Shown: piece after piece, positions 1-64,000 of the stretch | Layout of the letters: the number at the start of each line of letters is the position of its first letter | How positions within the stretch are numbered: position 1 is the first letter of the stretch | From: Aneurinibacillus soli | GTDB lineage: Bacteria > Bacillota > Bacilli > Aneurinibacillales > Aneurinibacillaceae | DNA: 64,000 nucleotides | Assembly (NCBI RefSeq): GCF_002355375.1 | Contig: NZ_AP017312.1 | Span: forward strand, 470,001-534,000 | Direction: 5' to 3' | Translations under genes and position numbers: made by a program | The notes under the pieces: generated by a model | Seen by the model: the letters and a program-made list of their open reading frames with translations, nothing else | Databases searched by the model: none | Told to the model about the DNA's origin: nothing

Positions 1-33
1 AGGTTGGGAGTTCGAGTCTCTCCGGGCACGCCA
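1..33 (+). tRNA. tRNA-Arg (probably ACG), 3' end only
   Basis: The window opens inside a tRNA. A T-arm (GGGAG, TTCGAGT, CTCTC), a 3' acceptor strand CGGGCAC, discriminator G and an encoded CCA are visible. The acceptor, the G discriminator and a tRNA-Pro immediately downstream match the Bacillus Arg(ACG)-Pro order. The anticodon lies outside the window, so the isotype is inferred. Confidence 0.65.
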
Positions 34-42
34 TATTTATAT

Positions 43-119
43 CGGGAAGTAGCTCAGCTTGGTAGAGTACCTGGTTTGGGACCAGGGTGTCGCAGGTTCG
101 AATCCTGTCTTCCCGACCA
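43..119 (+). tRNA. tRNA-Pro (TGG)
   Basis: A 77-nt cloverleaf. The acceptor CGGGAAG pairs with CTTCCCG, the anticodon loop is TTTGGGA with anticodon TGG, the T-loop is TTCGAAT and CCA is encoded. It closely resembles the Bacillus tRNA-Pro. Confidence 0.97.
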
Positions 120-136
120 TTTTTATATCTGAATAT

Positions 137-213
137 GGCGGTGTAGCTCAGCTGGCTAGAGCGTACGGTTCATACCCGTAAGGTCGGGGGTTCGATCCCC
201 TTCGCCGCTACCA
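137..213 (+). tRNA. tRNA-Met (CAT), elongator type
   Basis: A 77-nt cloverleaf with acceptor GGCGGTG, anticodon CAT in loop TTCATAC, T-loop TTCGATC and encoded CCA. The body resembles the Bacillus elongator Met tRNA rather than the initiator or the lysidine-modified Ile2 type, but a CAT anticodon alone cannot separate these. Confidence 0.93.
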
Positions 214-230
214 TATTTCTTTCATATTGC

Positions 231-319
231 GGAGGGATACCGAAGTGGTCATAACGGGGCGGTCTTGAAAACCGTTAGGGTGCAAGCCCACGCGGGTTCG
301 AATCCTGCTCCCTCCGCCA
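231..319 (+). tRNA. tRNA-Ser (TGA)
   Basis: An 89-nt class II tRNA with a long variable arm. The acceptor GGAGGGA pairs with TCCCTCC, the anticodon loop CTTGAAA carries TGA, and CCA is encoded. Confidence 0.96.
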
Positions 320-334
320 TTATCTTTGTTCTGT

Positions 335-411
335 GGCGGCCGTGGCGAAGTGGTGAACGCATCGGATTGTGGCTCCGACACTCGTGGGTTCGATTCCCAT
401 CGGTCGCCCCA
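335..411 (+). tRNA. tRNA-His (GTG)
   Basis: The acceptor GCGGCCG pairs with CGGTCGC. The extra 5' G at 335 faces discriminator C408, the G(-1):C73 pair that is the hallmark of tRNA-His. The anticodon loop ATTGTGG carries GTG, and CCA is encoded. Confidence 0.96.
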
Positions 412-423
412 TTTATTTATATT

Positions 424-515
424 GGAGAAGTACCCAAGTGGCTATAAGGGGCTCCCCTGCTAAGGGAGTAGACGGGTTAAACCGTGCGAGGGTTCGAATC
501 CCTCCTTCTCCGCCA
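424..515 (+). tRNA. tRNA-Ser (GCT)
   Basis: A 92-nt class II tRNA with a long variable arm. The acceptor GGAGAAG pairs with CTTCTCC, the anticodon loop CTGCTAA carries GCT, and CCA is encoded. Confidence 0.96.
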
Positions 516-518
516 TAA

Positions 519-592
<74 letters not shown>

Positions 593-600
593 TAAAAAAA

Positions 601-628
601 GCCTCCGAATTTTTTCGGAGGCTTTTTT
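601..628 (+). terminator. terminator of the tRNA operon
   Basis: The stem GCCTCCGA (601-608) pairs perfectly with TCGGAGGC (615-622), with a T-rich loop and a run of six T. It starts nine bases after tRNA-Ile. Confidence 0.93.
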
Positions 629-651
629 CGTTCAGTAAGAATATAAAAAAT

Positions 652-687
652 AAAACTCGCAGAAGAATACGATTTCTGCGAGTTTTT
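652..687. terminator. bidirectional intrinsic terminator
   Basis: AACTCGCAGAA (654-664) pairs with TTCTGCGAGTT (674-684). A T-run follows on the plus strand, and an A-rich stretch on the other side gives a T-run on the minus strand. It most likely ends the small minus-strand gene whose stop is at 690, and backs up the tRNA terminator. Confidence 0.8.
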
Positions 688-689
688 TC

Positions 690-869
690 CTAATATATAA
701 GCTCCCGGTGTTTTTGTGTATCTTTTTTTCGTGAAATCCGTTCTGCAACCAGTGTATGCAATGACTCTTCAAGTTCTTCCCAGCTCCAGCCAACAGCTTC
801 CGCCAACATTTCTAGTTTTTGTTTTTCCTTACTGTTCATTGTAATTGTAATCTTTTTTTTATCTCTCAT
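690..869 (-). CDS. small ribbon-helix-helix-like DNA-binding protein
   Basis: A 59-residue ORF with a good ribosome site (AGGAG seven bases before the ATG). It starts MRDKKKITITMNSKEKQKLE. A short basic beta-like stretch (KKITITM) is followed by two predicted helices, the pattern of ribbon-helix-helix repressors such as Arc, CopG and MetJ, which bind DNA as dimers through the beta-strand. A perfect 11-bp inverted repeat overlaps its predicted promoter, which suggests autoregulation. It is convergent with the tRNA operon. No toxin-type partner gene is visible next to it. The family call rests on pattern only, and the target is unknown. Confidence 0.7.
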   Translation of the reverse strand: MRDKKKITITMNSKEKQKLEMLAEAVGWSWEELEESLHTLVAERISRKKDTQKHRELIY

Positions 870-880
870 GTTTCGTCTCC

Positions 881-912
881 TGTGTAAAGTAGTGCGTTTC
901 TTACTTTACACA
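881..912 (-). promoter_or_regulatory. perfect palindrome, probable operator of the ribbon-helix-helix gene
   Basis: TGTGTAAAGTA (881-891) and its exact reverse complement TACTTTACACA (902-912) are separated by 10 bases, directly upstream of the ribosome site of the gene ending at 690. On the minus strand a promoter TTTACT-N17-TAAAGT can be drawn whose -10 lies inside one arm, so a bound dimer would block transcription. As an alternative it could act as an RNA hairpin in the leader. Confidence 0.6.
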
Positions 913-1197
913 ATCAGTAGATAAAAGTAAATCCTCTTTTCACAGGGACAGGAGGAGAGAAGCGGCAAATGGGACCGTGAAAAGTGTGAGTAAAGCCGCA
1001 AGAATCATCGTAACACTGGCGATTGTACTCGCAATCGAACCATCGTAAATGCCTTTGACGCCCCAATACTTTCCACATTCCGGTATGATAACGCATACAT
1101 TTGGTGTTTCCTGGTGATGAACCAGTATGCTACAATAAAAAGGATTTTTCTATTTTATCTGATAATTAAAGATGGACATATTAAAGGAGGAGACAGA
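913..1197. other. intergenic stretch without a clear gene
   Basis: I see no convincing gene here. A 23-codon GTG ORF (about 976-1047, plus strand) would give a basic start followed by a hydrophobic stretch, but it has no well-placed ribosome site. The 60-codon minus-strand ORF at 914-1096 has no family features. The last 60 bases presumably hold the promoter of the crotonase gene. Confidence 0.4.
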
Positions 1198-1992
1198 ATG
1201 GCCGATACAAAAACAGCCGATTACCAGCATGTTCTTTTTGAAACAGAAGGGCCGATTGCACACGTAACGATGAATCGTCCCACGAAGCGTAATGCACTCT
1301 CGCTTGAACATATGCAGGAATTGATTGGTGTGCTTGAAACCATAAGCAATAATCAAAAGATCGCTGTCGTTATTCTAAAAGGAAGTGGCCCTGCCTTCTG
1401 TGCCGGACATGATCTGAGCGAGATGCCAAATCAAAGTCCAGTGTTTTACCGTCATCTGTTTGACGTGTGTACAAAGCTGATGGAAACCATCCAATCCATT
1501 CCGCAGCCTGTTATCGCTCAAGTGCATGGCATTGCCACAGCTGCAGGATGCCAGCTTGTAGCGACGTGTGATCTTGCTGTGGCAGAAGAAAATGCAAAAT
1601 TTGCAACGCCTGGCGTGAAGATCGGACTATTCTGTTCGACTCCAATGGTAGCACTGACAAGAGCAGTTGGGCGAAAAAAGGCAATGGAAATGCTTCTGAC
1701 AGGCGAAGCTTTAGATTCAGAAGGAGCACTGCTTGCAGGGCTGATTAACCGGGCAGTCCCTGCGGAAGATCTTGAAAATGAAACAAAAGCATTGGCACAA
1801 AAAATTGCAGCGGCTAGCACTTTTACTGTAGGAATCGGTAAACAGGCGTTCTATAAACAGATTGAGATGCCTCAGCCGCTTGCGTACTCGTACGCGAAAG
1901 AAGTCATGAGTTTGAACGCGACAGCTGCTGATGCGGAAGAAGGAATTTGTGCATTTCTTGAGAAACGTCCACCGAACTGGAAAGGATGTTAA
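1198..1992 (+). CDS. enoyl-CoA hydratase/isomerase family protein (ECHDC3-like), catalytic glutamates absent
   Basis: A 264-residue crotonase-fold protein. The start is the ATG at 1198, preceded by AAAGGAGG; an in-frame ATG at 1114 lacks such a site. The CoA/oxyanion-hole segment AFCAGHDLSE (residues 66-75) is present. At the two positions where hydratases carry catalytic glutamates, this protein has Gln119 (AAGCQL, usually GGGCEL) and Gly139 (TPGVKIG, usually PEITIG). The same replacement pattern is seen in the ECHDC3-type subgroup. It therefore probably binds an acyl-CoA but is unlikely to hydrate enoyl-CoA in the classical way. It stands alone between two terminators, away from the fatty-acid oxidation cluster at the right end of the window. 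Confidence 0.85.
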   Translation: MADTKTADYQHVLFETEGPIAHVTMNRPTKRNALSLEHMQELIGVLETISNNQKIAVVILKGSGPAFCAGHDLSEMPNQSPVFYRHLFDVCTKLMETIQSIPQPVIAQVHGIATAAGCQLVATCDLAVAEENAKFATPGVKIGLFCSTPMVALTRAVGRKKAMEMLLTGEALDSEGALLAGLINRAVPAEDLENETKALAQKIAAASTFTVGIGKQAFYKQIEMPQPLAYSYAKEVMSLNATAADAEEGICAFLEKRPPNWKGC

Positions 1993-2000
1993 TGCAGAAA

Positions 2001-2038
2001 GAGGAGACAGGGATGCTTTCGTTCCTGTCTCCTTTTTT
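2001..2038 (+). terminator. intrinsic terminator after the crotonase gene
   Basis: GGAGACAGG (2003-2011) pairs with CCTGTCTCC (2024-2032) and is followed by six T. Confidence 0.9.
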
Positions 2039-2152
2039 GTACGAGGAGGAATGAAATGAAACGGATGCAGGGGCTCATGCGTATGGTTGAGTAAGGAAAA
2101 GTAAAGTGCTAGGATGTATCATACCGAGCTACCATATCATGGAGGGGAAAGC

Positions 2153-2845
2153 ATGAAATCGTTACTGTCTGTTATGCGCACACTGGCAGGCCTCGTTATT
2201 GGTGGAGTTAGCCTGCTTGTGTTGCTTCTTGTCTTCCGTGTCCCTTTGTTTTTACTGATACTGTTTATGGCAGGTTCCCTTATTGTCTGGGCCGTGCTCC
2301 GCTCTGGTTCCGAGCGCGTTTCCACTCCAGATGGGGTAGAAATCAGCCGTTCCGACCGCAAGTATATCAAACAAAATCTTCGTGACGCACGCCGTAAGCT
2401 TAAGCAGATTCGCTACTTCCAGTTCCGTCTGCGTTCGTTTGTCATGTGGCAGAAAATATCGCATTTGTATAAGCTTGCTCGTCAGATTATACAGATTGTT
2501 GAACAGCAACCACACAAATTCCATCAGGCCCGCAGTTTTTTTTCAGCTTATCTGGACTCAACCCTGCATGTGCTTGATAAGTACACATTTCTGATGAGCC
2601 AGCCGATCCGTAATGCCGAGATGAAAGAGACGCTTCACAAGACCGAGCAAATGCTTGGTGATATTACAGCTGCCCTGGAACAGGAGCTAATGCAGGTGCT
2701 TTCAGACGATGTGATGAATCTCGATATTGAACTGGAGACTTTACGCAAATCGATTGGCACAGCCAGAGGAACAGAGGTGGACATGCCGTATACATCGGTA
2801 TCTGGACAGGATAAGGTGTACACGCATGAGGAGTCAAAACGATGA
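2153..2845 (+). CDS. xpaC: XpaC family protein (5-bromo-4-chloroindolyl phosphate hydrolysis protein)
   Basis: 230 residues. Start chosen at 2153, eight bases after GGAGGGGA; an upstream in-frame ATG has no such site. Two hydrophobic segments (about residues 5-30 and 32-50) form an N-terminal membrane hairpin, followed by a long, charged, mostly helical cytoplasmic part. This matches the XpaC family, named for a phosphate-hydrolysis phenotype in Bacillus, whose molecular role is not settled. Its stop overlaps the start of telA by four bases (ATGA). xpaC and telA homologues are regularly paired, so the two proteins probably act together at the membrane. Confidence 0.85.
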   Translation: MKSLLSVMRTLAGLVIGGVSLLVLLLVFRVPLFLLILFMAGSLIVWAVLRSGSERVSTPDGVEISRSDRKYIKQNLRDARRKLKQIRYFQFRLRSFVMWQKISHLYKLARQIIQIVEQQPHKFHQARSFFSAYLDSTLHVLDKYTFLMSQPIRNAEMKETLHKTEQMLGDITAALEQELMQVLSDDVMNLDIELETLRKSIGTARGTEVDMPYTSVSGQDKVYTHEESKR

Positions 2846-3804
2846 GAGAAGAACGAGCAAGTATCCGGCCTGGAATGCTGAAGCCGGAACAGATAAGACA
2901 GGTGCAAGAGCTGGTCGCTCGCATTCGGATGGAGAATCCACAAGCGTTGCTTCAGTTCGGAGCCGGTGTACAGGGACAGCTTGCCCGCATGGCCGATCAG
3001 ATGCTCGGATATGTGCGTGAGCGCAATACACCCGAACAGATTAGTGTCTTGCTGTATGACCTGGTCAGCCGCCTGGAAGAAGCAAATCCCGATGCTCTGT
3101 TGAACGGAGCGCGTGGGTTCTGGTCGCGTCTATTTGGTACTTCACCCAGTAAAGTGGTGGAGAAGAAACTGGCTCATTACCAGCGCATTGGCAGTGAAGT
3201 GGAGCAACTTGCCGATATTCTTGAACGGTTGCGCCACCAGATGCTTCGTGACCTGACAATGCTGGATATGATGTATCAAAAATACGAAGTGCAGTACAGC
3301 GAAATGGATGTATATCTGGCCGCAGTCCGGCAGAAACGAGTAGAAGTGGACAAGCAGCAGCTGCCGATGCTGGAGCGCCGCCTTGCTTCCTCAGGAGATG
3401 TCATGGACGCACAGGCAGTCACGGATGCTCAGAGTTTCTCGGATCGTCTTGCGACCAGGGAGAATGATCTTCTCGTAAGCCAGACGATTGCTTTGCAGGC
3501 GCTCCCACAGATCCGGCTCATTCAGGAAAATCACCGTATTTTGATTGATAAAATCCAGTCATCAATTTTGCTTGCGATCCCATTGTGGAAAAATCAAATG
3601 ATGGCACTTCTGACCTTGTGCCGCCAGCAGACAGCGCAGGAAGCGGCAGGAGAAGCATTGCAACGGGCCGCAGACGCATGTAAGCAGACAACCGAGGGGT
3701 TAACTTCTATAATGGAGGAAGCCTTGATGCTAGAGAAAGACGGACGGGAAGCACGTATCAGAGCAGAGAAGAAACTCGCGGGAGGAGAGCCACGTTCATC
3801 ATAA
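2842..3804 (+). CDS. telA: toxic anion resistance protein, TelA family
   Basis: 320 residues, translationally coupled to xpaC by an ATGA overlap. The protein is nearly all helical and charged, with no membrane segment and long coiled-coil-like stretches (about residues 110-190 and 215-310), as in TelA/YceH proteins. The family was named after tellurite resistance on plasmids, while chromosomal copies are linked to envelope stress and antimicrobial tolerance. The function here is inferred from family and from pairing with xpaC. Confidence 0.87.
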   Translation: MREERASIRPGMLKPEQIRQVQELVARIRMENPQALLQFGAGVQGQLARMADQMLGYVRERNTPEQISVLLYDLVSRLEEANPDALLNGARGFWSRLFGTSPSKVVEKKLAHYQRIGSEVEQLADILERLRHQMLRDLTMLDMMYQKYEVQYSEMDVYLAAVRQKRVEVDKQQLPMLERRLASSGDVMDAQAVTDAQSFSDRLATRENDLLVSQTIALQALPQIRLIQENHRILIDKIQSSILLAIPLWKNQMMALLTLCRQQTAQEAAGEALQRAADACKQTTEGLTSIMEEALMLEKDGREARIRAEKKLAGGEPRSS

Positions 3805-3816
3805 GGAGGTGCGTCT

Positions 3817-4428
3817 GTGAAGCTGGACCGTGATTTTTATAACCGTGATGCTGTAACCGTAGCCAGGGAACTGCTTGGCAAGCGGGTAGTCCATCAGGAG
3901 GATGGCATATGTAGGGCCGGTATTATTGTGGAAACCGAGGCCTATATGGGCGTGGAAGACAAAGGAGCACATTCATACGGCGGCAGGCGAACACCACGCA
4001 ATGAAGTTATGTACGGGCCACCGGGGTATTCGTATGTATATATCATTTACGGGATGTATAACTGTCTGAATGCAGTCGTGAATGAAGCAGGGACACCGCA
4101 GGGCGTGCTCATTCGGGCGCTTGAGCCGACAGAAGGGATTGACGTGATGGCGGAAGCGCGGTTTGGGAAAGCGAGTCTGCTTACACCACGGGAGATGCGT
4201 AATTTAACGAATGGCCCAGGCAAGCTGTGCGGGGCACTCGGTCTGACACGGGCGCATAATGGTCTTGATTTACTCGGGGACGAACTTTTTATTACCGATC
4301 CACTCGTTCCGTTTGCGTCGTTCGAGGTGAATGCAGGACCGCGTATTAATATTGATTATGCGGAAGAAGCCGTTCATTATCCTTGGCGGTTCACGATTCA
4401 GGACAATCCGTATTTGTCACGAAAATAG
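3817..4428 (+). CDS. aag: DNA-3-methyladenine glycosylase (AAG/MPG family)
   Basis: 203 residues from a GTG start preceded by AAGGAGG. It excises alkylated purines in base excision repair. The family signature is clear: FYNRDAVTVARELLGK near the start; IVETEAYMG, whose glutamate corresponds to the catalytic Glu of human AAG; and MYGPPGYSYVYIIYGMYNCLN, the DNA-intercalating and flipping segment (shown here in part: PGYSYVYIIYGMYNCLN). NGPGKLC is also conserved. It follows telA by 12 bases and may share its transcript. Confidence 0.95.
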   Translation: MKLDRDFYNRDAVTVARELLGKRVVHQEDGICRAGIIVETEAYMGVEDKGAHSYGGRRTPRNEVMYGPPGYSYVYIIYGMYNCLNAVVNEAGTPQGVLIRALEPTEGIDVMAEARFGKASLLTPREMRNLTNGPGKLCGALGLTRAHNGLDLLGDELFITDPLVPFASFEVNAGPRINIDYAEEAVHYPWRFTIQDNPYLSRK

Positions 4429-4497
4429 ATGCAGTATGGACCATTCCAGCTGGTGTGGAAGCCTTTGGGGTCACCGGGTAACAAAATAGGAAAAAAT

Positions 4498-4539
4498 GCT
4501 GTCACCTGTGGTAAGCTAACCATACATGACAGCGTTTTT
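4498..4539 (+). terminator. intrinsic terminator
   Basis: GCTGTCA (4498-4504) pairs with TGACAGC (4527-4533) and is followed by GTTTTT. It separates the glycosylase gene from the RNase Z-like gene. Confidence 0.7.
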
Positions 4540-4569
4540 CATTTTATGAAGTTAAGGAAGTGTTTACAT

Positions 4570-5484
4570 ATGTTTGATGTAGCTTTGCTTGGATGCGGAG
4601 GTACAATGCCGCTGCCGAATCGGTGGCTGACTGCACTGCTTGCATCGTACAACGGCAAAATGGTGCTGATTGACTGTGGAGAGGGCACACAGGTAACGAT
4701 GAAGATGCTCGGCTGGGGGTTTAAAACGATTGAAGCGATCTGTTTCACGCATTACCATGCGGATCATGTCGCCGGGGTTCCGGGTCTGTTGTTCGCAATT
4801 GCAAATGCGGGGCGAACCGAGCCGCTTACGCTGATTGGTCCGCCGGGTCTCGCTCCTGTCATTGCGGGTATTACGGTAATCGCGCCGCATCTTCCATACG
4901 AATTGAAGCTGGTGGAGCTTGCGGCAGAAGAAATGGAGTCGATTCATCGGATCGGGGATTTCATTGTGCGTACCGTTCCAGTGCAGCATACTGTGCCATG
5001 TGTAAGTTACAGCCTGGAAGTGGAGCGAGGGCGTAAGTTCGATGCCCGCAAAGCATCGGAACTTGATCTGCCGGTTGTCTACTGGGGCCGCCTACAGAAA
5101 GGTGAGGCTGTAACGGTTGATGGACGTACATATACGCCAGATATGGTGCTTGGATCACCACGTAAAGGATTAAAAGTATGCTATAGCACGGATACGCGCC
5201 CGGTGCCGCAGCTTGTGGAGTTTATTCGGGATGCTGATCTGTTTATCGGAGAAGGCATGTATGGAGATGACGAGAGCCTTCCGAAAGCGGAAGAGCACGG
5301 GCATATGCTGTTCTCGGAAGCCGCTACTCTTGCGCGGGATGGCGGTGTGAGAGAGCTATGGCTGACGCATTATAGCCCGTCCTTGCATAATCCTCAAGAT
5401 TATCTTGATCATGCAAAAGCGACCTTTTCACATATAAAGCTTGGTTATGATCGGCTGACAACATCGCTGCGTTTTGCACCATAA
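4570..5484 (+). CDS. rnz: ribonuclease Z-like metallo-beta-lactamase-fold hydrolase
   Basis: 304 residues from the ATG at 4570 (AGGAAG upstream). The open frame extends back to 4429, but that part would run through the terminator hairpin. Motifs: LIDCGEGTQ (substrate-side loop of tRNase Z), FTHYHADHVAGVPGLL (metal-binding HxHxDH with the RNase Z-type GLPGLL continuation), CYSTDTRP (metal Asp) and a late LTHYSP histidine. Length and motif order fit tRNase Z, which removes 3' trailers from tRNAs lacking an encoded CCA. The sequence deviates somewhat from B. subtilis Rnz, so another RNA or metabolite hydrolase of the same branch is possible. Confidence 0.8.
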   Translation: MFDVALLGCGGTMPLPNRWLTALLASYNGKMVLIDCGEGTQVTMKMLGWGFKTIEAICFTHYHADHVAGVPGLLFAIANAGRTEPLTLIGPPGLAPVIAGITVIAPHLPYELKLVELAAEEMESIHRIGDFIVRTVPVQHTVPCVSYSLEVERGRKFDARKASELDLPVVYWGRLQKGEAVTVDGRTYTPDMVLGSPRKGLKVCYSTDTRPVPQLVEFIRDADLFIGEGMYGDDESLPKAEEHGHMLFSEAATLARDGGVRELWLTHYSPSLHNPQDYLDHAKATFSHIKLGYDRLTTSLRFAP

Positions 5485-5562
5485 CTGCCGTGACGATCAT
5501 CACTGAATGTTTTCCGGTCTCCGGGTATGATAAGAGCAGGAAAACAGAAGGGGGATGGCATT

Positions 5563-5880
5563 ATGGAAGTAGTTGTACTGCAACATATGCTGGAGGACAG
5601 AAAGGTAGGCCGTGCAAAAGTGCTTGAATTTGGCGGCGGAGTGGTGATGAATCTACAGCTGAAAGCAGGAGAAAAAGTCGCCCGCCATCGTACACCAAGC
5701 GACGCCATCGTGCATGTTGTAGCGGGGCGTGTTCGATTCGGAGTGGGCGAGCAGGACGTAGAGCTTGTGCCAGGCATGCTGCTGCATATGGACCCGCAGG
5801 AAGAGCATGAGCTAGAAGCGTTGGAAGATGCGAGTATAGTCGTAATGAAAATTGGCTCAAATACAGTATGCGGCTCGTAA
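5563..5880 (+). CDS. small cupin-domain protein
   Basis: 105 residues, start at 5563 behind AAGGGGGATG. It is a single small double-stranded beta-helix domain: ARHRTPSDAIVHVVAGRVRF (cupin motif 1, with a weakened metal site) and PGMLLHMDPQEEHELEAL (motif 2, with histidines). The substrate is unknown. Proteins of this kind are often small-molecule sensors or metal-dependent isomerases. It stands alone; its stop codon lies inside the hairpin of its own terminator. Confidence 0.8.
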   Translation: MEVVVLQHMLEDRKVGRAKVLEFGGGVVMNLQLKAGEKVARHRTPSDAIVHVVAGRVRFGVGEQDVELVPGMLLHMDPQEEHELEALEDASIVVMKIGSNTVCGS

Positions 5881-5896
5881 TTGAGCCGCATTTTTT
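5869..5896 (+). terminator. intrinsic terminator overlapping the cupin stop codon
   Basis: TGCGGCTC (5869-5876) pairs with GAGCCGCA (5883-5890), then six T. The TAA stop sits in the loop. Confidence 0.88.
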
Positions 5897-6319
5897 AGTG
5901 GATATGGATAATATTGAACCTGCGAAAAATACGAACACACCAGAGCTTAGGAAGAAAAACATGCATTGGTTCAACTCGGTTGCCATGCCAAGTGGAGGAG
6001 GCCGCTGTAGAATCTATTATAAAAAATTGTCCAGCTTGTAGTGGTTTCACACCTGCAAAATGAAAAACACATCAAATAAATAACATAAGAACTTAAGTGA
6101 TTGAGATAAAATGGGAGATCTTCTTTTGAACAAATAGGACCGTTTTTGGTTATTCCCCGAAAGAAAAAAATGGAATCAGGCTTTTATTAGCTATATTTCG
6201 GATTTTTTGGTTTATTATAATGCAAATTATCGGGCCTTATAAAAAGTGAGTATGTGTAAATTATCTACAAAATGCTATACTTTTTTCAGGAAAATTATTC
6301 TAATAAACAGGGTGATTTT
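5897..6319. other. AT-rich intergenic region, no clear gene
   Basis: About 420 bases, richer in A and T than the flanks. A 45-codon ORF (5904-6041) has no ribosome site and no recognised family, and might be a gene remnant. The rest shows scattered poly-A and poly-T runs and a probable promoter region near 6240-6290 for the next gene. I see nothing else. Confidence 0.4.
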
Positions 6320-7066
6320 ATGAAGAATTTGCCGCCTAAACGTCGTCTTTTTTCTGTGATTGCAGTAATTTTGATTATTTTAGTTTTTTATATTGGTGAT
6401 TTCATAAACCACTATAAATTTAATCGTGATCTGAAATCATATGTTGCCGAGAGTGTAGCTCCTAAAATCAAAGGTGTAAAAGAATTCAGCCTGTCAGGTC
6501 CAAAATTAAAAAACTTAAATCTGACTTTTGGTGAAGACTTTGATCAACTAAGCTTAGAAGATAAATATATTTTTCTAAAGCCAATCATGAATGATTATGA
6601 GAGTAAAAGGAGCTGGCTGATTTCTAAGTATAATCTATACGGTAAAAAGACAACGATAGATGAAATCGTTTTACCTAATATCATGATTAATACAAACAAA
6701 GGTACATATGAATATGGAAGTACAAATAGCCTTACAGAACCTAATGGGGATTTACACTTAGAAAGTGAATTGGACGGAACAGATGAAAAAAATAGACAAG
6801 AACTTGAATACAAAGAAAAAAATATTGGGTCACTTCCACCTTATAATGGAATGCTAGAATCTGACATAAGCAAAAGTAGCTGGGGTTCACCTACTTCTAT
6901 AGAGTATTCTAAAAATTATGACCAAATGAGACCTGATCGAAGATACAAGTGGTATAAATGGATCACTAAGGATAGTAATGGGCGAATAACTGAAATTAAA
7001 TCTCTAGTGGTTGAACAAGGTAGCGTTCTTGGTGATCCAGCTATGAGTAAATACTACCAACAATAG
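6320..7066 (+). CDS. membrane-anchored protein of unknown function
   Basis: 248 residues from the ATG at 6320 (ribosome site CAGGGTG). A basic N-terminus (MKNLPPKRR) and one strong hydrophobic segment (residues 10-30) point to a single N-terminal anchor with the rest outside the cell. The remainder is hydrophilic, rich in Lys, Asn and Tyr, with an EYGSTNSLTEPNG stretch and a C-terminal KWYKWITKDSNGRI segment resembling the beta-strands of small extracellular lipoprotein-like domains. I do not recognise the family. It is clearly AT-rich compared with its neighbours, which suggests recent acquisition. The next gene starts 31 bases downstream, so the two may be co-transcribed. Confidence 0.7.
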   Translation: MKNLPPKRRLFSVIAVILIILVFYIGDFINHYKFNRDLKSYVAESVAPKIKGVKEFSLSGPKLKNLNLTFGEDFDQLSLEDKYIFLKPIMNDYESKRSWLISKYNLYGKKTTIDEIVLPNIMINTNKGTYEYGSTNSLTEPNGDLHLESELDGTDEKNRQELEYKEKNIGSLPPYNGMLESDISKSSWGSPTSIEYSKNYDQMRPDRRYKWYKWITKDSNGRITEIKSLVVEQGSVLGDPAMSKYYQQ

Positions 7067-7097
7067 AGAATGAAAATAAAAAATAGGGAGGGAATTC

Positions 7098-7766
7098 ATG
7101 TCGGAAGAACAAGGTGGGAAAGTCATACATATACCAGCTGCTTTAGAAAGATGTAAAGAATTATTTTCTCTAACAGATCAATACATTGATTTCTTGTATC
7201 AAACAACACACCACTCCGGTATTCCAGAGCCTACGAACAATACCGAGCTTGTTAAGATAGCTACGTTACTAAAAATCAATGGATTAGTAGTTTTAATAAA
7301 TCTTTTACTTAGACATGATCACTGGGAAGAAGCTAAGATATTGAATCGTTCACTTTTTGAATTGTTACTACACACCGAAGAGATATTTCGTGTAGAAAAA
7401 GAAATTGAGAAGAAAGTAGAGAAGTTTTTGCTATTTAATGAATTACAAGAGTATCGAAAAATAAGAGCAGAGATAGAATATGACCTAAAAACAGATAGGT
7501 TTTCAAATCCCGAAAAGGTTCAACAAGTTATCGATACTATGGACTTAATAGCAAAAAAGCAATTCAGGACATTTCTAAGAACTGATCGAAAGAAAAACCT
7601 AACATACTGGGAAAATGAAGATAAAGAAATCATGAATGAAGCTATTTTAATGCTCACCTTTGCTCAAGAAACTTTACTATTAGTTCTCGATATTTGCCCA
7701 AATTTAGATGTAGAGAGGTTCTTAAAAATTACTGCAGATATAAAAGAAATGGTACATAGAGGGTAA
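7098..7766 (+). CDS. DUF5677-like protein
   Basis: 222 residues, start behind AGGGAGGGAATTC. The protein is all-helical and soluble. The central HDHWEEAKILNRSLFELLLHTEEIFR-type segment (key part LNRSLFELLLHTEEIF) resembles the R-x-x-x-E core of DUF5677 proteins, where a conserved Arg and Glu lie one helical turn apart. DUF5677 genes are scattered through bacterial genomes, often on mobile or defence-rich islands, and their biochemistry is unknown. It shares the AT-rich composition of the upstream gene and probably forms an accessory pair with it. The family call is moderate. Confidence 0.65.
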   Translation: MSEEQGGKVIHIPAALERCKELFSLTDQYIDFLYQTTHHSGIPEPTNNTELVKIATLLKINGLVVLINLLLRHDHWEEAKILNRSLFELLLHTEEIFRVEKEIEKKVEKFLLFNELQEYRKIRAEIEYDLKTDRFSNPEKVQQVIDTMDLIAKKQFRTFLRTDRKKNLTYWENEDKEIMNEAILMLTFAQETLLLVLDICPNLDVERFLKITADIKEMVHRG

Positions 7767-7938
7767 TAAAAAGGATACATTGCCTAGAAAGAAGATTAGC
7801 TCCGTGGTATCCCTATCCCTAACAATTAAAATTAATCCTAGGCGTATTGGTAGGACGTCATATTAGTGAAAGCAACATAAACCCAGTTATCGGTGGTTCC
7901 CTGTTGGAAACGTAGCCTGTAAACTGATTTATTTGTTT

Positions 7939-7979
7939 CCCCTTCTTATGTAGAGAAATTCTACGAGATGGGGCTTTTT
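7939..7979 (+). terminator. probable intrinsic terminator
   Basis: CCCC (7939-7942) pairs with GGGG (7970-7973), with an inner GTAGA/TCTAC stem, then CTTTTT. It lies about 170 bases after the DUF5677-like gene and closes the AT-rich patch. Confidence 0.6.
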
Positions 7980-8171
7980 CTTTGTTCGGGATTAATGATA
8001 CTTCCCGCCAGCCACACATAAAAAGCGGATTCAGCGTTACCGCGAGAACCGCAAGCTGTTTCTTGATCAACACGCGGACGGTTTCTTGAACTTACAAAAC
8101 CGTTTTTCACCTATACACAGCGCGACCAATGGATTCTCAACGTGGAGACAGGCATGGGATAAGGTGTTTGA
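7980..8171. other. intergenic region with a possible gene remnant
   Basis: One frame (about 8018-8160) is open and reads HKKRIQRYRENRKLFLDQHA and onward without a start or ribosome site. Its base composition is protein-like, so it could be the tail of a decayed gene. I cannot name it. Confidence 0.3.
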
Positions 8172-8428
8172 GGGTTTCCACTCAAACTGTGCTAGGAGCG
8201 GGATCGGGCGGGGCAACGGAACGCCTGTACGCGACTCCACAGCGGAAGGGGGCAGGCGAACGGGTCTTTGCCCACAAGCTTCGATGCGAATACATCGCGG
8301 GGCACCTTTTGTGGGCGAGTTCGCTTGGCACCTGGAGCGGACAGTCTATACTTCCCTGTAAGCGTACCGAAGTGACGAGGCCCCGCCCGATACCGCTTCC
8401 CCACCACACGTTGTCGATACCACAAAAA
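8172..8428 (+). repeat. dispersed structured element, copy A
   Basis: Full copy of a repeat family also found at 48209-48364, 48493-48737 and 50921-51177. The outer arm GCGGGATCGGGCGGGGC (8198-8214) pairs at 16 of 17 positions with 8380-8396. Nested inside are GTACGC/GCGTAC (8227-8232/8362-8367), GCGAAC/GTTCGC (8256-8261/8319-8324) and GCCCACAA/TTGTGGGC (8270-8277/8309-8316). The arms differ in sequence from the other copies but pair in the same places. The 3' end abuts the hcp terminator. It contains long open frames, but these exist because the repeat is GC-rich and are not conserved as proteins. Confidence 0.85.
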
Positions 8429-8469
8429 AAGCTGTCCCGTTCGCCATGTTCTGGCTCTTGGGACAGCTT
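8424..8469 (-). terminator. intrinsic terminator of hcp
   Basis: On the minus strand GCTGTCCC-type arms (8431-8438 with 8460-8467) form a long hairpin followed by a run of T (the A-run at 8424-8430). It lies five bases after the hcp stop. Confidence 0.85.
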
Positions 8470-8474
8470 CCCTC

Positions 8475-9773
8475 TTATTTTGCTGAGACAGTAAGCATTG
8501 CCTGCATATCTTCCTGTGCATTTGTAATCAGCTTCAGACCAAATGCCTCTTGAAGAACATTCAGTACACCTGGTGTGACGAATTCCGGCGGTTTTGGACC
8601 GATGCGGATATCCTGGATGCCAAGGCTGAACAAGCCAAGCAGGATCGCCACTGCTTTTTGTTCAAACCAGGACAGAACGATGCTAACTGGCAGTTCATTG
8701 ACTGTACAGCCGAATGCATCTGCGAGTGCCAGTGCGATTTTCACTGTGGAACCGGAGTTGTTGCACTGACCAAGGTCGATATAGCGCGGAATGTTAGTGC
8801 CCGGTACTGTACCATAATCCACATCGTTGAAACGGAACTTACCACAAGATGTAGTCAGGATCACAGTGTCTTGCGGAAGCGAGGTTGCCAGCTCCCGGTA
8901 GTATTCGCCGCCTTTGCCCGGTGCATCACAGCCTGCGATGACGAAGAAGCGCTGGATTTTGCCTGCTTTTACGGCATCGATAATTTCCGGTGCAATGCCG
9001 ATAACCGTCTCATGATGGAAGCCAGTTGTCAGTTTTTGCTCGGATTCGATGTTGGCTTCCGGCAGTTCAAGTGCGCGCTGGATAAGCGCGGTGAAGTCAT
9101 CATTTTCTACCTTCGTTACACCTTCAAGCCCTGCGATATCGTAAGAGAAGAAACGGTCTGCGTATGTGCCTTTGATTGGCATAACACAGTTCGTTGTGGC
9201 AAGAATCGCACCTGGGAACTCTTCGAACAGGCGGCGCTGGTCAAACCATGCTTTTCCGATGTTGCCTTTCAGGTGCGGGTATTTCTTAAGCTCTGGATAG
9301 CCGTGTGCTGGTAGCATCTCGGAGTGTGTATAGATATTAATGCCTTTGCCCTCAGATTGCTTAAGCAGTTCTTCAAGCGCAAACAAATTGTGTCCGGTTA
9401 CGATGATACATTTGCCTTCAATTTTATTCTGGGATACTTGTACCGGCTGCGGGATGCCGAAGCGGTCTGTGTGAGCGCGGTCGAGTACATCCATAATACG
9501 AACAGCTGCCTGGCCAACCTTCATCGCCATGTTAATATGTTCCTGAGTGTTAAAGTTGGAATTTGTCAGCGTCATATACAGCGCTTCTTGCGTGGTTTCT
9601 TCCACGAATGGATCGGTATAGCCAAGCTGACGTGCGTGTGTCGCATATGCTGCGATTCCTTTTAACCCAAAGATCATAATGTCTTGCAAACTAGCAATGT
9701 CCTCGTTTTTGCCGCATACCCCGATTACTTTACAGCCGCCGCTTGGCGTTTGTTCACATTGATAACAGAACAT
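8475..9773 (-). CDS. hcp: hydroxylamine reductase (hybrid-cluster protein), short class III-type
   Basis: 432 residues. Cys3, Cys6, Cys14 and Cys20 (MFCYQCEQTPSGGCKVIGVC) form the N-terminal iron-sulfur site. Ligands of the hybrid cluster can be followed in order: the Glu of THSEMLPAHGYP, the Cys of TTNCVMP, GCDAPGKGG, TSCGKF and GQCNNS, and the E-x-K of WFEQKA. At 432 rather than about 550 residues it lacks part of the helical domain, like the shorter class of the family. Hcp proteins reduce hydroxylamine in vitro and are linked to nitric oxide and nitrosative stress under low oxygen. An Fnr-type box in front of the gene supports anaerobic induction. Confidence 0.95.
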   Translation of the reverse strand: MFCYQCEQTPSGGCKVIGVCGKNEDIASLQDIMIFGLKGIAAYATHARQLGYTDPFVEETTQEALYMTLTNSNFNTQEHINMAMKVGQAAVRIMDVLDRAHTDRFGIPQPVQVSQNKIEGKCIIVTGHNLFALEELLKQSEGKGINIYTHSEMLPAHGYPELKKYPHLKGNIGKAWFDQRRLFEEFPGAILATTNCVMPIKGTYADRFFSYDIAGLEGVTKVENDDFTALIQRALELPEANIESEQKLTTGFHHETVIGIAPEIIDAVKAGKIQRFFVIAGCDAPGKGGEYYRELATSLPQDTVILTTSCGKFRFNDVDYGTVPGTNIPRYIDLGQCNNSGSTVKIALALADAFGCTVNELPVSIVLSWFEQKAVAILLGLFSLGIQDIRIGPKPPEFVTPGVLNVLQEAFGLKLITNAQEDMQAMLTVSAK

Positions 9774-9835
9774 CCCTTATATCCCCCTTTACGAGTTCGC
9801 TTCTCTTCTAAAGTGGAGAAGCACCGTATACGTAT

Positions 9836-9878
9836 ACTATAATTGAGGGGAAGGAATGCGAATGTGATACATGTCACA
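9836..9878 (-). promoter_or_regulatory. Fnr/CRP-type box and promoter of hcp
   Basis: The box TGTGA-N6-TCACA (9863-9878) has perfect half-sites. On the minus strand a -10 TATAGT (9841-9836) follows it. If transcription starts about seven bases after the -10 (near 9829), the box is centred at about -41.5, the standard class II activator position for Fnr. A GTATACGTATAC palindrome lies next to the start region, and a GCTTCTC/GAGAAGC hairpin lies in the leader (9799-9821). Confidence 0.7.
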
Positions 9879-9903
9879 CGACGGGACTGTTCACAAAATT
9901 GCC

Positions 9904-10470
9904 CTATTGTGCGGCCGCCAGTTTTTCGATGGCTTCTTTAATGTGTGTCGCTGCTTCTTCATGTTTGATGCCGTCTTCGAGCTGGACAGGTGGGCCGAAT
10001 ACAACGCCTGCCGGCTGGAACCAGCCGCGTTTGGCTCCATGAATGTATACAGGAACAACCGGTGCTTTGCTTTTGCTAACGATAAAGCCGATGCCTTTCT
10101 TCGCTTCCTGCATCTCACCGTTCTGGGAGCGGGTGCCTTCGATGAAGATGGAGAACAAGCCACCGTCTTGAATGAGCTTCAACGTATATTTAAGTGATTT
10201 GAGGTCAGCTTGTCCGCGCTTTACGGGGAAAGCTCCCATCTCAGTGATGAGCCAGGCGAAGAAGCGCTTGTGGAATAATTCCTCTTTGGCCATGATGTAC
10301 ATTTTACGCGGTGTATGAGTGCCGACCAATAATGAATCGTAGTTGCTCGTGTGATTCATTGCCAGAATGCAGCCGCCTTCGCGCGGGATATTTTCAATTC
10401 CGTCAATGCGAACACGGAAGCGGATATGCAGCCACAACTTTACGCAATTTCGGACGATTGTATAAACCAT
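9904..10470 (-). CDS. plsC: 1-acyl-sn-glycerol-3-phosphate acyltransferase (PlsC family)
   Basis: 188 residues, start behind AGAGGAG. It makes phosphatidate from lysophosphatidate at the membrane. Motif I is NHTSNYD (HX4D), motif III is FIEGTRS (EGTR), and a KRG substrate-binding segment lies between them. A hydrophobic N-terminal stretch fits membrane association. It is transcribed towards hcp with no clear terminator between, but hcp has its own promoter. The length is on the short side but normal for Bacillales PlsC. Confidence 0.93.
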   Translation of the reverse strand: MVYTIVRNCVKLWLHIRFRVRIDGIENIPREGGCILAMNHTSNYDSLLVGTHTPRKMYIMAKEELFHKRFFAWLITEMGAFPVKRGQADLKSLKYTLKLIQDGGLFSIFIEGTRSQNGEMQEAKKGIGFIVSKSKAPVVPVYIHGAKRGWFQPAGVVFGPPVQLEDGIKHEEAATHIKEAIEKLAAAQ

Positions 10471-10578
10471 ATCTTTTAACTCCTCTATAATGTTTTTTCT
10501 GATTATAGCATGAGATTTTAGTACCTGATACTAATTTGAAGAAATTCTTTCATGAACAATGGTTGGAAAAGGAGTGGC

Positions 10579-11247
10579 ATGATGACGGAAAAACAATACG
10601 GCATTATATTTGACATGGATAATACGCTGCTACAGTCTCGAATTGATTTTGGCGGTATGAAGCGAGCGGTGTTTGAGGAGATCGTAAGCAGAGGGCTGTG
10701 TGCAGGTGATCTAGCGTGGCAGGACCATACAGCTTCCCAGTTGATCGAGCTGGCCCGGCAGTCGGGGAAGATGACAAAAGAGGCAGAAGGAGTGATCTGG
10801 GAGGCGGTGGAGCGATTTGAACGAGAAGGGATGCGTGAGGCTATACTAGAGCCGCATGTTCTGGATATGCTGACGGATCTGTATGATTATGGCTATCTTA
10901 TCATACTAACGAACAACGCTCGCTCCGCTGCGGTTGAGGCGCTTACGCGGACAGGGATTGCCCACTACTTCGATCATATAGCCGGGCGGGAACAGATGAC
11001 GGCACTCAAACCGTCTCCATCCGGGATTTTGCATGTGTTGAACCAGTATTTGCATGTGCCAGAAGAGCGGTGGACGTTCGTTGGGGACTCATGGATTGAC
11101 GGCAAAGCGGCACAAGATGGAGGCATCCGCTTCTTTTTGTATCGAGGAGATTCGGAAGAAATGGCGCGGCGCGGTGTCCGTCCTCATGTGCATATTCGGC
11201 ATATGAGCGAGCTTGGCGGACATGTACGGGATCAGGAAGGGCGATGA
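10579..11247 (+). CDS. HAD-superfamily hydrolase
   Basis: 222 residues. AAAAGGAG precedes two adjacent ATG codons (10579 and 10582); either could be used. The order of HAD motifs is FDMDNTLL (nucleophile Asp and acid/base Asp), ILTNNARS (motif II), KPSPSGI (motif III Lys) and FVGDSWIDGKAA (motif IV), with a helical cap between motifs I and II as in phosphoglycolate phosphatase or beta-phosphoglucomutase relatives. The substrate cannot be told from sequence. It is divergent from plsC. Confidence 0.88.
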   Translation: MMTEKQYGIIFDMDNTLLQSRIDFGGMKRAVFEEIVSRGLCAGDLAWQDHTASQLIELARQSGKMTKEAEGVIWEAVERFEREGMREAILEPHVLDMLTDLYDYGYLIILTNNARSAAVEALTRTGIAHYFDHIAGREQMTALKPSPSGILHVLNQYLHVPEERWTFVGDSWIDGKAAQDGGIRFFLYRGDSEEMARRGVRPHVHIRHMSELGGHVRDQEGR

Positions 11248-11266
11248 CAGAGACAGGCATCTGTTC

Positions 11267-12103
11267 TTATGATTCAAGTGTAAGCGCAAGACGGTCAATT
11301 AATTCGTTCTGTGTAAACGGAGTAGCACGCCCTGGTTGGATAATTTGAAGCATAAAAGGACGGTACGGATTTTTCATATGATAGTAGCCCGGAATACGCA
11401 TCGTACGGGATAAGTTCCATATATTTGGATCGGACTGAAATTTGTGGCTTAACGCTTGCTGAATTGGGGAGAATTGCTTCACATCTCCATTCCGGATTGG
11501 CCAGTAAATATGATAGCCGTTGAGTGTTTCCACAATCATCGCGTCTGTCAGATCAGGCATATGCTGATGCAGGAATTGTTGTTTGAGATGCTGAACATGG
11601 GATTCTGTACGAATTCCGGTCAGATGGAATAGCCCGCCTGATTCTCTACAGGATACATCTGTGACCGGATCTTTCTCATCATGCTGAAAGGCTTCTGCGA
11701 TCACGTCTGCTTCTTCGCGTGATGATGCTTGTGCCGTGCGTTTATTGAGATCAACATCAATGAACTGCGCCCGTATCCGTCGGATGCTCTCTTTCTTTGT
11801 GCCTCCGCCGTTAATGACCATATGTACGCCATATCCTTTTATATTGCTTTGATACGGATTGATCAAGGTATTTCGTGAGTTTGTAAAACGGACCTGTAAA
11901 ACTGATTTTTCAATATCTTTATAGGGGCGGGACAGATTGATGGCTACTTTTTTGGAAAGAGGAGAAGAGTTGTCATCAATCAGACGAAACCAGAGTGTTT
12001 CCCGTTCGCTAATGCATAGTGCCTGTAGAAAGGCATGAAGATGTCGGGAACGCTCCTGAATGAAAGGGGAAATGGGACGTTTCCGCTTATTCTGTGATGT
12101 CAT
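11267..12103 (-). CDS. stand-alone archaeo-eukaryotic primase (RepB-primase)-like protein
   Basis: 278 residues. Core motifs of the archaeo-eukaryotic primase fold can be followed: QFIDVDLN (Asp116 and Asp118, catalytic metal site), NGYHIYWPI (His198) and LSRTMRIPGYYHMKN (residues 231-245; Arg233 and Arg236), the same order as in RepB/bifunctional primase-polymerase proteins of plasmids and phages. No helicase domain is fused, and no replication, integrase or phage gene lies nearby. It has a GGAGGAGG-type ribosome site. It may be a relic of an integrated element or a domesticated primase or repair enzyme. The family call is from motifs only. Confidence 0.65.
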   Translation of the reverse strand: MTSQNKRKRPISPFIQERSRHLHAFLQALCISERETLWFRLIDDNSSPLSKKVAINLSRPYKDIEKSVLQVRFTNSRNTLINPYQSNIKGYGVHMVINGGGTKKESIRRIRAQFIDVDLNKRTAQASSREEADVIAEAFQHDEKDPVTDVSCRESGGLFHLTGIRTESHVQHLKQQFLHQHMPDLTDAMIVETLNGYHIYWPIRNGDVKQFSPIQQALSHKFQSDPNIWNLSRTMRIPGYYHMKNPYRPFMLQIIQPGRATPFTQNELIDRLALTLES

Positions 12104-12188
12104 ACCGTCCTCCTCCTTCCCCGTAGTATTGCTGTATTCTATTCGGTTCTAGCAATTCCGGTCATAGAATACGAGAAAAAGGGGCATA

Positions 12189-12668
12189 CTATGCATCTTT
12201 GGAGATAGAGCCGCATATAGCGCGAGTAAGGGAGACGAGATGCTGTGGGTTCAGGAGAACCTGGCAGCCGCGTACCCCGGCGCTAATCGAGATCGTACCA
12301 AACGAAAGCGCTATTTCTTCCAGGAAAAACGGATATTTTTTCTTTAATCCAAGTGGAGAGACGCCGCCACGGATGTAGCCGGTAAGAGGCTGAACATCTT
12401 TGAGCGGGACGACCTCTGCTTTTTTATTTCCGCTGAGTGACGCCAATGCTTTTAAATCAAGCTCCTTATCACCGGGAATACAGGCGAGAAGAACGCCGGT
12501 TTTATCTCCGCGCGCGACGAGAGTTTTATAAACTTGCGGCAGCGGAAAATTAATTTTGGCAGCTACCGTACCTGCCGAGAGATCCGATTCATCAACCGTA
12601 TAGTTCCGTAATTCGTATGGTATTTTATTCTGATCGAGCTGACGTACCGCATTTGTTTTTTGTGCCAT
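12189..12668 (-). CDS. ybaK: YbaK/EbsC-type aminoacyl-tRNA deacylase
   Basis: 159 residues from the ATG at 12668 (GGAGGTTTCTC upstream; a longer open frame to 12824 has no such site). It resembles Cys-tRNA(Pro) deacylase YbaK, which hydrolyses tRNA-Pro mischarged with cysteine. Signatures: an N-terminal NAVRQLDQNKIPYE segment, VYKTLVARGDK with the conserved catalytic-site Lys, a PGDKELDLKAL stretch and the glycine-rich GYIRGGVSPLG loop. Confidence 0.9.
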   Translation of the reverse strand: MAQKTNAVRQLDQNKIPYELRNYTVDESDLSAGTVAAKINFPLPQVYKTLVARGDKTGVLLACIPGDKELDLKALASLSGNKKAEVVPLKDVQPLTGYIRGGVSPLGLKKKYPFFLEEIALSFGTISISAGVRGCQVLLNPQHLVSLTRAICGSISKDA

Positions 12669-12730
12669 GAGAAACCTCCTACAGACATATGAGTATCGAT
12701 TTCTATTGTAGCAAATTACAAAAAATGCAC

Positions 12731-12760
12731 AAAAAAAGGATGGCAGTTGTGTTCCATCCC
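12731..12760 (-). terminator. intrinsic terminator
   Basis: On the minus strand GGATGG (12759-12754) pairs with CCATCC (12743-12738) and is followed by seven T. It ends the small gene that stops at 12769. Confidence 0.8.
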
Positions 12761-12768
12761 GTAACGTG

Positions 12769-13110
12769 CTATTTCGAAGCGGCAGCGAGAAGTTTTTCGA
12801 GAAGCCCTCGCAGATAGGCACCATGTCCAGTAGATAGGTGTTCTAAACGATATAGATGGCTCCAGAGAGAGTTGTATGTAGAACGGTATTGCTGTGGCGG
12901 AATGTTGTTGAATACGTGCTGGAGATGTACAAGACGAAAGCGGATATAGTTGCGATGATCTAGGCGATTTTGAAGATCTCCCATATCGATCCGAATAATT
13001 TGCTTGTTTATTTCATGAAGTAGAGTCTCGATCATCTCTTGATGACTCTGGAAATATCGACCGTCATACAGCAATCCTTTTTGAAGTGGTTCTTCCTTTA
13101 GCAAATTCAT
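12769..13110 (-). CDS. small helical protein of unknown function
   Basis: 113 residues from the ATG at 13110, seven bases after AAAGGA (a TTG at 13134 would add eight residues). It is predicted all-helical and soluble, with charged, Leu-rich repeats of helix-like pattern (EMIETLLHEINKQIIRID and LWSHLYRLEHL). No motif is recognised. It has its own terminator and probably its own promoter, divergent from the chemoreceptor gene. Confidence 0.65.
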   Translation of the reverse strand: MNLLKEEPLQKGLLYDGRYFQSHQEMIETLLHEINKQIIRIDMGDLQNRLDHRNYIRFRLVHLQHVFNNIPPQQYRSTYNSLWSHLYRLEHLSTGHGAYLRGLLEKLLAAASK

Positions 13111-13173
13111 ATAGTAATCCTTTCTATTTCTCAAGTCCCATTAGATTATAGCATCACAAAAGAACCATAGAGG

Positions 13174-13224
13174 CTACAATGCATGAATTGCACTATGCAA
13201 ATATTACAATGTAACGCATTGTAG
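13174..13224. promoter_or_regulatory. inverted repeat between divergent genes
   Basis: CTACAATGC (13174-13182) is the exact reverse complement of GCATTGTAG (13216-13224). A second small palindrome TTACAATGTAA lies inside. It is placed between the divergent helical-protein gene and the chemoreceptor gene, and could be a regulator site for either. Confidence 0.4.
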
Positions 13225-13324
13225 AAGTAGATGTTTTTTTAGATTTGTAGATGTTTTCGTATATTATAATGTTAAATGCACTTCAAAATATTAAAGAGAA
13301 AAAAGTGGGGAGATGGTTTGAAAG

Positions 13325-15010
13325 ATGAAAATTAGTCAAAAGTTGCTAGGGGGATTTGGAGTTATCTTGCTACTTCTAGCTATATTGGTAGGAGTAAGCT
13401 ATTATGAGTTCCACAATGTAGATCAAACATATAGCGAATTGATTAGTAAAGAAGATGAGAAAATAATACTCATAACAGAAGCAAATTCACTTGTAAATGA
13501 ACAATCAAAAGCAGTTCGCGGGTATTTGCTGTTAGGAGATGAAACTGCTTTACAATCGTATGAAAAAGCCAATAGTCGATACCAGGAAGTTAGCAAAAGC
13601 TTAGAAGGATTATTGGTGACAGAGAAAGGGAAAAGTTTACTCGCTGAGATGAATAAACTGAACGACGACTATGGTGTTATTGCACAACAGTTAATTGCCT
13701 ATAAAAAACAAAATAAGGTTACGGAATACCAGCAACTTGTGAAAACACAAGAGCGCGACGCCGCGCGTAAGTTTACGGAAAAAGCGCAGGAGTTCAAAAA
13801 GTTTGTTGGGGATTATGTCCAAACGGTAAGTAATGAAACAAGTATAAGAGTACAGGCGGTTAAGCAGTTCCTGATTATGCTTGCAGGAGTCGCCATTATT
13901 GTGGGGACTGTGATAGCTGTTATGATTAATCGAATCATCTCCAGACCGATTATAGCCATTACAAACGCGGCGAAAGAACTTGGGGCAGGAAACCTTACGA
14001 TTGAGGATGTACAAGTTAAAGGTAAGGATGAGATTGGAGAGCTAGCCGTAGCGTTTAATCAGACAAAGAATGACCTGCGCGATCTGATTAAAAAGGTACA
14101 ATCCAATGCGGAACAGGTCGCCGCTTCGTCGGAAGAGTTATTTGCCAGTTCCGAGCAGGCAGCACAAGCGACTAACCATGTCTCCTCTGTCGTTGAAGAG
14201 GTTGCCAGTGGGTCAGAAACACAAACACGTGGCATGGATGAAACCAAACGTGCCATTGAAGAAAATGCGATCGCGATTCAACGAATTGCGGAATCGACTT
14301 CTGCCGTATCTGATTCGGCTATGGAAGTGCTTACCGAATCCAAACAAGGGAATGAAATTATTAAACGCACCATTAAACAGATGGAAGAAATCCAAGCTTC
14401 GGTTAAAGAGTCAGCCGATGTGGTTCGTACCCTGGGAGAAAACTCGAAAGAAATTGGCAATATTGTTGAAACGATTAACCAAATTGCGGAACAAACCAAC
14501 TTGCTGGCGCTTAATGCGGCGATAGAAGCCGCACGTGCTGGTGAGCATGGTAAAGGATTCGCTGTTGTGGCCGATGAGGTTCGGAAGCTGGCTGAACAGT
14601 CGAGACAATCTACGGAGCAGATCGCTTCATTAATTGAAGGAATTCAACAAAACACAGCACATGCTGTACAGGCTATGGAGAAGGGAACGAAAGATGTAGA
14701 AGCGGGAACGGCAGTAGCCAATGATGCAGGAGAAGCATTTCAACATATCTTATTCTCTGTTGAACAGGCGGTTGAGGGGATGCAGGAAGTATCGGCAGCA
14801 ACAGAAGAAATCTCTGCCAGCACCCAGCAGGTTACAGCTTCTGTAGAGCAGATGGCGGATATTGCTTCAGGCATCTCGGAAAGCATGCAAGGAGTAGCAG
14901 CTTCTTCGGAGGAGCAGTTGGCATCAGCCGAAGAAATCACGGCAGCAGCTGAAAGCCTGAGTAACTTAGCACAAGAGTTACAGCACGAGGTAAGCCAGTT
15001 TAACGTGTAA
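13325..15010 (+). CDS. methyl-accepting chemotaxis protein with four-helix sensor
   Basis: 561 residues. Transmembrane helix 1 is at about 8-28, then a helical extracellular sensor (about 30-180) of the four-helix-bundle (4HB_MCP) type, transmembrane helix 2 at about 182-203, HAMP to about 257, and a cytoplasmic coiled coil. The kinase-control tip (about 387-420) contains the highly conserved [20 protein letters not shown]. Glu/Gln-rich methylation regions flank it. The ligand is unknown. It is monocistronic, with a terminator directly after it. Confidence 0.95.
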
Positions 15011-15020
15011 AGAGAGACAT

Positions 15021-15065
15021 AAAAGCCTGACATATCTTCCTATTAGGGAGAAGGTCAGGCTTTTA
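15021..15065 (+). terminator. intrinsic terminator
   Basis: AAAAGCCTGAC (15021-15031) pairs with GTCAGGCTTTT (15054-15064). Confidence 0.88.
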
Positions 15066-15139
15066 CTTTGCGCCGAAGAAACCTAAACGATGGTAAAATG
15101 AAAGGTAATGATAAGAACAAGTAAAGAGGGAGATTATTT

Positions 15140-16552
15140 GTGTATAGAACTGGAGAAACGAATTACCCGGGCGAGCCACCATTTGGGGTACAGGATGGGT
15201 TAATACTTGAGCATTATGGCGTAAATGAACTGCATTTTGATTCTGTTAAAAGCTATCGGAGCCGCTTTCTTTCTGCTAGACCGGATCATCCGTGGAACGG
15301 TCTGGAGACGAAAGAGTTTCTCTATAAAATCGGGGCATGGGGGAAACTGCGTGATACTGGCAAAGAGGGACTGACGCTTGCCGGGCTGCTGATGTTTAGT
15401 GAAGAGCGGATGATTACCGAGGTGCTCCCGCATTATTTCCTGGAATATCGCAGCGCCGAAGGGACGGGTTTTGGAGATGAGAGATGGACGGACAGAGTGA
15501 CTTCACAGGATGGAACGTGGTCAGGTAATTTATACGAATTTTATTTTCTAGTTATGCCGCGCCTAACATCCCGTCTTCGGATTCCATTCCAGGTGGACGG
15601 TTTTGTGCGCCGTGATGAAACAGACATACACACCGCACTGCGCGAAGCTTTTGTAAATACATTGATTCATACGGATTACTATGGGGAACGCGGGATTGTT
15701 ATTGAGCGTGAGGAAGCAGAGTTTGTATTTGCTAATCCGGGTTCATTCCGAATTGCTGAAGCCCAGGCATTTGCCGGTGGTACAAGTGATATAAGAAATC
15801 CGAATCTGAGTAAAATGTTTTTGCTGATCGGGCTTGGCGAGCGGGCTGGTTCTGGATTTTTCACCATTCGACAGACGTGGGAAGCAAATAACTGGGCAAT
15901 CCCTGAAATTTTGCGCCAGGAAGATCCTGCTCGAACGATTTTGACATTGCGAACAATTGATGCAGAAACAGTGGAAAAAGCGAGTGATTCCCGAACAATG
16001 CGGAACTCCGTAAATAACGATACTCCTATAATAGATGAAATCGAGGACTCCTCGAATAAGGATTGGGAACTATTAAACAAGGAGTTTATCTCCTATAACA
16101 AAGAGTACGACTCCGTAAATAACGGAGAAAACTCCTTGAATAAAGCTTCGTACTCCTTGAATAATAACGAAAACTCCTTGAATAATACGTCTGGCTCCTA
16201 TAATAAAAAAGATTCAGAGAGTGTGCCAGAAAATCAGGAAGAAGAATCGGGGGATGAAGAGGAGCTGGAGACTGAGCCGCATATGCCTGTTACCTGGGAG
16301 CAGATCTGGGAGATGGGAGAATTGGCGCGGAAGCGAAAACGGCTCAATCCTTCTATTATGGAAAATCTACTAGTAGAATTGTGTGCACAGAAGCCACTTA
16401 TGCTCAAAGAGCTTGCGCAGCTGACTGAACGGACTCCAGATGGCCTGCGAAATAATTATTTATCCAAGCTGGTGAAAGAGCATCGCCTTCATCTTCGCTA
16501 CCCAGATCAGATCAATCATCCGCGCCAGGCATATATTTCCACGAAAAACTAA
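15140..16552 (+). CDS. Schlafen/AlbA-type ATP-binding protein (COG2865-like), lacking the N-terminal AlbA_2 domain
   Basis: 470 residues from a GTG start (AGAGGGAG upstream). The body matches the GHKL-like ATP-binding part of COG2865 regulators: REAFVNTLIHTDYYGERG, FANPGSFR, SDIRNPNLSKMF and LGERAGSG. In most relatives an AlbA_2/Schlafen DNA-binding domain of about 120 residues precedes this part. Here the protein begins just after where it should end, and the region upstream is a terminator and promoter, so the domain is missing rather than misannotated. Residues about 290-360 are an Asn/Ser-rich low-complexity linker made of degenerate repeats, followed by an acidic stretch and a C-terminal winged-helix-like segment (MLKELAQLTERTPDGLRNNY). 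Confidence 0.8.
   Translation: MYRTGETNYPGEPPFGVQDGLILEHYGVNELHFDSVKSYRSRFLSARPDHPWNGLETKEFLYKIGAWGKLRDTGKEGLTLAGLLMFSEERMITEVLPHYFLEYRSAEGTGFGDERWTDRVTSQDGTWSGNLYEFYFLVMPRLTSRLRIPFQVDGFVRRDETDIHTALREAFVNTLIHTDYYGERGIVIEREEAEFVFANPGSFRIAEAQAFAGGTSDIRNPNLSKMFLLIGLGERAGSGFFTIRQTWEANNWAIPEILRQEDPARTILTLRTIDAETVEKASDSRTMRNSVNNDTPIIDEIEDSSNKDWELLNKEFISYNKEYDSVNNGENSLNKASYSLNNNENSLNNTSGSYNKKDSESVPENQEEESGDEEELETEPHMPVTWEQIWEMGELARKRKRLNPSIMENLLVELCAQKPLMLKELAQLTERTPDGLRNNYLSKLVKEHRLHLRYPDQINHPRQAYISTKN
16005..16208 (+). repeat. degenerate tandem repeat inside the COG2865-like gene
   Basis: A short unit close to CTCCTTGAATAA(TAACGA) recurs about ten times at irregular spacing and encodes S-L/V/Y-N-N/K steps (for example SLNNNENSLNNTSGSYNKK). 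It is in frame throughout, and its sequence is much more AT-rich than the rest of the gene. Confidence 0.75.
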
Positions 16553-16640
16553 GAAAGTGGTTAATTTATGGAGAGAATTACATAAAAAGGTCGTGTATAA
16601 TTAAGCAATCAGAATCATTAATAAGGAGCGTGAATGAATC

Positions 16641-18680
16641 GTGCGGACCATCATGGATAGCATCCCGGATTTTGTATGCTTCCGAGACGGAGAGGGAAGA
16701 TGGCTAGCCGCCAACTCTTTTGCTCTACGCTTTTTTGGGCTAGAAACTGTGGCCTATCAAGGAAAAACAACAGAGGAGCTTGTACCATTCGTCACGTGTA
16801 ATCAAGATGTATTTATGAACTGTATACAATCAGACAAGGAAATCTGGGCTACAGGTCAGATGGTACGTATCGAACAAGAACTTCGGCTTCCGAATGGACA
16901 TCCCGTATTTTTGGATATGGTGAAAGTTCCGGTTTATAAAGAAGATGGAAAGCCAAAAGAATTGATTGTAATCGGACGGGATATTACCATACATAAGCAG
17001 GCTGAGCGTCTGTTGAAAGAAAGTGAACAACGCTATCGCTCCCTGGTTGAATACAATGTGGATGCTGTTTTTACACATGATCTGGCAGGACGCTTGATGA
17101 GTATGAATCGAGCGACAGAAGCGATAACCGGCTATTTCGAAGAGGAACTTCTGTATCAGGCTCCACTTCTGATGGTACTGCTTGAAGATCAAGACCGAGC
17201 ACAAGCACACTTTGAGCGAGCAAAAGAGGGAAAAGCTCAGAACTATGATGTTACCATTGTGCACAAGTCAGGGCGGCATGTGCATATTAACGTGGCGAAT
17301 ATTCCAATCATTGTGGATGGAGATGTCGTGGGCGTATATGGAATTGCCAAAGATATTACGGAACGGAGCCTGGCAGAGAAGCGTGTTGAGTATATGGCGT
17401 ACCATGATGAACTAACAGGTTTAATCAACCGACGCTTCTATGAACAGAAGCTTCAGGAAGCGCTCCGCGAAGCAGAAGCGAATGGGAGTCAGATGGCCAT
17501 CTTGTTTCTCGATATGGATCGCTTTAAGAATGTGAACGATTCCATGGGTCATGCACTCGGGGATGAATTGCTACGCATGCTTGCAGATCGCTTGCGGTTC
17601 TGTCTTGAGGAGAGGCATGTGATCGCGCGTCTTGGCGGCGATGAATTCACGTTGCTATGCCGTGATGTACAGGGAGAGCAGGAAGTGAGTGAAGTAGCCG
17701 ATCGTATTGCCCAGGTGTTGGAGGAATCCTTCAAAATAAAAGGGTGCGAGTTCCATATGACTGCAAGCATCGGTATCTCTATGTATCCTAAGGATGGCAA
17801 GGATAGTGAGACCCTTATGCGCCATGCGGACATCGCCATGTACCATGCCAAAAATCAAGGTGGAAGCTATCAGTATTACCGCCCTGGTATGAATCGGAAA
17901 TCACATGACTCCTGGCTCCTTGAACGGGAGCTGCGTAAAGGGTTGGAACGTGAGGAGTTCATGGTGTATTATCAGCCGCAGATGGACATTGCGACGGGCA
18001 AAATTATTGGTGCGGAAGCGCTGATTCGTTGGATTCATCCGGAGAAAGGATTCGTCTCGCCTGGTGAGTTTATTCCATTAGCAGAAGAGATTGGACTGAT
18101 TGTCCCGCTGGGTAACTGGGTATTAGACGAGGCATGCAGGCAGAACAAGCTGTGGCAGGAAGCGGGGCTCCCCCCTATTAAGATAGGAGTGAATCTGTCG
18201 TTTCGCCAGTTCATTCAGCAGGATCTGGCTCGTACAGTAGCAGATACCCTGGAAAGAACTAGGTTGGATTCTTCCTATCTCGATCTGGAGATTACTGAAT
18301 CGATGACGATGGAAGTGGAACGGGCGATGGAAGTACTTGCGCAGCTAAGATCACTTGGAGTCAGTATTAGTATGGATGATTTTGGTACAGGATACAGTTC
18401 ACTTACGCATCTGACCAAATTTCCGATTGATAAACTAAAAATTGACCAGTCATTCGTCCGCAATATTATAGATGGGGCGAATGATGCAGCGATTGCCGCC
18501 ACCATTGTGACGATGGCGAAAAATTTAAAGTTGAAGGCAATTGCTGAAGGTGTCGAGACAGATGACCAATTGCAGTTCCTGCAACGGTGTGGCTGCGATG
18601 AGATTCAAGGTTACTGGCTCAGCCCACCGGTGCCAGCTGAGAAGTTTGAGCGACTTTTGGCGAGTAATTCATGTGTATAG
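16641..18680 (+). CDS. PAS-PAS-GGDEF-EAL cyclic-di-GMP signalling protein
   Basis: 679 residues from a GTG with AAGGAG upstream. No membrane segments. The order is two PAS domains (about 1-118 and 130-250), GGDEF (about 255-420; motif RLGGDEFTLL near 331, intact) and EAL (about 430-679; GAEALIRW near 459, plus the DDFGTGYSSL and KIDQSFV metal/loop motifs, intact). Both diguanylate cyclase and phosphodiesterase activities are thus possible in one cytoplasmic protein, with PAS domains probably sensing a ligand, redox state or a partner. Nothing nearby names a specific pathway. Confidence 0.95.
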   Translation: MRTIMDSIPDFVCFRDGEGRWLAANSFALRFFGLETVAYQGKTTEELVPFVTCNQDVFMNCIQSDKEIWATGQMVRIEQELRLPNGHPVFLDMVKVPVYKEDGKPKELIVIGRDITIHKQAERLLKESEQRYRSLVEYNVDAVFTHDLAGRLMSMNRATEAITGYFEEELLYQAPLLMVLLEDQDRAQAHFERAKEGKAQNYDVTIVHKSGRHVHINVANIPIIVDGDVVGVYGIAKDITERSLAEKRVEYMAYHDELTGLINRRFYEQKLQEALREAEANGSQMAILFLDMDRFKNVNDSMGHALGDELLRMLADRLRFCLEERHVIARLGGDEFTLLCRDVQGEQEVSEVADRIAQVLEESFKIKGCEFHMTASIGISMYPKDGKDSETLMRHADIAMYHAKNQGGSYQYYRPGMNRKSHDSWLLERELRKGLEREEFMVYYQPQMDIATGKIIGAEALIRWIHPEKGFVSPGEFIPLAEEIGLIVPLGNWVLDEACRQNKLWQEAGLPPIKIGVNLSFRQFIQQDLARTVADTLERTRLDSSYLDLEITESMTMEVERAMEVLAQLRSLGVSISMDDFGTGYSSLTHLTKFPIDKLKIDQSFVRNIIDGANDAAIAATIVTMAKNLKLKAIAEGVETDDQLQFLQRCGCDEIQGYWLSPPVPAEKFERLLASNSCV

Positions 18681-18684
18681 TGAA

Positions 18685-18725
18685 GAGGAGCAATCCCGTA
18701 TATCAAGGGGACTGCTCCTTTTTTT
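18685..18725 (+). terminator. intrinsic terminator
   Basis: AGGAGCA (18686-18692) pairs with TGCTCCT (18713-18719), with additional pairs between, then a run of T. Confidence 0.85.
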
Positions 18726-18738
18726 ATTGGTATATACT

Positions 18739-19344
18739 TTACAAGAGTCGGGCAGCCGCCTCCTGAAATCGTTTATATTTGCTTTCTTTGTGTGGGGTGA
18801 ACGTATACCCATGTGCAGTCAGATTTTCCATGACCCGGCGACAGGCATCCTCATCTTCTACCCCTTCGATCTCCAGCTCATATGCTTCATTATTTCCCGG
18901 GAATAGTGTGCGATCTAGTTCATATGTATACGACGAATCAGAAAATGGAAGTAGGCACCGTTCATTTTCAAGTGCCCCGCGTAGACTGATTTGCTCCGGG
19001 GAAACGAGGGAGCGGATGGCTTGTTGTCCTTCCGCTGGCAAATGGCTAAGCAATATGTCCGCATTCTGTTTTCCTTGTTCAAAAACAGTTGCCGGGATTG
19101 TTTGTTCCAGTTCAGTACAGATGAGCGAACTGCCGGACGCGTCCTGCAAAATTTTAGCACATAAAATAAAGTGCTCTTTTTCCTGTCGTACGCGAAGCAT
19201 AATCTTATTACGGCCAAGATAAAAATCAGGGGTATCAAAATAATAATTGATTTGCTTAACCGGAACAGGTGCATTCGGAAAATCTTCTAACAATTTCTCA
19301 TATGCTTTCCGGTCAAGCAGCAGTTTTAATTCCTGTTCTTTCAT
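18739..19344 (-). CDS. CYTH-domain protein (YjbK-like triphosphatase family)
   Basis: 201 residues. It has the signature EQELKLLL near the start (ExExK) and alternating Arg/Lys/Glu beta-strands of the triphosphate tunnel fold: YYFDTPDFYL, MLRVRQE, ILCAKI, YELEIEGVEDEDACRR and KESKYKRF. CYTH enzymes hydrolyse inorganic triphosphate or thiamine triphosphate, or make cyclic AMP. For this Bacillus-type branch the substrate is not settled. Its ATG overlaps the stop of the small gene upstream, so it is the third gene of a coupled set with parA. Confidence 0.88.
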   Translation of the reverse strand: MKEQELKLLLDRKAYEKLLEDFPNAPVPVKQINYYFDTPDFYLGRNKIMLRVRQEKEHFILCAKILQDASGSSLICTELEQTIPATVFEQGKQNADILLSHLPAEGQQAIRSLVSPEQISLRGALENERCLLPFSDSSYTYELDRTLFPGNNEAYELEIEGVEDEDACRRVMENLTAHGYTFTPHKESKYKRFQEAAARLL

Positions 19345-19544
19345 GATCGCTCCTCCTTGTTAAATGTCTGGATACAGGCGGACCAGAACCGCAGATTCAG
19401 AACGAAGGGATGAAAGGTATACCAGAGGCTTTCCTGCTGTAGTGACGGATTGGGCGCCTGTCGGCCAGAAATATGAATGCCGCCGAGAATCCGGTCCATC
19501 TCCCGTTCAATGGTTTGTTTACTGGTTTTTCTTCGTGCTGACAC
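19341..19544 (-). CDS. small protein between parA and the CYTH gene
   Basis: 67 residues from a GTG that lies inside the 3' end of parA, nine bases after GGAG. Its stop TGA overlaps the ATG of the CYTH gene. Overlap at both ends is strong evidence of a real, translationally coupled gene. The N-terminus is basic (MSARRKTSKQTIEREMDRIL) and could be a short DNA-binding or ParA-stimulating segment, as in small ParB or adaptor partners. The second half is aromatic and hydrophobic. I recognise no family. Confidence 0.7.
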   Translation of the reverse strand: MSARRKTSKQTIEREMDRILGGIHISGRQAPNPSLQQESLWYTFHPFVLNLRFWSACIQTFNKEERS

Positions 19545-20319
19545 GCTGAATCAGCTCCTTGGTGAATGATTGGTAAGCGGCGAGCGCAGGGCTGTGTCGA
19601 TCATAGGTAAGCAAAGTCTCTCCGGCATATTGTGATTTTTCCACGGATGCGCTTTTAGGGATGTAGGACGTAAACAGCAGATCCCCGAAGTAATCAGCTA
19701 GCTTTTCACGCGATAAGCGAGACGTCTGGGCGCGCATTTCCACTTTTGTATTTAGAATGCCTGCGATCTCTAACGTTTGGTTACAGCTTTCTCGAATTTT
19801 ATTATATTTTGTAATCAGGTTACTCATGCCAGTCAATGCATATTTAGAACTGTCACATGGAATTACCACATAATCAGAGGCTGCCAGCGCGTTCATCGTC
19901 AGAAGAGACAGGGATGGTGGGCAGTCGATTAAGATATAGTCATAAGACGAACGGAGTGGAGCCAGTATGGTCTGAAGCCGAAATTCTCGATTTGTACCTT
20001 GTGCCGCCTGTTCTGCGAATTGATCAAGAGCAGGGGAGGCAGGAATGACATCGCAGCCAATAATGGATGAAGGGCGACGAAGTCCATCCACCTGTCCCAT
20101 GGAGAATGGATCTGATCCTCGCGAAGTAAGAAGCAGTTCAAGCAATAAAGATACGTTACCCTCCTCTCCTATACCTGCTGCATCTGAAGCATTGGCCTGC
20201 GGGTCCAGATCAAGCAGAAGCACGCGTTTGCCTAGCTGCACGAGACAAGAAGCTGTTGTTATGGCGGTTGTTGTCTTCGCTACGCCGCCTTTATTGTTAT
20301 ATAAAGAAATAATCGTCAT
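19519..20319 (-). CDS. ParA/Soj-type ATPase
   Basis: 266 residues from the ATG at 20319, placed correctly behind GGGGGG (the ATG nine bases earlier lies too close). The deviant Walker A is KGGVAKTT (residues 10-17), Walker A' is LLDLDPQANAS and Walker B is ILIDCPPSLS. ParA ATPases position DNA or protein complexes by binding DNA nonspecifically in the ATP state. No parB gene or parS site is seen nearby, and the chromosomal soj is elsewhere in Bacillales. It heads a tightly coupled operon with a small basic protein and a CYTH protein. Confidence 0.9.
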   Translation of the reverse strand: MTIISLYNNKGGVAKTTTAITTASCLVQLGKRVLLLDLDPQANASDAAGIGEEGNVSLLLELLLTSRGSDPFSMGQVDGLRRPSSIIGCDVIPASPALDQFAEQAAQGTNREFRLQTILAPLRSSYDYILIDCPPSLSLLTMNALAASDYVVIPCDSSKYALTGMSNLITKYNKIRESCNQTLEIAGILNTKVEMRAQTSRLSREKLADYFGDLLFTSYIPKSASVEKSQYAGETLLTYDRHSPALAAYQSFTKELIQRVSTKKNQ

Positions 20320-20458
20320 AGAATACATCCCCCCTTCTGTAAAGTATAAGGGAAAAAGAGAATGTGTGAACCGAACGATTTGAATTGGCTACTCACTTTT
20401 TTCTGAAACCGGGAATACGCTACACAAGATGAATTCGCGGAATGTAGGAGGAAAGGTT

Positions 20459-21070
20459 ATGAGTGAGAACAAAAGTACGGTTCTGGTGGAAGCCAAGGAG
20501 TTAGTTCAGCCGCGTCTGAAGCTGACATACCCGGATGTACATATCCCTTTGAACCGTAGAGTGCAGAAGAACATCAACCGGGATATTCACAATGTACTTA
20601 CGGGTATGCTGCGTGCGGATCAGTACCCGAATGCGGAAGATAAGGAATTCGGAGGCGGATACGAAGTGAAAGCCAATGAGAGTCAGGTGCTAAGCCTGGT
20701 ATTTGAGCTGTATTACTATGCAGATGGTACCGCTCACGGCATGGTTACGTACAGATCCCGCACATATAATACCCAGACCGGGCATGCATATACGCTAGCC
20801 GAACTGTTCCGTCGGGGAAGTGACTGGCAGAAACGACTAAATAAAGAGATCAAGCGTCAGTTCAAGAAGCGGGACATCCCACAGACTGCCCCGTTTGAAA
20901 CAGTAATAGAATCGACGGATTACTTCGTTACACCGCAAGACCTTGTGATTTATTTTCAACTATATGAATATACACCGTATGCATATGGTGTGCCGGAGTT
21001 TGCCATTCCGATGGCTTCTCTACAGGACATTGCCAATCCGAGTGGTCCACTTGCTCGGATTGGCACATAA
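20459..21070 (+). CDS. DUF3298 (PdaC/RsiV-like) domain protein
   Basis: 203 residues from the ATG at 20459 (TAGGAGG upstream; the in-frame ATG at 20429 has no site). It contains the DUF4163-like N-terminal region and DUF3298 signatures: YYADGTAHGMVTYRSRTYN, AYTLAELFR and FQLYEYTPYAYGVPEFAIP. Most relatives are secreted or membrane-anchored (RsiV, PdaC). This one shows no signal peptide, so it is either cytoplasmic or exported in another way. Confidence 0.82.
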   Translation: MSENKSTVLVEAKELVQPRLKLTYPDVHIPLNRRVQKNINRDIHNVLTGMLRADQYPNAEDKEFGGGYEVKANESQVLSLVFELYYYADGTAHGMVTYRSRTYNTQTGHAYTLAELFRRGSDWQKRLNKEIKRQFKKRDIPQTAPFETVIESTDYFVTPQDLVIYFQLYEYTPYAYGVPEFAIPMASLQDIANPSGPLARIGT

Positions 21071-21079
21071 AATAGGCAA

Positions 21080-21110
21080 GGCAGGTGTAGACGAGACACC
21101 TGCCGTTTAT
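21080..21110 (+). terminator. probable intrinsic terminator
   Basis: GGCAGGTGT (21080-21088) pairs perfectly with ACACCTGCC (21096-21104). The T-run is short (GTTTAT), so efficiency is uncertain. It lies between convergent genes. Confidence 0.6.
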
Positions 21111-21114
21111 CTGC

Positions 21115-21396
21115 TCAAGAGAATTCAATTTCATCTCGGGAAGAATTGTAGGAAACACGTAGATCTTGTTCGTTCAAATACCAGGTATCTTCTTTCTCCA
21201 TATAAAAGGTAATTCCGTCTATCGTAGCAGAAATGCCGATTTCTTTTGGCGCTTCTTTGGCCACTCCGAGCGAGAAGCCGGTTTGGGCGGTGCTGCATCC
21301 ACCCATACGGACGAAAAAGCGCACGAATTCTCCTTTTTGCACGCTCATTTCCGAGCGGAACCAGTCGAGAGCAGTCGGTTCAATTGTAAGAGTCAT
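21115..21396 (-). CDS. yneR: HesB/IscA-like family protein (YneR type)
   Basis: 93 residues behind CTAGGAGG. It has the A-type fold of IscA/HesB (FVRFFVRMGGCSTAQTGFSL and GITFYMEKEDTWYL). The YneR branch lacks the C-terminal C-G-C cysteines needed for cluster transfer; only one cysteine (MGGCST) is present here. It therefore is probably not a classical iron-sulfur scaffold, and its role is unknown. Confidence 0.85.
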   Translation of the reverse strand: MTLTIEPTALDWFRSEMSVQKGEFVRFFVRMGGCSTAQTGFSLGVAKEAPKEIGISATIDGITFYMEKEDTWYLNEQDLRVSYNSSRDEIEFS

Positions 21397-21408
21397 GAAG
21401 CGGGCCTC

Positions 21409-22329
21409 CTAGTGTTTTATTTGTTTATATTGTACCATGGGACGCGGAAGCTTCGCTGAGATGTAGACGCCGACGATGACAAAGGCGCCGCCGAGAAGCT
21501 GATACCAAGCTAGATGTTCATTGAGAAACAGGATGGCAAATACAGACGCGAATACCGGAATCAAATTCAGAAATACACCCGCATGTGCTGCACCGACGCG
21601 GGCGACGGCTGTGTTCCACGACAGGAAGGCCGCGATGGAAGCAAGAATACCTACATATAAAATCGTGGCGAATGAAGAAACGGACCAGACAGCATGTACC
21701 CCCGACCAGAACGTTTCGTACAGAAAGAATGGGAATAGTAAAATGATACCAATAAGCATGGTTGCAGCAAACGTCGTGTTGCCCGGCAATTGCCCGGCTG
21801 TTTTCTTGATCAGGATTGAATAAATGCTCCAGCAGATGACGGCTGCGATGACAAGCAGATCCCCTTTGTTAAAGGAGAACGTAAGCAAGGCGGCAGCCGA
21901 GCCTCGGGAGATGATACAAACAACACCGACAAGGGAGAGCGCTGTTCCGAGTAACTGATTCCGGTTTAATTTTTCCCGTAGCACAAAGAAAGTAATCAAA
22001 TAAATGATAATGGGTGTTGACGTATTCACGAGCGATGCATTGATTGATGTTGTGTAGTGCAGCGCAATATACAGGAGCGTATTAAAGCCAGCGACACCTG
22101 TAAGCGACAGAAAAAAAAGCATCGGCAGGCGCTTTCGCAACATAGGCCAGTCTGCTCGTAGATTTTGCCAGCAGAATGGTAGAAATACAAGCAGCGCTGT
22201 ACACCAGCGCACAAACGACAGTGTATAAGGCGGCAGTTGCCCGGCAACGGCCCGGCCAATGACGAAATTCCCACCCCATAGAAGCGTCGCAAGTACAAGC
22301 AGGACGTGTGGAGGTAGATTGCGTATCAT
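21409..22329 (-). CDS. EamA/DMT-family transporter
   Basis: 306 residues with about ten transmembrane helices in two EamA repeats (about residues 8-140 and 155-295). Typical segments are LLWGGNFVIGRAVAGQLPP at the start and LNLIPVFASVFAILFLNEHL near the end of repeat 2. Members export amino acids, purines or metabolites; the substrate cannot be predicted. The basic C-terminal tail fits the positive-inside rule. Confidence 0.92.
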   Translation of the reverse strand: MIRNLPPHVLLVLATLLWGGNFVIGRAVAGQLPPYTLSFVRWCTALLVFLPFCWQNLRADWPMLRKRLPMLFFLSLTGVAGFNTLLYIALHYTTSINASLVNTSTPIIIYLITFFVLREKLNRNQLLGTALSLVGVVCIISRGSAAALLTFSFNKGDLLVIAAVICWSIYSILIKKTAGQLPGNTTFAATMLIGIILLFPFFLYETFWSGVHAVWSVSSFATILYVGILASIAAFLSWNTAVARVGAAHAGVFLNLIPVFASVFAILFLNEHLAWYQLLGGAFVIVGVYISAKLPRPMVQYKQIKH

Positions 22330-22388
22330 AAGTTTGTTATCACTTCCCCAATATTTTCCCTAATTATAACGTATGCTGCCTACAGACG

Positions 22389-23213
22389 TTAGTAGGAAGG
22401 GAGGATAAAATGATAGGTAAATGAATCATGGGTAAGTGGGGCAAATGTAAAACCTTGTTTGCGAAGCCCTTCAATAATCTGGGGCAGTGCTTGTACGGTC
22501 GTTATTTTCGCTGGGCTGTCATGCATAAGAATAATGGCTTTTTGTTTGCCATGGCATCCATTCAGAACGGCTTGTACAATGCGTTCGCGCTTCTGGCGGT
22601 TCACAGAAGCGTCCGTAGAATCTACGTTCCAGTCGAAATACTGGTAGCCTTCTTTTAGTTTCTGTTGCGCGAGTGTCATCATCAGATCTTTCCCGCCGTA
22701 TTTCCAGCTGACATGGTTATTGGACCCCCCGGGGAAGCGGAGAATGTCTGGTTGGTAGCCAGTACTTACGTGAATTAGCTTGTCCAACTGCACAAAGTCG
22801 TTCTGAAACGCCTGCGGAGATGAATAAATATGGCGGTAGTTGTGTGAGTATGAATGCAGACCAAGGGAATGCCCGCCTCGGCGAATGAGTCGATATAGTT
22901 CACGTCCTGATGCTGTATTTTTTCCAGTCACAAAAAAGGTGGCCTGTACATCGTAGGCAGCCAGAATACGAAGGATGGAGCGTGTATTTGCAGAAGGCCC
23001 ATCATCGAATGTAAGATAGGCTATTTTTTGTGTTTTAGACTGGGAATGAGAAGGCGGAACGGAGGAAGTCTGCTTCTCATCTGGAGTAAACACGGCATAG
23101 AGCAATAGGATCAGTGCAACTGTAGCTGTAGCGGTGACGATGACAGAACGAATGATGCTCACTCCGATCAGATAGTATTTTTTACATATGTATGCTTGTC
23201 TTTTCTCCTGCAT
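22389..23213 (-). CDS. membrane-anchored polysaccharide deacetylase (NodB family)
   Basis: 274 residues. One N-terminal transmembrane anchor (about 22-42) is followed by a Ser/Gln-rich linker and a NodB domain: LTFDDGPSA (catalytic base Asp and metal Asp), HSYSH (two metal histidines), RFPGG and LMHDS (motif 5 histidine). It probably removes acetyl groups from peptidoglycan or another cell-wall polymer outside the membrane. It is divergent from the ABC transporter cluster. Confidence 0.92.
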   Translation of the reverse strand: MQEKRQAYICKKYYLIGVSIIRSVIVTATATVALILLLYAVFTPDEKQTSSVPPSHSQSKTQKIAYLTFDDGPSANTRSILRILAAYDVQATFFVTGKNTASGRELYRLIRRGGHSLGLHSYSHNYRHIYSSPQAFQNDFVQLDKLIHVSTGYQPDILRFPGGSNNHVSWKYGGKDLMMTLAQQKLKEGYQYFDWNVDSTDASVNRQKRERIVQAVLNGCHGKQKAIILMHDSPAKITTVQALPQIIEGLRKQGFTFAPLTHDSFTYHFILPSY

Positions 23214-23423
23214 GAACAGTTTTTTACCGTAAAATGAAAGGGATAAGACTGTATCTTTTTACACATAATTGCAAATTTCGGAAACTTATTCTCGCATGAG
23301 AGCGTAGAGGATTGTAGAATAAATCATTATTGCTTTTTTCTTTGTCTGTGATTATTTTGTGAAAGAACGGATGATTTATGAAAAAACATCGTGTATGGCA
23401 GAAACTGTGAAGGATGCGGTCCA

Positions 23424-24077
23424 GTGATTTCCATTGTGGATATAACCAAAACATACAAGAAAAGACCAGTCTTTACCGGACTATCAGTTGAGATCGCAGC
23501 AGGAGAACTGTTTGGTTTGACCGGGGAGAATGGAGCGGGTAAGTCTACCTTGTTGTCTATTCTCGCCAGTGTGCTTCCACCGGACGCTGGGGAGGTATGG
23601 ATCGGCGGGAAAAGTGTGCGTCAGCAGGGAAATGAGGTGAAGCGGCTTGTGGGTTATGTGCCGCAGGAGGTCGCTCTCTACTCTGCACTCAGCGGGGAAG
23701 CAAACCTGATGTTCTGGGGCCGGATGTACGGCTTGCGTGGCCGCGAGCTTACAGCGCGTACTACAGAGGCGCTTGCTACTGTTCAGATGGAGGATCGCCG
23801 TCATGACCCGATCTCTGCGTATTCCGGCGGCATGAAGCGCCGCATTAATCTGGCAGCAGCGCTCTTGCACAATCCGCGTGTGTTGATTCTGGATGAACCG
23901 ACGGCCGGTGTAGATATGGCCTCGCGAAGTCATATTATGGATGTTTTGAAAGAGAAGAGTCGGCAGGGGGTGACAATCGTCTACACGAGTCACCATATGG
24001 AAGAAATCATGGCCTGTGATCGAATCGGAGTCCTCAAGGACGGGACACTGGCCGTGTCCGGTACTGCCGGAAACTAA
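23424..24077 (+). CDS. ABC transporter ATP-binding protein (ABC-2 exporter type)
   Basis: 217 residues from the GTG at 23424 (GGATG seven bases upstream). Walker A GENGAGKST, Q-loop VPQEVALYS, signature YSGGMKRR, Walker B VLILDEPTAGVD and the H-loop TSHHMEE are all intact. It energises the two ABC-2 permeases encoded at 25727 and 26946, with a DUF6583-like gene in between. It is slightly short and lacks the extended C-terminus of drug-resistance ATPases. Confidence 0.93.
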   Translation: MISIVDITKTYKKRPVFTGLSVEIAAGELFGLTGENGAGKSTLLSILASVLPPDAGEVWIGGKSVRQQGNEVKRLVGYVPQEVALYSALSGEANLMFWGRMYGLRGRELTARTTEALATVQMEDRRHDPISAYSGGMKRRINLAAALLHNPRVLILDEPTAGVDMASRSHIMDVLKEKSRQGVTIVYTSHHMEEIMACDRIGVLKDGTLAVSGTAGN

Positions 24078-24105
24078 AGATATATAATTTTGGAGGGGTA
24101 CATTG

Positions 24106-25665
24106 ATGGAGGCAAATAAAAAAACGAAAGCACTTGGAGTCGGAGTTGCCGCAGCCGTACTGGTTGCAGGGGGAGCGTATGTTGCGTACGCGAAGTTTGA
24201 TCTATTCAAAAGTCCGCGCATGATGTATCTGGAAGCGGAAGCACAAAGTATGAGTGAGGTTTCGAAAAAACTCGATAAAGCGAGCAAGGAATATAATGAG
24301 GCGATAGATGCCTCGGTAAAAGGTACTACTTCTCAGGATATTGAAATCTCCAATCTCATTCTTGATATGGCTATGCCAGATCCACAAATACAGAAAGCTC
24401 TCGATTTGGCCAAAGATAGCAAGATTGTGATTTCTTCAAGCGCCGATGGTCCGAATAACAAAGGAGCAGGCAAGCTTGATATTTTTATTAACAAAAGCAA
24501 TCTAGTTGGCGCAGAATTTTTCTATGATAAAGAGAAACTTGGATTCGGTGTTCCGGCCATTTATAACAAATACGGCTATTATAATTACAAAGATAAAGCA
24601 ATTGTTGAGCAAAGATTCGGGCAGATGGGTCTTCCGGACCATGTGCCAAATAATAAGGAATATATGGAGGTCTTCCGCATTCCGAACGAAGAGTTAAAAC
24701 CCATTCTGGCCGACTATGCAAAGCTGTATGCGGAAAGCATCAAAGATCAGCAGGTAACGGTGAAGAAAGGTGCGACTCTTGAAGCGGATGGTGTGAAGCA
24801 AAGTGGCAAAGAGCTGACCGTAACGTTCACGGCGGAAGAATACAAACAGTTGATGAAGAAATTTACCGATAAAATATCAAAAGATGAGAAACTTCAGGAC
24901 CTCCTATATGCGCGTTACGATAAATTAGTAGAGTTGATGAAACAAAATGCACCGGATGAGTCCATTCCGAAGCTAACAAAAGAAGAGTTTAAGAAAAAGT
25001 TCAGTGAATTCAAAACAGAGGCAGACCGTGAGATTGATAAGAAAGATGCCGGTTCTGGCGTGAAGATGGTAGTGTTCGTAGATTCAGATGATCATATTTT
25101 GCGTCGTACCATTACGACAGATAATAAATCAAAAGATAAAAATGTTATTATTACGATAGACAGCTATGAAAATAAAGACGGACGTGATCGTAATTCCTTT
25201 GAATTCGTGGGCAAGGATGCAAAAGGTGAAGATATCAAAATAAATATCACTAACTTGATGAAAGAAGAAAGTAGTAAGAAGGATCAGGAGTTTACAGTGT
25301 GGGCAAAAGGAAAAGAAAATGGCAGGCCATCCGGTATGACGCTTTCCGTTAAAGGTACAACCACGAAAAATGATAAGGATAAGAGCACAACAGAAGATGC
25401 AAAAGTCGAACTCGCGATGGATATGAATGATCCAACAATACCGAAAAAACTTACATTTAATATGAAATCAACGCAGAAACTGAACGGTGAAGTGAAAATC
25501 CCGGCACTGGATGCAGGCAATAGTGTTAACCTGGCGATTGTAACTGATGCTGACCTCATGAAGATCCAGCAGGAAATCCAGCTGGGTGGCCAGCAATTCA
25601 TGATCAAAAATATGCAGCTGTTCCAGCAACTTGGCTTAATGCCGGGTATGCCAACGGGTCAATAA
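24106..25665 (+). CDS. DUF6583-like membrane-anchored protein
   Basis: 519 residues. The ATG at 24106 is correctly spaced from GGAGGGG. A basic start and one hydrophobic segment (about residues 10-30) anchor a large, Lys/Asp-rich outer domain. Residues 120-230 and 330-470 look like two beta-rich halves (GKLDIFINKS and VKMVVFVDSDDHILRR) reminiscent of lipoprotein folds that cradle hydrophobic ligands. It resembles DUF6583 proteins found beside ABC-2 transporters. It may deliver or receive the exported substrate outside the membrane. The function is inferred from position only. Confidence 0.7.
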   Translation: MEANKKTKALGVGVAAAVLVAGGAYVAYAKFDLFKSPRMMYLEAEAQSMSEVSKKLDKASKEYNEAIDASVKGTTSQDIEISNLILDMAMPDPQIQKALDLAKDSKIVISSSADGPNNKGAGKLDIFINKSNLVGAEFFYDKEKLGFGVPAIYNKYGYYNYKDKAIVEQRFGQMGLPDHVPNNKEYMEVFRIPNEELKPILADYAKLYAESIKDQQVTVKKGATLEADGVKQSGKELTVTFTAEEYKQLMKKFTDKISKDEKLQDLLYARYDKLVELMKQNAPDESIPKLTKEEFKKKFSEFKTEADREIDKKDAGSGVKMVVFVDSDDHILRRTITTDNKSKDKNVIITIDSYENKDGRDRNSFEFVGKDAKGEDIKINITNLMKEESSKKDQEFTVWAKGKENGRPSGMTLSVKGTTTKNDKDKSTTEDAKVELAMDMNDPTIPKKLTFNMKSTQKLNGEVKIPALDAGNSVNLAIVTDADLMKIQQEIQLGGQQFMIKNMQLFQQLGLMPGMPTGQ

Positions 25666-25671
25666 GGGACA

Positions 25672-25707
25672 CAGGAAGGAGCCGATTGCTGGTTCCTTCC
25701 TGATTTT
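25672..25707 (+). terminator. intrinsic terminator or attenuator inside the ABC cluster
   Basis: CAGGAAGGA (25672-25680) pairs with TCCTTCCTG (25694-25702), then ATTTT. The T-run is short, so it may only lower expression of the permeases relative to the ATPase and DUF6583-like genes. Confidence 0.65.
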
Positions 25708-25726
25708 GTATACAGGCAGGTGTGCT

Positions 25727-26956
25727 GTGATTATTCGAACGATAGCACTAAACGATGGGAAAATGTACGGCCAGAATTGGAAGGGGATGCTGGTACTACT
25801 CGGCCTGGCTCTGTTTTCGATCTGGCTGTTTACTCAGGCACTGTCTTCGCATTTGTTTGCCAGTCGGTTTAGCCAGCCATTTGCGATTGCACTTGCGGAC
25901 GAGGACCAGACAGTTAATACGCGGCTGATCAGCCGCCAGTTTGAAGAAACGGAATATTTGAAAGGGTTTATTACCGTTCATCATGTCACAGAGGCGGAAG
26001 CGATAAGGCTGATTGAACAGGATCAAATCGCGGGTGCGGTTGTGATTCCGAAGGGTTTCACAGCCAGCCTGTACAGCGGGGATAACTGGCCGATTCAATT
26101 CATCGGCAATCCGGCCCAGCAAGAGCGTTCGGTTCAGATGAAGAATGAGCTGGCAAGTGCAGTACGCTACATTTCAGCTGGGCAGAGTGCAGTAAAAGCG
26201 GTCTGGCATGCAGCACGGGATGGAGGAGCGTCACCTGAACAATTGGATGGGCTGATGAAAGACAGCGTGGTTACATTTATGAGCCGGGCGCTGGCACGAG
26301 GCGAACTCTATCGAGAGCGGACGCTCACAAACCTGCCGGATGTGAAGTTGCCGGAATATTATACGGCGGCGCTCGGTGCGCTATTCGCCGGTTTTTTTGC
26401 GGTGCGAGGAAGTCGGGCGTTTGCCGTAGAGAAAGAGTCCGGTGTACTACGCCGCCTGTATGCAGCTCCGGTTGCCTGGTGGCAGATTGGAGCCGGTAAA
26501 TACATCGCGCTGTTTGGCGTACTGTTTGTGCAGGTGGCCATTTTGTTCGGTGCTGCCGTTTTTTTGTTTGATGTGTATGTGGGTTCGCGATGGGGAGAGA
26601 TGCTGCTTCTGTTGCTGTCGTGTTCTTTTACGCTGGGGGCATGGGGGATGCTACTTGGAGTCATTGGGCTTGTTTCGAGGGGAGCAGATGTGCTCGGATA
26701 TGTGGGCACGTTCCTGCTTGCTTTCCTTGGGGGATGCATCTATCCGTTATTTTCTCTTCCGGATATGTTACAGGTACTGGGAGAGTGGACATTTCAGCAC
26801 GGAATGATGGAGGGATTGCTTATTCTTTTCTCCGGACAGGAGGAATTGTCGCTGTTGCCCGTATGTGGGCGCCTATTGCTTGTAGGAAGCCTTTTATTGA
26901 GTTGTGCAGCCGTGCTGTTCTCACGTGTGTGGAAAGCGAGGGGATATGGTGCGTAA
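25727..26956 (+). CDS. ABC-2 family permease, first subunit
   Basis: 409 residues from the GTG at 25727 (an ATG at 25706 is the alternative). The architecture is YhgE/ABC2_membrane_3: one N-terminal transmembrane helix, a large outer domain (about 50-210; FAIALADEDQTVN and GAVVIPKGF), then about five helices (from 225 on; GALFAGFFAVRGSRAFAVEKESGVLRRL is the coupling region). It overlaps the next permease gene by 11 bases, so the pair probably forms a heterodimer. Confidence 0.88.
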   Translation: MIIRTIALNDGKMYGQNWKGMLVLLGLALFSIWLFTQALSSHLFASRFSQPFAIALADEDQTVNTRLISRQFEETEYLKGFITVHHVTEAEAIRLIEQDQIAGAVVIPKGFTASLYSGDNWPIQFIGNPAQQERSVQMKNELASAVRYISAGQSAVKAVWHAARDGGASPEQLDGLMKDSVVTFMSRALARGELYRERTLTNLPDVKLPEYYTAALGALFAGFFAVRGSRAFAVEKESGVLRRLYAAPVAWWQIGAGKYIALFGVLFVQVAILFGAAVFLFDVYVGSRWGEMLLLLLSCSFTLGAWGMLLGVIGLVSRGADVLGYVGTFLLAFLGGCIYPLFSLPDMLQVLGEWTFQHGMMEGLLILFSGQEELSLLPVCGRLLLVGSLLLSCAAVLFSRVWKARGYGA

Positions 26957-28151
26957 TATATGGAAAATTCGTCTTTTGTTATGGATGCGAGATTGGGTAT
27001 TCGTAGCCCTTGTACTACTGCTTCCGATTCTGTTCATGCTTGTCATGGGGGCAGCCGGGAGCTTTGAGCCGCAGCCTGTTATCGCAGTTGCGGTCGCAGA
27101 TGAGGACCGGACTGACTATTCGAAGCTTGTGATAGAGCGATTTTCTGGAAAAGAAGGTCTTCGTGTTATTCAGGGCAGTGAGTCGGATGTGAAGAAGCTG
27201 GCTGAGACCTATAAGGTTGAAGCGGCTTTTGTGATTCGAAAGGGTTTTAAGGAAGCGATTCTCAACGAAGAGATACGGGAGCGGATTGATGTGTTCAAAA
27301 ATCCAGGTTCGCTTTCATATGGCATTCTGGAAGAAATGCTTGGCAGTGAAGTCGCCCGTCTGTCTGCCAATGCGGAGGCTGCTAATATGGCAGTGCGTGT
27401 ATACCGGGAGTATGAGTTATCCCCTGTGCCGGAAGCAGCTCTATGGGAGCGGGTGCGGGCCTATACGGATGCTCAGTGGGAGCCGAAGCCACTTCTTACC
27501 CTGGAAGAGAAGAAATGGACAGCGGACAGAATGCCAAAAGTAGCGAATGTCGTTCCGGTTTCTTCGGCTTTGCTAGCTGGAATCGGGATATTGCTCGTTT
27601 TGCTTATGCTGCTGCTCCTGCTTTCGAGCGCTTGGCTAATTGAGGAACGCGAGGCAGGCATACTTCGTCGGGCACGGTCTGTTCCAGGGATGCTGGGCAA
27701 GCTGTATATGGGTAGCGTGCTGGCGCAGCTTACGATAGCGGCAGTAGTCGTGCTGTTCTGTGCAGGAATCGCATATGCTGGATTTGGTACCGGATTGCTA
27801 CCGCATCCGCTGCTGTATGTACTGCTTGCTGTGTATATGGTGACTGCTTCCGGGATTGGGATGGCAATTGCTGTACATGTGCGGTCAAGCGGTCAGCTTG
27901 CGGCCGCTGCTCCACTGGCCGCGATTTTGACAGGATTCGTCGGTGGCTGCTTCTGGGCGTTTCTTCCGGTGCCGGATGCACTTGCGATGCTTGCTCTCTG
28001 CACGCCGCAGGGCTGGGCACTCTCAGGGGTGAAGGAGTGGCTGGCGGGGGAGAGTGTGAGAGGATTTGAAACAGCAGGTGGAGTTCTATTGTTGATGGGG
28101 ATTCTGCTTCATGTGTACAGTTTCTGGCGTGTTCAAGCAAAAAAGGCGTAA
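26946..28151 (+). CDS. ABC-2 family permease, second subunit
   Basis: 401 residues from the ATG at 26946, inside the end of the first permease gene (GAGGGGAT upstream). It has the same layout as the first subunit: helix 1, outer domain (VIAVAVADEDRTDYS and AAFVIRKGF), and five C-terminal helices with a coupling segment LIEEREAGILRRARSV. The matching ADED and IRKGF/IPKGF positions show the two permeases are paralogues. The substrate is unknown. Its 3' end overlaps the terminator. Confidence 0.88.
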   Translation: MVRNIWKIRLLLWMRDWVFVALVLLLPILFMLVMGAAGSFEPQPVIAVAVADEDRTDYSKLVIERFSGKEGLRVIQGSESDVKKLAETYKVEAAFVIRKGFKEAILNEEIRERIDVFKNPGSLSYGILEEMLGSEVARLSANAEAANMAVRVYREYELSPVPEAALWERVRAYTDAQWEPKPLLTLEEKKWTADRMPKVANVVPVSSALLAGIGILLVLLMLLLLLSSAWLIEEREAGILRRARSVPGMLGKLYMGSVLAQLTIAAVVVLFCAGIAYAGFGTGLLPHPLLYVLLAVYMVTASGIGMAIAVHVRSSGQLAAAAPLAAILTGFVGGCFWAFLPVPDALAMLALCTPQGWALSGVKEWLAGESVRGFETAGGVLLLMGILLHVYSFWRVQAKKA

Positions 28152-28181
28152 GGAATATCGGTTATTCCTTACGCCTTTTTT
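28141..28181 (+). terminator. intrinsic terminator of the ABC cluster
   Basis: AAAGGCGTAAGGAAT (28142-28156) pairs perfectly with ATTCCTTACGCCTTT (28164-28178), then T. It overlaps the last codons of the permease gene. Confidence 0.93.
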
Positions 28182-28358
28182 ACTGTATAAACTATAATAA
28201 TCCAGTGCGAATTCTCGTTGTTACGGGGGAGGATTCACCCTTGACCGGGTGGACCTAGCGTATAACATGGGGTTTATTAGGTTGGTGCTCTGTCCAGTCG
28301 GTCTGGTATAATAACGGCGTAAACGCTAGCAAATGTATACAGATAGAGGAGGCACAAA

Positions 28359-28739
28359 ATGGGACGATTGTTTATTATTCTGGGAAGCTTCAATATGTTT
28401 ATGTCGGTGGCGCTTGGCGCATTTGGTGCGCATGTTCTGCGTAGCCTTGTGACGGCGGACAGGCTTGCGACCTTTAATACGGGCGTACATTATCATATGA
28501 TTCATGCGCTGGGGTTAATTGCGATTGGGATTTTCATTGGACAGATCGGTGTAAGTAAAACGCTGACATGGGCTGGTTGGCTGCTTCAGTTCGGGATTAT
28601 TTGCTTCTCGTTCAGCCTGTACTTCCTTGTTATGCTGAATCTTCCATGGCTCGGTGCGATTACGCCGATTGGTGGTGTCGCATTTTTGATCGGCTGGGTT
28701 CTGCTTGCGGTATCGGCTGCGAAGAAAAACAGACAGTAA
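28359..28739 (+). CDS. ywdK: DUF423 family membrane protein (YwdK-like)
   Basis: 126 residues behind GAGGAGG. It has four transmembrane helices with the family signature ALGAFGAHVLR and a following histidine-rich HYHMIHALGL. Small integral membrane proteins of this family are widespread; their function is unknown. A TATAAT box lies about 50 bases upstream. Confidence 0.92.
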   Translation: MGRLFIILGSFNMFMSVALGAFGAHVLRSLVTADRLATFNTGVHYHMIHALGLIAIGIFIGQIGVSKTLTWAGWLLQFGIICFSFSLYFLVMLNLPWLGAITPIGGVAFLIGWVLLAVSAAKKNRQ

Positions 28740-28747
28740 GAGGTAAG

Positions 28748-31741
28748 CTACAGCCATTCTACTTGAAAGCCAGATTCGATATCGATGATGTCAAAGGTTT
28801 CGCCGGCGCTAAAGGGATTCTCAGACTGAATTCGGATGGATTTGGGAGATGGGATAGCAAGGATAATGCCGTAACCGCCCTGACTGCCGCGTATTATTTT
28901 TCCGGTAAGAGATGCAGCAAGTGGTAGGGGGTCTGTCGTATGAAGTGTGCCACGGCTGTATGATGTGACGGTGCCTTTCGATAATATCAAATCATCACGT
29001 AGAATAAATACCGCAGCGTCTACTTCTGTTTGAACGTGTTCAACCGGGTAGATGGATGCCTGAGCATCTGAAGAACGAGCGATTCGCACATAGCCTGAAT
29101 TTCCGGAAACGGGAAGGGGTGGCGTGATGCGGATCGCTCGTTTTGTATAGTCAATGTCTGTAATGGTGCTCGTTATACGGTGTACGCCTTCAAAGTGGAT
29201 TCCTTGAAATAGCATCTCATCTGCTGTGATACAGTCTGCACGCACGATTTTTCCCTGACGGTTGGTGCGAACCATGGCGCATCGACCAGTCACACGCCAC
29301 TCACCGAAGCGAGTTTGTACGATCATCGTCTGTCGGATCGGACTGTACACCCAGAAATCAATCAGTCCGCTTTCGTGCATAACGGCCAGTGCCGTCACCT
29401 GTACACCACGGGTGGAGAGCTGGCGAATATGGGATAGTTCTGGTGGCTGTTTTGTTTTCCTTGTGCAGAATACAGCGACGTATTGCATGGTCGCACCTGT
29501 ACCGCGTACGATCAGCACGGGATGCTTCTCGCGGCCATCAAGTGTCGGATAAGCCCCGGTCCAGATGCGTTCATTTCCTGTCAGTAGCCCATACCATGCT
29601 AACGTGTGACCTTGATCAGATACCCAATCCGCTTGCAGTATGCTGTCTGCTGGTTTTTTGTATTCTTGCATGTCATGTATGAATCCATATCCGTTATTCG
29701 GCTCCGGTGTCCAGCCTTGCGCTCGTTCCCCCTTGCATAATGGTTGGAACGTCTCTCCTGTAGTGAGGCGTTCTCCGAAACTTTGGCCGGGCGCATCATA
29801 ATACAGATGCCTGGATGCATCTACACCTGCTAACGTCCATGGTGTATTCGTCGAACGTATCTTATCTGTGGCAAGCGACAGCTCAGCCTTCTCATGAAAG
29901 GCACGGAATGTGTAGTCACATGTCGCAGCGCCGCTAATATAAAACAGATCGAGCACATAAGAAGAAGCGCCAAGTGGTACGATGGCGACTGCCCGTTCGT
30001 ATGCATTAACGCCATACAGGTTTGGTGCGCTTCCTTCAAACATTGTGATGCCATCTTTTTCATAAAGAAAAGAAAGCGTGCCCCCGGTACACGGCTTGTA
30101 TAGTTGCCCGCGTTTCATTGTACGATCACCATTCACGACTACGGTATTATGGGCGATGGAGTGAGTTGTCCAGCCGTAATGCCCGTTCGTACCGTACGAG
30201 CTGTAGCCTACATCCGCTGAGATTTCTTTGCCGTACGCATAATAGGACAGACCGAGTATATCATCATGACTGTGCGTGTAATTCGGGCCGACTCGCATCA
30301 GAATGGTAGTGCCAGTGCCATCGCGTCCGGCAAGAATGCCTGCCTGCCCGGTAAAGGTAGAAGAAGTGGGAAGAGAGAAAGAAGCTGTCTGGTGTGGTTC
30401 CGGATGAGAGAGAAACAGGTCGAGACCTTTTGAGCCAAGTCTTTCTTCAGCGAGTGAATACAGGCTGCACAGACGTTCTGCGGCTCGGTTGCGCAGGGCA
30501 TCATCAGGGGAAAATGTATAGAAATGAAGGGCAGCTCGGTATGCATCGGCCATCGTTTTCGGGTCTGGTGTGGGACTGTTAGATCGGTCCTGTCCCCAGT
30601 CGCCGTAGCATGGAAGATGTCCCTGACAAAGCAGACCAAGCGGATTTTCGACGGCGAACTGAAAGAAACGGTAGCTTCCGAATGGGTGCGAAGCTGTCTG
30701 TGCTGTATCAGCACGCATCGAAAGTAGACTCATATCAAGCAGTACCGTGCCTGTGAACATGGAATAGCCATATGACCCCTCAAAATACATGCCGTCTCGC
30801 CCGAGTGCATTGGCAAGAAACACGTCAGATGCCCGGATGCCCCACTTCAGGTAATCTGGTTCTTCTAGTACCAGCCCAACCGCCAGCATCGCGCGTACAC
30901 CGTCCGCTTCGTGATTGTGCAGCTCGGTCAGATTGCCGCCTGTTAGGTCATATTCCGGTCCGCCTGGCTCTGTAAGTAGGTAATCGCGCAACATCACTTC
31001 GATGTTATCTCGCATCGTACCTGGCAGACCAAGCAGCGCCCGCGCCGGGGATGGTTCGTTGAGTTCGGATAGGTGATACAGCCAGTCATAATCGTGGGCA
31101 AGCAGGACCTTGACTCGGTACACAATGCTGGTAAGCAGATGCAGGCGCCCCATTTCTTTGGTGCTGCCGAACGGTGTGAAATCACGTGGTCCGATTGTAC
31201 CGGGATAAATGGCGGCGAATGCATCGAGAATAACTGCTGCACGCCGTGCGTAGTGCTCGTTATGCGTCAGCATATACAGCCAGACAAGCTTGGTGACCAT
31301 GCCTTCATGATCTCGTACACCTCCAAGCAGATGCCCGGCTGTATAGAAGTTCCACATCCCAATTGGATAATAGCCGATGCCATTGCGCTCTAATCCGACT
31401 CCTTCATCGGTGTACGTAGCATCGGGCAGTACAGTCTTACAGGAAGGGCAGGTTACTGTTTTAGCGGGAAAGCGGGAAAACATCGCTCGCTCTGCGTCCC
31501 CGGAGAAGGGGAATGGCTTGCGGCAGTGTGGACAGCCAGTAATACCGTATGCAAAGGTCTGCCCGTGCATAGATAGGACGCAGGCATACAAATCTTCCTC
31601 CGACCATTTTGTAAGGAATTGATCGCAGTCGGTTTCTATCTGTTTGAATGCCCGCCTGGCCCAAGGGTGTGTCGCTATGTTTTTTCGAGCGGTTGCGAGT
31701 TGTTCTGAATTCACATAAAATCCTCGTCTCGGTACGATCAT
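28748..31741 (-). CDS. large heparinase II/III-like protein with a zinc ribbon, no signal peptide
   Basis: 997 residues, start behind AAGAAGGG. The N-terminal part (about 1-400) is an alpha/alpha-toroid, and the middle (about 455-700) is the heparinase II/III-type beta-sandwich (HSHDDILGLSYYAYGKEIS with catalytic-type histidines, and WTTHSIAHNTVVVNG). C70-P-H-C73 and C98-P-S-C101 form a zinc ribbon-like insertion. No signal peptide or membrane segment is present, so it is probably intracellular or exported in an unusual way. Polysaccharide lyases of this group cut uronic-acid polymers by beta-elimination; the substrate is unknown. It is convergent with ywdK, their ends being eight bases apart. 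Confidence 0.82.
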   Translation of the reverse strand: MIVPRRGFYVNSEQLATARKNIATHPWARRAFKQIETDCDQFLTKWSEEDLYACVLSMHGQTFAYGITGCPHCRKPFPFSGDAERAMFSRFPAKTVTCPSCKTVLPDATYTDEGVGLERNGIGYYPIGMWNFYTAGHLLGGVRDHEGMVTKLVWLYMLTHNEHYARRAAVILDAFAAIYPGTIGPRDFTPFGSTKEMGRLHLLTSIVYRVKVLLAHDYDWLYHLSELNEPSPARALLGLPGTMRDNIEVMLRDYLLTEPGGPEYDLTGGNLTELHNHEADGVRAMLAVGLVLEEPDYLKWGIRASDVFLANALGRDGMYFEGSYGYSMFTGTVLLDMSLLSMRADTAQTASHPFGSYRFFQFAVENPLGLLCQGHLPCYGDWGQDRSNSPTPDPKTMADAYRAALHFYTFSPDDALRNRAAERLCSLYSLAEERLGSKGLDLFLSHPEPHQTASFSLPTSSTFTGQAGILAGRDGTGTTILMRVGPNYTHSHDDILGLSYYAYGKEISADVGYSSYGTNGHYGWTTHSIAHNTVVVNGDRTMKRGQLYKPCTGGTLSFLYEKDGITMFEGSAPNLYGVNAYERAVAIVPLGASSYVLDLFYISGAATCDYTFRAFHEKAELSLATDKIRSTNTPWTLAGVDASRHLYYDAPGQSFGERLTTGETFQPLCKGERAQGWTPEPNNGYGFIHDMQEYKKPADSILQADWVSDQGHTLAWYGLLTGNERIWTGAYPTLDGREKHPVLIVRGTGATMQYVAVFCTRKTKQPPELSHIRQLSTRGVQVTALAVMHESGLIDFWVYSPIRQTMIVQTRFGEWRVTGRCAMVRTNRQGKIVRADCITADEMLFQGIHFEGVHRITSTITDIDYTKRAIRITPPLPVSGNSGYVRIARSSDAQASIYPVEHVQTEVDAAVFILRDDLILSKGTVTSYSRGTLHTTDPLPLAASLTGKIIRGSQGGYGIILAIPSPKSIRIQSENPFSAGETFDIIDIESGFQVEWL

Positions 31742-31910
31742 ACGATCCCTTCTTTCCTGATGATGGCAGGTTACAGGTGGATACGATAGTCCATATAGTA
31801 CAATATGTGAATGTTCATACGAATATTTTTTTGATCGTTTTGAAAAAGAAGGGGATCGGATTTTTTTGTCGAAGTAATTTTGTAAGCCAAATTTCAGGGA
31901 GGCGAGGTAA

Positions 31911-32162
31911 ATGGGTTACTTACACAAAGCCGACTGGAGTGCGATACAAAGTCACCAGAACGCAGTCTTCATGGTTAATGTCGAAGGTCCAAGTGAGTAT
32001 AAACACATAACGACTGTTGATAAAAACGATCTTCTGGCGGTGAAGTACTATATAACGTACGGATCGTGTACAATCGTCCATGAAATTGTTGAGAAAACGA
32101 TTGATGAGAATAACAATTTGATTTTATTTGTAAAAGATAATGTTATAGAATGCTCCCGATAA
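31911..32162 (+). CDS. small protein of unknown function
   Basis: 83 residues behind AGGGAGGCGAGG, with its own terminator. It is predicted to be a small beta-rich domain with no membrane segment (AVFMVNVEGPSEYKHITTVD and LILFVKDNVIE). No family is recognised. The isolated, well-bounded gene structure supports it being real. Confidence 0.75.
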   Translation: MGYLHKADWSAIQSHQNAVFMVNVEGPSEYKHITTVDKNDLLAVKYYITYGSCTIVHEIVEKTIDENNNLILFVKDNVIECSR

Positions 32163-32186
32163 GCTGCTCATTTGAGCAGCTTTTTC
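32161..32186 (+). terminator. intrinsic terminator
   Basis: AGCTGCTCA (32162-32170) pairs with TGAGCAGCT (32173-32181), then five T. Confidence 0.88.
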
Positions 32187-32253
32187 CATTCTCTACTCTT
32201 GATATAATTACTGGTTAACTCCCGTTTCACGTGATGAATTTTTTTGATAAAGC

Positions 32254-33105
32254 TTAATCTCCATGACGATCTTTCGGCAGATACTTTTGAATCATCGCGT
32301 TAATTTGTCCGCCAAGAATCAGGATCATCGCAGACAAATAAAACCAGATCATCAGGATGATAACGCCTCCAAGACTTCCATATGTAATCGTGTAGCTGCT
32401 GAAGCTGTTCACATAGAACGAGAAACCATACGAGACAATAAGCCAGCCGACTGCTGCGAATATAGCACCGATAAAGCCGACGCGCCAGTGTACCTTGCAG
32501 TTAGGGGCAAAATAATAGACGAACGCGAACAGCCCGATCAAGAACACGAAGCTGAACACCCAGCGTATAAATGTCCAAACTTGCAGTACATCCGGGGGAA
32601 CAGCGATATAGGATGTTACGAACGTTTCGATTGTTTTACCGAATACAGGAAGAATAAGCGTCACGATAATCGCGAGAACCATGCCGATGGTAAACAAAAT
32701 CGCCATTAGCCGTGACATAACATACGAGCGCTCCTCTTTTACGTCATAGGCACGGTTCAGCGCACTGATGATCGCATGAATCGCGCTGGATGAGGTCCAC
32801 AGTGTTCCAAGGAGACTGAAGATGAGCAGCCAGCCGCGCCGCACGTTCAATACGCTGTGGATATTGCTTTCCAGCAGTTCTGTTACTTTTTGTGGGGCTA
32901 CTGAGTGCAGAAAGTAGAGGGTATGTTCCGCCGAGATCGGCAAGTATCCGATTAGCGTAAAGGCAAAGATGAAAAATGGAAATATAGACAGCATGAAATA
33001 ATATGCCAGCTGCGCTGACATACCGGACACGTCATTTTCGATGAAGCGCTCCACCAGTTCTTTTCCGTATTGATATAAGCGGCTTTTGGATAGAAATGAA
33101 ATCAT
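32254..33105 (-). CDS. YihY/BrkB family membrane protein
   Basis: 283 residues with about six transmembrane helices. Signatures: MSAQLAYYFMLSIFPFFIF, GTLWTSSSAIHAIISALNRAYD, and FAPNCKVHWRVGFIGAIFAAV near helix 5 (cited in part). It was once annotated as ribonuclease BN, which is now known to be wrong. The family is thought to transport or flip an unidentified substrate. It is divergent from the methyltransferase gene. Confidence 0.92.
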   Translation of the reverse strand: MISFLSKSRLYQYGKELVERFIENDVSGMSAQLAYYFMLSIFPFFIFAFTLIGYLPISAEHTLYFLHSVAPQKVTELLESNIHSVLNVRRGWLLIFSLLGTLWTSSSAIHAIISALNRAYDVKEERSYVMSRLMAILFTIGMVLAIIVTLILPVFGKTIETFVTSYIAVPPDVLQVWTFIRWVFSFVFLIGLFAFVYYFAPNCKVHWRVGFIGAIFAAVGWLIVSYGFSFYVNSFSSYTITYGSLGGVIILMIWFYLSAMILILGGQINAMIQKYLPKDRHGD

Positions 33106-33191
33106 AAGCCCTCTCCATTGACATTTTTGGGTGTTATCGTTATCGTACCAGTATCTTTTATTTTATATGAAAAGTTCCGGAGGACAATAAT

Positions 33192-34484
33192 ATGGCAAAA
33201 GTATTTCTTGTACGAAATCGCCGCAAGCGGCTGGAACAGGGACATCCCTGGGTGTATCAAAGTGAAGTAGAACGAATCGAAGGCGAGCATGAGCCGGGTG
33301 ATATGGTGGACGTTGTGAATCACCAGGGACATTTCCTAGCCAAAGGATATATCAACCCACAATCCCAAATGATCGTGCGTATTTTATCATACCGCCCGGA
33401 CGAAGAGATTAATCAAGAGTGGATGACGACGCAAGTGCGTCGCGCCTGGACATTCCGCCAGCGCTTTTTGCCGGGGATTCGTTCTTGCCGCGTGCTGTAC
33501 GGAGAAGCGGATTTCCTGCCGGGTGTAGTGGTAGATAAATATGAAGACGTACTTGTTGTTCAGATTTTATCACTCGGCATGGAAGTGCGCAAAGACTGGC
33601 TGCTTCAGGCACTGCTCGAAGTATTCAGTCCGAGGGCTGTTTACTTACGCAACGATGTGCATGTGCGCGGGCTGGAAGGTCTTGAGCAGGGCAAAGGTTT
33701 CTGGTACGGCGAATCCGAGACTGAGATCGAAATCGAAGAAAATGGCCTAAAGCTTGTCGTTGATATTGAGAATGGACAGAAAACAGGCTATTTTTTCGAT
33801 CAGCGCGAGAACCGCTCAGCAATTGCGCCGATTATGACAGGCTGGGGTGCGGAACACGGCATCAGCCTGCAGCCGGTGGAAGAAGCAGGCGAAACGGTTA
33901 TGAAGCCGGTGGACAAGCGCGGCAAAGTTGTCAAAAATCCGTTCTGGGACGGTGCAGAAGTGCTCGATTGCTTCACGCATACGGGTTCATTCACGTTAAA
34001 CGCATGCAAGCATGGTGCGAAAAAAGTAACAACGCTTGATATTTCAGATCATGCGATTGAGACGGCGAAGCAAAATGTACAGCGGAACGGGTTCCTGCAT
34101 CGTGTGAATCCCGTCGTGGCGAATGCATTCGATTATTTACGGGAAGCCGTAAAAGAAAACAAGCAGTGGGATGTAGTTATCCTTGATCCGCCAGCCTTCG
34201 CTAAGTCACGCGGCGCAGTTAAAGGCGCGGTACGCGGCTACAAGGATATTAATCTGAATGGCCTCAAGCTTGTGCGTGAAGGCGGTTATCTGGTTACGGC
34301 AAGTTGTTCGTACCATATGAGTCCGGAGCTGTTCCAGGAAACGATTCAGGAAGCGGCGGTTGACGCGAAAAAAATGCTGCGTCTCATTCACTGGAGCGGA
34401 GCTGGATTCGACCATCCTAAACTTACAGGAATTGATGAGGGCGACTACTTGAAGTTTGCCATTTATGAAGTAACATCCCGCTAA
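33192..34484 (+). CDS. class I SAM-dependent rRNA methyltransferase (RlmI/YwbD family)
   Basis: 430 residues behind GGAGGACAAT. An N-terminal PUA domain (about 1-75; FLVRNRRKRLEQGHPWVYQSEV) is followed by a THUMP-like middle and a Rossmann methyltransferase: LDCFTHTGSFTLNA (SAM loop), TLDISDHAI and VILDPPAFAKS. RlmI methylates C5 of a cytosine in 23S rRNA. Between GYFFDQRENR and EVLDCF there is a lysine- and glutamate-rich insertion of about 35 residues (AEHGISLQPVEEAGETVMKP). Related proteins usually join these motifs with a few residues. Confidence 0.92.
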   Translation: MAKVFLVRNRRKRLEQGHPWVYQSEVERIEGEHEPGDMVDVVNHQGHFLAKGYINPQSQMIVRILSYRPDEEINQEWMTTQVRRAWTFRQRFLPGIRSCRVLYGEADFLPGVVVDKYEDVLVVQILSLGMEVRKDWLLQALLEVFSPRAVYLRNDVHVRGLEGLEQGKGFWYGESETEIEIEENGLKLVVDIENGQKTGYFFDQRENRSAIAPIMTGWGAEHGISLQPVEEAGETVMKPVDKRGKVVKNPFWDGAEVLDCFTHTGSFTLNACKHGAKKVTTLDISDHAIETAKQNVQRNGFLHRVNPVVANAFDYLREAVKENKQWDVVILDPPAFAKSRGAVKGAVRGYKDINLNGLKLVREGGYLVTASCSYHMSPELFQETIQEAAVDAKKMLRLIHWSGAGFDHPKLTGIDEGDYLKFAIYEVTSR

Positions 34485-34494
34485 CATAAGATAA

Positions 34495-34536
34495 GCAAAA
34501 GGAGAGCTTCCGGAAAATCGGGCTCTCCTTTTGTTA
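34495..34536. terminator. bidirectional intrinsic terminator
   Basis: AAAAGGAGAGC (34497-34507) pairs with GCTCTCCTTTT (34522-34532), with T-runs on both strands. It serves the methyltransferase gene and overlaps the end of the convergent deacetylase gene. Confidence 0.85.
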
Positions 34537-35403
34537 TTTTTGTTCCTGCATGGTTTGTTTTTCATCATATCTTTTCATCTTTTTCAATAGAACTTGTGTG
34601 GTAATTTCCGGTGAACCGGCATTGACCCGCTTAATCAGCTCCTGCCCGCGTCCCGCGATCCCTTCTTCAGTAGTAAAAAACAGTTCAATGCCAGCTTCTT
34701 TTCCAGCCTGAATGGCGAGCGGACTATACGCGCCATACGGGAAGGCCAGCAAGTTTGGCTGCTTGCCAAGCAGAGTTTGAAGCTCCACATCTGCTAGCAT
34801 CAAGTCGTCACGGATGCGTTTGTGTGCCTCTGTCTTTGTCTCATAAAGAAGAGGACCAAGCAAAACCGGTTTTTTCGTGCCTTTTTCATCTACTACATCT
34901 TTATAGTGTTGATTATACGTGTGGGAATAAAATGACATTCCCTGTGTTTGTAATTCTTTGATTTGTTTCCATGACATGTGCGGCAGTGCATCTGGCGGTG
35001 GATTTTCAATGTAGCTAACTACAAGGAAGTTCGTAGCTGTATACCTATATTTATTAAGAATGGGACAGGCTTTTTTGTAGAAGCTTTCATACCCGTCATC
35101 AAATGTAATGAGTACAGCGTTCTCTGGAACATTCTGCTCATTTTTCATATAGCTGATAAAATGCGGCATGGAAATGATCGTATAGCCAGCATCATGCAGC
35201 GCTTTCATATGAGACTCGAACCGGCTAGGTGTAATGACTGCGCTGGTTTTCGGATGTGTATCAAGGTGATGATACGTCAGAACAAGCACCTTATCTTTGA
35301 AATGGAAGGGAATTGCAGATGCGAATGCTGGCTTCATCAGTAGCAGACAAATCATGAAACCCGCAGCAAAAATTAAGTGCCGTCTTCCTTTTAACCCCAT
35401 CAT
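34534..35403 (-). CDS. secreted polysaccharide deacetylase
   Basis: 289 residues with a clear signal peptide (about 1-29, ending PAFASA). The NodB-type domain has LTYHHLD, VLITFDDGYESF (catalytic and metal Asp), FYSHTYNQH (metal histidines) and AFPYGAYSPLA (motif 3). The order and the TYHHLD start resemble IcaB/PgaB-type poly-N-acetylglucosamine deacetylases rather than the PdaA type. No ica-like synthase gene is nearby, so the polymer is not known. Confidence 0.92.
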   Translation of the reverse strand: MMGLKGRRHLIFAAGFMICLLLMKPAFASAIPFHFKDKVLVLTYHHLDTHPKTSAVITPSRFESHMKALHDAGYTIISMPHFISYMKNEQNVPENAVLITFDDGYESFYKKACPILNKYRYTATNFLVVSYIENPPPDALPHMSWKQIKELQTQGMSFYSHTYNQHYKDVVDEKGTKKPVLLGPLLYETKTEAHKRIRDDLMLADVELQTLLGKQPNLLAFPYGAYSPLAIQAGKEAGIELFFTTEEGIAGRGQELIKRVNAGSPEITTQVLLKKMKRYDEKQTMQEQK

Positions 35404-35654
35404 AGTTCCTCCATTTTTATACTATCGATCGTTTGTCTTATCATTTTGTACTATAAAAAATATATTTTTACAATAAAAAAATGGTGCGTATGCTATGTTT
35501 TTTCATTTTCCTGCAAAAGCTGTTTTGTTCCTGCACCATTCTACAAAAATGCGCATTTTAGTCGCGTGAATTGTCGGACAATTTATGTTTTATTTAGGCT
35601 TGTCCCGTTTTATAATGAGCTTACGAAACCAAATGGAACGAGGAGGAATAAACG

Positions 35655-35939
35655 ATGATCACAATGGGAGATAAGGATATGGACGTGTTTGCCTACTATA
35701 AGGAGGGCATCACACAGTATATTTGGCTGCAAAGCGTAACGGCAGGTCGGGCACGAATCGTAGAGGAAGAAGATGTACATTCTTCGCTAGCTGAACTGGT
35801 TGCGATGCTACAGAAAGGAAGTGATGCGCTATGGCCGAATGGGTCGTTTATCGCAGCTGTAGTGGAAGGTGCGGTTCGGGATGCAGAGAACTGGTCGATA
35901 GATGGGCCGCAGGAGATGGAGTATTTGGATACAGGTTGA
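35655..35939 (+). CDS. small acidic protein of unknown function
   Basis: 94 residues behind ACGAGGAGG; MITMGDKDMDVFAYY may also start at the second Met. It is acidic, with no membrane segment, and has an aromatic N-terminal part (FAYYKEGITQYIWLQ). No family is recognised. The 250 bases upstream hold AT-rich promoter sequence and no other gene. It is followed by 160 bases before ecsA. Confidence 0.7.
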   Translation: MITMGDKDMDVFAYYKEGITQYIWLQSVTAGRARIVEEEDVHSSLAELVAMLQKGSDALWPNGSFIAAVVEGAVRDAENWSIDGPQEMEYLDTG

Positions 35940-36041
35940 GCTGACAAAAGCAGGCGCCGCTTTTCTCAACTCTACGCAAGTTGCCATTCCCATCTGCTGA
36001 GCCCTCTCCTTCAGCACATATAAGAAATTCATTCCCCCGCA

Positions 36042-36072
36042 TTGCATGGTTTATACCTTGATTTGGTATAAT
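36042..36072 (+). promoter_or_regulatory. possible promoter and operator of ecsAB
   Basis: TTATACC (36051-36057) and GGTATAA (36065-36071) form a perfect inverted repeat that overlaps TATAAT (36067-36072), a plausible -10. TTGCAT (36042-36047) could be the -35 with a long 19-base spacer. Confidence 0.4.
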
Positions 36073-36101
36073 GGAAGAAAAACGAACGGAGTTATTCTTA
36101 C

Positions 36102-36848
36102 ATGAATCCCATTCTATATGTAGAAAACATGACGGGCGGATACCGAAAAAACCGCCCCATTATTCATGATGTTTCTCTTTCTGTATATCCAGAAGAAATG
36201 GTCGGACTCATCGGGCTCAACGGAGCTGGGAAGAGCACGGCCATTAAGCATGTCTTGGGATTGTTAACTCCAACAACAGGTGAGGTGCGTATGAACGGAA
36301 CAGCACTTACCGATGACTTGCAGAAATATCGCTCATCTTATTCGTATGTGCCGGAGAATCCGCTGGTGTATGATGATCTTACACTGCGGGAGCACTTGAA
36401 GCTAACCGCGATGGCGTATGGCATGGATCAGAAGACGTTCATGGCGCGGAGTGAAGCGCTGGTGGATGAATTCCGAATGCGGGATCGTCTCGATACATTT
36501 CCGCGCCATATGTCGAAAGGGATGCGTCAGAAGATGATGATTATGAACGCGTTTCTAGTGCAGCCGTCACTGTATATCATTGATGAGCCGTTCCTTGGAC
36601 TTGATCCGCGTGGCATTCGCTCCTTGCTAGAACTGATGGTGCGGATGAAAAAGACAGGAGCGGGTATTCTGATGAGCTCCCACATTCTGTCGACGGTAGA
36701 GCAGTACTGTGATAAATTCGTGGTGCTTCATCAGGGACGAGTATGTGCATCCGGTACGCTTGCGGACTTGCGCCGACAGACCGGTCTTACGAACGGTTCG
36801 CTGGATGATATTTTCTATGAGCTAACGAAAGAAGAGGGCGAAGCCTGA
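36102..36848 (+). CDS. ecsA: ABC transporter ATP-binding protein EcsA
   Basis: 248 residues. Walker A GLNGAGKST, Q-loop region SYSYVPENPLVYDDLT, signature HMSKGMRQK (the SKGM form is typical of EcsA), Walker B LYIIDEPFLGLDP and H-loop SSHIL. With EcsB it forms the Ecs transporter, which in B. subtilis is needed for intramembrane proteolysis, secretion and competence, and whose substrate is debated. The stop and the ecsB start are separated by one base. Confidence 0.93.
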   Translation: MNPILYVENMTGGYRKNRPIIHDVSLSVYPEEMVGLIGLNGAGKSTAIKHVLGLLTPTTGEVRMNGTALTDDLQKYRSSYSYVPENPLVYDDLTLREHLKLTAMAYGMDQKTFMARSEALVDEFRMRDRLDTFPRHMSKGMRQKMMIMNAFLVQPSLYIIDEPFLGLDPRGIRSLLELMVRMKKTGAGILMSSHILSTVEQYCDKFVVLHQGRVCASGTLADLRRQTGLTNGSLDDIFYELTKEEGEA

Positions 36849-36849
36849 T

Positions 36850-38064
36850 ATGGAGACGAAAGCGTTATGGAACAAGCGCATGGGTGCGTTTCTGACGGAA
36901 GCGCTTGGCTATTTGCGTTACGTGGGCAACAGTGGGGCGATCGGATTTCTGGTGCTTGTTGTTCTGACTGGCGCGTACTACTATTCGCGCCTGTTGAAGC
37001 AGCTGCCGGATACGTATCCATTTGAATGGGGAATTGGGCTTGTGATGGCGTATTTGCTTACAAGAGGACAGGTCCGAACGTTCCTGAAAGAAGCAGATCT
37101 TGTATTTCTTCTGCCGCTTGAGCCACGGATGAAGCCGTATTTTCGGTCTGCTGTGCTGTACAGCTTCGTGTTTCAGGCAGCCGGAATTATGGGAACGTTG
37201 CTGGTACTGTGGCCGTTGTATCGGCACCGGATGGGAGAGTCGGCGCTTTCGTTTGGGAGTATACTGGTTGTCTTGCTCGTACTGCGCCTGCTGAATACGG
37301 CAGCATGCTGGCAGGAGGAGAGGATAGTGGAAGCGCGTGAGATAGCGCTGCATAGATTCGTTCGCGCCTGTGCAAATGCGGCGATTGTTCTCGTAGTATT
37401 TGTGCGAGGCTTCGTACTGCCGAGTCTGCTGATCGCGGCAGTCTTTATCGCAGCAGCAGCCTGGTATTACCGCCATACCATGGCGTCCCGTACAGTGAAT
37501 TGGGAGCGTCTGCTACAGACGGAGCAGGCACTTTCGTCCCGATTTTATTCATGGATGAATCAGTTTGTGGATGTGCCGTATGAATTCAGTAAAGTTCGGC
37601 GCAGAGATTGGGTCGCCTTATTTGCCGATCGGCTTTCGTTTACGTCGCGCAATGCATATATGTATTTGTACGCTAAAACATTCGTACGCTCTGAACTATT
37701 CGCCATGGCGCTGCGTCTGACGGTTATAGGCGGCGTGATTATTATGGCAATGGACGGAGCGCTTGCGAAGTGGATTACATATGTACTGGTGCTTGGTGTA
37801 ACAGCCGTACAACTATCTTCGCTGCTCCGTTATCATCGATATACATTTTGGACGCATATCTATCCACTTCCGCCCGTGGGACGAAGAGAGGCGGTGGAAC
37901 GGGTGGTCGGGATTGCTTTGCTCGTTCAATCGTTCTTTCTGGATGTGGCCCTGTTTGTTCCATTTTCGGCAGGGTGGCATCTATTTGCAGGTCCTGTTGT
38001 TGGACTGGTGCTCGCATACGGGTATAGTCGGATTGTGCTCAGACGGCGTCTGCAGTCTTTATAG
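36850..38064 (+). CDS. ecsB: ABC transporter permease EcsB
   Basis: 404 residues with a first transmembrane helix at about 27-45 and several more up to the C-terminus. Recognised as EcsB from its position directly after ecsA, its length and segments such as TRGQVRTFLKEADLVFLLPL and TFWTHIYPLPP. No ecsC follows here; a transporter of another type comes next after a terminator. Confidence 0.88.
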   Translation: METKALWNKRMGAFLTEALGYLRYVGNSGAIGFLVLVVLTGAYYYSRLLKQLPDTYPFEWGIGLVMAYLLTRGQVRTFLKEADLVFLLPLEPRMKPYFRSAVLYSFVFQAAGIMGTLLVLWPLYRHRMGESALSFGSILVVLLVLRLLNTAACWQEERIVEAREIALHRFVRACANAAIVLVVFVRGFVLPSLLIAAVFIAAAAWYYRHTMASRTVNWERLLQTEQALSSRFYSWMNQFVDVPYEFSKVRRRDWVALFADRLSFTSRNAYMYLYAKTFVRSELFAMALRLTVIGGVIIMAMDGALAKWITYVLVLGVTAVQLSSLLRYHRYTFWTHIYPLPPVGRREAVERVVGIALLVQSFFLDVALFVPFSAGWHLFAGPVVGLVLAYGYSRIVLRRRLQSL

Positions 38065-38077
38065 TGTCATATCGAAG

Positions 38078-38116
38078 GAGGCTATCCTGTGTGTCAGCGG
38101 GATGGTCCCTTTTTTC
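38078..38116 (+). terminator. intrinsic terminator after ecsAB
   Basis: GGCTATCC (38080-38087) pairs, with two wobble pairs, with GGATGGTC near 38100-38107, then CC and a run of T. Confidence 0.6.
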
Positions 38117-38220
38117 CTTTGGGCAACTCTGTTGTAGCAGGCGCAAAAGGTTTCTCTAGACCCACACGCTTGCGGTCTGGTAGCATACTTATACATTAAT
38201 TTTGGAACGGGGTATGCGGC

Positions 38221-39090
38221 ATGGAAGAGCAGTACAATAATCTAAAACAGGGGGAGCGCGGGGCCTGGCTTAGTATTATTGTGTATATTTTGTTATCGGC
38301 AGGTAAGCTTGCGGTTGGTTACTGGACGAATTCAGAAGCGCTGCTGGCAGATGGTTTGAATAATACGACAGATATTATGGCATCCATTGCAGTACTGGTT
38401 GGACTTAGGCTGTCGCAAAAGCCACCTGATCTGGATCATCCGTATGGACACTGGCGGGCGGAAACGGTCGCGTCCATGATCGCTTCCTTCATCATGATGA
38501 CAGTGGGGCTACAGGTGTTGTACAACGCAGTTAAATCGCTTATGAACTTCCAGGAAATTCAGATGCCGGATACGATTGCGATGTGGGTGGCGCTTGTATC
38601 TGCAGGGATAATGTATGGAGTATATCACTATAATCGCCGACTTGGGGAACGGATTCAGAGCCAGGCGGTCACAGCAGCAGCCCAGGATAACCTGTCTGAT
38701 GCATGGGTTAGTATTGGGGCCGCGGTCGGAATTGCGGGGGCACAGTTCGGTCTGCCATGGCTTGACCCGGTGGCGGCCTTTATTGTGGGATTGATGATCT
38801 GTCGAACGGCGTGGGGGATTTTTAGCGTGGCGTCACTCAACCTGACAGATGGCTTCGATGAGACCGAATTGGACCTTCTTCGGCAGACGATTGAAGAGAT
38901 GCCGGAGGTGAAGGCATTGACGGATATTAAGGCACGTGCTCATGGCAATCGTGTACTTGTGGATGTAGTGATCCAGGTGAACCCGCAGCTAACGGTTCTG
39001 GAGAGCCACCGGATTACCGAGAACATTGAGGAAAAAATGCATAGAGAGCATAACATTCTTAATGTACATGTTCATGTGGAGCCGCTTTGA
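38221..39090 (+). CDS. cation diffusion facilitator family transporter
   Basis: 289 residues with six transmembrane helices. The metal-site motif in helix 2 is LLADGLNNTTD (D-x3-4-D type), followed by HPYGHWRAE; the second site is near LSDAWVSIGA in helix 5. The C-terminal cytoplasmic domain (about 205-289) is a ferredoxin-like metal-sensing fold ending with HREHNILNVHVHVEP. It exports a divalent metal (zinc, manganese, iron or cobalt) by proton antiport; metal choice is uncertain. Confidence 0.92.
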   Translation: MEEQYNNLKQGERGAWLSIIVYILLSAGKLAVGYWTNSEALLADGLNNTTDIMASIAVLVGLRLSQKPPDLDHPYGHWRAETVASMIASFIMMTVGLQVLYNAVKSLMNFQEIQMPDTIAMWVALVSAGIMYGVYHYNRRLGERIQSQAVTAAAQDNLSDAWVSIGAAVGIAGAQFGLPWLDPVAAFIVGLMICRTAWGIFSVASLNLTDGFDETELDLLRQTIEEMPEVKALTDIKARAHGNRVLVDVVIQVNPQLTVLESHRITENIEEKMHREHNILNVHVHVEPL

Positions 39091-39166
39091 TCGAGGCGAC
39101 TGATGCGCTGGCGTCTGCAGTGCGTGTGCATACAGATAGATGGCTTGGATGCGAGTGGGATTACTA

Positions 39167-39198
39167 GCTCTGGACAATACGTTCAGGGCTTCTTTTTT
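39167..39198 (+). terminator. intrinsic terminator
   Basis: GCTCTGGAC (39167-39175) pairs with GTTCAGGGC (39181-39189), including G-T pairs, then a T-rich run. It lies after the CDF transporter. The following 200 bases up to 39404 show only AT-rich promoter-like sequence. Confidence 0.65.
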
Positions 39199-39404
39199 GT
39201 ATGAAAATAGGCAAATATACAAAAAAAAGATTTTTCAGGAGTGTATTATGATGAATGTAACGTTATAATTTTTTCGAATGGGTGATACGACCCCTGTATA
39301 ACACTAGTATACCTGCAGATTACCCTGCGTAATAAGTGGAAAAGGACATAGTGTGAATGACTTACCAGAGAAATAATTTTCTTACATACGAAAGGAGCTG
39401 CGCC

Positions 39405-39566
39405 ATGAGACGAAAATTTTCGATGGAATTTAAACTTGAAGTAATCAAAGATGCATTGGATTTAAAAAGCTTGAGCCTGGCCGCACGCAAACACCGTTTG
39501 AATAGTAAAATGATTTATCGCTGGGTGCATGAATTCAAACAGGGGAAATATGATATACAAGTATAA
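39405..39566 (+). CDS. stand-alone IS3 OrfA-like helix-turn-helix protein
   Basis: 53 residues from the ATG at 39405, behind AAAGGAG. The sequence MRRKFSMEFKLEVIKDALDL then LSLAARKHRLNSKMIYRWVHEF is the N-terminal helix-turn-helix of IS3/IS2-type OrfA transposases (HTH_Tnp_1). The rest of OrfA and all of OrfB are missing, and no inverted repeats are seen. It could be a remnant, but a good ribosome site and an intact reading frame suggest it may still be expressed as a small DNA-binding protein. Confidence 0.7.
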   Translation: MRRKFSMEFKLEVIKDALDLKSLSLAARKHRLNSKMIYRWVHEFKQGKYDIQV

Positions 39567-39595
39567 GAAAAAGAACCGTGTAGAGGTGTAGGATA

Positions 39596-40318
39596 ATGAA
39601 CATTTGTATGGCGCATCGCGGCTGGTCAGGGCGTGCACCAGAAAACACACGCAGTGCGATTCGGCTTGCCCTGGCGGAATCGCGCATTCATTCGATAGAA
39701 CTCGATGTTCAATTGACAAAGGATGGCGTTCCGGTCGTAATTCACGACTTCGTACTTGGCCGTACTGCAAATGGAAGCGGCCCCGTTGGCTCTCATACGT
39801 ATGCGGAGCTGCGGCAGTTGGATGCGGGAAGCTGGTTTGGCGCAGAATTCAGGGGTGAGTGCATTCCATCATTTGAAGAAGTATTACAGGAAGTCAAAGG
39901 AAGAGGGCGACTGAATATTGAATTGAAAACAGTCGCAGATTTATATCCGGGTCTCGAAGAGAAAGTTGTACAGCTTATTCATCACTATGGCATGCAGCAC
40001 GATGTGTATGTGACTTCTTTTGACCATGATGCGATTAAACGGGTGAATGAGATTGATTCATCTCTGAGAACCGGACTTATTTTTGAAGGGAAACCAACGC
40101 TGTTGCGCGAACAACTCTCTAGAGTTGGAGCATCCTTGCTTTCGATGTCGTATATGTACTTGACGAAGGAATTTGTAGTTGAAATGATCGAGTCTGGTAT
40201 TCTCATCGTAGCCTGGACCGTTGATGATCCGAAAGTCATGCAACATCTGATGGGATTTCACCCTGATCTCCAGATTTGTACAAATCACCCGGACCGGATG
40301 CTCGGGCTGATGCGCTAG
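39596..40318 (+). CDS. glycerophosphodiester phosphodiesterase
   Basis: 240 residues, start behind TAGGA. It is a GDPD TIM-barrel: HRGWSGRAPENT (catalytic His7 and Arg8), IELDVQLTKDGVPVVIHDF (metal Glu and Asp, catalytic His), ELKT, and late VAWTVDDPKVM and ICTNHPDRM. There is no signal peptide, so it is the cytoplasmic (UgpQ-like) type that releases glycerol 3-phosphate from deacylated phospholipids. It starts 30 bases after the small helix-turn-helix gene. Confidence 0.93.
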   Translation: MNICMAHRGWSGRAPENTRSAIRLALAESRIHSIELDVQLTKDGVPVVIHDFVLGRTANGSGPVGSHTYAELRQLDAGSWFGAEFRGECIPSFEEVLQEVKGRGRLNIELKTVADLYPGLEEKVVQLIHHYGMQHDVYVTSFDHDAIKRVNEIDSSLRTGLIFEGKPTLLREQLSRVGASLLSMSYMYLTKEFVVEMIESGILIVAWTVDDPKVMQHLMGFHPDLQICTNHPDRMLGLMR

Positions 40319-40320
40319 TT

Positions 40321-40353
40321 AAACAAACATGAATAGTATTATAATGTTTGTTT
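40321..40353. promoter_or_regulatory. perfect 10-bp inverted repeat
   Basis: AAACAAACAT (40321-40330) and ATGTTTGTTT (40344-40353) flank a 13-base AT-rich spacer directly after the GDPD stop. It is not followed by a T-run, so it is not an obvious terminator; it could be an operator or an mRNA 3'-end stabiliser. The next gene on the plus strand starts about 280 bases later. Confidence 0.4.
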
Positions 40354-40371
40354 GTAATCTAAATAGTATGT

Positions 40372-40410
40372 AAAAAAGGTGCCCGCAGGTAAAGTAGGGG
40401 CACCTTTTTT
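40372..40410 (+). terminator. intrinsic terminator
   Basis: A hairpin of AAAAAAGGTGCCC with GGGGCACCTTTTTT, with the loop around 40385-40396, and a T-run. Confidence 0.9.
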
Positions 40411-40519
40411 GTTGTATAAAATTCCTTTTATGTGGAATTTTAAGATGAGTAATCTATTCATTTTTCGTGTATTTAAATATTGTGAATAATCTTATTTTGT
40501 TTACTGGTAAATTTTTTTA

Positions 40520-40548
40520 TTGATAAAAAATAAAAAATTTACTATAGT
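40520..40548 (+). promoter_or_regulatory. sigma-A-type promoter of brnQ
   Basis: TTGATA (40520-40525), a 17-base spacer and TATAGT (40543-40548). It is followed by an untranslated leader of about 75 bases without a T-box or other riboswitch that I can recognise. A second perfect inverted repeat AAAATTCC/GGAATTTT lies upstream at about 40428-40451. Confidence 0.75.
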
Positions 40549-40631
40549 ATCTTTCTGTATTTCCCCATAACTCAGTCGCATCTATCGAGTGATAATGACT
40601 GATAATTCAATTTATACCGGAGGAATTTGTA

Positions 40632-41969
40632 GTGAAATCAGAAAAGTTACCTTTTTCAACCACTTTAATTGTGGGATTGACCCTCTTTGCACTATTTTTT
40701 GGAGCAGGAAATCTAATTTTTCCGGCATCACTTGGTCAAGTAGCGGGCACAAACTTTTGGCCTGCTGTTTCTGGTTTTTTAATAACAGGAGTAGGATTAC
40801 CTTTACTTGGTGTTGTTGCAATGGGTGTTTCCGGGAAAACAGATTTGCTTTCTGTCTCTAGTCGGGTTCATCCGTGGTTCGGTTTTATTTTTACAACGGC
40901 GCTGTATTTAGCGATTGGTCCGCTGTTTGCTTTGCCACGAACTGGAAGTGTATCGTATGAAATTGGCGTTACTCCCTTTCTTCCAGCAAACGCTGGACAC
41001 CTGCCATTGTTGATTTTTACGGTGGTATTCTTTACAATTAGCTGCTTTTTCTCGCTAAATCCGAACCGGATCGTGGATATTGTCGGACGATTTTTGACTC
41101 CTTTAAAATTAAGCTTTATCTTGATTTTGGTGTTAGCTGGTTTGATTCATCCAATAGGGCCGCTACAGCCACCTAGAGATGAGTATGTATCGATCCCGTT
41201 TTTTAAGGGTTTTCAAGAAGGCTATTTAACAATGGATACACTGGCCTCGTTCGTTTTTGGCATGCTTGTGATTAACTCCATTAAACAAAAAGGAGTAACG
41301 AGCACAAAGTCCATTGCGTTTGCTTGTCTGAAATCTTCTGTGGTCGCGGCTCTTTTATTAATTTTCATTTACGGTTCGCTTACCTTCTTAGGAGCATCCA
41401 GTGTCTCGGTTTTAGGAAAACTGGATAACGGGGGACAAGTATTAGCACAAGCTGCGACCTATTATTTTCAATCATTGGGCGGCGTATTGCTTGGCCTGAT
41501 GATTACGGTTGCGTGTCTGACTACGAGCATCGGTTTGCTAAGCTCTTGCGCCTCTTTCTTCCACACGATGCTACCTAGAATTCCATATAAAGCACTCGTT
41601 GTTTTATTAAGCGTGTTTAGTGCTACGATGGCTAATATCGGATTGACACAATTGATTTCCATTTCTGTTCCGATATTGACGGCGATTTATCCAATGGCAA
41701 TCGTGCTCATTTTTTTGACATTTCTGCATCCTTTGTTTAAAGGGCGCTCACTAGTGTATCAAGGTGCCATGCTGTGTACGGGACTGGTAAGTATTTTCGA
41801 TGGATTAAAAGCGGCAAATATCAACGTATTGGCTATCGATTCTTTATTCAACCACGTGTTGCCGTTATATAGCCTGGGACTGGGCTGGTTGTTACCAGGA
41901 GTTGTTGGGGGGATTGTAGGCTTTGTAATTAGCTTAGTGGATACAGCTAAGCCCGTAACGTCTCGATAA
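40632..41969 (+). CDS. brnQ: branched-chain amino acid transporter BrnQ (LIVCS family)
   Basis: 445 residues from a GTG behind CCGGAGGAATT. It has about 12 transmembrane helices. Family signatures are LTLFALFFGAGNLIFPASLGQ near the start (partly quoted) and ALYLAIGPLFALPRT. It imports leucine, isoleucine and valine with sodium or protons. It is more AT-rich than neighbouring genes. It has its own promoter and terminator. Confidence 0.94.
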   Translation: MKSEKLPFSTTLIVGLTLFALFFGAGNLIFPASLGQVAGTNFWPAVSGFLITGVGLPLLGVVAMGVSGKTDLLSVSSRVHPWFGFIFTTALYLAIGPLFALPRTGSVSYEIGVTPFLPANAGHLPLLIFTVVFFTISCFFSLNPNRIVDIVGRFLTPLKLSFILILVLAGLIHPIGPLQPPRDEYVSIPFFKGFQEGYLTMDTLASFVFGMLVINSIKQKGVTSTKSIAFACLKSSVVAALLLIFIYGSLTFLGASSVSVLGKLDNGGQVLAQAATYYFQSLGGVLLGLMITVACLTTSIGLLSSCASFFHTMLPRIPYKALVVLLSVFSATMANIGLTQLISISVPILTAIYPMAIVLIFLTFLHPLFKGRSLVYQGAMLCTGLVSIFDGLKAANINVLAIDSLFNHVLPLYSLGLGWLLPGVVGGIVGFVISLVDTAKPVTSR

Positions 41970-41975
41970 GTGTAC

Positions 41976-42022
41976 ATAACAAACCCGCTGACCATTTTTT
42001 GTGGATCAGCGGGTTTGTTTTG
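41976..42022. terminator. intrinsic terminator between convergent genes
   Basis: AACAAACCCGCTGA (41978-41991) pairs perfectly with TCAGCGGGTTTGTT (42006-42019). T-runs on both strands allow it to serve brnQ and asnB. Confidence 0.88.
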
Positions 42023-42041
42023 CAATCAGGCAGATGTGCGT

Positions 42042-43886
42042 TTATTTCACGGTTACGTTATAATTTCGCATCCATGCATCAATCTGAATCAGGTATGCGA
42101 AGAACTGCGGCACATTCATGAGCTGTCCAAACCACGGCATATGAACCTTCGTCAGGTCCTGCTTCGCAAATTCGCGGATCGCTGTTGCATTTACGAATGG
42201 GGTAAGCGGGGAGGATGTGTCATCTAGAATCGCCAGCGCACGGTCGCGCACGGTTGTCAGATAGGATGGGTTGTGCGTTTTTGGATACGGGCTTTTGAGA
42301 CGATAGAGAACATCATCTGGCAGGATTCCTTTTAATGCCTTCCGCAAAATACCCTTTTCCCGTTCTCCATCAGTTTTCATCGCCCATGGTACATTCCACA
42401 TGTATTCAACTAGGCGGTGATCGCAGAACGGTACGCGTACTTCGAGTCCGACCGCCATGCTCATGCGATCTTTGCGATCAAGCAGGGTAGGCATCCAGCG
42501 TGTAAGGTTAAGATAGAACATCTCGCGGATGCGGGCATCGAGGCCCTCTTCTCCAGCCAGGCGTGGTACTTCGTCAAGCGCTTCCTTGTAGCGCATTTTT
42601 ACATACGCTTCAGGGTTGATTTCGGAAAGCAAATCGCTAGAGAAAAAGCGGGTTTTGTCCGCGATATTGCGTGCCCACGGGAATACGGTCGCGTTCAGCG
42701 CTTCCGGGCGATGAAACCACGGATAGCCGCCGAACACTTCGTCTGCGCACTCACCGGAGAGCGCTACGGTCGCATGTTTTTTGATCTCTCGGCAGAACAA
42801 ATACAGGGAGCCGTCGATATCGGTCATGCCCGGTAGATCGCGGGCATGGAGCGCAACATCAAGCGAATCAATTAGCTCCGGTGTGTCGAAATAGATGTTG
42901 TGGTGGACCGATTCAATGAATTCAGACACGCGTTTTGCCCACGGTGCATCTGCATTCGGCTGGAATTCGTTCGGACGGAAGTGAACGTCATTGCCGACGT
43001 AATCGACGGAGAACGTGTGCAGCGCATCTTTGCCTTCTTCCATGAATGCTTGTGCTGCAATGGCGGAGATCGCACTCGAATCGAGGCCACCAGACAGCAG
43101 AGTGCATACTGGCACGTCTGCGATGAGCTGGCGACGAATGCTGTCGCCAAGCAGCTCACGGATATTGGCGATTGTCGTCTCCATGTCATCTTCATGGGCG
43201 TGGCTGTCGAGCGTCCAGTAGCGATTCGTTCGCATCCCATGGCGCGTGTGCAGCAAATACGATGCCGGAAGCAGTTCAAATACATTGTGGAATACCCCGA
43301 CACCAGGCGTCCGTGCAGGTCCTAACGCAAAAATCTCAGACAGACCTTCCCGTCGAACCTCTGGCTGTACGGCTGGATGTGCGAGGAGTGCTTTTAGTTC
43401 TGAGCCAAAAATAAAACTGGTGCCGCACTGCGTATAAAACAGCGGCTTCACACCGATCCGATCGCGTGCCATAAACACGCTCTCTTCATTGTGCTTCCAG
43501 ATCGCAAATGCATAAATTCCGTTTAGCTTCTCTACACACTCCGGGCCCCACTCGATATAGGAGACGAGCAGTACTTCTGTATCCGATGTAGACGCGAAAC
43601 GGTGACCGCGTGCGAGGAGCGCCCCCCGCAGGTCTTCTGTATTGTATAACTCACCGTTATAAACAATGGTGTACGTTTCTTCGCCGTATGACCGGGTCAT
43701 GGGCTGCACGCCGCCTTCCGGGTCTACTACAACGAGGCGGCGATGGGCAAATGCGGCATGGCGTGCTGTCCAGATGCCCTCGCTATCCGGGCCGCGCGGA
43801 ATGAGCGATTGAGCCATGTTACGCATAATTTCCGTTTCTCCGCTAATATCAGCCTGCCAGTCAATCCATCCTGCAATTCCGCACAT
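42042..43886 (-). CDS. asnB: glutamine-hydrolysing asparagine synthetase
   Basis: 614 residues, start behind GGAGGGATTAACTAC. It makes asparagine from aspartate, glutamine and ATP. The N-terminal glutaminase has MCGIAGW with Cys2 as nucleophile, and SLIPRGPDSEG and NGELYN motifs. The C-terminal synthetase domain has CTLLSGGLDSSAISA (PP-loop for AMP formation) and GECADEVFGGYPW. The length fits the AsnB/AsnO group. Confidence 0.95.
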   Translation of the reverse strand: MCGIAGWIDWQADISGETEIMRNMAQSLIPRGPDSEGIWTARHAAFAHRRLVVVDPEGGVQPMTRSYGEETYTIVYNGELYNTEDLRGALLARGHRFASTSDTEVLLVSYIEWGPECVEKLNGIYAFAIWKHNEESVFMARDRIGVKPLFYTQCGTSFIFGSELKALLAHPAVQPEVRREGLSEIFALGPARTPGVGVFHNVFELLPASYLLHTRHGMRTNRYWTLDSHAHEDDMETTIANIRELLGDSIRRQLIADVPVCTLLSGGLDSSAISAIAAQAFMEEGKDALHTFSVDYVGNDVHFRPNEFQPNADAPWAKRVSEFIESVHHNIYFDTPELIDSLDVALHARDLPGMTDIDGSLYLFCREIKKHATVALSGECADEVFGGYPWFHRPEALNATVFPWARNIADKTRFFSSDLLSEINPEAYVKMRYKEALDEVPRLAGEEGLDARIREMFYLNLTRWMPTLLDRKDRMSMAVGLEVRVPFCDHRLVEYMWNVPWAMKTDGEREKGILRKALKGILPDDVLYRLKSPYPKTHNPSYLTTVRDRALAILDDTSSPLTPFVNATAIREFAKQDLTKVHMPWFGQLMNVPQFFAYLIQIDAWMRNYNVTVK

Positions 43887-44054
43887 GTAGTTAATCCCTC
43901 CACTCTTGAATCCCTAACTCATTAGCTACACTATGCCTAGTAGCCACTCATCGGTGCATGGCCTGAGAAAATAAGCGGGCAAAAGAGTAAGAACAATCGG
44001 TCTAGTCCACACTAGAAAAAGTGAACGAAATCTTACTACAAGGGAGGCAGTGAC

Positions 44055-44390
44055 ATGGCGGATAACAAGAACATTGAGCCAGGGCAGATAGGCGATAAGC
44101 TGCCGCATCAGATCGATGCACCGACGACAGAACAGCCACGGGCTAAACCGTTTGTGAACCAGTATGGAGTGGTCATCGGGGACAGTTTTTATGATTCGGC
44201 GAACTCACCGCTAAACAACTGGAGCAAAGACGTTGATCCGGCCATTATGGCAGGTGATCAGTGGGTACATCCGACGAACGATATTGGCTGGAATACAGCA
44301 GAAAATCAGGCGTTACTAGAAGAAGGATTCGTACCGCAGAGCGGGATGTTCATGCATGCGACAAAAGATGTAAGCTATCGTAAAGATTAA
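44055..44390 (+). CDS. DUF3905 family protein
   Basis: 111 residues behind AAGGGAGGC. Soluble, Pro- and Trp-rich segments: GDSFYDSANSPLNNWSKDVD and DQWVHPTNDIGWNTAENQ. It resembles DUF3905 proteins found in spore-forming Bacillales; their role is unknown, possibly sporulation-related, though nothing in this sequence proves that. Confidence 0.75.
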   Translation: MADNKNIEPGQIGDKLPHQIDAPTTEQPRAKPFVNQYGVVIGDSFYDSANSPLNNWSKDVDPAIMAGDQWVHPTNDIGWNTAENQALLEEGFVPQSGMFMHATKDVSYRKD

Positions 44391-44512
44391 CAAAGCGTAG
44401 CTGTCGGCATCGGCACTTTTTTCGTATTGGCGAGGAAGGCATCTGTTGTGATATGATAAAGAGCAGAGTTTCAACAGGCCTGTCAGCAATACGGTAAGAA
44501 AGGAAGCACAGT

Positions 44513-44737
44513 ATGACGACAGAATTTCGGGTATGCGATGAATGTAAAATGGTGAATGTGAAGACGCTTGTTCCTCGCTTGAAAGAGATCGAGTCGGACT
44601 GCACGATGGAAATCGGCTGTCAATCATACTGCGGAATCGGATTTAAGAAGCATTTCGCGGTAGTGAATGGTCGGCACATTACAGCACCGACAGAGGATCA
44701 ATTAGTGGAGAAAGTGAAGAAGCATCTGAAAAAATAA
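44513..44737 (+). CDS. yuzB: DUF1450 (YuzB) family protein
   Basis: 74 residues behind AAGAAAGGAAG. The cysteine pattern CDECKMVNVK with CQSYCGIGFKK matches the YuzB family, small proteins with four conserved cysteines that may bind a metal or carry a disulfide. The function is unknown. Confidence 0.9.
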   Translation: MTTEFRVCDECKMVNVKTLVPRLKEIESDCTMEIGCQSYCGIGFKKHFAVVNGRHITAPTEDQLVEKVKKHLKK

Positions 44738-44750
44738 TGCAAACATAACA

Positions 44751-44787
44751 AACGCTCCCTGTGTATAGATCAAGGGAGCGTTTTTTA
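44751..44787. terminator. intrinsic terminator
   Basis: AACGCTCCC (44751-44759) pairs with GGGAGCGTT (44774-44782), followed by T. It is shared by yuzB and the convergent usp gene, whose stop lies at 44788. Confidence 0.85.
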
Positions 44788-45204
44788 TTATTTTACTACG
44801 ATGACATCACAATGTGCATGCTGAGTAACACTCTGGCTGACGCCGCCGAGCATGAAGCGGGCGTAGTTGGACAGACCGCGTGAGCCAATCACAATAACGT
44901 CTACCTCGAGTTCCTCTGCTGTATCGAGGATCAGATTTTTCGGATCGGCCGCTTTTACGATTTTATGAATGGAAATATTCCGGGATGCGAATACGTCATC
45001 CAGTTCATCCGCTTTAGCAATCCAGTAGGCGCGCATTTCCTCGTCACTAATGCTTGTAGCACCGATGATAAATGATGGAGAAGTTGGATACGCTGTTACA
45101 ATAGTAACATGAGCTCCAAGTGCAGAAGCTAATTCTGCGGCGCGCTCGGCTGCTTTTTGTGCGTGCTCAGATCCGTCGTAGGAAAGTAAGATATGGCGGT
45201 ACAT
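44788..45204 (-). CDS. universal stress protein (UspA family)
   Basis: 138 residues from the ATG at 45204, seven bases after GGAGG (an ATG two codons earlier is too close). ATP-binding Usp motif: VDVIVIGSRGLSNYARFMLGGVSQSVTQHA (G-2x-G-9x-G(S/T) pattern; key part GSRGLS...GGVSQSV). It opens with ILLSYDGSEHAQKA. A single-domain cytoplasmic stress protein; the exact role is not known. Confidence 0.92.
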   Translation of the reverse strand: MYRHILLSYDGSEHAQKAAERAAELASALGAHVTIVTAYPTSPSFIIGATSISDEEMRAYWIAKADELDDVFASRNISIHKIVKAADPKNLILDTAEELEVDVIVIGSRGLSNYARFMLGGVSQSVTQHAHCDVIVVK

Positions 45205-45365
45205 GGGCATTCCTCCAGTTGATGGGTTCTGTTTCTATTGTACCGATAAGTTCTGTAACCGTCAAAACTGGCGGGAGAGGGTTTCTGAAGATCAATGCCG
45301 AATGTTGTTAAGGGTACAACGAAATACAAAAGTGATATGTATATAAAATAAAGCAGGTGACGTAA

Positions 45366-46304
45366 TTGACAGCATGGAAAATGGACAAACGGTGGCTGGA
45401 ATACGAAGTAGAGAAAGAGATAGCAGGTTGGACGCTAGAGCGCGTTCTAAAAGAGAAGTTGGGTATATCAGGACGCATGATTCAGCGCCTTACCCGGCAG
45501 AAAGGTGTCCATCTTAACCGCAAGCAGCCGTATTTGCAAAAAAAAGTAAAGCGGGGCGATGAAGTTAAAGTTCGGATTGCGGATGCGTTTGAACCGACTC
45601 TTCCGCCGGTGGCGATGGACATTCATGTGCTATACGAAGATGACGCGCTGCTCGTGGTGAATAAGCCTGCGGGTCTGGCGGTGCATCCGGTGAACGAAAA
45701 GCAGACGCGCACACTTGCGCACGGCATCTCGCATTACTGGACAGAGAAGGGCCAGCCGCGTGCTGTGCGTCCTGTCCATCGGTTAGACAAGGAAACGAGC
45801 GGTGCGATTCTGATTGCAAAGAATGGATTCATCCAGCAGCTTCTCGATAAACAACTGCGTGAACATGCGATTCGTCGCACGTATCTTGCGCTCGTAAGCG
45901 GGCATCCGGCACAGGTGGGCGAGGGTGGTACATTCTCAGATCCAATTGCCAGGGACCCACATCATCCAACCCGTCGCTGTGTATCCATGAAGGGGGATGA
46001 CGCCATTACCCATTATACCGTGCGGGAACTGTATGAACCGAAGCCTGATGTACTGCCAGAAGGGGCGGCGCTGGTGGAGATAGAGCTTGAAACTGGGCGT
46101 ACCCATCAGATTCGGGTGCATTTCAGTCATCACGGATTTCCGATTCTCGGGGATACGCTCTATGGCGGCCCGGTTGTAGATGGATTTCGTCGTCAGGCGC
46201 TGCATGCCACGAGCCTTACGTTTTTGCACCCATTAAGCGGTGATGTGATCGAATGCATGGCGCCTGCCCCGGATGATTTTGTGAAACTGCGCGACCAACT
46301 TTAG
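45366..46304 (+). CDS. RluA-family pseudouridine synthase
   Basis: 312 residues. TTG at 45366 with AGGTGA six bases upstream is the likely start; an ATG at 45381 is the alternative. An S4-like N-terminal domain (RVLKEKLGISGRMIQRLTRQ) is followed by the catalytic core: RPVHRLDKETSGAIL with the catalytic Asp, and late GRTHQIRVHFSHHGFPILGD. Members convert uridines in 23S rRNA or tRNA; the target cannot be told from sequence. It ends 15 bases before ywfO. Confidence 0.93.
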   Translation: MTAWKMDKRWLEYEVEKEIAGWTLERVLKEKLGISGRMIQRLTRQKGVHLNRKQPYLQKKVKRGDEVKVRIADAFEPTLPPVAMDIHVLYEDDALLVVNKPAGLAVHPVNEKQTRTLAHGISHYWTEKGQPRAVRPVHRLDKETSGAILIAKNGFIQQLLDKQLREHAIRRTYLALVSGHPAQVGEGGTFSDPIARDPHHPTRRCVSMKGDDAITHYTVRELYEPKPDVLPEGAALVEIELETGRTHQIRVHFSHHGFPILGDTLYGGPVVDGFRRQALHATSLTFLHPLSGDVIECMAPAPDDFVKLRDQL

Positions 46305-46319
46305 GAGGAGGGGTTGTGA

Positions 46320-47615
46320 ATGATGGGACGATTACAGGAAGAGAAGGTTTTTAAAGATCCGGTACACCGCTACGTACATGTGCGGGATACACTGATCTGG
46401 AACTTGATTAATGCACGCGAATTCCAGCGCTTGCGTCGGATTCGCCAGCTTGGCACTTCGTATGTAACGTTCCATGGAGCGGAGCACAGCCGCTTCAACC
46501 ACAGCCTTGGCGTATATGAGATTATGCGGCGCATTCTGTCTAACTTTAGCCGCCGCAGTAATTTTGTGATAACAGAGGAAGAACGGCTGTTGTGCCTCAG
46601 TGCGGCGCTTTTGCATGACATTGGGCACGGGCCGTTCTCACATTCGTTTGAGAAAGTATTCCATACCGATCATGAAGAATGGACACAGCGCATTCTGACG
46701 GGGAATACGCAGGTAAATGCAGTGCTTCGACGGGTATCTGACGATTTTCCGGAGAAAGTGGCACAGATGATCGGCAAGACGTATCCGAATAAGCTGCTAG
46801 TGAGCCTGATTTCGAGCCAAATTGATGCAGATCGGATGGATTATTTGCTCCGTGATTCGTATTATACAGGCACAAGTTATGGCTCATTCGATTTGGAGCG
46901 CGTTTTGCGAGTGCTCAAGCCGTATGAAGATAAAGTTGTGATTAAGCATACTGGCATGCATGCGGTAGAAGATTATATCGCGGCGCGGTATCAGATGTAC
47001 TGGCAGGTGTATTTTCACCGGGTAACGCGCAGTGCGGAGGTCATTTTGCGCAATATTTTTGCCCGTGTGCGGTACTTGCATGAGAGTGGGTATTCGTTCG
47101 TTCATAATCCGAAGCGATTCATGCCGCTGTTTAGCGGTACGATGACAATTGAGGAGTACATTGCACTCGATGAAGCGACGGTACTATACTACATGAGCGA
47201 GTGGAGTGAGGAAGCAGACGAGGTATTGCGCGATCTGTGCCATAGATTCATGGACCGTCGCCTGTTCAAATACGTGGAGCATGATGAAAATGCGGATAAT
47301 CCGCAGGAGATGCAGGAATTAAAGAACCTGTTTGCGGCAATTGGGATTGATCCGGACTATTACCTGGGAGTAGATTCCCCGTCTGATTTACCGTATGATG
47401 TTTATCGAAGCGGAGAGGAAGGCGAGCGGACGCCGATCTATCTTTTGATGCCGGATGGCGATTTGAAAGAGCTGTCGCGCTGCTCGGTTATTGTAGAGGC
47501 GATTTCCGGCAAGCGTCGGTACGACCACAAGCTATACTTCCCGCTTGATTTTTTGGAAGACGGAACGCGTGATCAGGCTATTGTACAGGAGATCAAGCGT
47601 CGTCTATGTATATAA
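46320..47615 (+). CDS. ywfO: HD-domain phosphohydrolase (YwfO type)
   Basis: 431 residues behind AGGAGGAGGGG. HD signature: HSRFNHSLGVYEIMRRI, LLHDIGHGPFSHSFE (metal His-Asp) and SQIDADRMDYLLRDSYYTG. The length and motif spacing match YwfO and SAMHD1-like dNTP triphosphohydrolases; B. subtilis YwfO hydrolyses dNTPs to nucleosides. It is the first gene of the conserved ywfO-ywhD-pbpG-speEB neighbourhood. Confidence 0.92.
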   Translation: MMGRLQEEKVFKDPVHRYVHVRDTLIWNLINAREFQRLRRIRQLGTSYVTFHGAEHSRFNHSLGVYEIMRRILSNFSRRSNFVITEEERLLCLSAALLHDIGHGPFSHSFEKVFHTDHEEWTQRILTGNTQVNAVLRRVSDDFPEKVAQMIGKTYPNKLLVSLISSQIDADRMDYLLRDSYYTGTSYGSFDLERVLRVLKPYEDKVVIKHTGMHAVEDYIAARYQMYWQVYFHRVTRSAEVILRNIFARVRYLHESGYSFVHNPKRFMPLFSGTMTIEEYIALDEATVLYYMSEWSEEADEVLRDLCHRFMDRRLFKYVEHDENADNPQEMQELKNLFAAIGIDPDYYLGVDSPSDLPYDVYRSGEEGERTPIYLLMPDGDLKELSRCSVIVEAISGKRRYDHKLYFPLDFLEDGTRDQAIVQEIKRRLCI

Positions 47616-47643
47616 GCTCTAGTAGAGAAGGGAGTACGAAACC

Positions 47644-48141
47644 ATGGATATGTTTAAGAAAAACCAGGGTGGCTTTAATATTATTAGCAACAAAAATCAG
47701 GTGCACGGTGGCTATGGCGCGGGCATGATCGATCTGAGCAGTGTATCTTCGATCATTCTGAGCGAAGAGGAAGCGGTTATTGATGTGGGTGCACTGCACG
47801 CGAAAAGTGCGGTGGAAAAAGGCGTGAAATTCTCGATGAATAAGGAAGATGTTCCGAATGGTGCACGGTACTGGCTCGTATGGGTAGCGGTAGACACCGG
47901 AGAAGTTGGTTCCTACTATGCGGGTGTAACCGCATGCGAGATGCTGATTGACCGCGAAGCGCGTCGGGGCTGGAAAATCCTCGCTGATCATGTAAACAAG
48001 ATGGACTATGCGATGAAGCGTCGCTACATCCTTGATGGTTTGAGTGAAAAAGAAAAAGAAAACCTGCGTACCTTGCTGTCGACGCATAACCCGGATATAT
48101 GGGAGCGTTCGCCGCAAGAATTGAAAGACATGCTTGCGTAA
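47644..48141 (+). CDS. ywhD: YwhD family protein
   Basis: 165 residues behind AGAAGGGAG. It matches the YwhD family (GGFNIISNKNQVHGGYGAG at the start, ARYWLVWVAVDT and GVTACEMLIDREARRGWKIL), a small Bacillales family of unknown function. The neighbourhood ywhD-pbpG-speE is typical for the family. It is followed by a strong terminator. Confidence 0.92.
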   Translation: MDMFKKNQGGFNIISNKNQVHGGYGAGMIDLSSVSSIILSEEEAVIDVGALHAKSAVEKGVKFSMNKEDVPNGARYWLVWVAVDTGEVGSYYAGVTACEMLIDREARRGWKILADHVNKMDYAMKRRYILDGLSEKEKENLRTLLSTHNPDIWERSPQELKDMLA

Positions 48142-48148
48142 AGAGTTG

Positions 48149-48195
48149 AAGAGGCTGTCTCGAACGTCATATATGGCGTTTGAGACAGCCTCTTT
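48149..48195 (+). terminator. intrinsic terminator of ywhD
   Basis: GAGGCTGTCTC (48151-48161) pairs perfectly with GAGACAGCCTC (48182-48192) with extra pairing inside (AACGTCAT/ATGGCGTT), then TTT. Confidence 0.85.
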
Positions 48196-48208
48196 GCTGC
48201 CGGGTTTG

Positions 48209-48364
48209 GTTCTCCCCCAACTGTGGTGGAGGAGCGGGGAAAGAATGGGCCGCGTCACTTTGTTACACTCCCCGAGGAGGTTATGACTGCCCCCTTCCTC
48301 TGGGGAGTCGCGTAAAGGCGTTCCGTTGCCCATTCCTTCCCCGCTCCTAGCACAGTTTGGATAG
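48209..48364 (-). repeat. dispersed structured element, copy B (internal deletion)
   Basis: On the minus strand it keeps both outer arms: 48328-48347 and 48231-48250 pair at 19 of 20 positions (GGAGCGGGGAAGGAATGGGC type). The left core is also kept (AACGCCTTTACGCGACTCC and AGGAAGGGGGCAG), but about 100 bases of the centre present in copies A, C and D are missing. The arm sequence differs from copy A yet still pairs. Confidence 0.8.
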
Positions 48365-48374
48365 GTAAACGTCA

Positions 48375-48486
48375 AGCAAAATGAGAATGACTAGCTTTTC
48401 AATGAAGTTGAAAACAGTGTCTAGGTTCTTTCAAGGAAGACCTTAGCTGTTTGGTGATTCAGCGCTCATGTTGAGCGGAGTTTTTT
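48375..48486 (+). ncRNA. possible small RNA with its own terminator
   Basis: Between repeat copies B and C lies a stretch that folds into AAACAGTGTCTAGGT paired with ACCTTAGCTGTTT (about 48412-48451), followed by a compact CGCTCA/TGAGCG hairpin (48463-48477) and a TTTTTT run. The layout (folded body, then intrinsic terminator) is that of a small RNA. No clear promoter was pinned down, and no known class is recognised. Confidence 0.35.
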
Positions 48487-48492
48487 AAATCA

Positions 48493-48737
48493 AAACGTTG
48501 TTGGGAGAGGAGAAGGGATGAGCAAGGGAGTGCTTTTACGCGACATCTTAGCGAAGGGAGAACGGCGAACGTGCCTTTGCCTGCAATGCTTCAGTGAATA
48601 GACACCGTAGGCCTTCTTTTGTGGGCGAGTTCGCTGAGCTCCCGGAGCGGACAGCCTACACTTCCCTGGGAGCGTAATGCAACGAACGGCTCATCCTTTC
48701 TCCTGCTCCTACCACCACACGTCATCGATTCCACAAA
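48493..48737 (+). repeat. dispersed structured element, copy C
   Basis: Full copy. The outer arm 48503-48523 pairs with 48689-48709 at 17 of 21 positions (AGGAGAAGGGATGAGC type). Inner stems: TTACGC/GCGTAA (48536-48541/48672-48677), GCGAAC/GTTCGC (48565-48570/48629-48634) and GCCTGCAA/TTGTGGGC (48579-48586/48619-48626, with wobble pairs). The 3' end abuts the pbpG terminator. It forms an inverted pair with copy D around pbpG. Confidence 0.85.
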
Positions 48738-48774
48738 AAGATCCGCCCCATTGCGTATGAAGGCGGATCTTTTA
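48734..48774 (-). terminator. intrinsic terminator of pbpG
   Basis: AGATCCGCC (48739-48747) pairs with GGCGGATCT (48762-48770). On the minus strand it is followed by a T-run (A-run at 48735-48739). Confidence 0.88.
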
Positions 48775-48787
48775 CGTAGTCTTAACA

Positions 48788-50812
48788 TTACCAGAACTTC
48801 CACTTATCCCAGAACGATTTCTTTTCTTCCGCAGGCAGTGGCTTCACAGGTACAGGCTCTGGCGCGTATTCGGTTGGGGCTGTTCCTGGCATGAAGTACA
48901 TCAGCTCTTGTGTTTTGGAGCCGGGTCCAGCAAGTTTGCCACTGACCGGATCGACATAGGCGGGCACTAAACCTTCAGGAACCGAGAAAATAGCAGGCGG
49001 CGTAGAAGCGAGTGCATTTTCCATAAAAGACGCCCAGATCGGCGCGGCCAAACGTGCATCTGCGACCTCATCTAGCTTGCGGTTGTCGTCATAGCCGACC
49101 CAGACAGCCGTCGCCAGCTGTGGTGTAAAACCAGCAAGCCAGGCATCGTAATCCGTCGTTCCAGTTTTACCGGCAACCGGACGGTGAAGCTGTCCGCTCA
49201 CCCGGTTAGCAGTTCCACCAGTTGCAAACACTTTCTCCATCAGATGGGTGAGAATAAACGCATTTTCCTTGCTGACAACTTGCTGTGTTTGTGGATGCGC
49301 CTCCACTAATACGTTGCCTTCCCGGTCTTCAATGCGTGTGATCGCCAGTGGCTCTGTTTTTTGTCCCTGATCAGCAATCGTCGCAAACGCGCGTGTCAGT
49401 TCAAGCGGCATGACCGGGGCACTGCCGAGCGCAAGCGACGGGAGTGGTGTAAATGGTGAGTCAATGCCGAGACGCTTGGCTGTGGCGACCATTTTGTCCG
49501 GTCCGATTGTCATATGAGTCTGGACGGCGTAGATGTTATCCGAGCGGGCAATGGCTTGTCCCATGTTAATGTAGTCATTCACATATTGATCGCCAAAATT
49601 ATGCGGCGTGTAGGTTTCATTATGATTTCCGAATGTAAAGACAGTCGGCTCACTCTTAATTCGGGTGAGTGGTGTATAGCCGTTCTCAAGGGCTGCCATG
49701 TACAGTACCGGCTTGATCGATGAACCAGGCTGGCGAAGTGCAAGTGCCCGGTTGTACTGACTCTTTGCATAATCACGTCCGCCGACCATCGCCCGGATGT
49801 AGCCGGTCTGTGGTTCAATGGCGACCAGTGCAGTCTGGAGTGGACGGTCTTTCGGCATGTATTTCTTCATGGCTTCCTCCGCTTTTTGCTGCATGTGCGG
49901 ATCAAGCGATGTGTAGATTTTCAAGCCGCCGTGCTCGACCAGATCTTCTTCAATGCCGTACTTGTCTCTGGCTAACTTGACGACATAATCGCGGAAGTAC
50001 GGCGCGATGTTTTTACTTTGAGCAGCAGCGGGATTCGCAAATGTAAGCTTTTCTGCGAACGCTGCATCGGCCTGTGTACGTGTGAGATAGCCTTCCGCTA
50101 CCATTGCGTTTAATACAATGCGTTGGCGGCTTTTGGCGGCTTGCTCGTCGCGAAATGGCGAGAAGAATTTTGGCCCTTTTGGCAGTCCGGCGAGGAGACT
50201 TGCTTCCGCGAGATCAAGGTCAGCTGCATTTTTACCGAAGTATGTTTTGGCAGCTGCCTGAATGCCGTATGCGGCATGTCCATAATAAATTTGATTCAAG
50301 TATAATTCCAGTAGCTGAGGCTTCGTGTAATTCAATTCAAGCTGAATCGTTAGCAGGGCCTCCTTATATTTGCGTGACCATGTTTTATCGTGACTGAGGT
50401 ACAGATTGCGGGCAAGCTGCATGGTGATTGTACTGGCTCCTTCCGCTTTGGAAAGTGTTCGAATGTCGTTGAAGGCAGCACCTGCAATGCGTGTCATATC
50501 AAAGCCGGTATGTTCGTAAAACTTCCGGTCTTCAATCGCAATCGAAGCATTCTGTACATACTTCGGAATGTGGTTCAGAGGCAGAAATACACGATTTTCC
50601 CCTTTATAAAGCGTTGCAATCACGGAGCTGTCGGCTCCGTAAATCGTAGTTGTTTCGTTCAGATCGGTTTGCGGCAGCGGTTGGGAGCGCAAATACAGCA
50701 GGAATAATCCGGCAAGTACCGCAAACAGAACCGACGCGATCGCCAGGTAGCGGACGCATCGTCCGGCAATACGAAGCCAGCGAACGAGCGGATCTTCCCG
50801 TTTGATTTCCAT
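48788..50812 (-). CDS. pbpG: class A penicillin-binding protein (transglycosylase/transpeptidase)
   Basis: 674 residues from the ATG at 50812, behind GGGAGGTT; the open frame continues upstream only because repeat copy D happens to be open. One N-terminal transmembrane anchor (about 20-42). Transglycosylase motifs: IEDRKFYEHTGFD, GASTITMQLARNLYL and ELYLNQIYYGHAAYGIQ. Transpeptidase motifs: RQPGSSIKP (S-x-x-K serine), ARSDN and GKTGTT. It polymerises and cross-links peptidoglycan. The name pbpG rests on the ywhD-pbpG-speE neighbourhood known in B. subtilis. It is flanked by inverted repeat copies C and D and points against ywhD and speE. Confidence 0.93.
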   Translation of the reverse strand: MEIKREDPLVRWLRIAGRCVRYLAIASVLFAVLAGLFLLYLRSQPLPQTDLNETTTIYGADSSVIATLYKGENRVFLPLNHIPKYVQNASIAIEDRKFYEHTGFDMTRIAGAAFNDIRTLSKAEGASTITMQLARNLYLSHDKTWSRKYKEALLTIQLELNYTKPQLLELYLNQIYYGHAAYGIQAAAKTYFGKNAADLDLAEASLLAGLPKGPKFFSPFRDEQAAKSRQRIVLNAMVAEGYLTRTQADAAFAEKLTFANPAAAQSKNIAPYFRDYVVKLARDKYGIEEDLVEHGGLKIYTSLDPHMQQKAEEAMKKYMPKDRPLQTALVAIEPQTGYIRAMVGGRDYAKSQYNRALALRQPGSSIKPVLYMAALENGYTPLTRIKSEPTVFTFGNHNETYTPHNFGDQYVNDYINMGQAIARSDNIYAVQTHMTIGPDKMVATAKRLGIDSPFTPLPSLALGSAPVMPLELTRAFATIADQGQKTEPLAITRIEDREGNVLVEAHPQTQQVVSKENAFILTHLMEKVFATGGTANRVSGQLHRPVAGKTGTTDYDAWLAGFTPQLATAVWVGYDDNRKLDEVADARLAAPIWASFMENALASTPPAIFSVPEGLVPAYVDPVSGKLAGPGSKTQELMYFMPGTAPTEYAPEPVPVKPLPAEEKKSFWDKWKFW

Positions 50813-50920
50813 AGATGAGAACCTCCCGTAATCATTGATACCCCCAGTATGGGTGAATCTAGTAAATTCTATACTTTTCACATGGGTTCGCAAGATTACA
50901 AGACGAAGAGTTGCTTGTGC

Positions 50921-51177
50921 TTTTGTGGAATCGAGTGACTTTGGTGGTGGGGGAGAGAAGAGAGAAGCCGTTCGCTTGGGTACGCTTTGCGGGGAAGTGG
51001 AGACTGGCCGCTCCAGGAGTCCGACGAACTCGCCCGCAAAGAAGAGCCCATGATGTATTTTCATTGAAGAATTGCGGGCAAAGGCCCGTTCGCCTGCCTC
51101 CTTACGCTGGGGAGTCGCGTACAGGCGCTCTCTTGCTTCTCTCTTCTCTCCTCCCAACAAAGTTGGGATTCCAAAAA
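50921..51177 (-). repeat. dispersed structured element, copy D
   Basis: Full copy on the minus strand. The outer arm GGAGAGAAGAGAGAAGC type (51135-51151 with 50952-50968) pairs at 17 of 17 positions. Inner stems: GTACGC/GCGTAC (51122-51117/50985-50980), GCGAAC/GTTCGT (51093-51088/51029-51024) and GCCCGCAA/TTGCGGGC (51079-51072/51039-51032). The two ends also match as imperfect terminal inverted repeats (TTTTGTGGAATCGAG and TTTTTGGAATCCC). It lies between the pbpG start and the TM2 gene terminator. Confidence 0.85.
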
Positions 51178-51200
51178 GCAAAGCATGTTGGTAAAAGCCC

Positions 51201-51253
51201 AAAAAAAGAGCTAGCCCCTATCGTCATTTTTTGACGTTTGAGACAGCTCTTTC
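51201..51253 (-). terminator. intrinsic terminator of the TM2-domain gene
   Basis: AAAGAGCT (51205-51212) pairs with AGCTCTTT (51245-51252) around an inner GTCA/TGAC stem, with a T-run on the minus strand. It partly resembles the ywhD terminator next to copy B (shared GTTTGAGACAGC). Confidence 0.75.
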
Positions 51254-51263
51254 GTGTGAAACG

Positions 51264-51587
51264 TTACTTCGTGGCTCGTACTTTTGCGATAATCTGTGCC
51301 TCGATCTGGTTATTTAACTCATCCACGCGCTTTCCGATTAAAAACACGTCTACAATAACCCAGATGATAATGGGGATGAATAATAAAAAGAAGCTAATAA
51401 TCCACACAACAATCATCCCAACTCCGAGCCCGACATCTCCTGTGTAGAATCGATGTGCACCCCAGCAGCCCAAAAATAGCCATAATAAATACGCAAGGGT
51501 CTTTGATTTTTTCTTATTATCGAACTCACCGCTAATAAGAAGTTGTTCTTCTGTGGTGAGTCCCTGGCGTGCAGAGAAATTATCCAT
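51264..51587 (-). CDS. TM2-domain membrane protein
   Basis: 107 residues from the ATG at 51587 (AGGGGGAG upstream). It has two transmembrane helices around LLWLFLGCWGAHRFYTGDVGLG, the TM2 signature with GxxGxHRFY, then a second helix FFLLFIPIIIWVIVDVFLI. TM2 proteins are small membrane proteins of unknown function, found in many phyla. Confidence 0.9.
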   Translation of the reverse strand: MDNFSARQGLTTEEQLLISGEFDNKKKSKTLAYLLWLFLGCWGAHRFYTGDVGLGVGMIVVWIISFFLLFIPIIIWVIVDVFLIGKRVDELNNQIEAQIIAKVRATK

Positions 51588-51715
51588 CTTCGCTCCCCCT
51601 TTGTATAAACGCCCTGTGTTAAGAAGTGTATGATTGTTACAGCTTGGCACATGAATATTTATCAAAAAATTTACGGAGAAAAATAGCCATCGGGGGTAAG
51701 ATAATGAAAGAGTGC

Positions 51716-51743
51716 TTGATTTTTGGTACAGGTCCTATATAAT
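51716..51743 (+). promoter_or_regulatory. probable sigma-A promoter of speE-speB
   Basis: TTGATT (51716-51721), a 16-base spacer and TATAAT (51738-51743), about 60 bases before the speE start. Confidence 0.7.
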
Positions 51744-51805
51744 GTAGCTTGTTTTACTATGGGTATCCTTCATCAAGGGAGGACACGAAAGGAGACGGAT
51801 AAAGA

Positions 51806-52636
51806 ATGGGTGGTTTCTGGTTTACAGAGAAGCAAACAGAAAATTTCGGGATTACAATTAAGGTTAATAAAACTTTACATACAGAACAGACAGAGTTCCA
51901 AAAGCTCGATATGGTCGAGACGGAGGAATTCGGCAACATGCTGTTCCTAGATGGTATGGTTATGACATCACAGGTGGATGAATTCGTTTATCATGAGATG
52001 GTAGCGCATCCAGCTCTTAATACGCATCCGAATCCAGAGCATGTGCTTGTAGTCGGTGGTGGCGATGGTGGCGTAATCCGCGAGATCATGAAGCACGACA
52101 AAGTGAAAAAAGCGACACTCGTTGAAATCGATGGCAAAGTAATCGAGTACTCCAAGCAGTACCTGCCGAGCATTGCAGGTGAGTTGGATAACCCACGCGT
52201 GGAAGTGATCGTAGGGGATGGCTTCATGCACATCGTCAAAAGCAAAAATCAGTACGACGTGATCATGGTTGACTCTACCGAACCGGTAGGACCGGCTGCT
52301 CCGCTGTTCGAGCGTGGCTTCTATCAGGGTATCTATGAAGCACTGAAAGAAGACGGCATGTTCGTTGCGCAGACGGATAACCCGTGGTTCAAGTCTGATC
52401 TGATCCGCAAAGTAAACAAAGACATTAAAGAAATCTTCCCGATCACACGTGCATACGTGGCGAACATCCCAACATATCCAAGTGGCATGTGGATGTTCCA
52501 AATGGGTTCGAAAAAATACGATCCGCTTGACGTGGATGTAGCCAGCATCCCGGAACGCGAAACAAAATACTACACACCACGCCTGCACGGTGCAGCGTTT
52601 GTTCTTCCGAAATTCGTGGAAGACATGGTGAAATAG
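51806..52636 (+). CDS. speE: spermidine synthase
   Basis: 276 residues behind AAAGGAG. It transfers aminopropyl groups from decarboxylated SAM to putrescine. Motifs: [24 protein letters not shown] (polyamine/substrate site, quoted in part), [13 protein letters not shown] (SAM-type nucleotide loop), [12 protein letters not shown], and [14 protein letters not shown]. It is the first gene of a speE-speB operon. Confidence 0.97.
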
Positions 52637-52643
52637 GAGGGCT

Positions 52644-53513
52644 ATGATGCATTTTTTCAACCCTTCTTATAGCGGCCATGCGTTCATTGAAGCGCAAAGC
52701 ACATACGAAGATGCTAAAGCCGTTATTTACGGCATGCCGATGGACTGGACAACAAGTTTCCGTCCGGGAACTCGTTTCGGTCCGACACGCATTCGTGAAG
52801 TGTCCATCAATCTGGAAACATACAGCCCGTACGCAGACCGTGAACTCGAAGAAATTGCGTTCTTCGATGCTGGAGACATCCCGCTTCCGTTCGGCAGTGC
52901 TCAGCGCAGCTTGGATGCGATTGAAGAATATGTACGCAAAGTTGTGGCAGACGGTAAGTTCCCGATTGGTCTTGGCGGCGAGCATCTTGTAAGTCTGGCT
53001 CCGATTAAGGTGATGGCAGAGAAGTATCCGGATCTTGTCATCGTACACATCGATGCGCATACAGACTTGCGTCATGAGATGGAAGGCGAAGAACTGTCCC
53101 ACTCGGCTATTATTCGTCGCGCGCTGGACTATGTAAAGCCGGAAAACGTGTACCAGTTCGGCATTCGTTCCGGTCTGAAGGAAGAATTCCAGTTTGCAAA
53201 AGAAAACATGCACCTGAACAAGTTCAAAGTCATCGAGCCGCTGAAAGCATGTCTTGAAGAATTGAAGGGGCGTCCAGTTTATGTCACATACGACATTGAC
53301 GCGGTGGACCCAGCATATGCTCCGGGCACAGGTACAGCGGAGCCGGGCGGTATCTCGGCGGCAGACGCAATCGAATCGATCTACTTGCTATCTGAGCTGA
53401 ACGTGGTCGGTTTTGACTTAGTAGAAGTGTCTCCGGTACTTGATCAATCAGAGCGCACACAGATTCTTGCATCTAAGATGATTCGTGAAGTACTTCTCAC
53501 AATGATCAAATAA
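52644..53513 (+). CDS. speB: agmatinase
   Basis: 289 residues. Two adjacent ATG codons follow TAGGAGGG; the second is better spaced. Ureohydrolase manganese-site motifs in order: GGEHLVSLAP, HIDAHTDLR and TYDIDAVDPAYAPGTGTAEPGG (partly quoted). It splits agmatine to putrescine and urea, giving the substrate for SpeE next door. No speA is in the window. Confidence 0.96.
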   Translation: MMHFFNPSYSGHAFIEAQSTYEDAKAVIYGMPMDWTTSFRPGTRFGPTRIREVSINLETYSPYADRELEEIAFFDAGDIPLPFGSAQRSLDAIEEYVRKVVADGKFPIGLGGEHLVSLAPIKVMAEKYPDLVIVHIDAHTDLRHEMEGEELSHSAIIRRALDYVKPENVYQFGIRSGLKEEFQFAKENMHLNKFKVIEPLKACLEELKGRPVYVTYDIDAVDPAYAPGTGTAEPGGISAADAIESIYLLSELNVVGFDLVEVSPVLDQSERTQILASKMIREVLLTMIK

Positions 53514-53528
53514 TAATCAATCAGTTGC

Positions 53529-53551
53529 AAAGCCCGCTTCGGCGGGTTTTG
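53529..53551 (+). terminator. intrinsic terminator after speB
   Basis: A compact CCCGC/GCGGG hairpin with a TTCG-like loop followed by TTTTG. Confidence 0.8.
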
Positions 53552-53564
53552 TTTGTAGAGGGGA

Positions 53565-53604
53565 AAAGTATGTGCTATGTTAGAGAGATAGCATATACTT
53601 TTTT
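53565..53604 (+). terminator. second hairpin, terminator or attenuator before ywiB
   Basis: AAAGTATGTGCTAT (53565-53578) pairs with ATAGCATATACTTT (53588-53601), then TTTT. It forms a tandem arrangement with the terminator 15 bases upstream, and could instead regulate ywiB-argS. Confidence 0.6.
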
Positions 53605-53642
53605 CCTTATGTAAATAACTGAAAGACAGTAGGGGGATACAT

Positions 53643-54080
53643 ATGGGCAGACCTCCCGTACAGCAGGTAGCTATCACAATTGAAAGCCGGTTTGTACTTG
53701 AAGGCGGTCGCCGGGATAAGCATGAATACCGCTATGCAGGTGAGCTTCACCTGATGAACGGTACATGGTACATCAAGTACGTGGAGCAGGATGAAGCAGG
53801 CGAAACAAATGCGACCATGAAAGTGCGACCTGATGAAGTTGTTGTCATTCGCAACGGGCTTGTATCGATGCGGCAGTCGTTCCGTCCGGGTGTTCCGACA
53901 AGTGGAATTTTTGAAAGCATGGCAGGTCCGATGCAGATGGACACGGAGACAACCGACGTTCGCGTGGAATACGACGAAGAAGGGTATTTATGCGAAGCAG
54001 TCTGGAATTATACCCTGTTTTTAAATGAGCAGGAAGTGGGGCGCTACATGGTAACATGCAGTTTGCAGCGCAAACGATAA
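53643..54080 (+). CDS. ywiB: DUF1934 (YwiB) family protein
   Basis: 145 residues, GGGGGA upstream. A small beta-barrel protein of the YwiB/DUF1934 type (lipocalin-like). Seen here: TWYIKYVEQDEAGETNATMKV, RQSFRPGVPTSGIFESMAGP and YDEEGYLCEAVWNYTLF. It lies directly before argS, as in Bacillus. The function is unknown. Confidence 0.9.
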   Translation: MGRPPVQQVAITIESRFVLEGGRRDKHEYRYAGELHLMNGTWYIKYVEQDEAGETNATMKVRPDEVVVIRNGLVSMRQSFRPGVPTSGIFESMAGPMQMDTETTDVRVEYDEEGYLCEAVWNYTLFLNEQEVGRYMVTCSLQRKR

Positions 54081-54109
54081 GGATATAGAGAATAAAGGAG
54101 GCATACCTT

Positions 54110-55780
54110 GTGAGTATTGTAGAGCAGATGAAAAGCACGATTGTGGAACAAATCAAGCAGGCGGTTAGCAAGGCTGGAATCGTCGAAGCAGGACAGATTC
54201 CGGATTTTGTCCTGGAATTGCCGAAGGATAAGCAGCATGGAGATTACGCAACAAATATCGCGATGCAGTTAACCCGCATCGCGCGCAAAAACCCGCGCCA
54301 GATCGCAGAACAAATCGTTGAAGCGATTGATAAGGAAGCCGCAAGCATTGCCAAAATCGAGATTGCGGGACCTGGCTTTATTAACTTTTATATGGACAAC
54401 CGTTACCTGACGAATGTGGTCGGACAGGCTATCAAAGCAGGCGATACATATGGTCGCACAAATGCGGGCAACGGTAAAAAAGTACAGGTTGAGTTTGTCA
54501 GTGCGAATCCGACAGGAAGCCTGCACTTGGGCCATGCGCGTGGTGCTGCGTTCGGGGATGCGCTGTGCAATGTACTTGATCTCGCAGGATACGCAGTCTC
54601 CCGTGAATACTATATTAACGATGCGGGCAACCAGATCGTGAACCTTGCCCGTTCGATTGAAGCTCGCTATTTCCAGGCGCGTGGTGAAGAGCGTGACATG
54701 CCGGAAGATGGCTATTACGGACAGGATATTATCGAATTCGGCAAAGAGCTGGCAGCTAAAGACGGCGACAAATATGCGAAGATGAGCGACGAAGAGCGCT
54801 TCACATTCTTCCGTAACTGGGGCCGTGATAAAGAACTGGAGAAAATCAAGATTGACCTGGCTGATTTCCGTGTGAAATTCGACGAATGGTTCAGTGAAAC
54901 ATCCTTGTATGAAACAGACGAAGTGGAGCGTATTGTTGAAGTGCTGCGTGAAAAAGGCTATGTGTATGACGAAGACGGCGCAACATGGCTTCGCTCCACT
55001 GACTTTGGTGATGACAAAAACCGCGTGCTGATTAAGCAGGATGGCTCGTATACGTACCTGACGCCGGACATTGCCTACCACCAGAACAAATTCAATCGTG
55101 GCTTTGACCAGTTGATCAACATCTGGGGAGCGGATCATCATGGCTACATCCCGCGTATGAAAGCAGCGATGCAGTGCCTGGGTTACGATGCAGATCAGCT
55201 CGTTGTTCTCATCAATCAGATGGTTAGCTTGTATCAGGGCGGCGAGAAAGTAAAAATGTCGAAACGTACGGGCAAAGCGGTAACGATGCGCGATCTGATG
55301 GAAGAAGTAGGAACGGATGCAACGCGTTACTTCTTCACAATGCGCAGCCAGGACGCCCATCTGGATTTTGACATGGATCTTGCGGTGTCCAAGTCCAACG
55401 AGAACCCGGTATTCTATGTGCAGTATGCCCATGCACGTATTTGCAGCATCTTCCGCCAGGCGGCTGAGCAAGGCATCGAAATCGACCTGTCCAAAGCAGA
55501 TTTTAGCGGCATGACAAGCGAGAAAGAAATCGACCTGCTCAAGCATATTGGTGAATTCCCGCAGGAAGTGGCGGGTGCGGCTGAAGCGCTGGCACCACAT
55601 CGTATTGTTCGCTATGTACATGAGCTGGCGGCGTTGCTGCACAGCTTCTACAACGCGGAGCGTGTGATTACAGAAGATGCTGGCTTAACACAAGCGCGTC
55701 TTGCGCTTATGAAAGCCGTTCAGACTACGATTGCAAACGCTCTTTGTCTCATCGGTGTATCAGCACCGGAACGCATGTAA
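54110..55780 (+). CDS. argS: arginyl-tRNA synthetase
   Basis: 556 residues from a GTG behind AAAGGAGGC. It charges tRNA-Arg; class I. The N-terminal additional domain (about 1-100) is followed by [20 protein letters not shown] (HIGH motif as HLGH), a Rossmann core, [12 protein letters not shown] (KMSK) and the C-terminal anticodon-binding DALR domain with [16 protein letters not shown]. There is no T-box leader upstream; a transcriptional link to ywiB is likely. Confidence 0.97.
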
Positions 55781-55799
55781 GAATATAAAATCTAGGACT

Positions 55800-55834
55800 A
55801 ACCCGATTTCTTTTATGGAAATCGGGTTTTGTTT
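55800..55834 (+). terminator. intrinsic terminator of argS
   Basis: ACCCGATTT (55801-55809) pairs with AAATCGGGT (55819-55827), then TTTG. Confidence 0.88.
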
Positions 55835-55944
55835 TGTGAAAAAATGAAATTTTGCATCCGATAATAGTATGTATGTAGTAAGAGAATAGATATTTGCTAT
55901 TTATGCTGCATGACTTTGTTGTTGGATAAGGGGCTATTACAACG

Positions 55945-57918
55945 ATGTATAAACAAAAAAAGAAAAGCATTCGTAGTAAGTTGATCTGGGCATTTGCTGT
56001 TATTTTACTTGTGCCAAGTCTTTTGATAGGGATTACATCCTATATGACAGCAAAAGAAAAAGTAGAAGACCAGCTCATCCAGAGCGCTAAGCAGAATGTT
56101 GTACTGCTGGATCGTTTGCTTACGAGCACAATAGAACCGGAGTTAAGGGATGTAAAGCATCTTGCCTCTCTTGTGCATGGTACGACATTTCAGGGAGAAG
56201 AGCGGAATGCAATTCAGAAAAGTTTAGAGGGGTTTCAGGCGCTTCATCCAGAGTTGATGCATACATTTGTAGGGGCGGCGAACGGTCAGATGCTGCTGGC
56301 ACCGTATGAAAAGCTTGCGGACGATTATGATCCGCGCACACGTCTCTGGTACAAGCAGGCGGTTGAGCATCCAGGTCAAATTATTATTACAGAGCCGTAT
56401 GTAGACGCTGCTTCCAAAGATGAAGTTGTCACCATTGCTGTTCAGTCTTATGACCAAAAAAGTGTGGTAGGAATTGATCTGAATTTGAGGGCGCTGGCAG
56501 AAAGTGTGAAGCAGGTGAAGGTCGGAAATGAAGGGTATGCGTTTCTGACTGATAGCACCCGTAAATATATCGTACACCCGACACAAAAGTCGGGAACTGA
56601 AGCATCCGGGTCACCGACTGAGAAAATGTTTGCGTCGACGTCGGGGGAGTTCGAATATGAATGGGAAGGCCATGAGCGCCGGATGTTTTTTACAACGAAT
56701 AAGCTGACCGGATGGAAAGTGGCCGGCACAATGTATGTGGATGAAGCAAAGAAAGAAGCACATCCGATCTTTGTGACACTATTTGTTGTGCTGGCTGTAT
56801 CACTACTGTATGGGGGCATTCGCAGCTTTTTTGTGATTCGTTCCATTGTTCGCCCGCTGCGGGCATTGAATAAAGCGGCACATCGGGTCAGTGAAGGGAA
56901 TTTAACAGAGAGAATTGATACACATTCCAATGATGAATTTGGTGAGTTGGCGGAGAGTTTTAATCATATGAGCGATTCCTTGCAGATGGTACTACGGGAG
57001 GTACAGGAACAATCCGATCATCTCGCATCCTCTTCCCGTCAGCTTACAGAAGGAGCGAATCAGACGAGCCGTGCTACCGAGCAAATAACGGAAGTCATTC
57101 AGGAAGTGGCAGCAGACTCGGATAAGCAGGTGGAACGCATCGAGAGGGCATCGGGGACGGTTGCGGACATGTCGAACCGAGCGTCATCAATTGCAGAACA
57201 GGCGCGGGGGGTAACAGCATCGGCATCACAGGCAGTTGATATGGCGGAAGAAGGGAATCGCGTTCTGCAAAAAGCGGTGCACCAGATGCACTCAGTAAAT
57301 GGAACGATGCAGGAGTTGGAACACGTGATTAAAAACCTGGGCCAGCGCTCAGATGAAATCGGCAAAATCGTTGAAGTCATTACGACCATTTCCGGTCAGA
57401 CGAATCTGCTTGCACTCAATGCGGCGATTGAGGCAGCTCGTGCTGGAGAACATGGGCGTGGTTTTGCGGTGGTAGCGGACGAAGTGCGTGTGCTGGCCGA
57501 GCAGTCTACACAGTCCGCCGCGCAGATTGCGGTACTGATCAGTACGATTCAACAGGAGACAGAGATGGCTGTCCAATCGATGGCAGCAAGCTCACGGGAA
57601 GTGGCGGCTGGCATGGATGTAGTCGATACAGCTGGACAACTATTTGGAACGATTCGCGGTTCTGTAGCGGGCGCAGCCAGCCAGTTTCAGGAGGTGGCTG
57701 TAGCTGTTGAACAGATGGCGGCACATACAGGGGAGATTGTTCGCGTATTTGAAGGCATGGAACAGCTAACTTCCGAGACAGCGTCTGGTATGCAGACGGT
57801 CTTTGCCTCGACGGAAGAGCAGCTTGCTTTCATGCAGGAGATTAGCGCATCTGCAGCCTCTCTTTCCCAAATGGCTGCCGAGCTTCAAGGGCTATTGCGT
57901 AAATTTGAAATTTCATAA
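55945..57918 (+). CDS. methyl-accepting chemotaxis protein with dCache sensor
   Basis: 657 residues. Transmembrane helix 1 at about 14-34, an extracellular double Cache domain (about 40-275; [21 protein letters not shown] and [14 protein letters not shown] are typical), helix 2 at about 278-298, HAMP (to about 352) and the signalling domain. The conserved tip (about 482-515) includes [20 protein letters not shown]. dCache receptors often bind amino acids or carboxylates. Not related by operon to argS. Confidence 0.95.
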
Positions 57919-57926
57919 GCGAAGAA

Positions 57927-57966
57927 AACGGATGCCTCGATGTTACTGTTGAGGCACCCGTTTTAT
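57927..57966 (+). terminator. intrinsic terminator
   Basis: AAAACGGATGCCTC pairs with GAGGCACCCGTTTT (small mismatch) across 57927-57964, with a T-run. Confidence 0.8.
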
Positions 57967-58261
57967 TGTTCTGGCTATACCAGGCCTTATTCAAATTTTA
58001 AACTTCACCACGTCATCTTGTAAGGCATGTGCGATCGTGCTTGTTGATATTTCTGTAGGAATATGGCCCAATTGCAAGCTGTAATGTTCTCTTGGAATAA
58101 AATTTATAATTATTTTGGCTAGATTAAATCATAAAAAAGATATAGAATATTCTCATACCTAGGAGTGGATTTTTTGTGGAGCCTATCTGACTGAATGGTC
58201 ATTCATATTTGTGGATTGCGGTTCTGTGGAAGCTTCAACAACGAGAAGGAGATGAGAAACG
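57967..58261. other. intergenic region upstream of fadF
   Basis: About 290 bases with AT-rich stretches and the palindrome at 58192-58205. No gene or RNA is seen. Confidence 0.5.
58192..58205 (+). promoter_or_regulatory. palindrome TGAATG-GT-CATTCA, possible FadR-type operator
   Basis: Perfect 6-bp half-sites. TGAATGA...TCATTCA is the core of Bacillus FadR boxes, which repress beta-oxidation genes until long-chain acyl-CoA is present. The spacing here is shorter than in the known box, so another TetR-type regulator is possible. It lies 57 bases before the fadF start. Confidence 0.5.
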
Positions 58262-60388
58262 ATGAATACTGCTCTATCGCTGCTTAATTTGCTTGCATTC
58301 TTTGCAGTAACGGGCTATGCGGTGTATTTGTTCGCTCAGCTTGTATACAGCCGAGTAACATACATCAAGCTTGGTCGTGCAGGTGATTTGCGCGAAGACG
58401 CCTCCGAGAAAGTGAATCAGTTTCTGGTTAACGTTTTTGGACAGAGAAAACTATTAAAAGATTCCAAAAGCGGCGTCATGCACCTTGTACTTTTTTATGG
58501 CTTCCTGTTAGTTCAGTTTGGAGCCATTGATCTGATCTGGAAGGGGCTTAAACCAGGTTCCCATCTTCCATTTGGGTCGGCATATCCGTACTTTTTGTTA
58601 CTTCAGGAGATTGTTGTCGTTGCGATTTTACTTTCTATTTTCTACGCATGGTATCGTCGTAATGTTGAAAAATTAAAGCGCTTAAAACGTGGCTGGAAAG
58701 CAAATCTTGTTGTCTGGCTGATTACAACGTTAATGATCAGTACGTTATTTGCGGAAGCGACAGAAATGATCTGGTTGCATGCAGACAAAGTAGCGTATCA
58801 TTCCACACAGCCGATCGCATCGAGCATTGCGGTTCTGTTGAGTGGTATCGGTTCGACAGCAGCAGGTGCTTTATTTTACGTGTTCTGGTGGACTCACTTG
58901 CTGACGCTTTTATTCTTCCTTGTATACATTCCGCAGGGCAAGCACGCGCATTTGCTGTTTGCACCGTATAACTGGCTGATGAAAGACAAATCCCGTCCGC
59001 CAAGTAAACTGACAGCGCTTGACTTCGAGAAGCTGGAAGAAGAAGGTGCGGAAGAGTTTGGGGTTGGCCGCATTGAGAATTTTACGCAAAATCAGCTTAT
59101 CGATCTGTATGCCTGCGTAGAGTGTGGGCGATGCACGAGCATGTGTCCGGCAGCAGGCACAGGTAAAACATTGTCTCCGATGGATCTCATCGTGAAAATG
59201 CGTGATCATCTGACGGACAAAGGGGCGGCGATTACAGGTCGTACACCGTGGTTGCCGGCAAGTGTCTTTAAAGACATGAAGGGCAACGAGTTGGCGATGC
59301 AGGCGGCTGTAGCCAATGTAGCGGGTGATGAAGTTGCAGTTGCGACAGAGGGTTCGTCCGCTCTCAAAATTGATTATGATGTAAACCTGATCGGCGATGT
59401 TATTACGGAAGAAGAACTGTGGGCTTGTACGACATGCCGCAACTGTGAAGATCAGTGCCCGGTGGCGAATGAACACGTTGAGAAAATTGTCGACATGCGC
59501 CGCTACCTTGTTATGACAGAAGGACAGATGCCAGCCGATGCACAGCGTGCGCTGAGCAACATTGAGCGTCAGAGCAATCCGTGGGGGATTAACCGGAAAA
59601 ACCGCATCAACTGGCGTGAAGGTATTGAAGATTTGGTGCCAACAGCGAAGGATGCGGACGAGTTCGACTACCTGTTCTTTGTTGGATCAATGGGATCGTT
59701 TGATAATCGTTCCATTAAGATCACCCAGTCGTTTATCCGTGTTATGCACAAGGCGGGCATCAAGTTTGCTATTCTCGGTAATGAGGAGAAAAACTCAGGT
59801 GATACACCACGTCGCCTTGGTAACGAGATGCTGTATCAAGAGCTGGCGATGGAAAATATCGCAAGCTTTGAAAAGTACGGTGTGAAGAAGATCGTCACGA
59901 TGGACCCACACGCATACAATACAATTAAGAGCGAGTATCCGGACTTCGGTCTCGAAGGGGTGGAAGTATACCACCATACAGAAGTTCTGGCGAAGTGGAT
60001 CAAAGAAGGCCGCCTGAATCCGGTGAATGAAGTGAATGAGCGTGTGACGTACCATGACTCTTGCTACCTGGGTCGTTACAACGAAGTGTACAATCCGCCG
60101 CGCGACATTCTGTCTGCGATTCCGGGCGTACAGATCGTTGAGATGGAGCGTTCCGGCTGCGACAGCATGTGCTGTGGTGCAGGTGGCGGTATGATGTGGC
60201 AGGAAGAGCACCAAGGTACACGTGTAAACATTGCGCGTACAGAACAGGCTCTCGCTGTGAATCCGACCACAATCGGAAGCGCATGCCCATACTGTCTGAC
60301 GATGCTGTCTGACGGTACAAAAGCAAAAGAAATGGAAGAGAAAGTTCAGACACTCGACCTCGTAGAAATTTTGGAAAAAGCATTATAA
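58262..60388 (+). CDS. fadF: iron-sulfur heterodisulfide-reductase-like membrane protein (FadF type)
   Basis: 708 residues behind GAAGGAG. About five to six transmembrane helices (to about 240; the NarI-like, quinone-side half) precede two [4Fe-4S] motifs CVECGRCTSMCP (about 285) and CTTCRNCEDQCPV (about 389), then CCG-type cysteine clusters (DSCYLGRYN, CDSMCCGAGGG, ACPYC). The architecture is that of FadF/YwjF, proposed to pass electrons from acyl-CoA dehydrogenase via ETF to menaquinone. The genes for thiolase, 3-hydroxyacyl-CoA and acyl-CoA dehydrogenases downstream fit fatty-acid oxidation. Confidence 0.92.
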   Translation: MNTALSLLNLLAFFAVTGYAVYLFAQLVYSRVTYIKLGRAGDLREDASEKVNQFLVNVFGQRKLLKDSKSGVMHLVLFYGFLLVQFGAIDLIWKGLKPGSHLPFGSAYPYFLLLQEIVVVAILLSIFYAWYRRNVEKLKRLKRGWKANLVVWLITTLMISTLFAEATEMIWLHADKVAYHSTQPIASSIAVLLSGIGSTAAGALFYVFWWTHLLTLLFFLVYIPQGKHAHLLFAPYNWLMKDKSRPPSKLTALDFEKLEEEGAEEFGVGRIENFTQNQLIDLYACVECGRCTSMCPAAGTGKTLSPMDLIVKMRDHLTDKGAAITGRTPWLPASVFKDMKGNELAMQAAVANVAGDEVAVATEGSSALKIDYDVNLIGDVITEEELWACTTCRNCEDQCPVANEHVEKIVDMRRYLVMTEGQMPADAQRALSNIERQSNPWGINRKNRINWREGIEDLVPTAKDADEFDYLFFVGSMGSFDNRSIKITQSFIRVMHKAGIKFAILGNEEKNSGDTPRRLGNEMLYQELAMENIASFEKYGVKKIVTMDPHAYNTIKSEYPDFGLEGVEVYHHTEVLAKWIKEGRLNPVNEVNERVTYHDSCYLGRYNEVYNPPRDILSAIPGVQIVEMERSGCDSMCCGAGGGMMWQEEHQGTRVNIARTEQALAVNPTTIGSACPYCLTMLSDGTKAKEMEEKVQTLDLVEILEKAL

Positions 60389-60440
60389 TTTAATCTTTTT
60401 TATTTAGTTGAATATTGATAAAATAAAAACAAATAGGGAT

Positions 60441-60472
60441 ACCCGGCGGTTACTAAGTCGCCGGGCTTCTCT
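60441..60472 (+). terminator. intrinsic terminator of fadF
   Basis: CCCGGCG (60442-60448) pairs with CGCCGGG (60459-60465), followed by a T-rich tail. Confidence 0.75.
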
Positions 60473-60550
60473 TAAAGCTTATACTGACCGAGCAATCGCT
60501 CATTTTTGATAATCCTTAGTTTGAGTTACAAAACGAGAGGGGCAATAAGT

Positions 60551-61735
60551 ATGAAAAAGTCTGTAATCGTCAGCGCAGCCCGCACACCATTCGGCAAGTT
60601 CGGAGGTAGCCTTAGTTCTTTGCAAGCAGTTGATTTAGGTGGAATTGTCATCAAGGAAGCAGTTGAACGTGCAGGTATTCAGCCGGAGCAAGTGGATGAA
60701 TTGATTATGGGTATGGTTTTGCAAGGCGGTGCCAAGCAGATTCCATCCCGTCAGGCAGCTCGCAAGGCAGGATTGCCGTGGGAAGTACAGACAGAGACAA
60801 TTAACAAAGTATGTGCTTCCGGCTTACGCAGCGTAACACTTGCGGACCAGATCATTCGTGCAGGAGATGCGGACGTTATTGTGGCAGGTGGCATGGAAAG
60901 CATGAGCAATGCGCCATACATTTTGCCGAATGCACGCTGGGGCATGCGTATGGGCGACGGCAAGGCGGTCGACTTGATGCTTAATGACGGTCTTACAGAC
61001 GCATACGACGGCAAACATATGGCTGTACATGGCAGCAACGTAGCGGCTGAATTTGAGATTGCTCGCGAGGCACAGGATGAGTGGGCACTCCGTAGCCAGC
61101 AGCGTGCGGCGGAAGCGATGAGAGCAGGCAGATTTAACGATGAGATCGTGCCGGTTCCAGTACCGCAACGCAAAGGCGATCCAATTCTGATTGACACGGA
61201 CGAATCGCCACGCGAGACGAGCATCGAACAATTAGCAAAGCTGTCTCCAGTCTTTACAAAAGACGGCTCCATCACAGCAGGTAACGCACCGGGTGTAAAC
61301 GATGGCGCAGGTGCACTTGTTGTAATGTCCGAAGAGAAAGCAGAAGAGCTTGGTGCAAAACCACTCGCGACCATTCTCGGTCATGCAGCGGTTGGACAGG
61401 AAGCACCTTATATTGCGACTACACCAGGACTCGCGATTAATAAGCTTCTTAAGAAAACAGGCTACACCATTGATCAAATTGATCTGTTTGAAGTGAATGA
61501 AGCATTTGCAGCCGTTGTCCTCACAAGCGGAAAAATCGCAGGATGGGACCCGGAAAAAGTGAACGTTAACGGCGGTGCGATCGCATTCGGTCACCCAATC
61601 GGCGCGAGTGGCTCCCGCATTTTGATGACGCTCATTTATGAACTGCGCCGTCGTGGCGGTGGTCTGGGCATCGCAGCAATTTGCTCCGGTGCAGCACAGG
61701 GCGATGCGATTCTGGTAGAAGTTCCAAGGGTGTAA
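60551..61735 (+). CDS. thiolase family protein (acetyl-CoA acetyltransferase)
   Basis: 394 residues from the ATG at 60551 (GAGAGGGG upstream). Catalytic elements in order: [10 protein letters not shown] (nucleophilic Cys), the pantetheine loop, [17 protein letters not shown] (catalytic His) and [12 protein letters not shown] (second active-site Cys as CSGAAQG instead of the more common CGGGGQG). It cleaves or forms acetoacetyl-CoA or 3-ketoacyl-CoA. Its stop is followed at once by the promoter of the structured RNA candidate. Confidence 0.94.
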
Positions 61736-61736
61736 G

Positions 61737-61766
61737 TTGAGAATTTTGTGACATATTTGATATAGT
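61737..61766 (+). promoter_or_regulatory. sigma-A-type promoter of the intergenic RNA
   Basis: TTGAGA (61737-61742), an 18-base spacer and TATAGT (61761-61766), directly after the thiolase stop. Transcription would start near 61773. Confidence 0.65.
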
Positions 61767-61772
61767 GATAAG

Positions 61773-62045
61773 GAACGAGTATACCGTGGTGGTAGCTGCG
61801 TAAATTGCCCTCGTCTGCTGGCTGTCGTTCGCCTATAGCATTCAAGAGTCGCAGGAGAAAAACCGTTTACCTCTGGCACGAAAACCAAGTGCCAAAAGAT
61901 AAAAAAGACTGCAAGCCAATACGAACTTTTCGTATTCAACCGTAGGAACTACGGGGGTAGCCTGCTTATCTTCGCTCGTTGGAGCGTTCAGCGCAGGAAT
62001 CTCGTTACTTTAGTGATGAGAGGTTCAATTCCCTACGATATATAC
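61773..62045 (+). ncRNA. candidate structured RNA of unknown class (about 270 nt)
   Basis: Densely folded: CTGCG/CGCAG (61796-61800/61850-61854), TGGCAC/GTGCCA (61874-61879/61889-61894), AATACGAA/TTCGTATT (61918-61925/61929-61936), CCGTAG/CTACGG (61940-61945/61949-61954), CCTGC/GCAGG (61961-61965/61993-61997) enclosing CGCTC/GAGCG, and CTCGTTAC/GTGATGAG (62001-62008/62013-62020). The end AGGTTCAATTCCCT (62021-62034) looks like a tRNA T-loop. CGTAGG at 61941 could also pair with CCTACG at 62032, closing a tRNA-like domain. It has its own promoter, carries no ORF and ends just before the ribosome site of the next gene, so it may be a free RNA or a leader. Confidence 0.65.
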
Positions 62046-62061
62046 AAGGAGTGGAGAACCC

Positions 62062-62913
62062 ATGGAAGTAAAAACATTTATGGTTGTAGGCGCAGGTCAG
62101 ATGGGAAGCGGCATTGCACAAGTAGCGGCACAGGCAGGACTGAACGTTATCCTGCATGATGTAAAAGACGAATTTGTGAACCGTGGCCTTGGTGTGATTA
62201 CGAAGAATCTCACACGTGATGTAGAAAAAGGACGCAAGACAGAAGAAGAGAAACAGGCGATCCTTGGCCGCATCAAGCCGTCTACAGACATCAACAACGC
62301 AAAAGACATCGACTTCGTTGTCGAAGCGATCATTGAAAACATGGAAGTCAAAACACAGCTGTTCAAGCAGCTTGATGAGCTTGCACCTGCGCACGCCATT
62401 CTTGCGAGTAACACGTCCTCGCTCCCGATCACAGAGATTGCAGCGGTAACGAAACGTCCGGAGCAAGTGATCGGTATGCACTTTATGAATCCGGTTCCTG
62501 TTATGAAGCTGATCGAAGTGATTCGCGGTCTGGCTACTTCGGATGAGACATACAAAATCGTAGCAGAACTGTCCGAGAAGATGAACAAGACAGCGGTGGA
62601 AGTAAACGACTTCCCTGGCTTTGTATCCAACCGTGTTCTGCTTCCGATGATCAATGAAGCAATCTACTGTGTATACGAAGGCGTTGCAACACCGGAAGCA
62701 ATTGATGATGTAATGAAAATGGGCATGAACCATCCGATGGGTCCACTGACACTCGCTGACTTTATTGGGCTTGATACGTGCCTCTATATCATGGAAGTGC
62801 TGCATGAAGGCCTAGGAGATTCCAAATACCGTCCATGCCCGTTGCTGCGCAAATATGTAAAAGCAGGCTGGCTCGGACGTAAATCAGGTCGCGGCTTCTA
62901 CGTATACGAATAG
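62062..62913 (+). CDS. mmgB: 3-hydroxybutyryl-CoA dehydrogenase
   Basis: 283 residues behind AAGGAGTGG. The N-terminal Rossmann domain has [19 protein letters not shown] (NAD loop), [16 protein letters not shown] and [16 protein letters not shown]. The C-terminal helical domain has [16 protein letters not shown] (catalytic His), [11 protein letters not shown] and [20 protein letters not shown]. Oxidises (S)-3-hydroxybutyryl-CoA. It probably forms one unit with the acyl-CoA dehydrogenase gene 71 bases downstream. Confidence 0.95.
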
Positions 62914-62984
62914 ATACACGTAACAGGCACATGGCAGGTGCTTTTCCAGCTAGAGCAGACAGATCGATCCAAGGAGGATAAACC

Positions 62985-64000
62985 ATGCATTTACAATTTA
63001 CAGAAGAGCAAGATATGATGCGCAAGATGGTGCGCGACTTTGCGCGTGAGGAGATTGCACCGCAGATCGAAAAAATGGAAGAGAACGATGAATTCCCATA
63101 TGAGATCATTCGTAAGATGGGAGAATACGGTCTGATGGGGATTCCGATTCCAGAAGCATACGGCGGTTCAGAAGCGGATTTCATCTCGTATATCATTGCC
63201 ATTAATGAAATTTCCAAAGTAAGCCCGACAGTAGGAGTAATTCTCTCTGTACACACTTCGGTTGGAACGAACCCGATTTTGTACTTCGGGAATGAAGAGC
63301 AGAAGAAGAAGTATGTGCCGAAGCTTGCGACAGGTGAATACATTGGTGCGTTTGCGTTAACGGAACCAAGTGCAGGCTCTGATGCAGCGGGCATGCGAAC
63401 AACGGCTGTGAAGCAGGGCGATAAATATATTTTGAACGGCTCCAAGATTTTTATTACGAATGGTGGTGCGGCAAGTACGTACATCGTATTTGCGGTAACA
63501 GATTCATCCAAAGGACCAAAAGGGATTTCTGCTTTCATTGTAGAAAAAGATACACCAGGGTTTACTGTAGGCAAAAAAGAGAAGAAAATGGGTCTGCACG
63601 GTTCGAGTACAACCGAGCTCATTTTCGATAATGCGGAAGTGCCAGCAGCAAATCTACTTGGCGAAGAGGGCATGGGCTTTACTATCGCGATGGCTAACCT
63701 TGATGTTGGTCGGATCGGGATTGCTTCACAGGGTCTTGGGATTGCGGAAGGTGCGCTTGAGCATGCGATTGCGTATGCCAAAGAGCGTGTTCAGTTCGGC
63801 AAACCGATTGCAGCGCAGCAGGGAATCGGCTTCAAACTCGCAGATATGGCAACACAGACAGAAGCGGCTCGTATGCTTGTATACCGTGCGGCAGCGCTGC
63901 GTAATGCAGGCGTGAAGTGCGGATTGGAAGCATCAATGGCGAAGAAGTTCGCAACCGACACGGCTATGAAGGTAACCACAGAAGCGATCCAGGTATTCGG
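62985..64000 (+). CDS. acdA: acyl-CoA dehydrogenase, 3' end outside the window
   Basis: Start ATG at 62985 behind AAGGAGGAT; 338 complete codons to the window edge, with about 40 residues missing. Flavoprotein fold: N-terminal helices (LQFTEEQDMMRKMVRDFARE), the beta-domain ALTEPSAGSDAAGMRTTA and YILNGSKIFITNGG (FAD and substrate contacts), and C-terminal helices with DVGRIGIASQGLGIAEGAL and ERVQFGKPIAAQQGI. The catalytic Glu of short-chain enzymes (in a YEGT-type motif) lies beyond the edge. It matches the short-chain AcdA/MmgC group, whose electrons would go via ETF to FadF. Confidence 0.93.
   Translation, partial: MHLQFTEEQDMMRKMVRDFAREEIAPQIEKMEENDEFPYEIIRKMGEYGLMGIPIPEAYGGSEADFISYIIAINEISKVSPTVGVILSVHTSVGTNPILYFGNEEQKKKYVPKLATGEYIGAFALTEPSAGSDAAGMRTTAVKQGDKYILNGSKIFITNGGAASTYIVFAVTDSSKGPKGISAFIVEKDTPGFTVGKKEKKMGLHGSSTTELIFDNAEVPAANLLGEEGMGFTIAMANLDVGRIGIASQGLGIAEGALEHAIAYAKERVQFGKPIAAQQGIGFKLADMATQTEAARMLVYRAAALRNAGVKCGLEASMAKKFATDTAMKVTTEAIQVF

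Follow-up and report, generated by a model that had tools for sequence, protein, structure and literature searches.

The gap between a thiolase gene and hbd in Aneurinibacillus soli (contig NZ_AP017312.1) probably holds the relic of a protein-less IS200/IS605-family element of the PATE/MITE class, carrying two guide-RNA-like modules that would serve as guides in trans. Positions below refer to the window, the whole 64,000-nucleotide stretch that was analyzed. The gap (61737-62045) lies between a gene with the Pfam domains Thiolase_N and Thiolase_C and the downstream hbd (62062-62913, forward strand), which encodes a 3-hydroxyacyl-CoA dehydrogenase (PF02737, 3HCDH_N; PF00725, 3HCDH). An earlier note, made from the sequence alone, had read this gap as a folded RNA, either free-standing or a leader for beta-oxidation genes. 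A structured noncoding RNA region with a plausible promoter is indeed there. It does not look like an independent host RNA such as raiA or tmRNA, nor does it look like a dedicated leader for beta-oxidation; the insertion is absent from a congener and combines an IS200/IS605 right end with an RNA of tnpB-less mobile elements. The first reading had a real structured RNA in hand and gave it the wrong class.

Insertion between the thiolase gene and hbd

In the one congener compared at this locus (G006, L011), the thiolase gene and hbd are joined without the insert (...AAATTTTAT|TTCCTTACG... / AAATTTTAT|TTCCTTACGATATATAAAAGG...), and a TAM-like TTTAT runs straight into TTCCTTACG before hbd. Because the same genes are joined there without the stretch, by this alignment about 279 bp (61750-62028, forward strand) is inserted at TTTAT in A. 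soli, as the remnant of a tnpB-less IS200/IS605-family element whose right end is kept and whose left end is lost; the left boundary is approximate, being based on one empty site and one homologous copy. TTTAT likewise precedes the left ends of tnpB elements of this genome in six of the seven loci examined, and it stands ahead of the left ends of the genome's own tnpA element, of a copy in A. danicus (G003), and of several relatives' elements. No tnpB was found in the 279-bp remnant.

A DNA search of the A. soli genome and 60 relatives gave matches in 11 of the 61 genomes, A. soli included, with more than one copy in several. For 10 of these 11, the match covered the 3' part and ended at, or within a few bases of, the GGTTCAA that closes at 62028; G045 matched only at 61938-61964. 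The left half also matched G346 (81%, upstream of cmk as read by eye) and G363 (85%), in both cases starting at 61773. The A. danicus copy, at a different genomic site, is 91% identical over 228 bp and keeps its left end behind TTTAT with the right end missing, the reverse of the window copy. Where its right end would be, a terminator-like GAAAAAGGCGAACGCCTTTTTC was seen by eye (L003, about 1728-1760), as if that copy had turned into a free-standing RNA. The A. soli genome contains one full copy only; at C1:2689090-2689200 (L002, L046), the remains of another tnpB element adjoin a second, partial right end of this subtype. TnpA should be unable to excise the window copy now that its left hairpin is gone.

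The promoter that the earlier note had placed directly after the thiolase gene was recovered by a motif scan at 61737-61766 on the forward strand (TTGAGA, 18 nt, TATAGT, with TG ahead of the second hexamer), although one such site against a shuffle mean of 0.7 puts the count at chance level. Its extended -10 is common to the window and A. danicus copies (TGATATAGT / TGATATAAA). No terminator-like site was found in 61500-62200. The gap was also said to be free of open reading frames; this is so for the forward strand (none of 60 amino acids or more) but not for the reverse strand, where three (235, 69, and 266 amino acids) enter from regions opposite the flanking genes and were taken as putative antisense shadows of these. 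As to the strong stems claimed for the gap, the last 95 nt or so fold far better than shuffles on the forward strand (z -3.24, 0/200 shuffles, and z -3.29, 1/200, in two runs), whereas the whole 309 nt barely goes beyond shuffles on that strand (z -1.10, 12/100 equally good); on the reverse strand, the 309 nt reached z -2.76, with 0/100 shuffles equally good. The stretch does end at the ribosome site of hbd, with 62029-62044 standing just before it. At the other end of the window, Rfam marks a cluster of six tRNA genes (43-592).

Two structured RNA modules

The right part of the gap, 61938-62028 on the forward strand, fits a canonical-type TnpB omega-RNA scaffold and transposon right end with the terminus GGTTCAA, as judged by its fold (z -3.29), covariation, and right-end matches; TnpB is related to CRISPR-Cas12. 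The alignment predicts, in order, stem 1 (CCGUAG-GAA-CUACGG, 61940-61954), stem 2 (61961-61997; CCUGC at 61961-61965 with GCAGG at 61993-61997) around stem 3 (CGCUC-GUUG...GAGCG, 61973-61986), and stem 4 (CUCGUUAC-UUUA-GUGAUGAG, 62001-62020). The available text of PMC10097598 gives the ISDra2 omega-RNA four stems, a UUUA tetraloop, and a pre-guide UUC at -5 to -3 that is pseudoknotted with a GAA of the stem 1 region. Measured against that text and the accessible part of PMC8612924, the window module has the same stem order, the UUUA tetraloop, a GAA loop able to pair with a pre-guide UUC (62024-62026), an origin in a right end, and flanking DNA as would-be guide; unlike the ISDra2 RNA as described there, it has no tnpB upstream, has lost its left end, and is preceded by another structured RNA in the presumed transcript.

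Fourteen aligned sequences, the window's own included, had 93.6% of cells paired and two-sided changes in 12 of 26 pairs, a number reached by 1 of 500 shuffles, and sliding the alignment lowered the paired cells to 32-43%. The GAA/UUC helix can pair in 90.5% of cells of these 14 sequences, with a two-sided change in none of its pairs. The window module neither overlaps nor follows a tnpB gene; the same pattern follows tnpB in the A. soli genome (L031-L037) and in relatives (e.g., L013). It also stands behind an annotated tnpB gene on an Enterococcus faecium plasmid, and the match to its start on a Peptoclostridium plasmid overlaps the end of tnpB. None of the A. soli tnpB loci that were fetched has a closely matching right end; there were 28-nt matches in three and one 50-nt remnant.

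The would-be 16-nt guide, TTCCCTACGATATATA (62029-62044, forward strand), is flanking DNA according to the empty-site alignment, and matches elsewhere stop at, or a few bases from, 62028. The putative TAM, TTTAT, stands opposite this right end, as seen from the one congener. The first 12 nt of the guide occur in the window once at up to one mismatch, at their own position, with no target elsewhere in the window by that measure, and exact 12- to 16-nt words of the guide were absent from all other fetched loci.

Known RNA classes did not account for the region. The terminal T-arm-like sequence that the earlier note had pointed out, AGGTTCAATTCCCT, is present at 62021-62034 (forward strand), but no tRNA or tmRNA belongs to it, with none found by ARAGORN in 60000-64000 and none by Rfam; it is, on its letters, the right end GGTTCAA followed by the first bases of the would-be guide, and this accounts for the T-loop resemblance. 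The Rfam search which that note had proposed was run over the whole window with cmscan at gathering level and returned tRNAs only, without the raiA motif (RF03072) that it wanted compared first. A genome search with RF03072 was also without a match, and 14 control genomes were likewise silent, so that the absence is not carried by that search alone. Readings as raiA, tmRNA, a tRNA-like RNA, or a riboswitch, none of which had an Rfam or ARAGORN match, were dropped. HEARO is a family in Rfam, and HEARO/IscB omega-RNA did not match any of the stretches scanned, with E limits of 10, 5, and 1. A permissive scan of the stretch (E up to 10) yielded only a sub-threshold yybP-ykoY match inside the thiolase gene and a 19.4-bit match of Ref70 (RF02841, Enterococcus sRNA 70) at 61934-62022. 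Ref70 also scored 27.6 bits directly behind the annotated tnpB stop on the E. faecium plasmid (L201, NZ_CP040905.1, 1713-1829), both matches being far under its 115-bit threshold; Ref70 may itself be a TnpB omega-RNA.

To the left lies a compact pseudoknotted RNA core (61772-61859, forward strand), delimited by the match of covariance model R1, which was made from this sequence and three relatives. Its 5' strand GAACGA (61773-61778) can pair with UCGUUC (61825-61830) to form helix 1 of the alignment, with 95% of cells paired and a two-sided change in one of six pairs (AU:10 GC:10). Stem 1 is the hairpin UACC-GUGGU-GGUA (61782-61794; helix 2, two-sided changes in 5/5 pairs). Stem 2 (61796-61854) joins CUGCG (61796-61800) to CGCAG (61850-61854; helix 3, 5/5) around stem 3, a hairpin GCUGGC...GCC-UAU-AGC (61817-61839; helices 4 and 5, 5/6) whose loop carries the pseudoknot partner. 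A further hairpin, UGGCAC-GAAAACCAA-GUGCCA (61874-61894), has similar counterparts in A. danicus and G346. The consensus consists of a 5' GAACGR (mostly), the stem 1 hairpin, and stem 2 followed by a near-invariant UAAA (AAA invariant in 20 sequences), with a stem 3 loop, mostly YCGUUC, that pairs back to the 5' end. No Rfam family matches this core.

Twenty core sequences were aligned out of the 43 loci L073-L115, with the window standing for L073 and near-identical as well as several decayed copies left out. In these, 95.6% of cells are paired and 16 of 22 pairs show two-sided changes, as many as in 0 of 500 shuffles, and slid versions are at most 47.7% paired; four sequences alone already had five pairs with two-sided changes. 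With outer stem 3 included the count is 17 of 25, two of the added pairs being unpaired in six sequences, which we put down to a one-base misalignment in the G328, G256, and G136 rows. Conservation and covariation in relatives, which the earlier note had asked for, were found for both modules. By nested folding, the window core is unremarkable (z +0.78; z -0.08 with its hairpin); one key helix is a pseudoknot and beyond such scoring. The G419 copy with its right end gave z -2.72 and the G256 copy z -1.14. Covariation strongly supports the left core despite these energies. An in-frame CVNCPRLLAVVRL-stop had resembled a TnpB C terminus, and a reading of the core as a tnpB coding remnant was set aside because the changes between copies track the helices.

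The compact RNA on multi-copy mobile elements in other genomes

Searches with R1, built from four sequences, matched 6 of 398 genomes of the class, G328 and G246 being new. Model R2, built from six sequences, matched 21 of 41 genomes of the G246 family (123 matches by per-genome counts, with a maximum of 20 in a single genome) and, for the G328 family, 4 of 23 (10 matches), and a DNA search of the G346 family matched G346 alone (1/39). One copy lies beside the first gene of Geobacillus phage phiOH2 (L200, record 117-348) and matches the G419 copy over 232 of 232 query bases at 99.6%, an identity from which we infer the label Geobacillus-type for the G246 family. The core occurs in this Geobacillus-type family and three others. 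An exact 36-base word of the Geobacillus form was also found in four viral contig stretches, one of them as long as phiOH2, and on plasmids this form gave only partial, end-type matches. The Aneurinibacillus form of the core had no match on plasmids, phages, or viral contigs, in searches that were partly by exact word.

The compact type is multi-copy and mobile in these genomes. We could place the core in 37 of 39 copies taken from G419 and G246. Of these 37, 30 have TTTAAC at the left and 34 a recognizable right end, 28 having the two together; no two of the 30 left contexts are alike, nor any two of the 34 right flanks. These elements run to about 220-240 bp, with 239 and 222 bp the commonest lengths, and are ordered as a left-end palindrome, a possible promoter (by eye), the core RNA, GAAGCCCCCACCUCUAAGCGAAGCGUAGGUGGUGGGUAGUUCAC or nearly so, and then unique DNA. 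The ends vary with the host, TTTAA and GTTCAC occurring in Geobacillus-type genomes, where copies start at TTTAA and end in TTCAC, TTTAT and GTTCAA in Aneurinibacillus, and GGTCAA in G256, whose copies continue from the core into a TnpB right-end-like AGAAUCC...GGUCAA. Behind the core, the copies in the window, A. danicus, and G363 have other sequence together with a second scaffold of canonical type, of which A. danicus keeps a truncated version. Copies at other sites stand upstream of genes that were read by eye as enoyl-CoA-hydratase-like (G003), 2-oxoacid oxidoreductase (G363), cmk (G346), and rpsU (G328). The G328 copy (L077 1501-1593, reverse complement) sits between a HIT-family gene and rpsU, as read by eye, behind a promoter-like TTGACA-17-TATAAT.

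No tnpB was found to accompany the core: R2 gave 0 matches in 73 mostly tnpB/tnpA loci (default filters), and tnpB-like fragments lie no more than 1.5 kb away at three of the 43 core loci, in each case beyond the element itself. TnpB genes were present in the A. soli genome and in 8 of 8 chosen core-bearing genomes, so a partner could be at hand; they were also present in 6 of 14 control genomes. The A. soli genome has 16 TnpB zinc-finger matches (15 over the cut-off) against only two Y1 transposase matches, and many of its tnpB elements seem dependent on few TnpA copies. Meers et al. are said to have described PATEs in G. stearothermophilus in 2023.

The ends of the compact elements match those of resident elements. 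The G419 copy agrees with L191 of G246, which has a tnpA-like ORF (by eye) and a broken tnpB, over 84 nt at the left end (74%) and 36 nt at the right (100%), with a tnpB remnant of the same genome (L192) over 44 nt at the right (100%), and with L038 of A. soli, an element with an intact 370-aa TnpB, over 38 nt of the left and 44 nt of the right end (both 95%). All three have a different scaffold ahead of the last hairpin, not the compact core. By size, TAM, and end only, the TTTAA sites, the TTCAC ends, and the 370 aa of L038 resemble ISAam1 TnpB (369 aa, TAM TTTAA; available text of PMC12433972) and SisTnpB (TAM TTTAA, right end TTCAC; available text of PMC11043419), although L038, set beside ISAam1-type elements as described there, lacks the compact core before its last hairpin. 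Like PATEs in the accessible parts of PMC3119063 and PMC7290912, compact elements are short, lack a transposase gene, occur in many copies, and carry near-terminal palindromes like those of resident IS605-type elements, the ends of G246 copies closely resembling those of L191 and L192; unlike PATEs as described there, their interior is not a mere fusion of ends but a conserved, covarying RNA found across families with differing ends. The G246 and G419 elements and the window remnant alike are short and without a transposase or tnpB gene. Resident-like ends on both sides and multiple copies were seen for the G246 and G419 copies, and the window has a right end only and its A. danicus sister a left end only.

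In most copies viewed, the core is followed by a terminal hairpin, a GUUCAC-like end, and variable flank, an arrangement that makes the left core look like a compact omega-RNA. We read the stem 1 loop tetramer against the pre-guide tetramer by hand in 22 loci (GAAC/GUUC, GACC/GGUC, GAUC/GAUC, GACU/AGUC, and others) and found 79 of 88 positions able to pair (against a mean of 68.9 for shuffles, 1 in 10,000 of which reached this value), or 66 of 88 with Watson-Crick pairs only (3/10,000) and 63 of 72 in the 18 distinct combinations (0/10,000). The count left out 21 of the 43 loci, namely the window, A. danicus, G346, and G363, whose GUGGU-like stem 1 loops do not fit this pairing, and 17 others, which are largely like the counted copies but include L098, L107, and L112. 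The pairing corresponds to a pseudoknot that the available text of PMC10097598 gives as conserved in TnpB and Cas12 guide RNAs; in contrast to the ISDra2 omega-RNA of that text, the core has a further pseudoknot at its 5' end, and a near-invariant UAAA follows its stem 2. The 5' GAAC of Geobacillus-type copies is a possible competitor for the pre-guide GUUC, and the energy fold pairs these two.

Proposed guide role and alternative explanations

According to the explanation that we consider probable, the element would have entered at the TAM-like TTTAT lying between hbd and the thiolase gene. Subsequent loss of the left end would have spared the compact pseudoknotted RNA and, behind it, the canonical-type TnpB omega-RNA scaffold, whose 3' extension, the guide, would be flanking DNA. 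A transcript from the extended -10 promoter would be bound by a TnpB encoded elsewhere, and the complex would cut alleles without the element at TTTAT-guide, with repair from the occupied copy restoring the element. More widely, protein-less elements would supply guide RNA in trans to resident TnpBs and be moved by resident TnpA. A proposed role of TnpB is to guard its own transposon through cleavage of sites that lack it. When loaded with a right-end RNA, TnpB is proposed to cut beside the TAM at the donor joint, after which repair restores the element (available text of PMC8612924 and, as far as accessible, the gene-drive work in PMC11870625). The window RNA most likely serves, or formerly served, as a trans-acting guide RNA for TnpB. 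It would now be no more than a leftover guide RNA and a 5' leader acting on hbd in cis; a cis effect of read-through on this gene is possible. Against this explanation stand the chance-level promoter count, a reverse strand that folds better against shuffles than the forward strand, and the absence of the core from the 73 loci searched with R2, which ties no TnpB to the compact RNA. In addition, the stem 1 loop of other copies is missing from the cores in the window, A. danicus, G363, and G346, the GAA/UUC helix is without covariation, no closely matching right end turned up among the A. soli tnpB loci fetched, the A. danicus copy has no right end, and one full copy in the genome is what a dead relic would show.

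Such a plain decayed relic, an untranscribed and nonfunctional derivative of a tnpB transposon by random internal deletion, with structure from the parent's right end, is somewhat unlikely. It would suit the single full copy and the loss of the left end here and of the right end in A. danicus, and core deletions that produce some PATEs are described for Haloquadratum in the available text of PMC3119063. It accounts for the window copy but leaves the left core unexplained: the search of tnpB elements did not turn this core up, its helices covary across 20 sequences of four families, and a single genome may have as many as 20 matches. The left core could instead be RNA cargo of another kind, such as a ribozyme, a riboswitch, or an anti-TnpB or anti-TnpA decoy, rather than an omega-RNA scaffold. 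Its extra 5' pseudoknot and UAAA, without counterpart in the omega-RNA of PMC10097598 as far as that text is available, would speak for this, as would the second scaffold after the core in the window (complete), A. danicus (truncated), and G363 and the Aneurinibacillus-type stem 1 loop that does not suit pre-guide pairing; yet in most copies viewed the core takes the place of omega-RNA stems 1-3, with a terminal hairpin and a pre-guide motif beside it, and there is covariation between its stem 1 loop and the tetramer before the guide, so that we regard cargo as unlikely.

A cis-regulatory leader, by which the insertion gave hbd a new promoter and a structured 5' leader now kept by selection, seems distinctly improbable. 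The RNA shares the orientation of hbd and runs up to its ribosome site with no terminator-like site in 61500-62200, and the copies in A. danicus, G363, G346, and G328 also point toward the next gene, but the locus is empty in the congener, downstream genes differ elsewhere, and the 34 right flanks in G419 and G246 are all distinct. Strong stems and a promoter-like site would suit an independent host RNA from one of the known classes (raiA, tmRNA, 6S, or a riboswitch), but the tRNA-only scan of the whole window, with nothing beyond sub-threshold Ref70 (19.4 against 115 bits) and yybP-ykoY in the permissive scan, brings its probability close to nil.

Returning to the protein-less element with guide-RNA-like modules, a bolder form of this reading, held tentatively and with less than even confidence, is that the compact RNA is a separate class of TnpB guide scaffold confined to protein-less elements. 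It would be a parasite made of RNA alone, exploiting TnpA by way of matching ends and TnpB by way of a mimic scaffold that has an additional 5' pseudoknot, with ends swapped to fit host IS families, a core kept across at least four bacterial families, and a tandem fusion to canonical-type omega-RNA in Aneurinibacillus and G363. The omega-RNA and PATE classes are already known. What appears to be a new variant is the conserved compact scaffold, which in this analysis occurred only in elements without tnpB, together with its joining in tandem to an omega-RNA of canonical type, as far as titles and the start of abstracts among the matches listed show; these hold no description of the compact RNA, subscription papers lying largely outside their scope.

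The analysis accounts for a folded RNA that had no annotation within a metabolic operon, and it yields covariance models of a structured RNA without a match in Rfam 15. If the reading is true, the compact RNA would be a natural minimal scaffold of about 125 nt before the guide, distinct from known omega-RNAs, and a protein-less, multi-copy element with its own conserved guide scaffold would mean that TnpB protection can be hijacked in trans.
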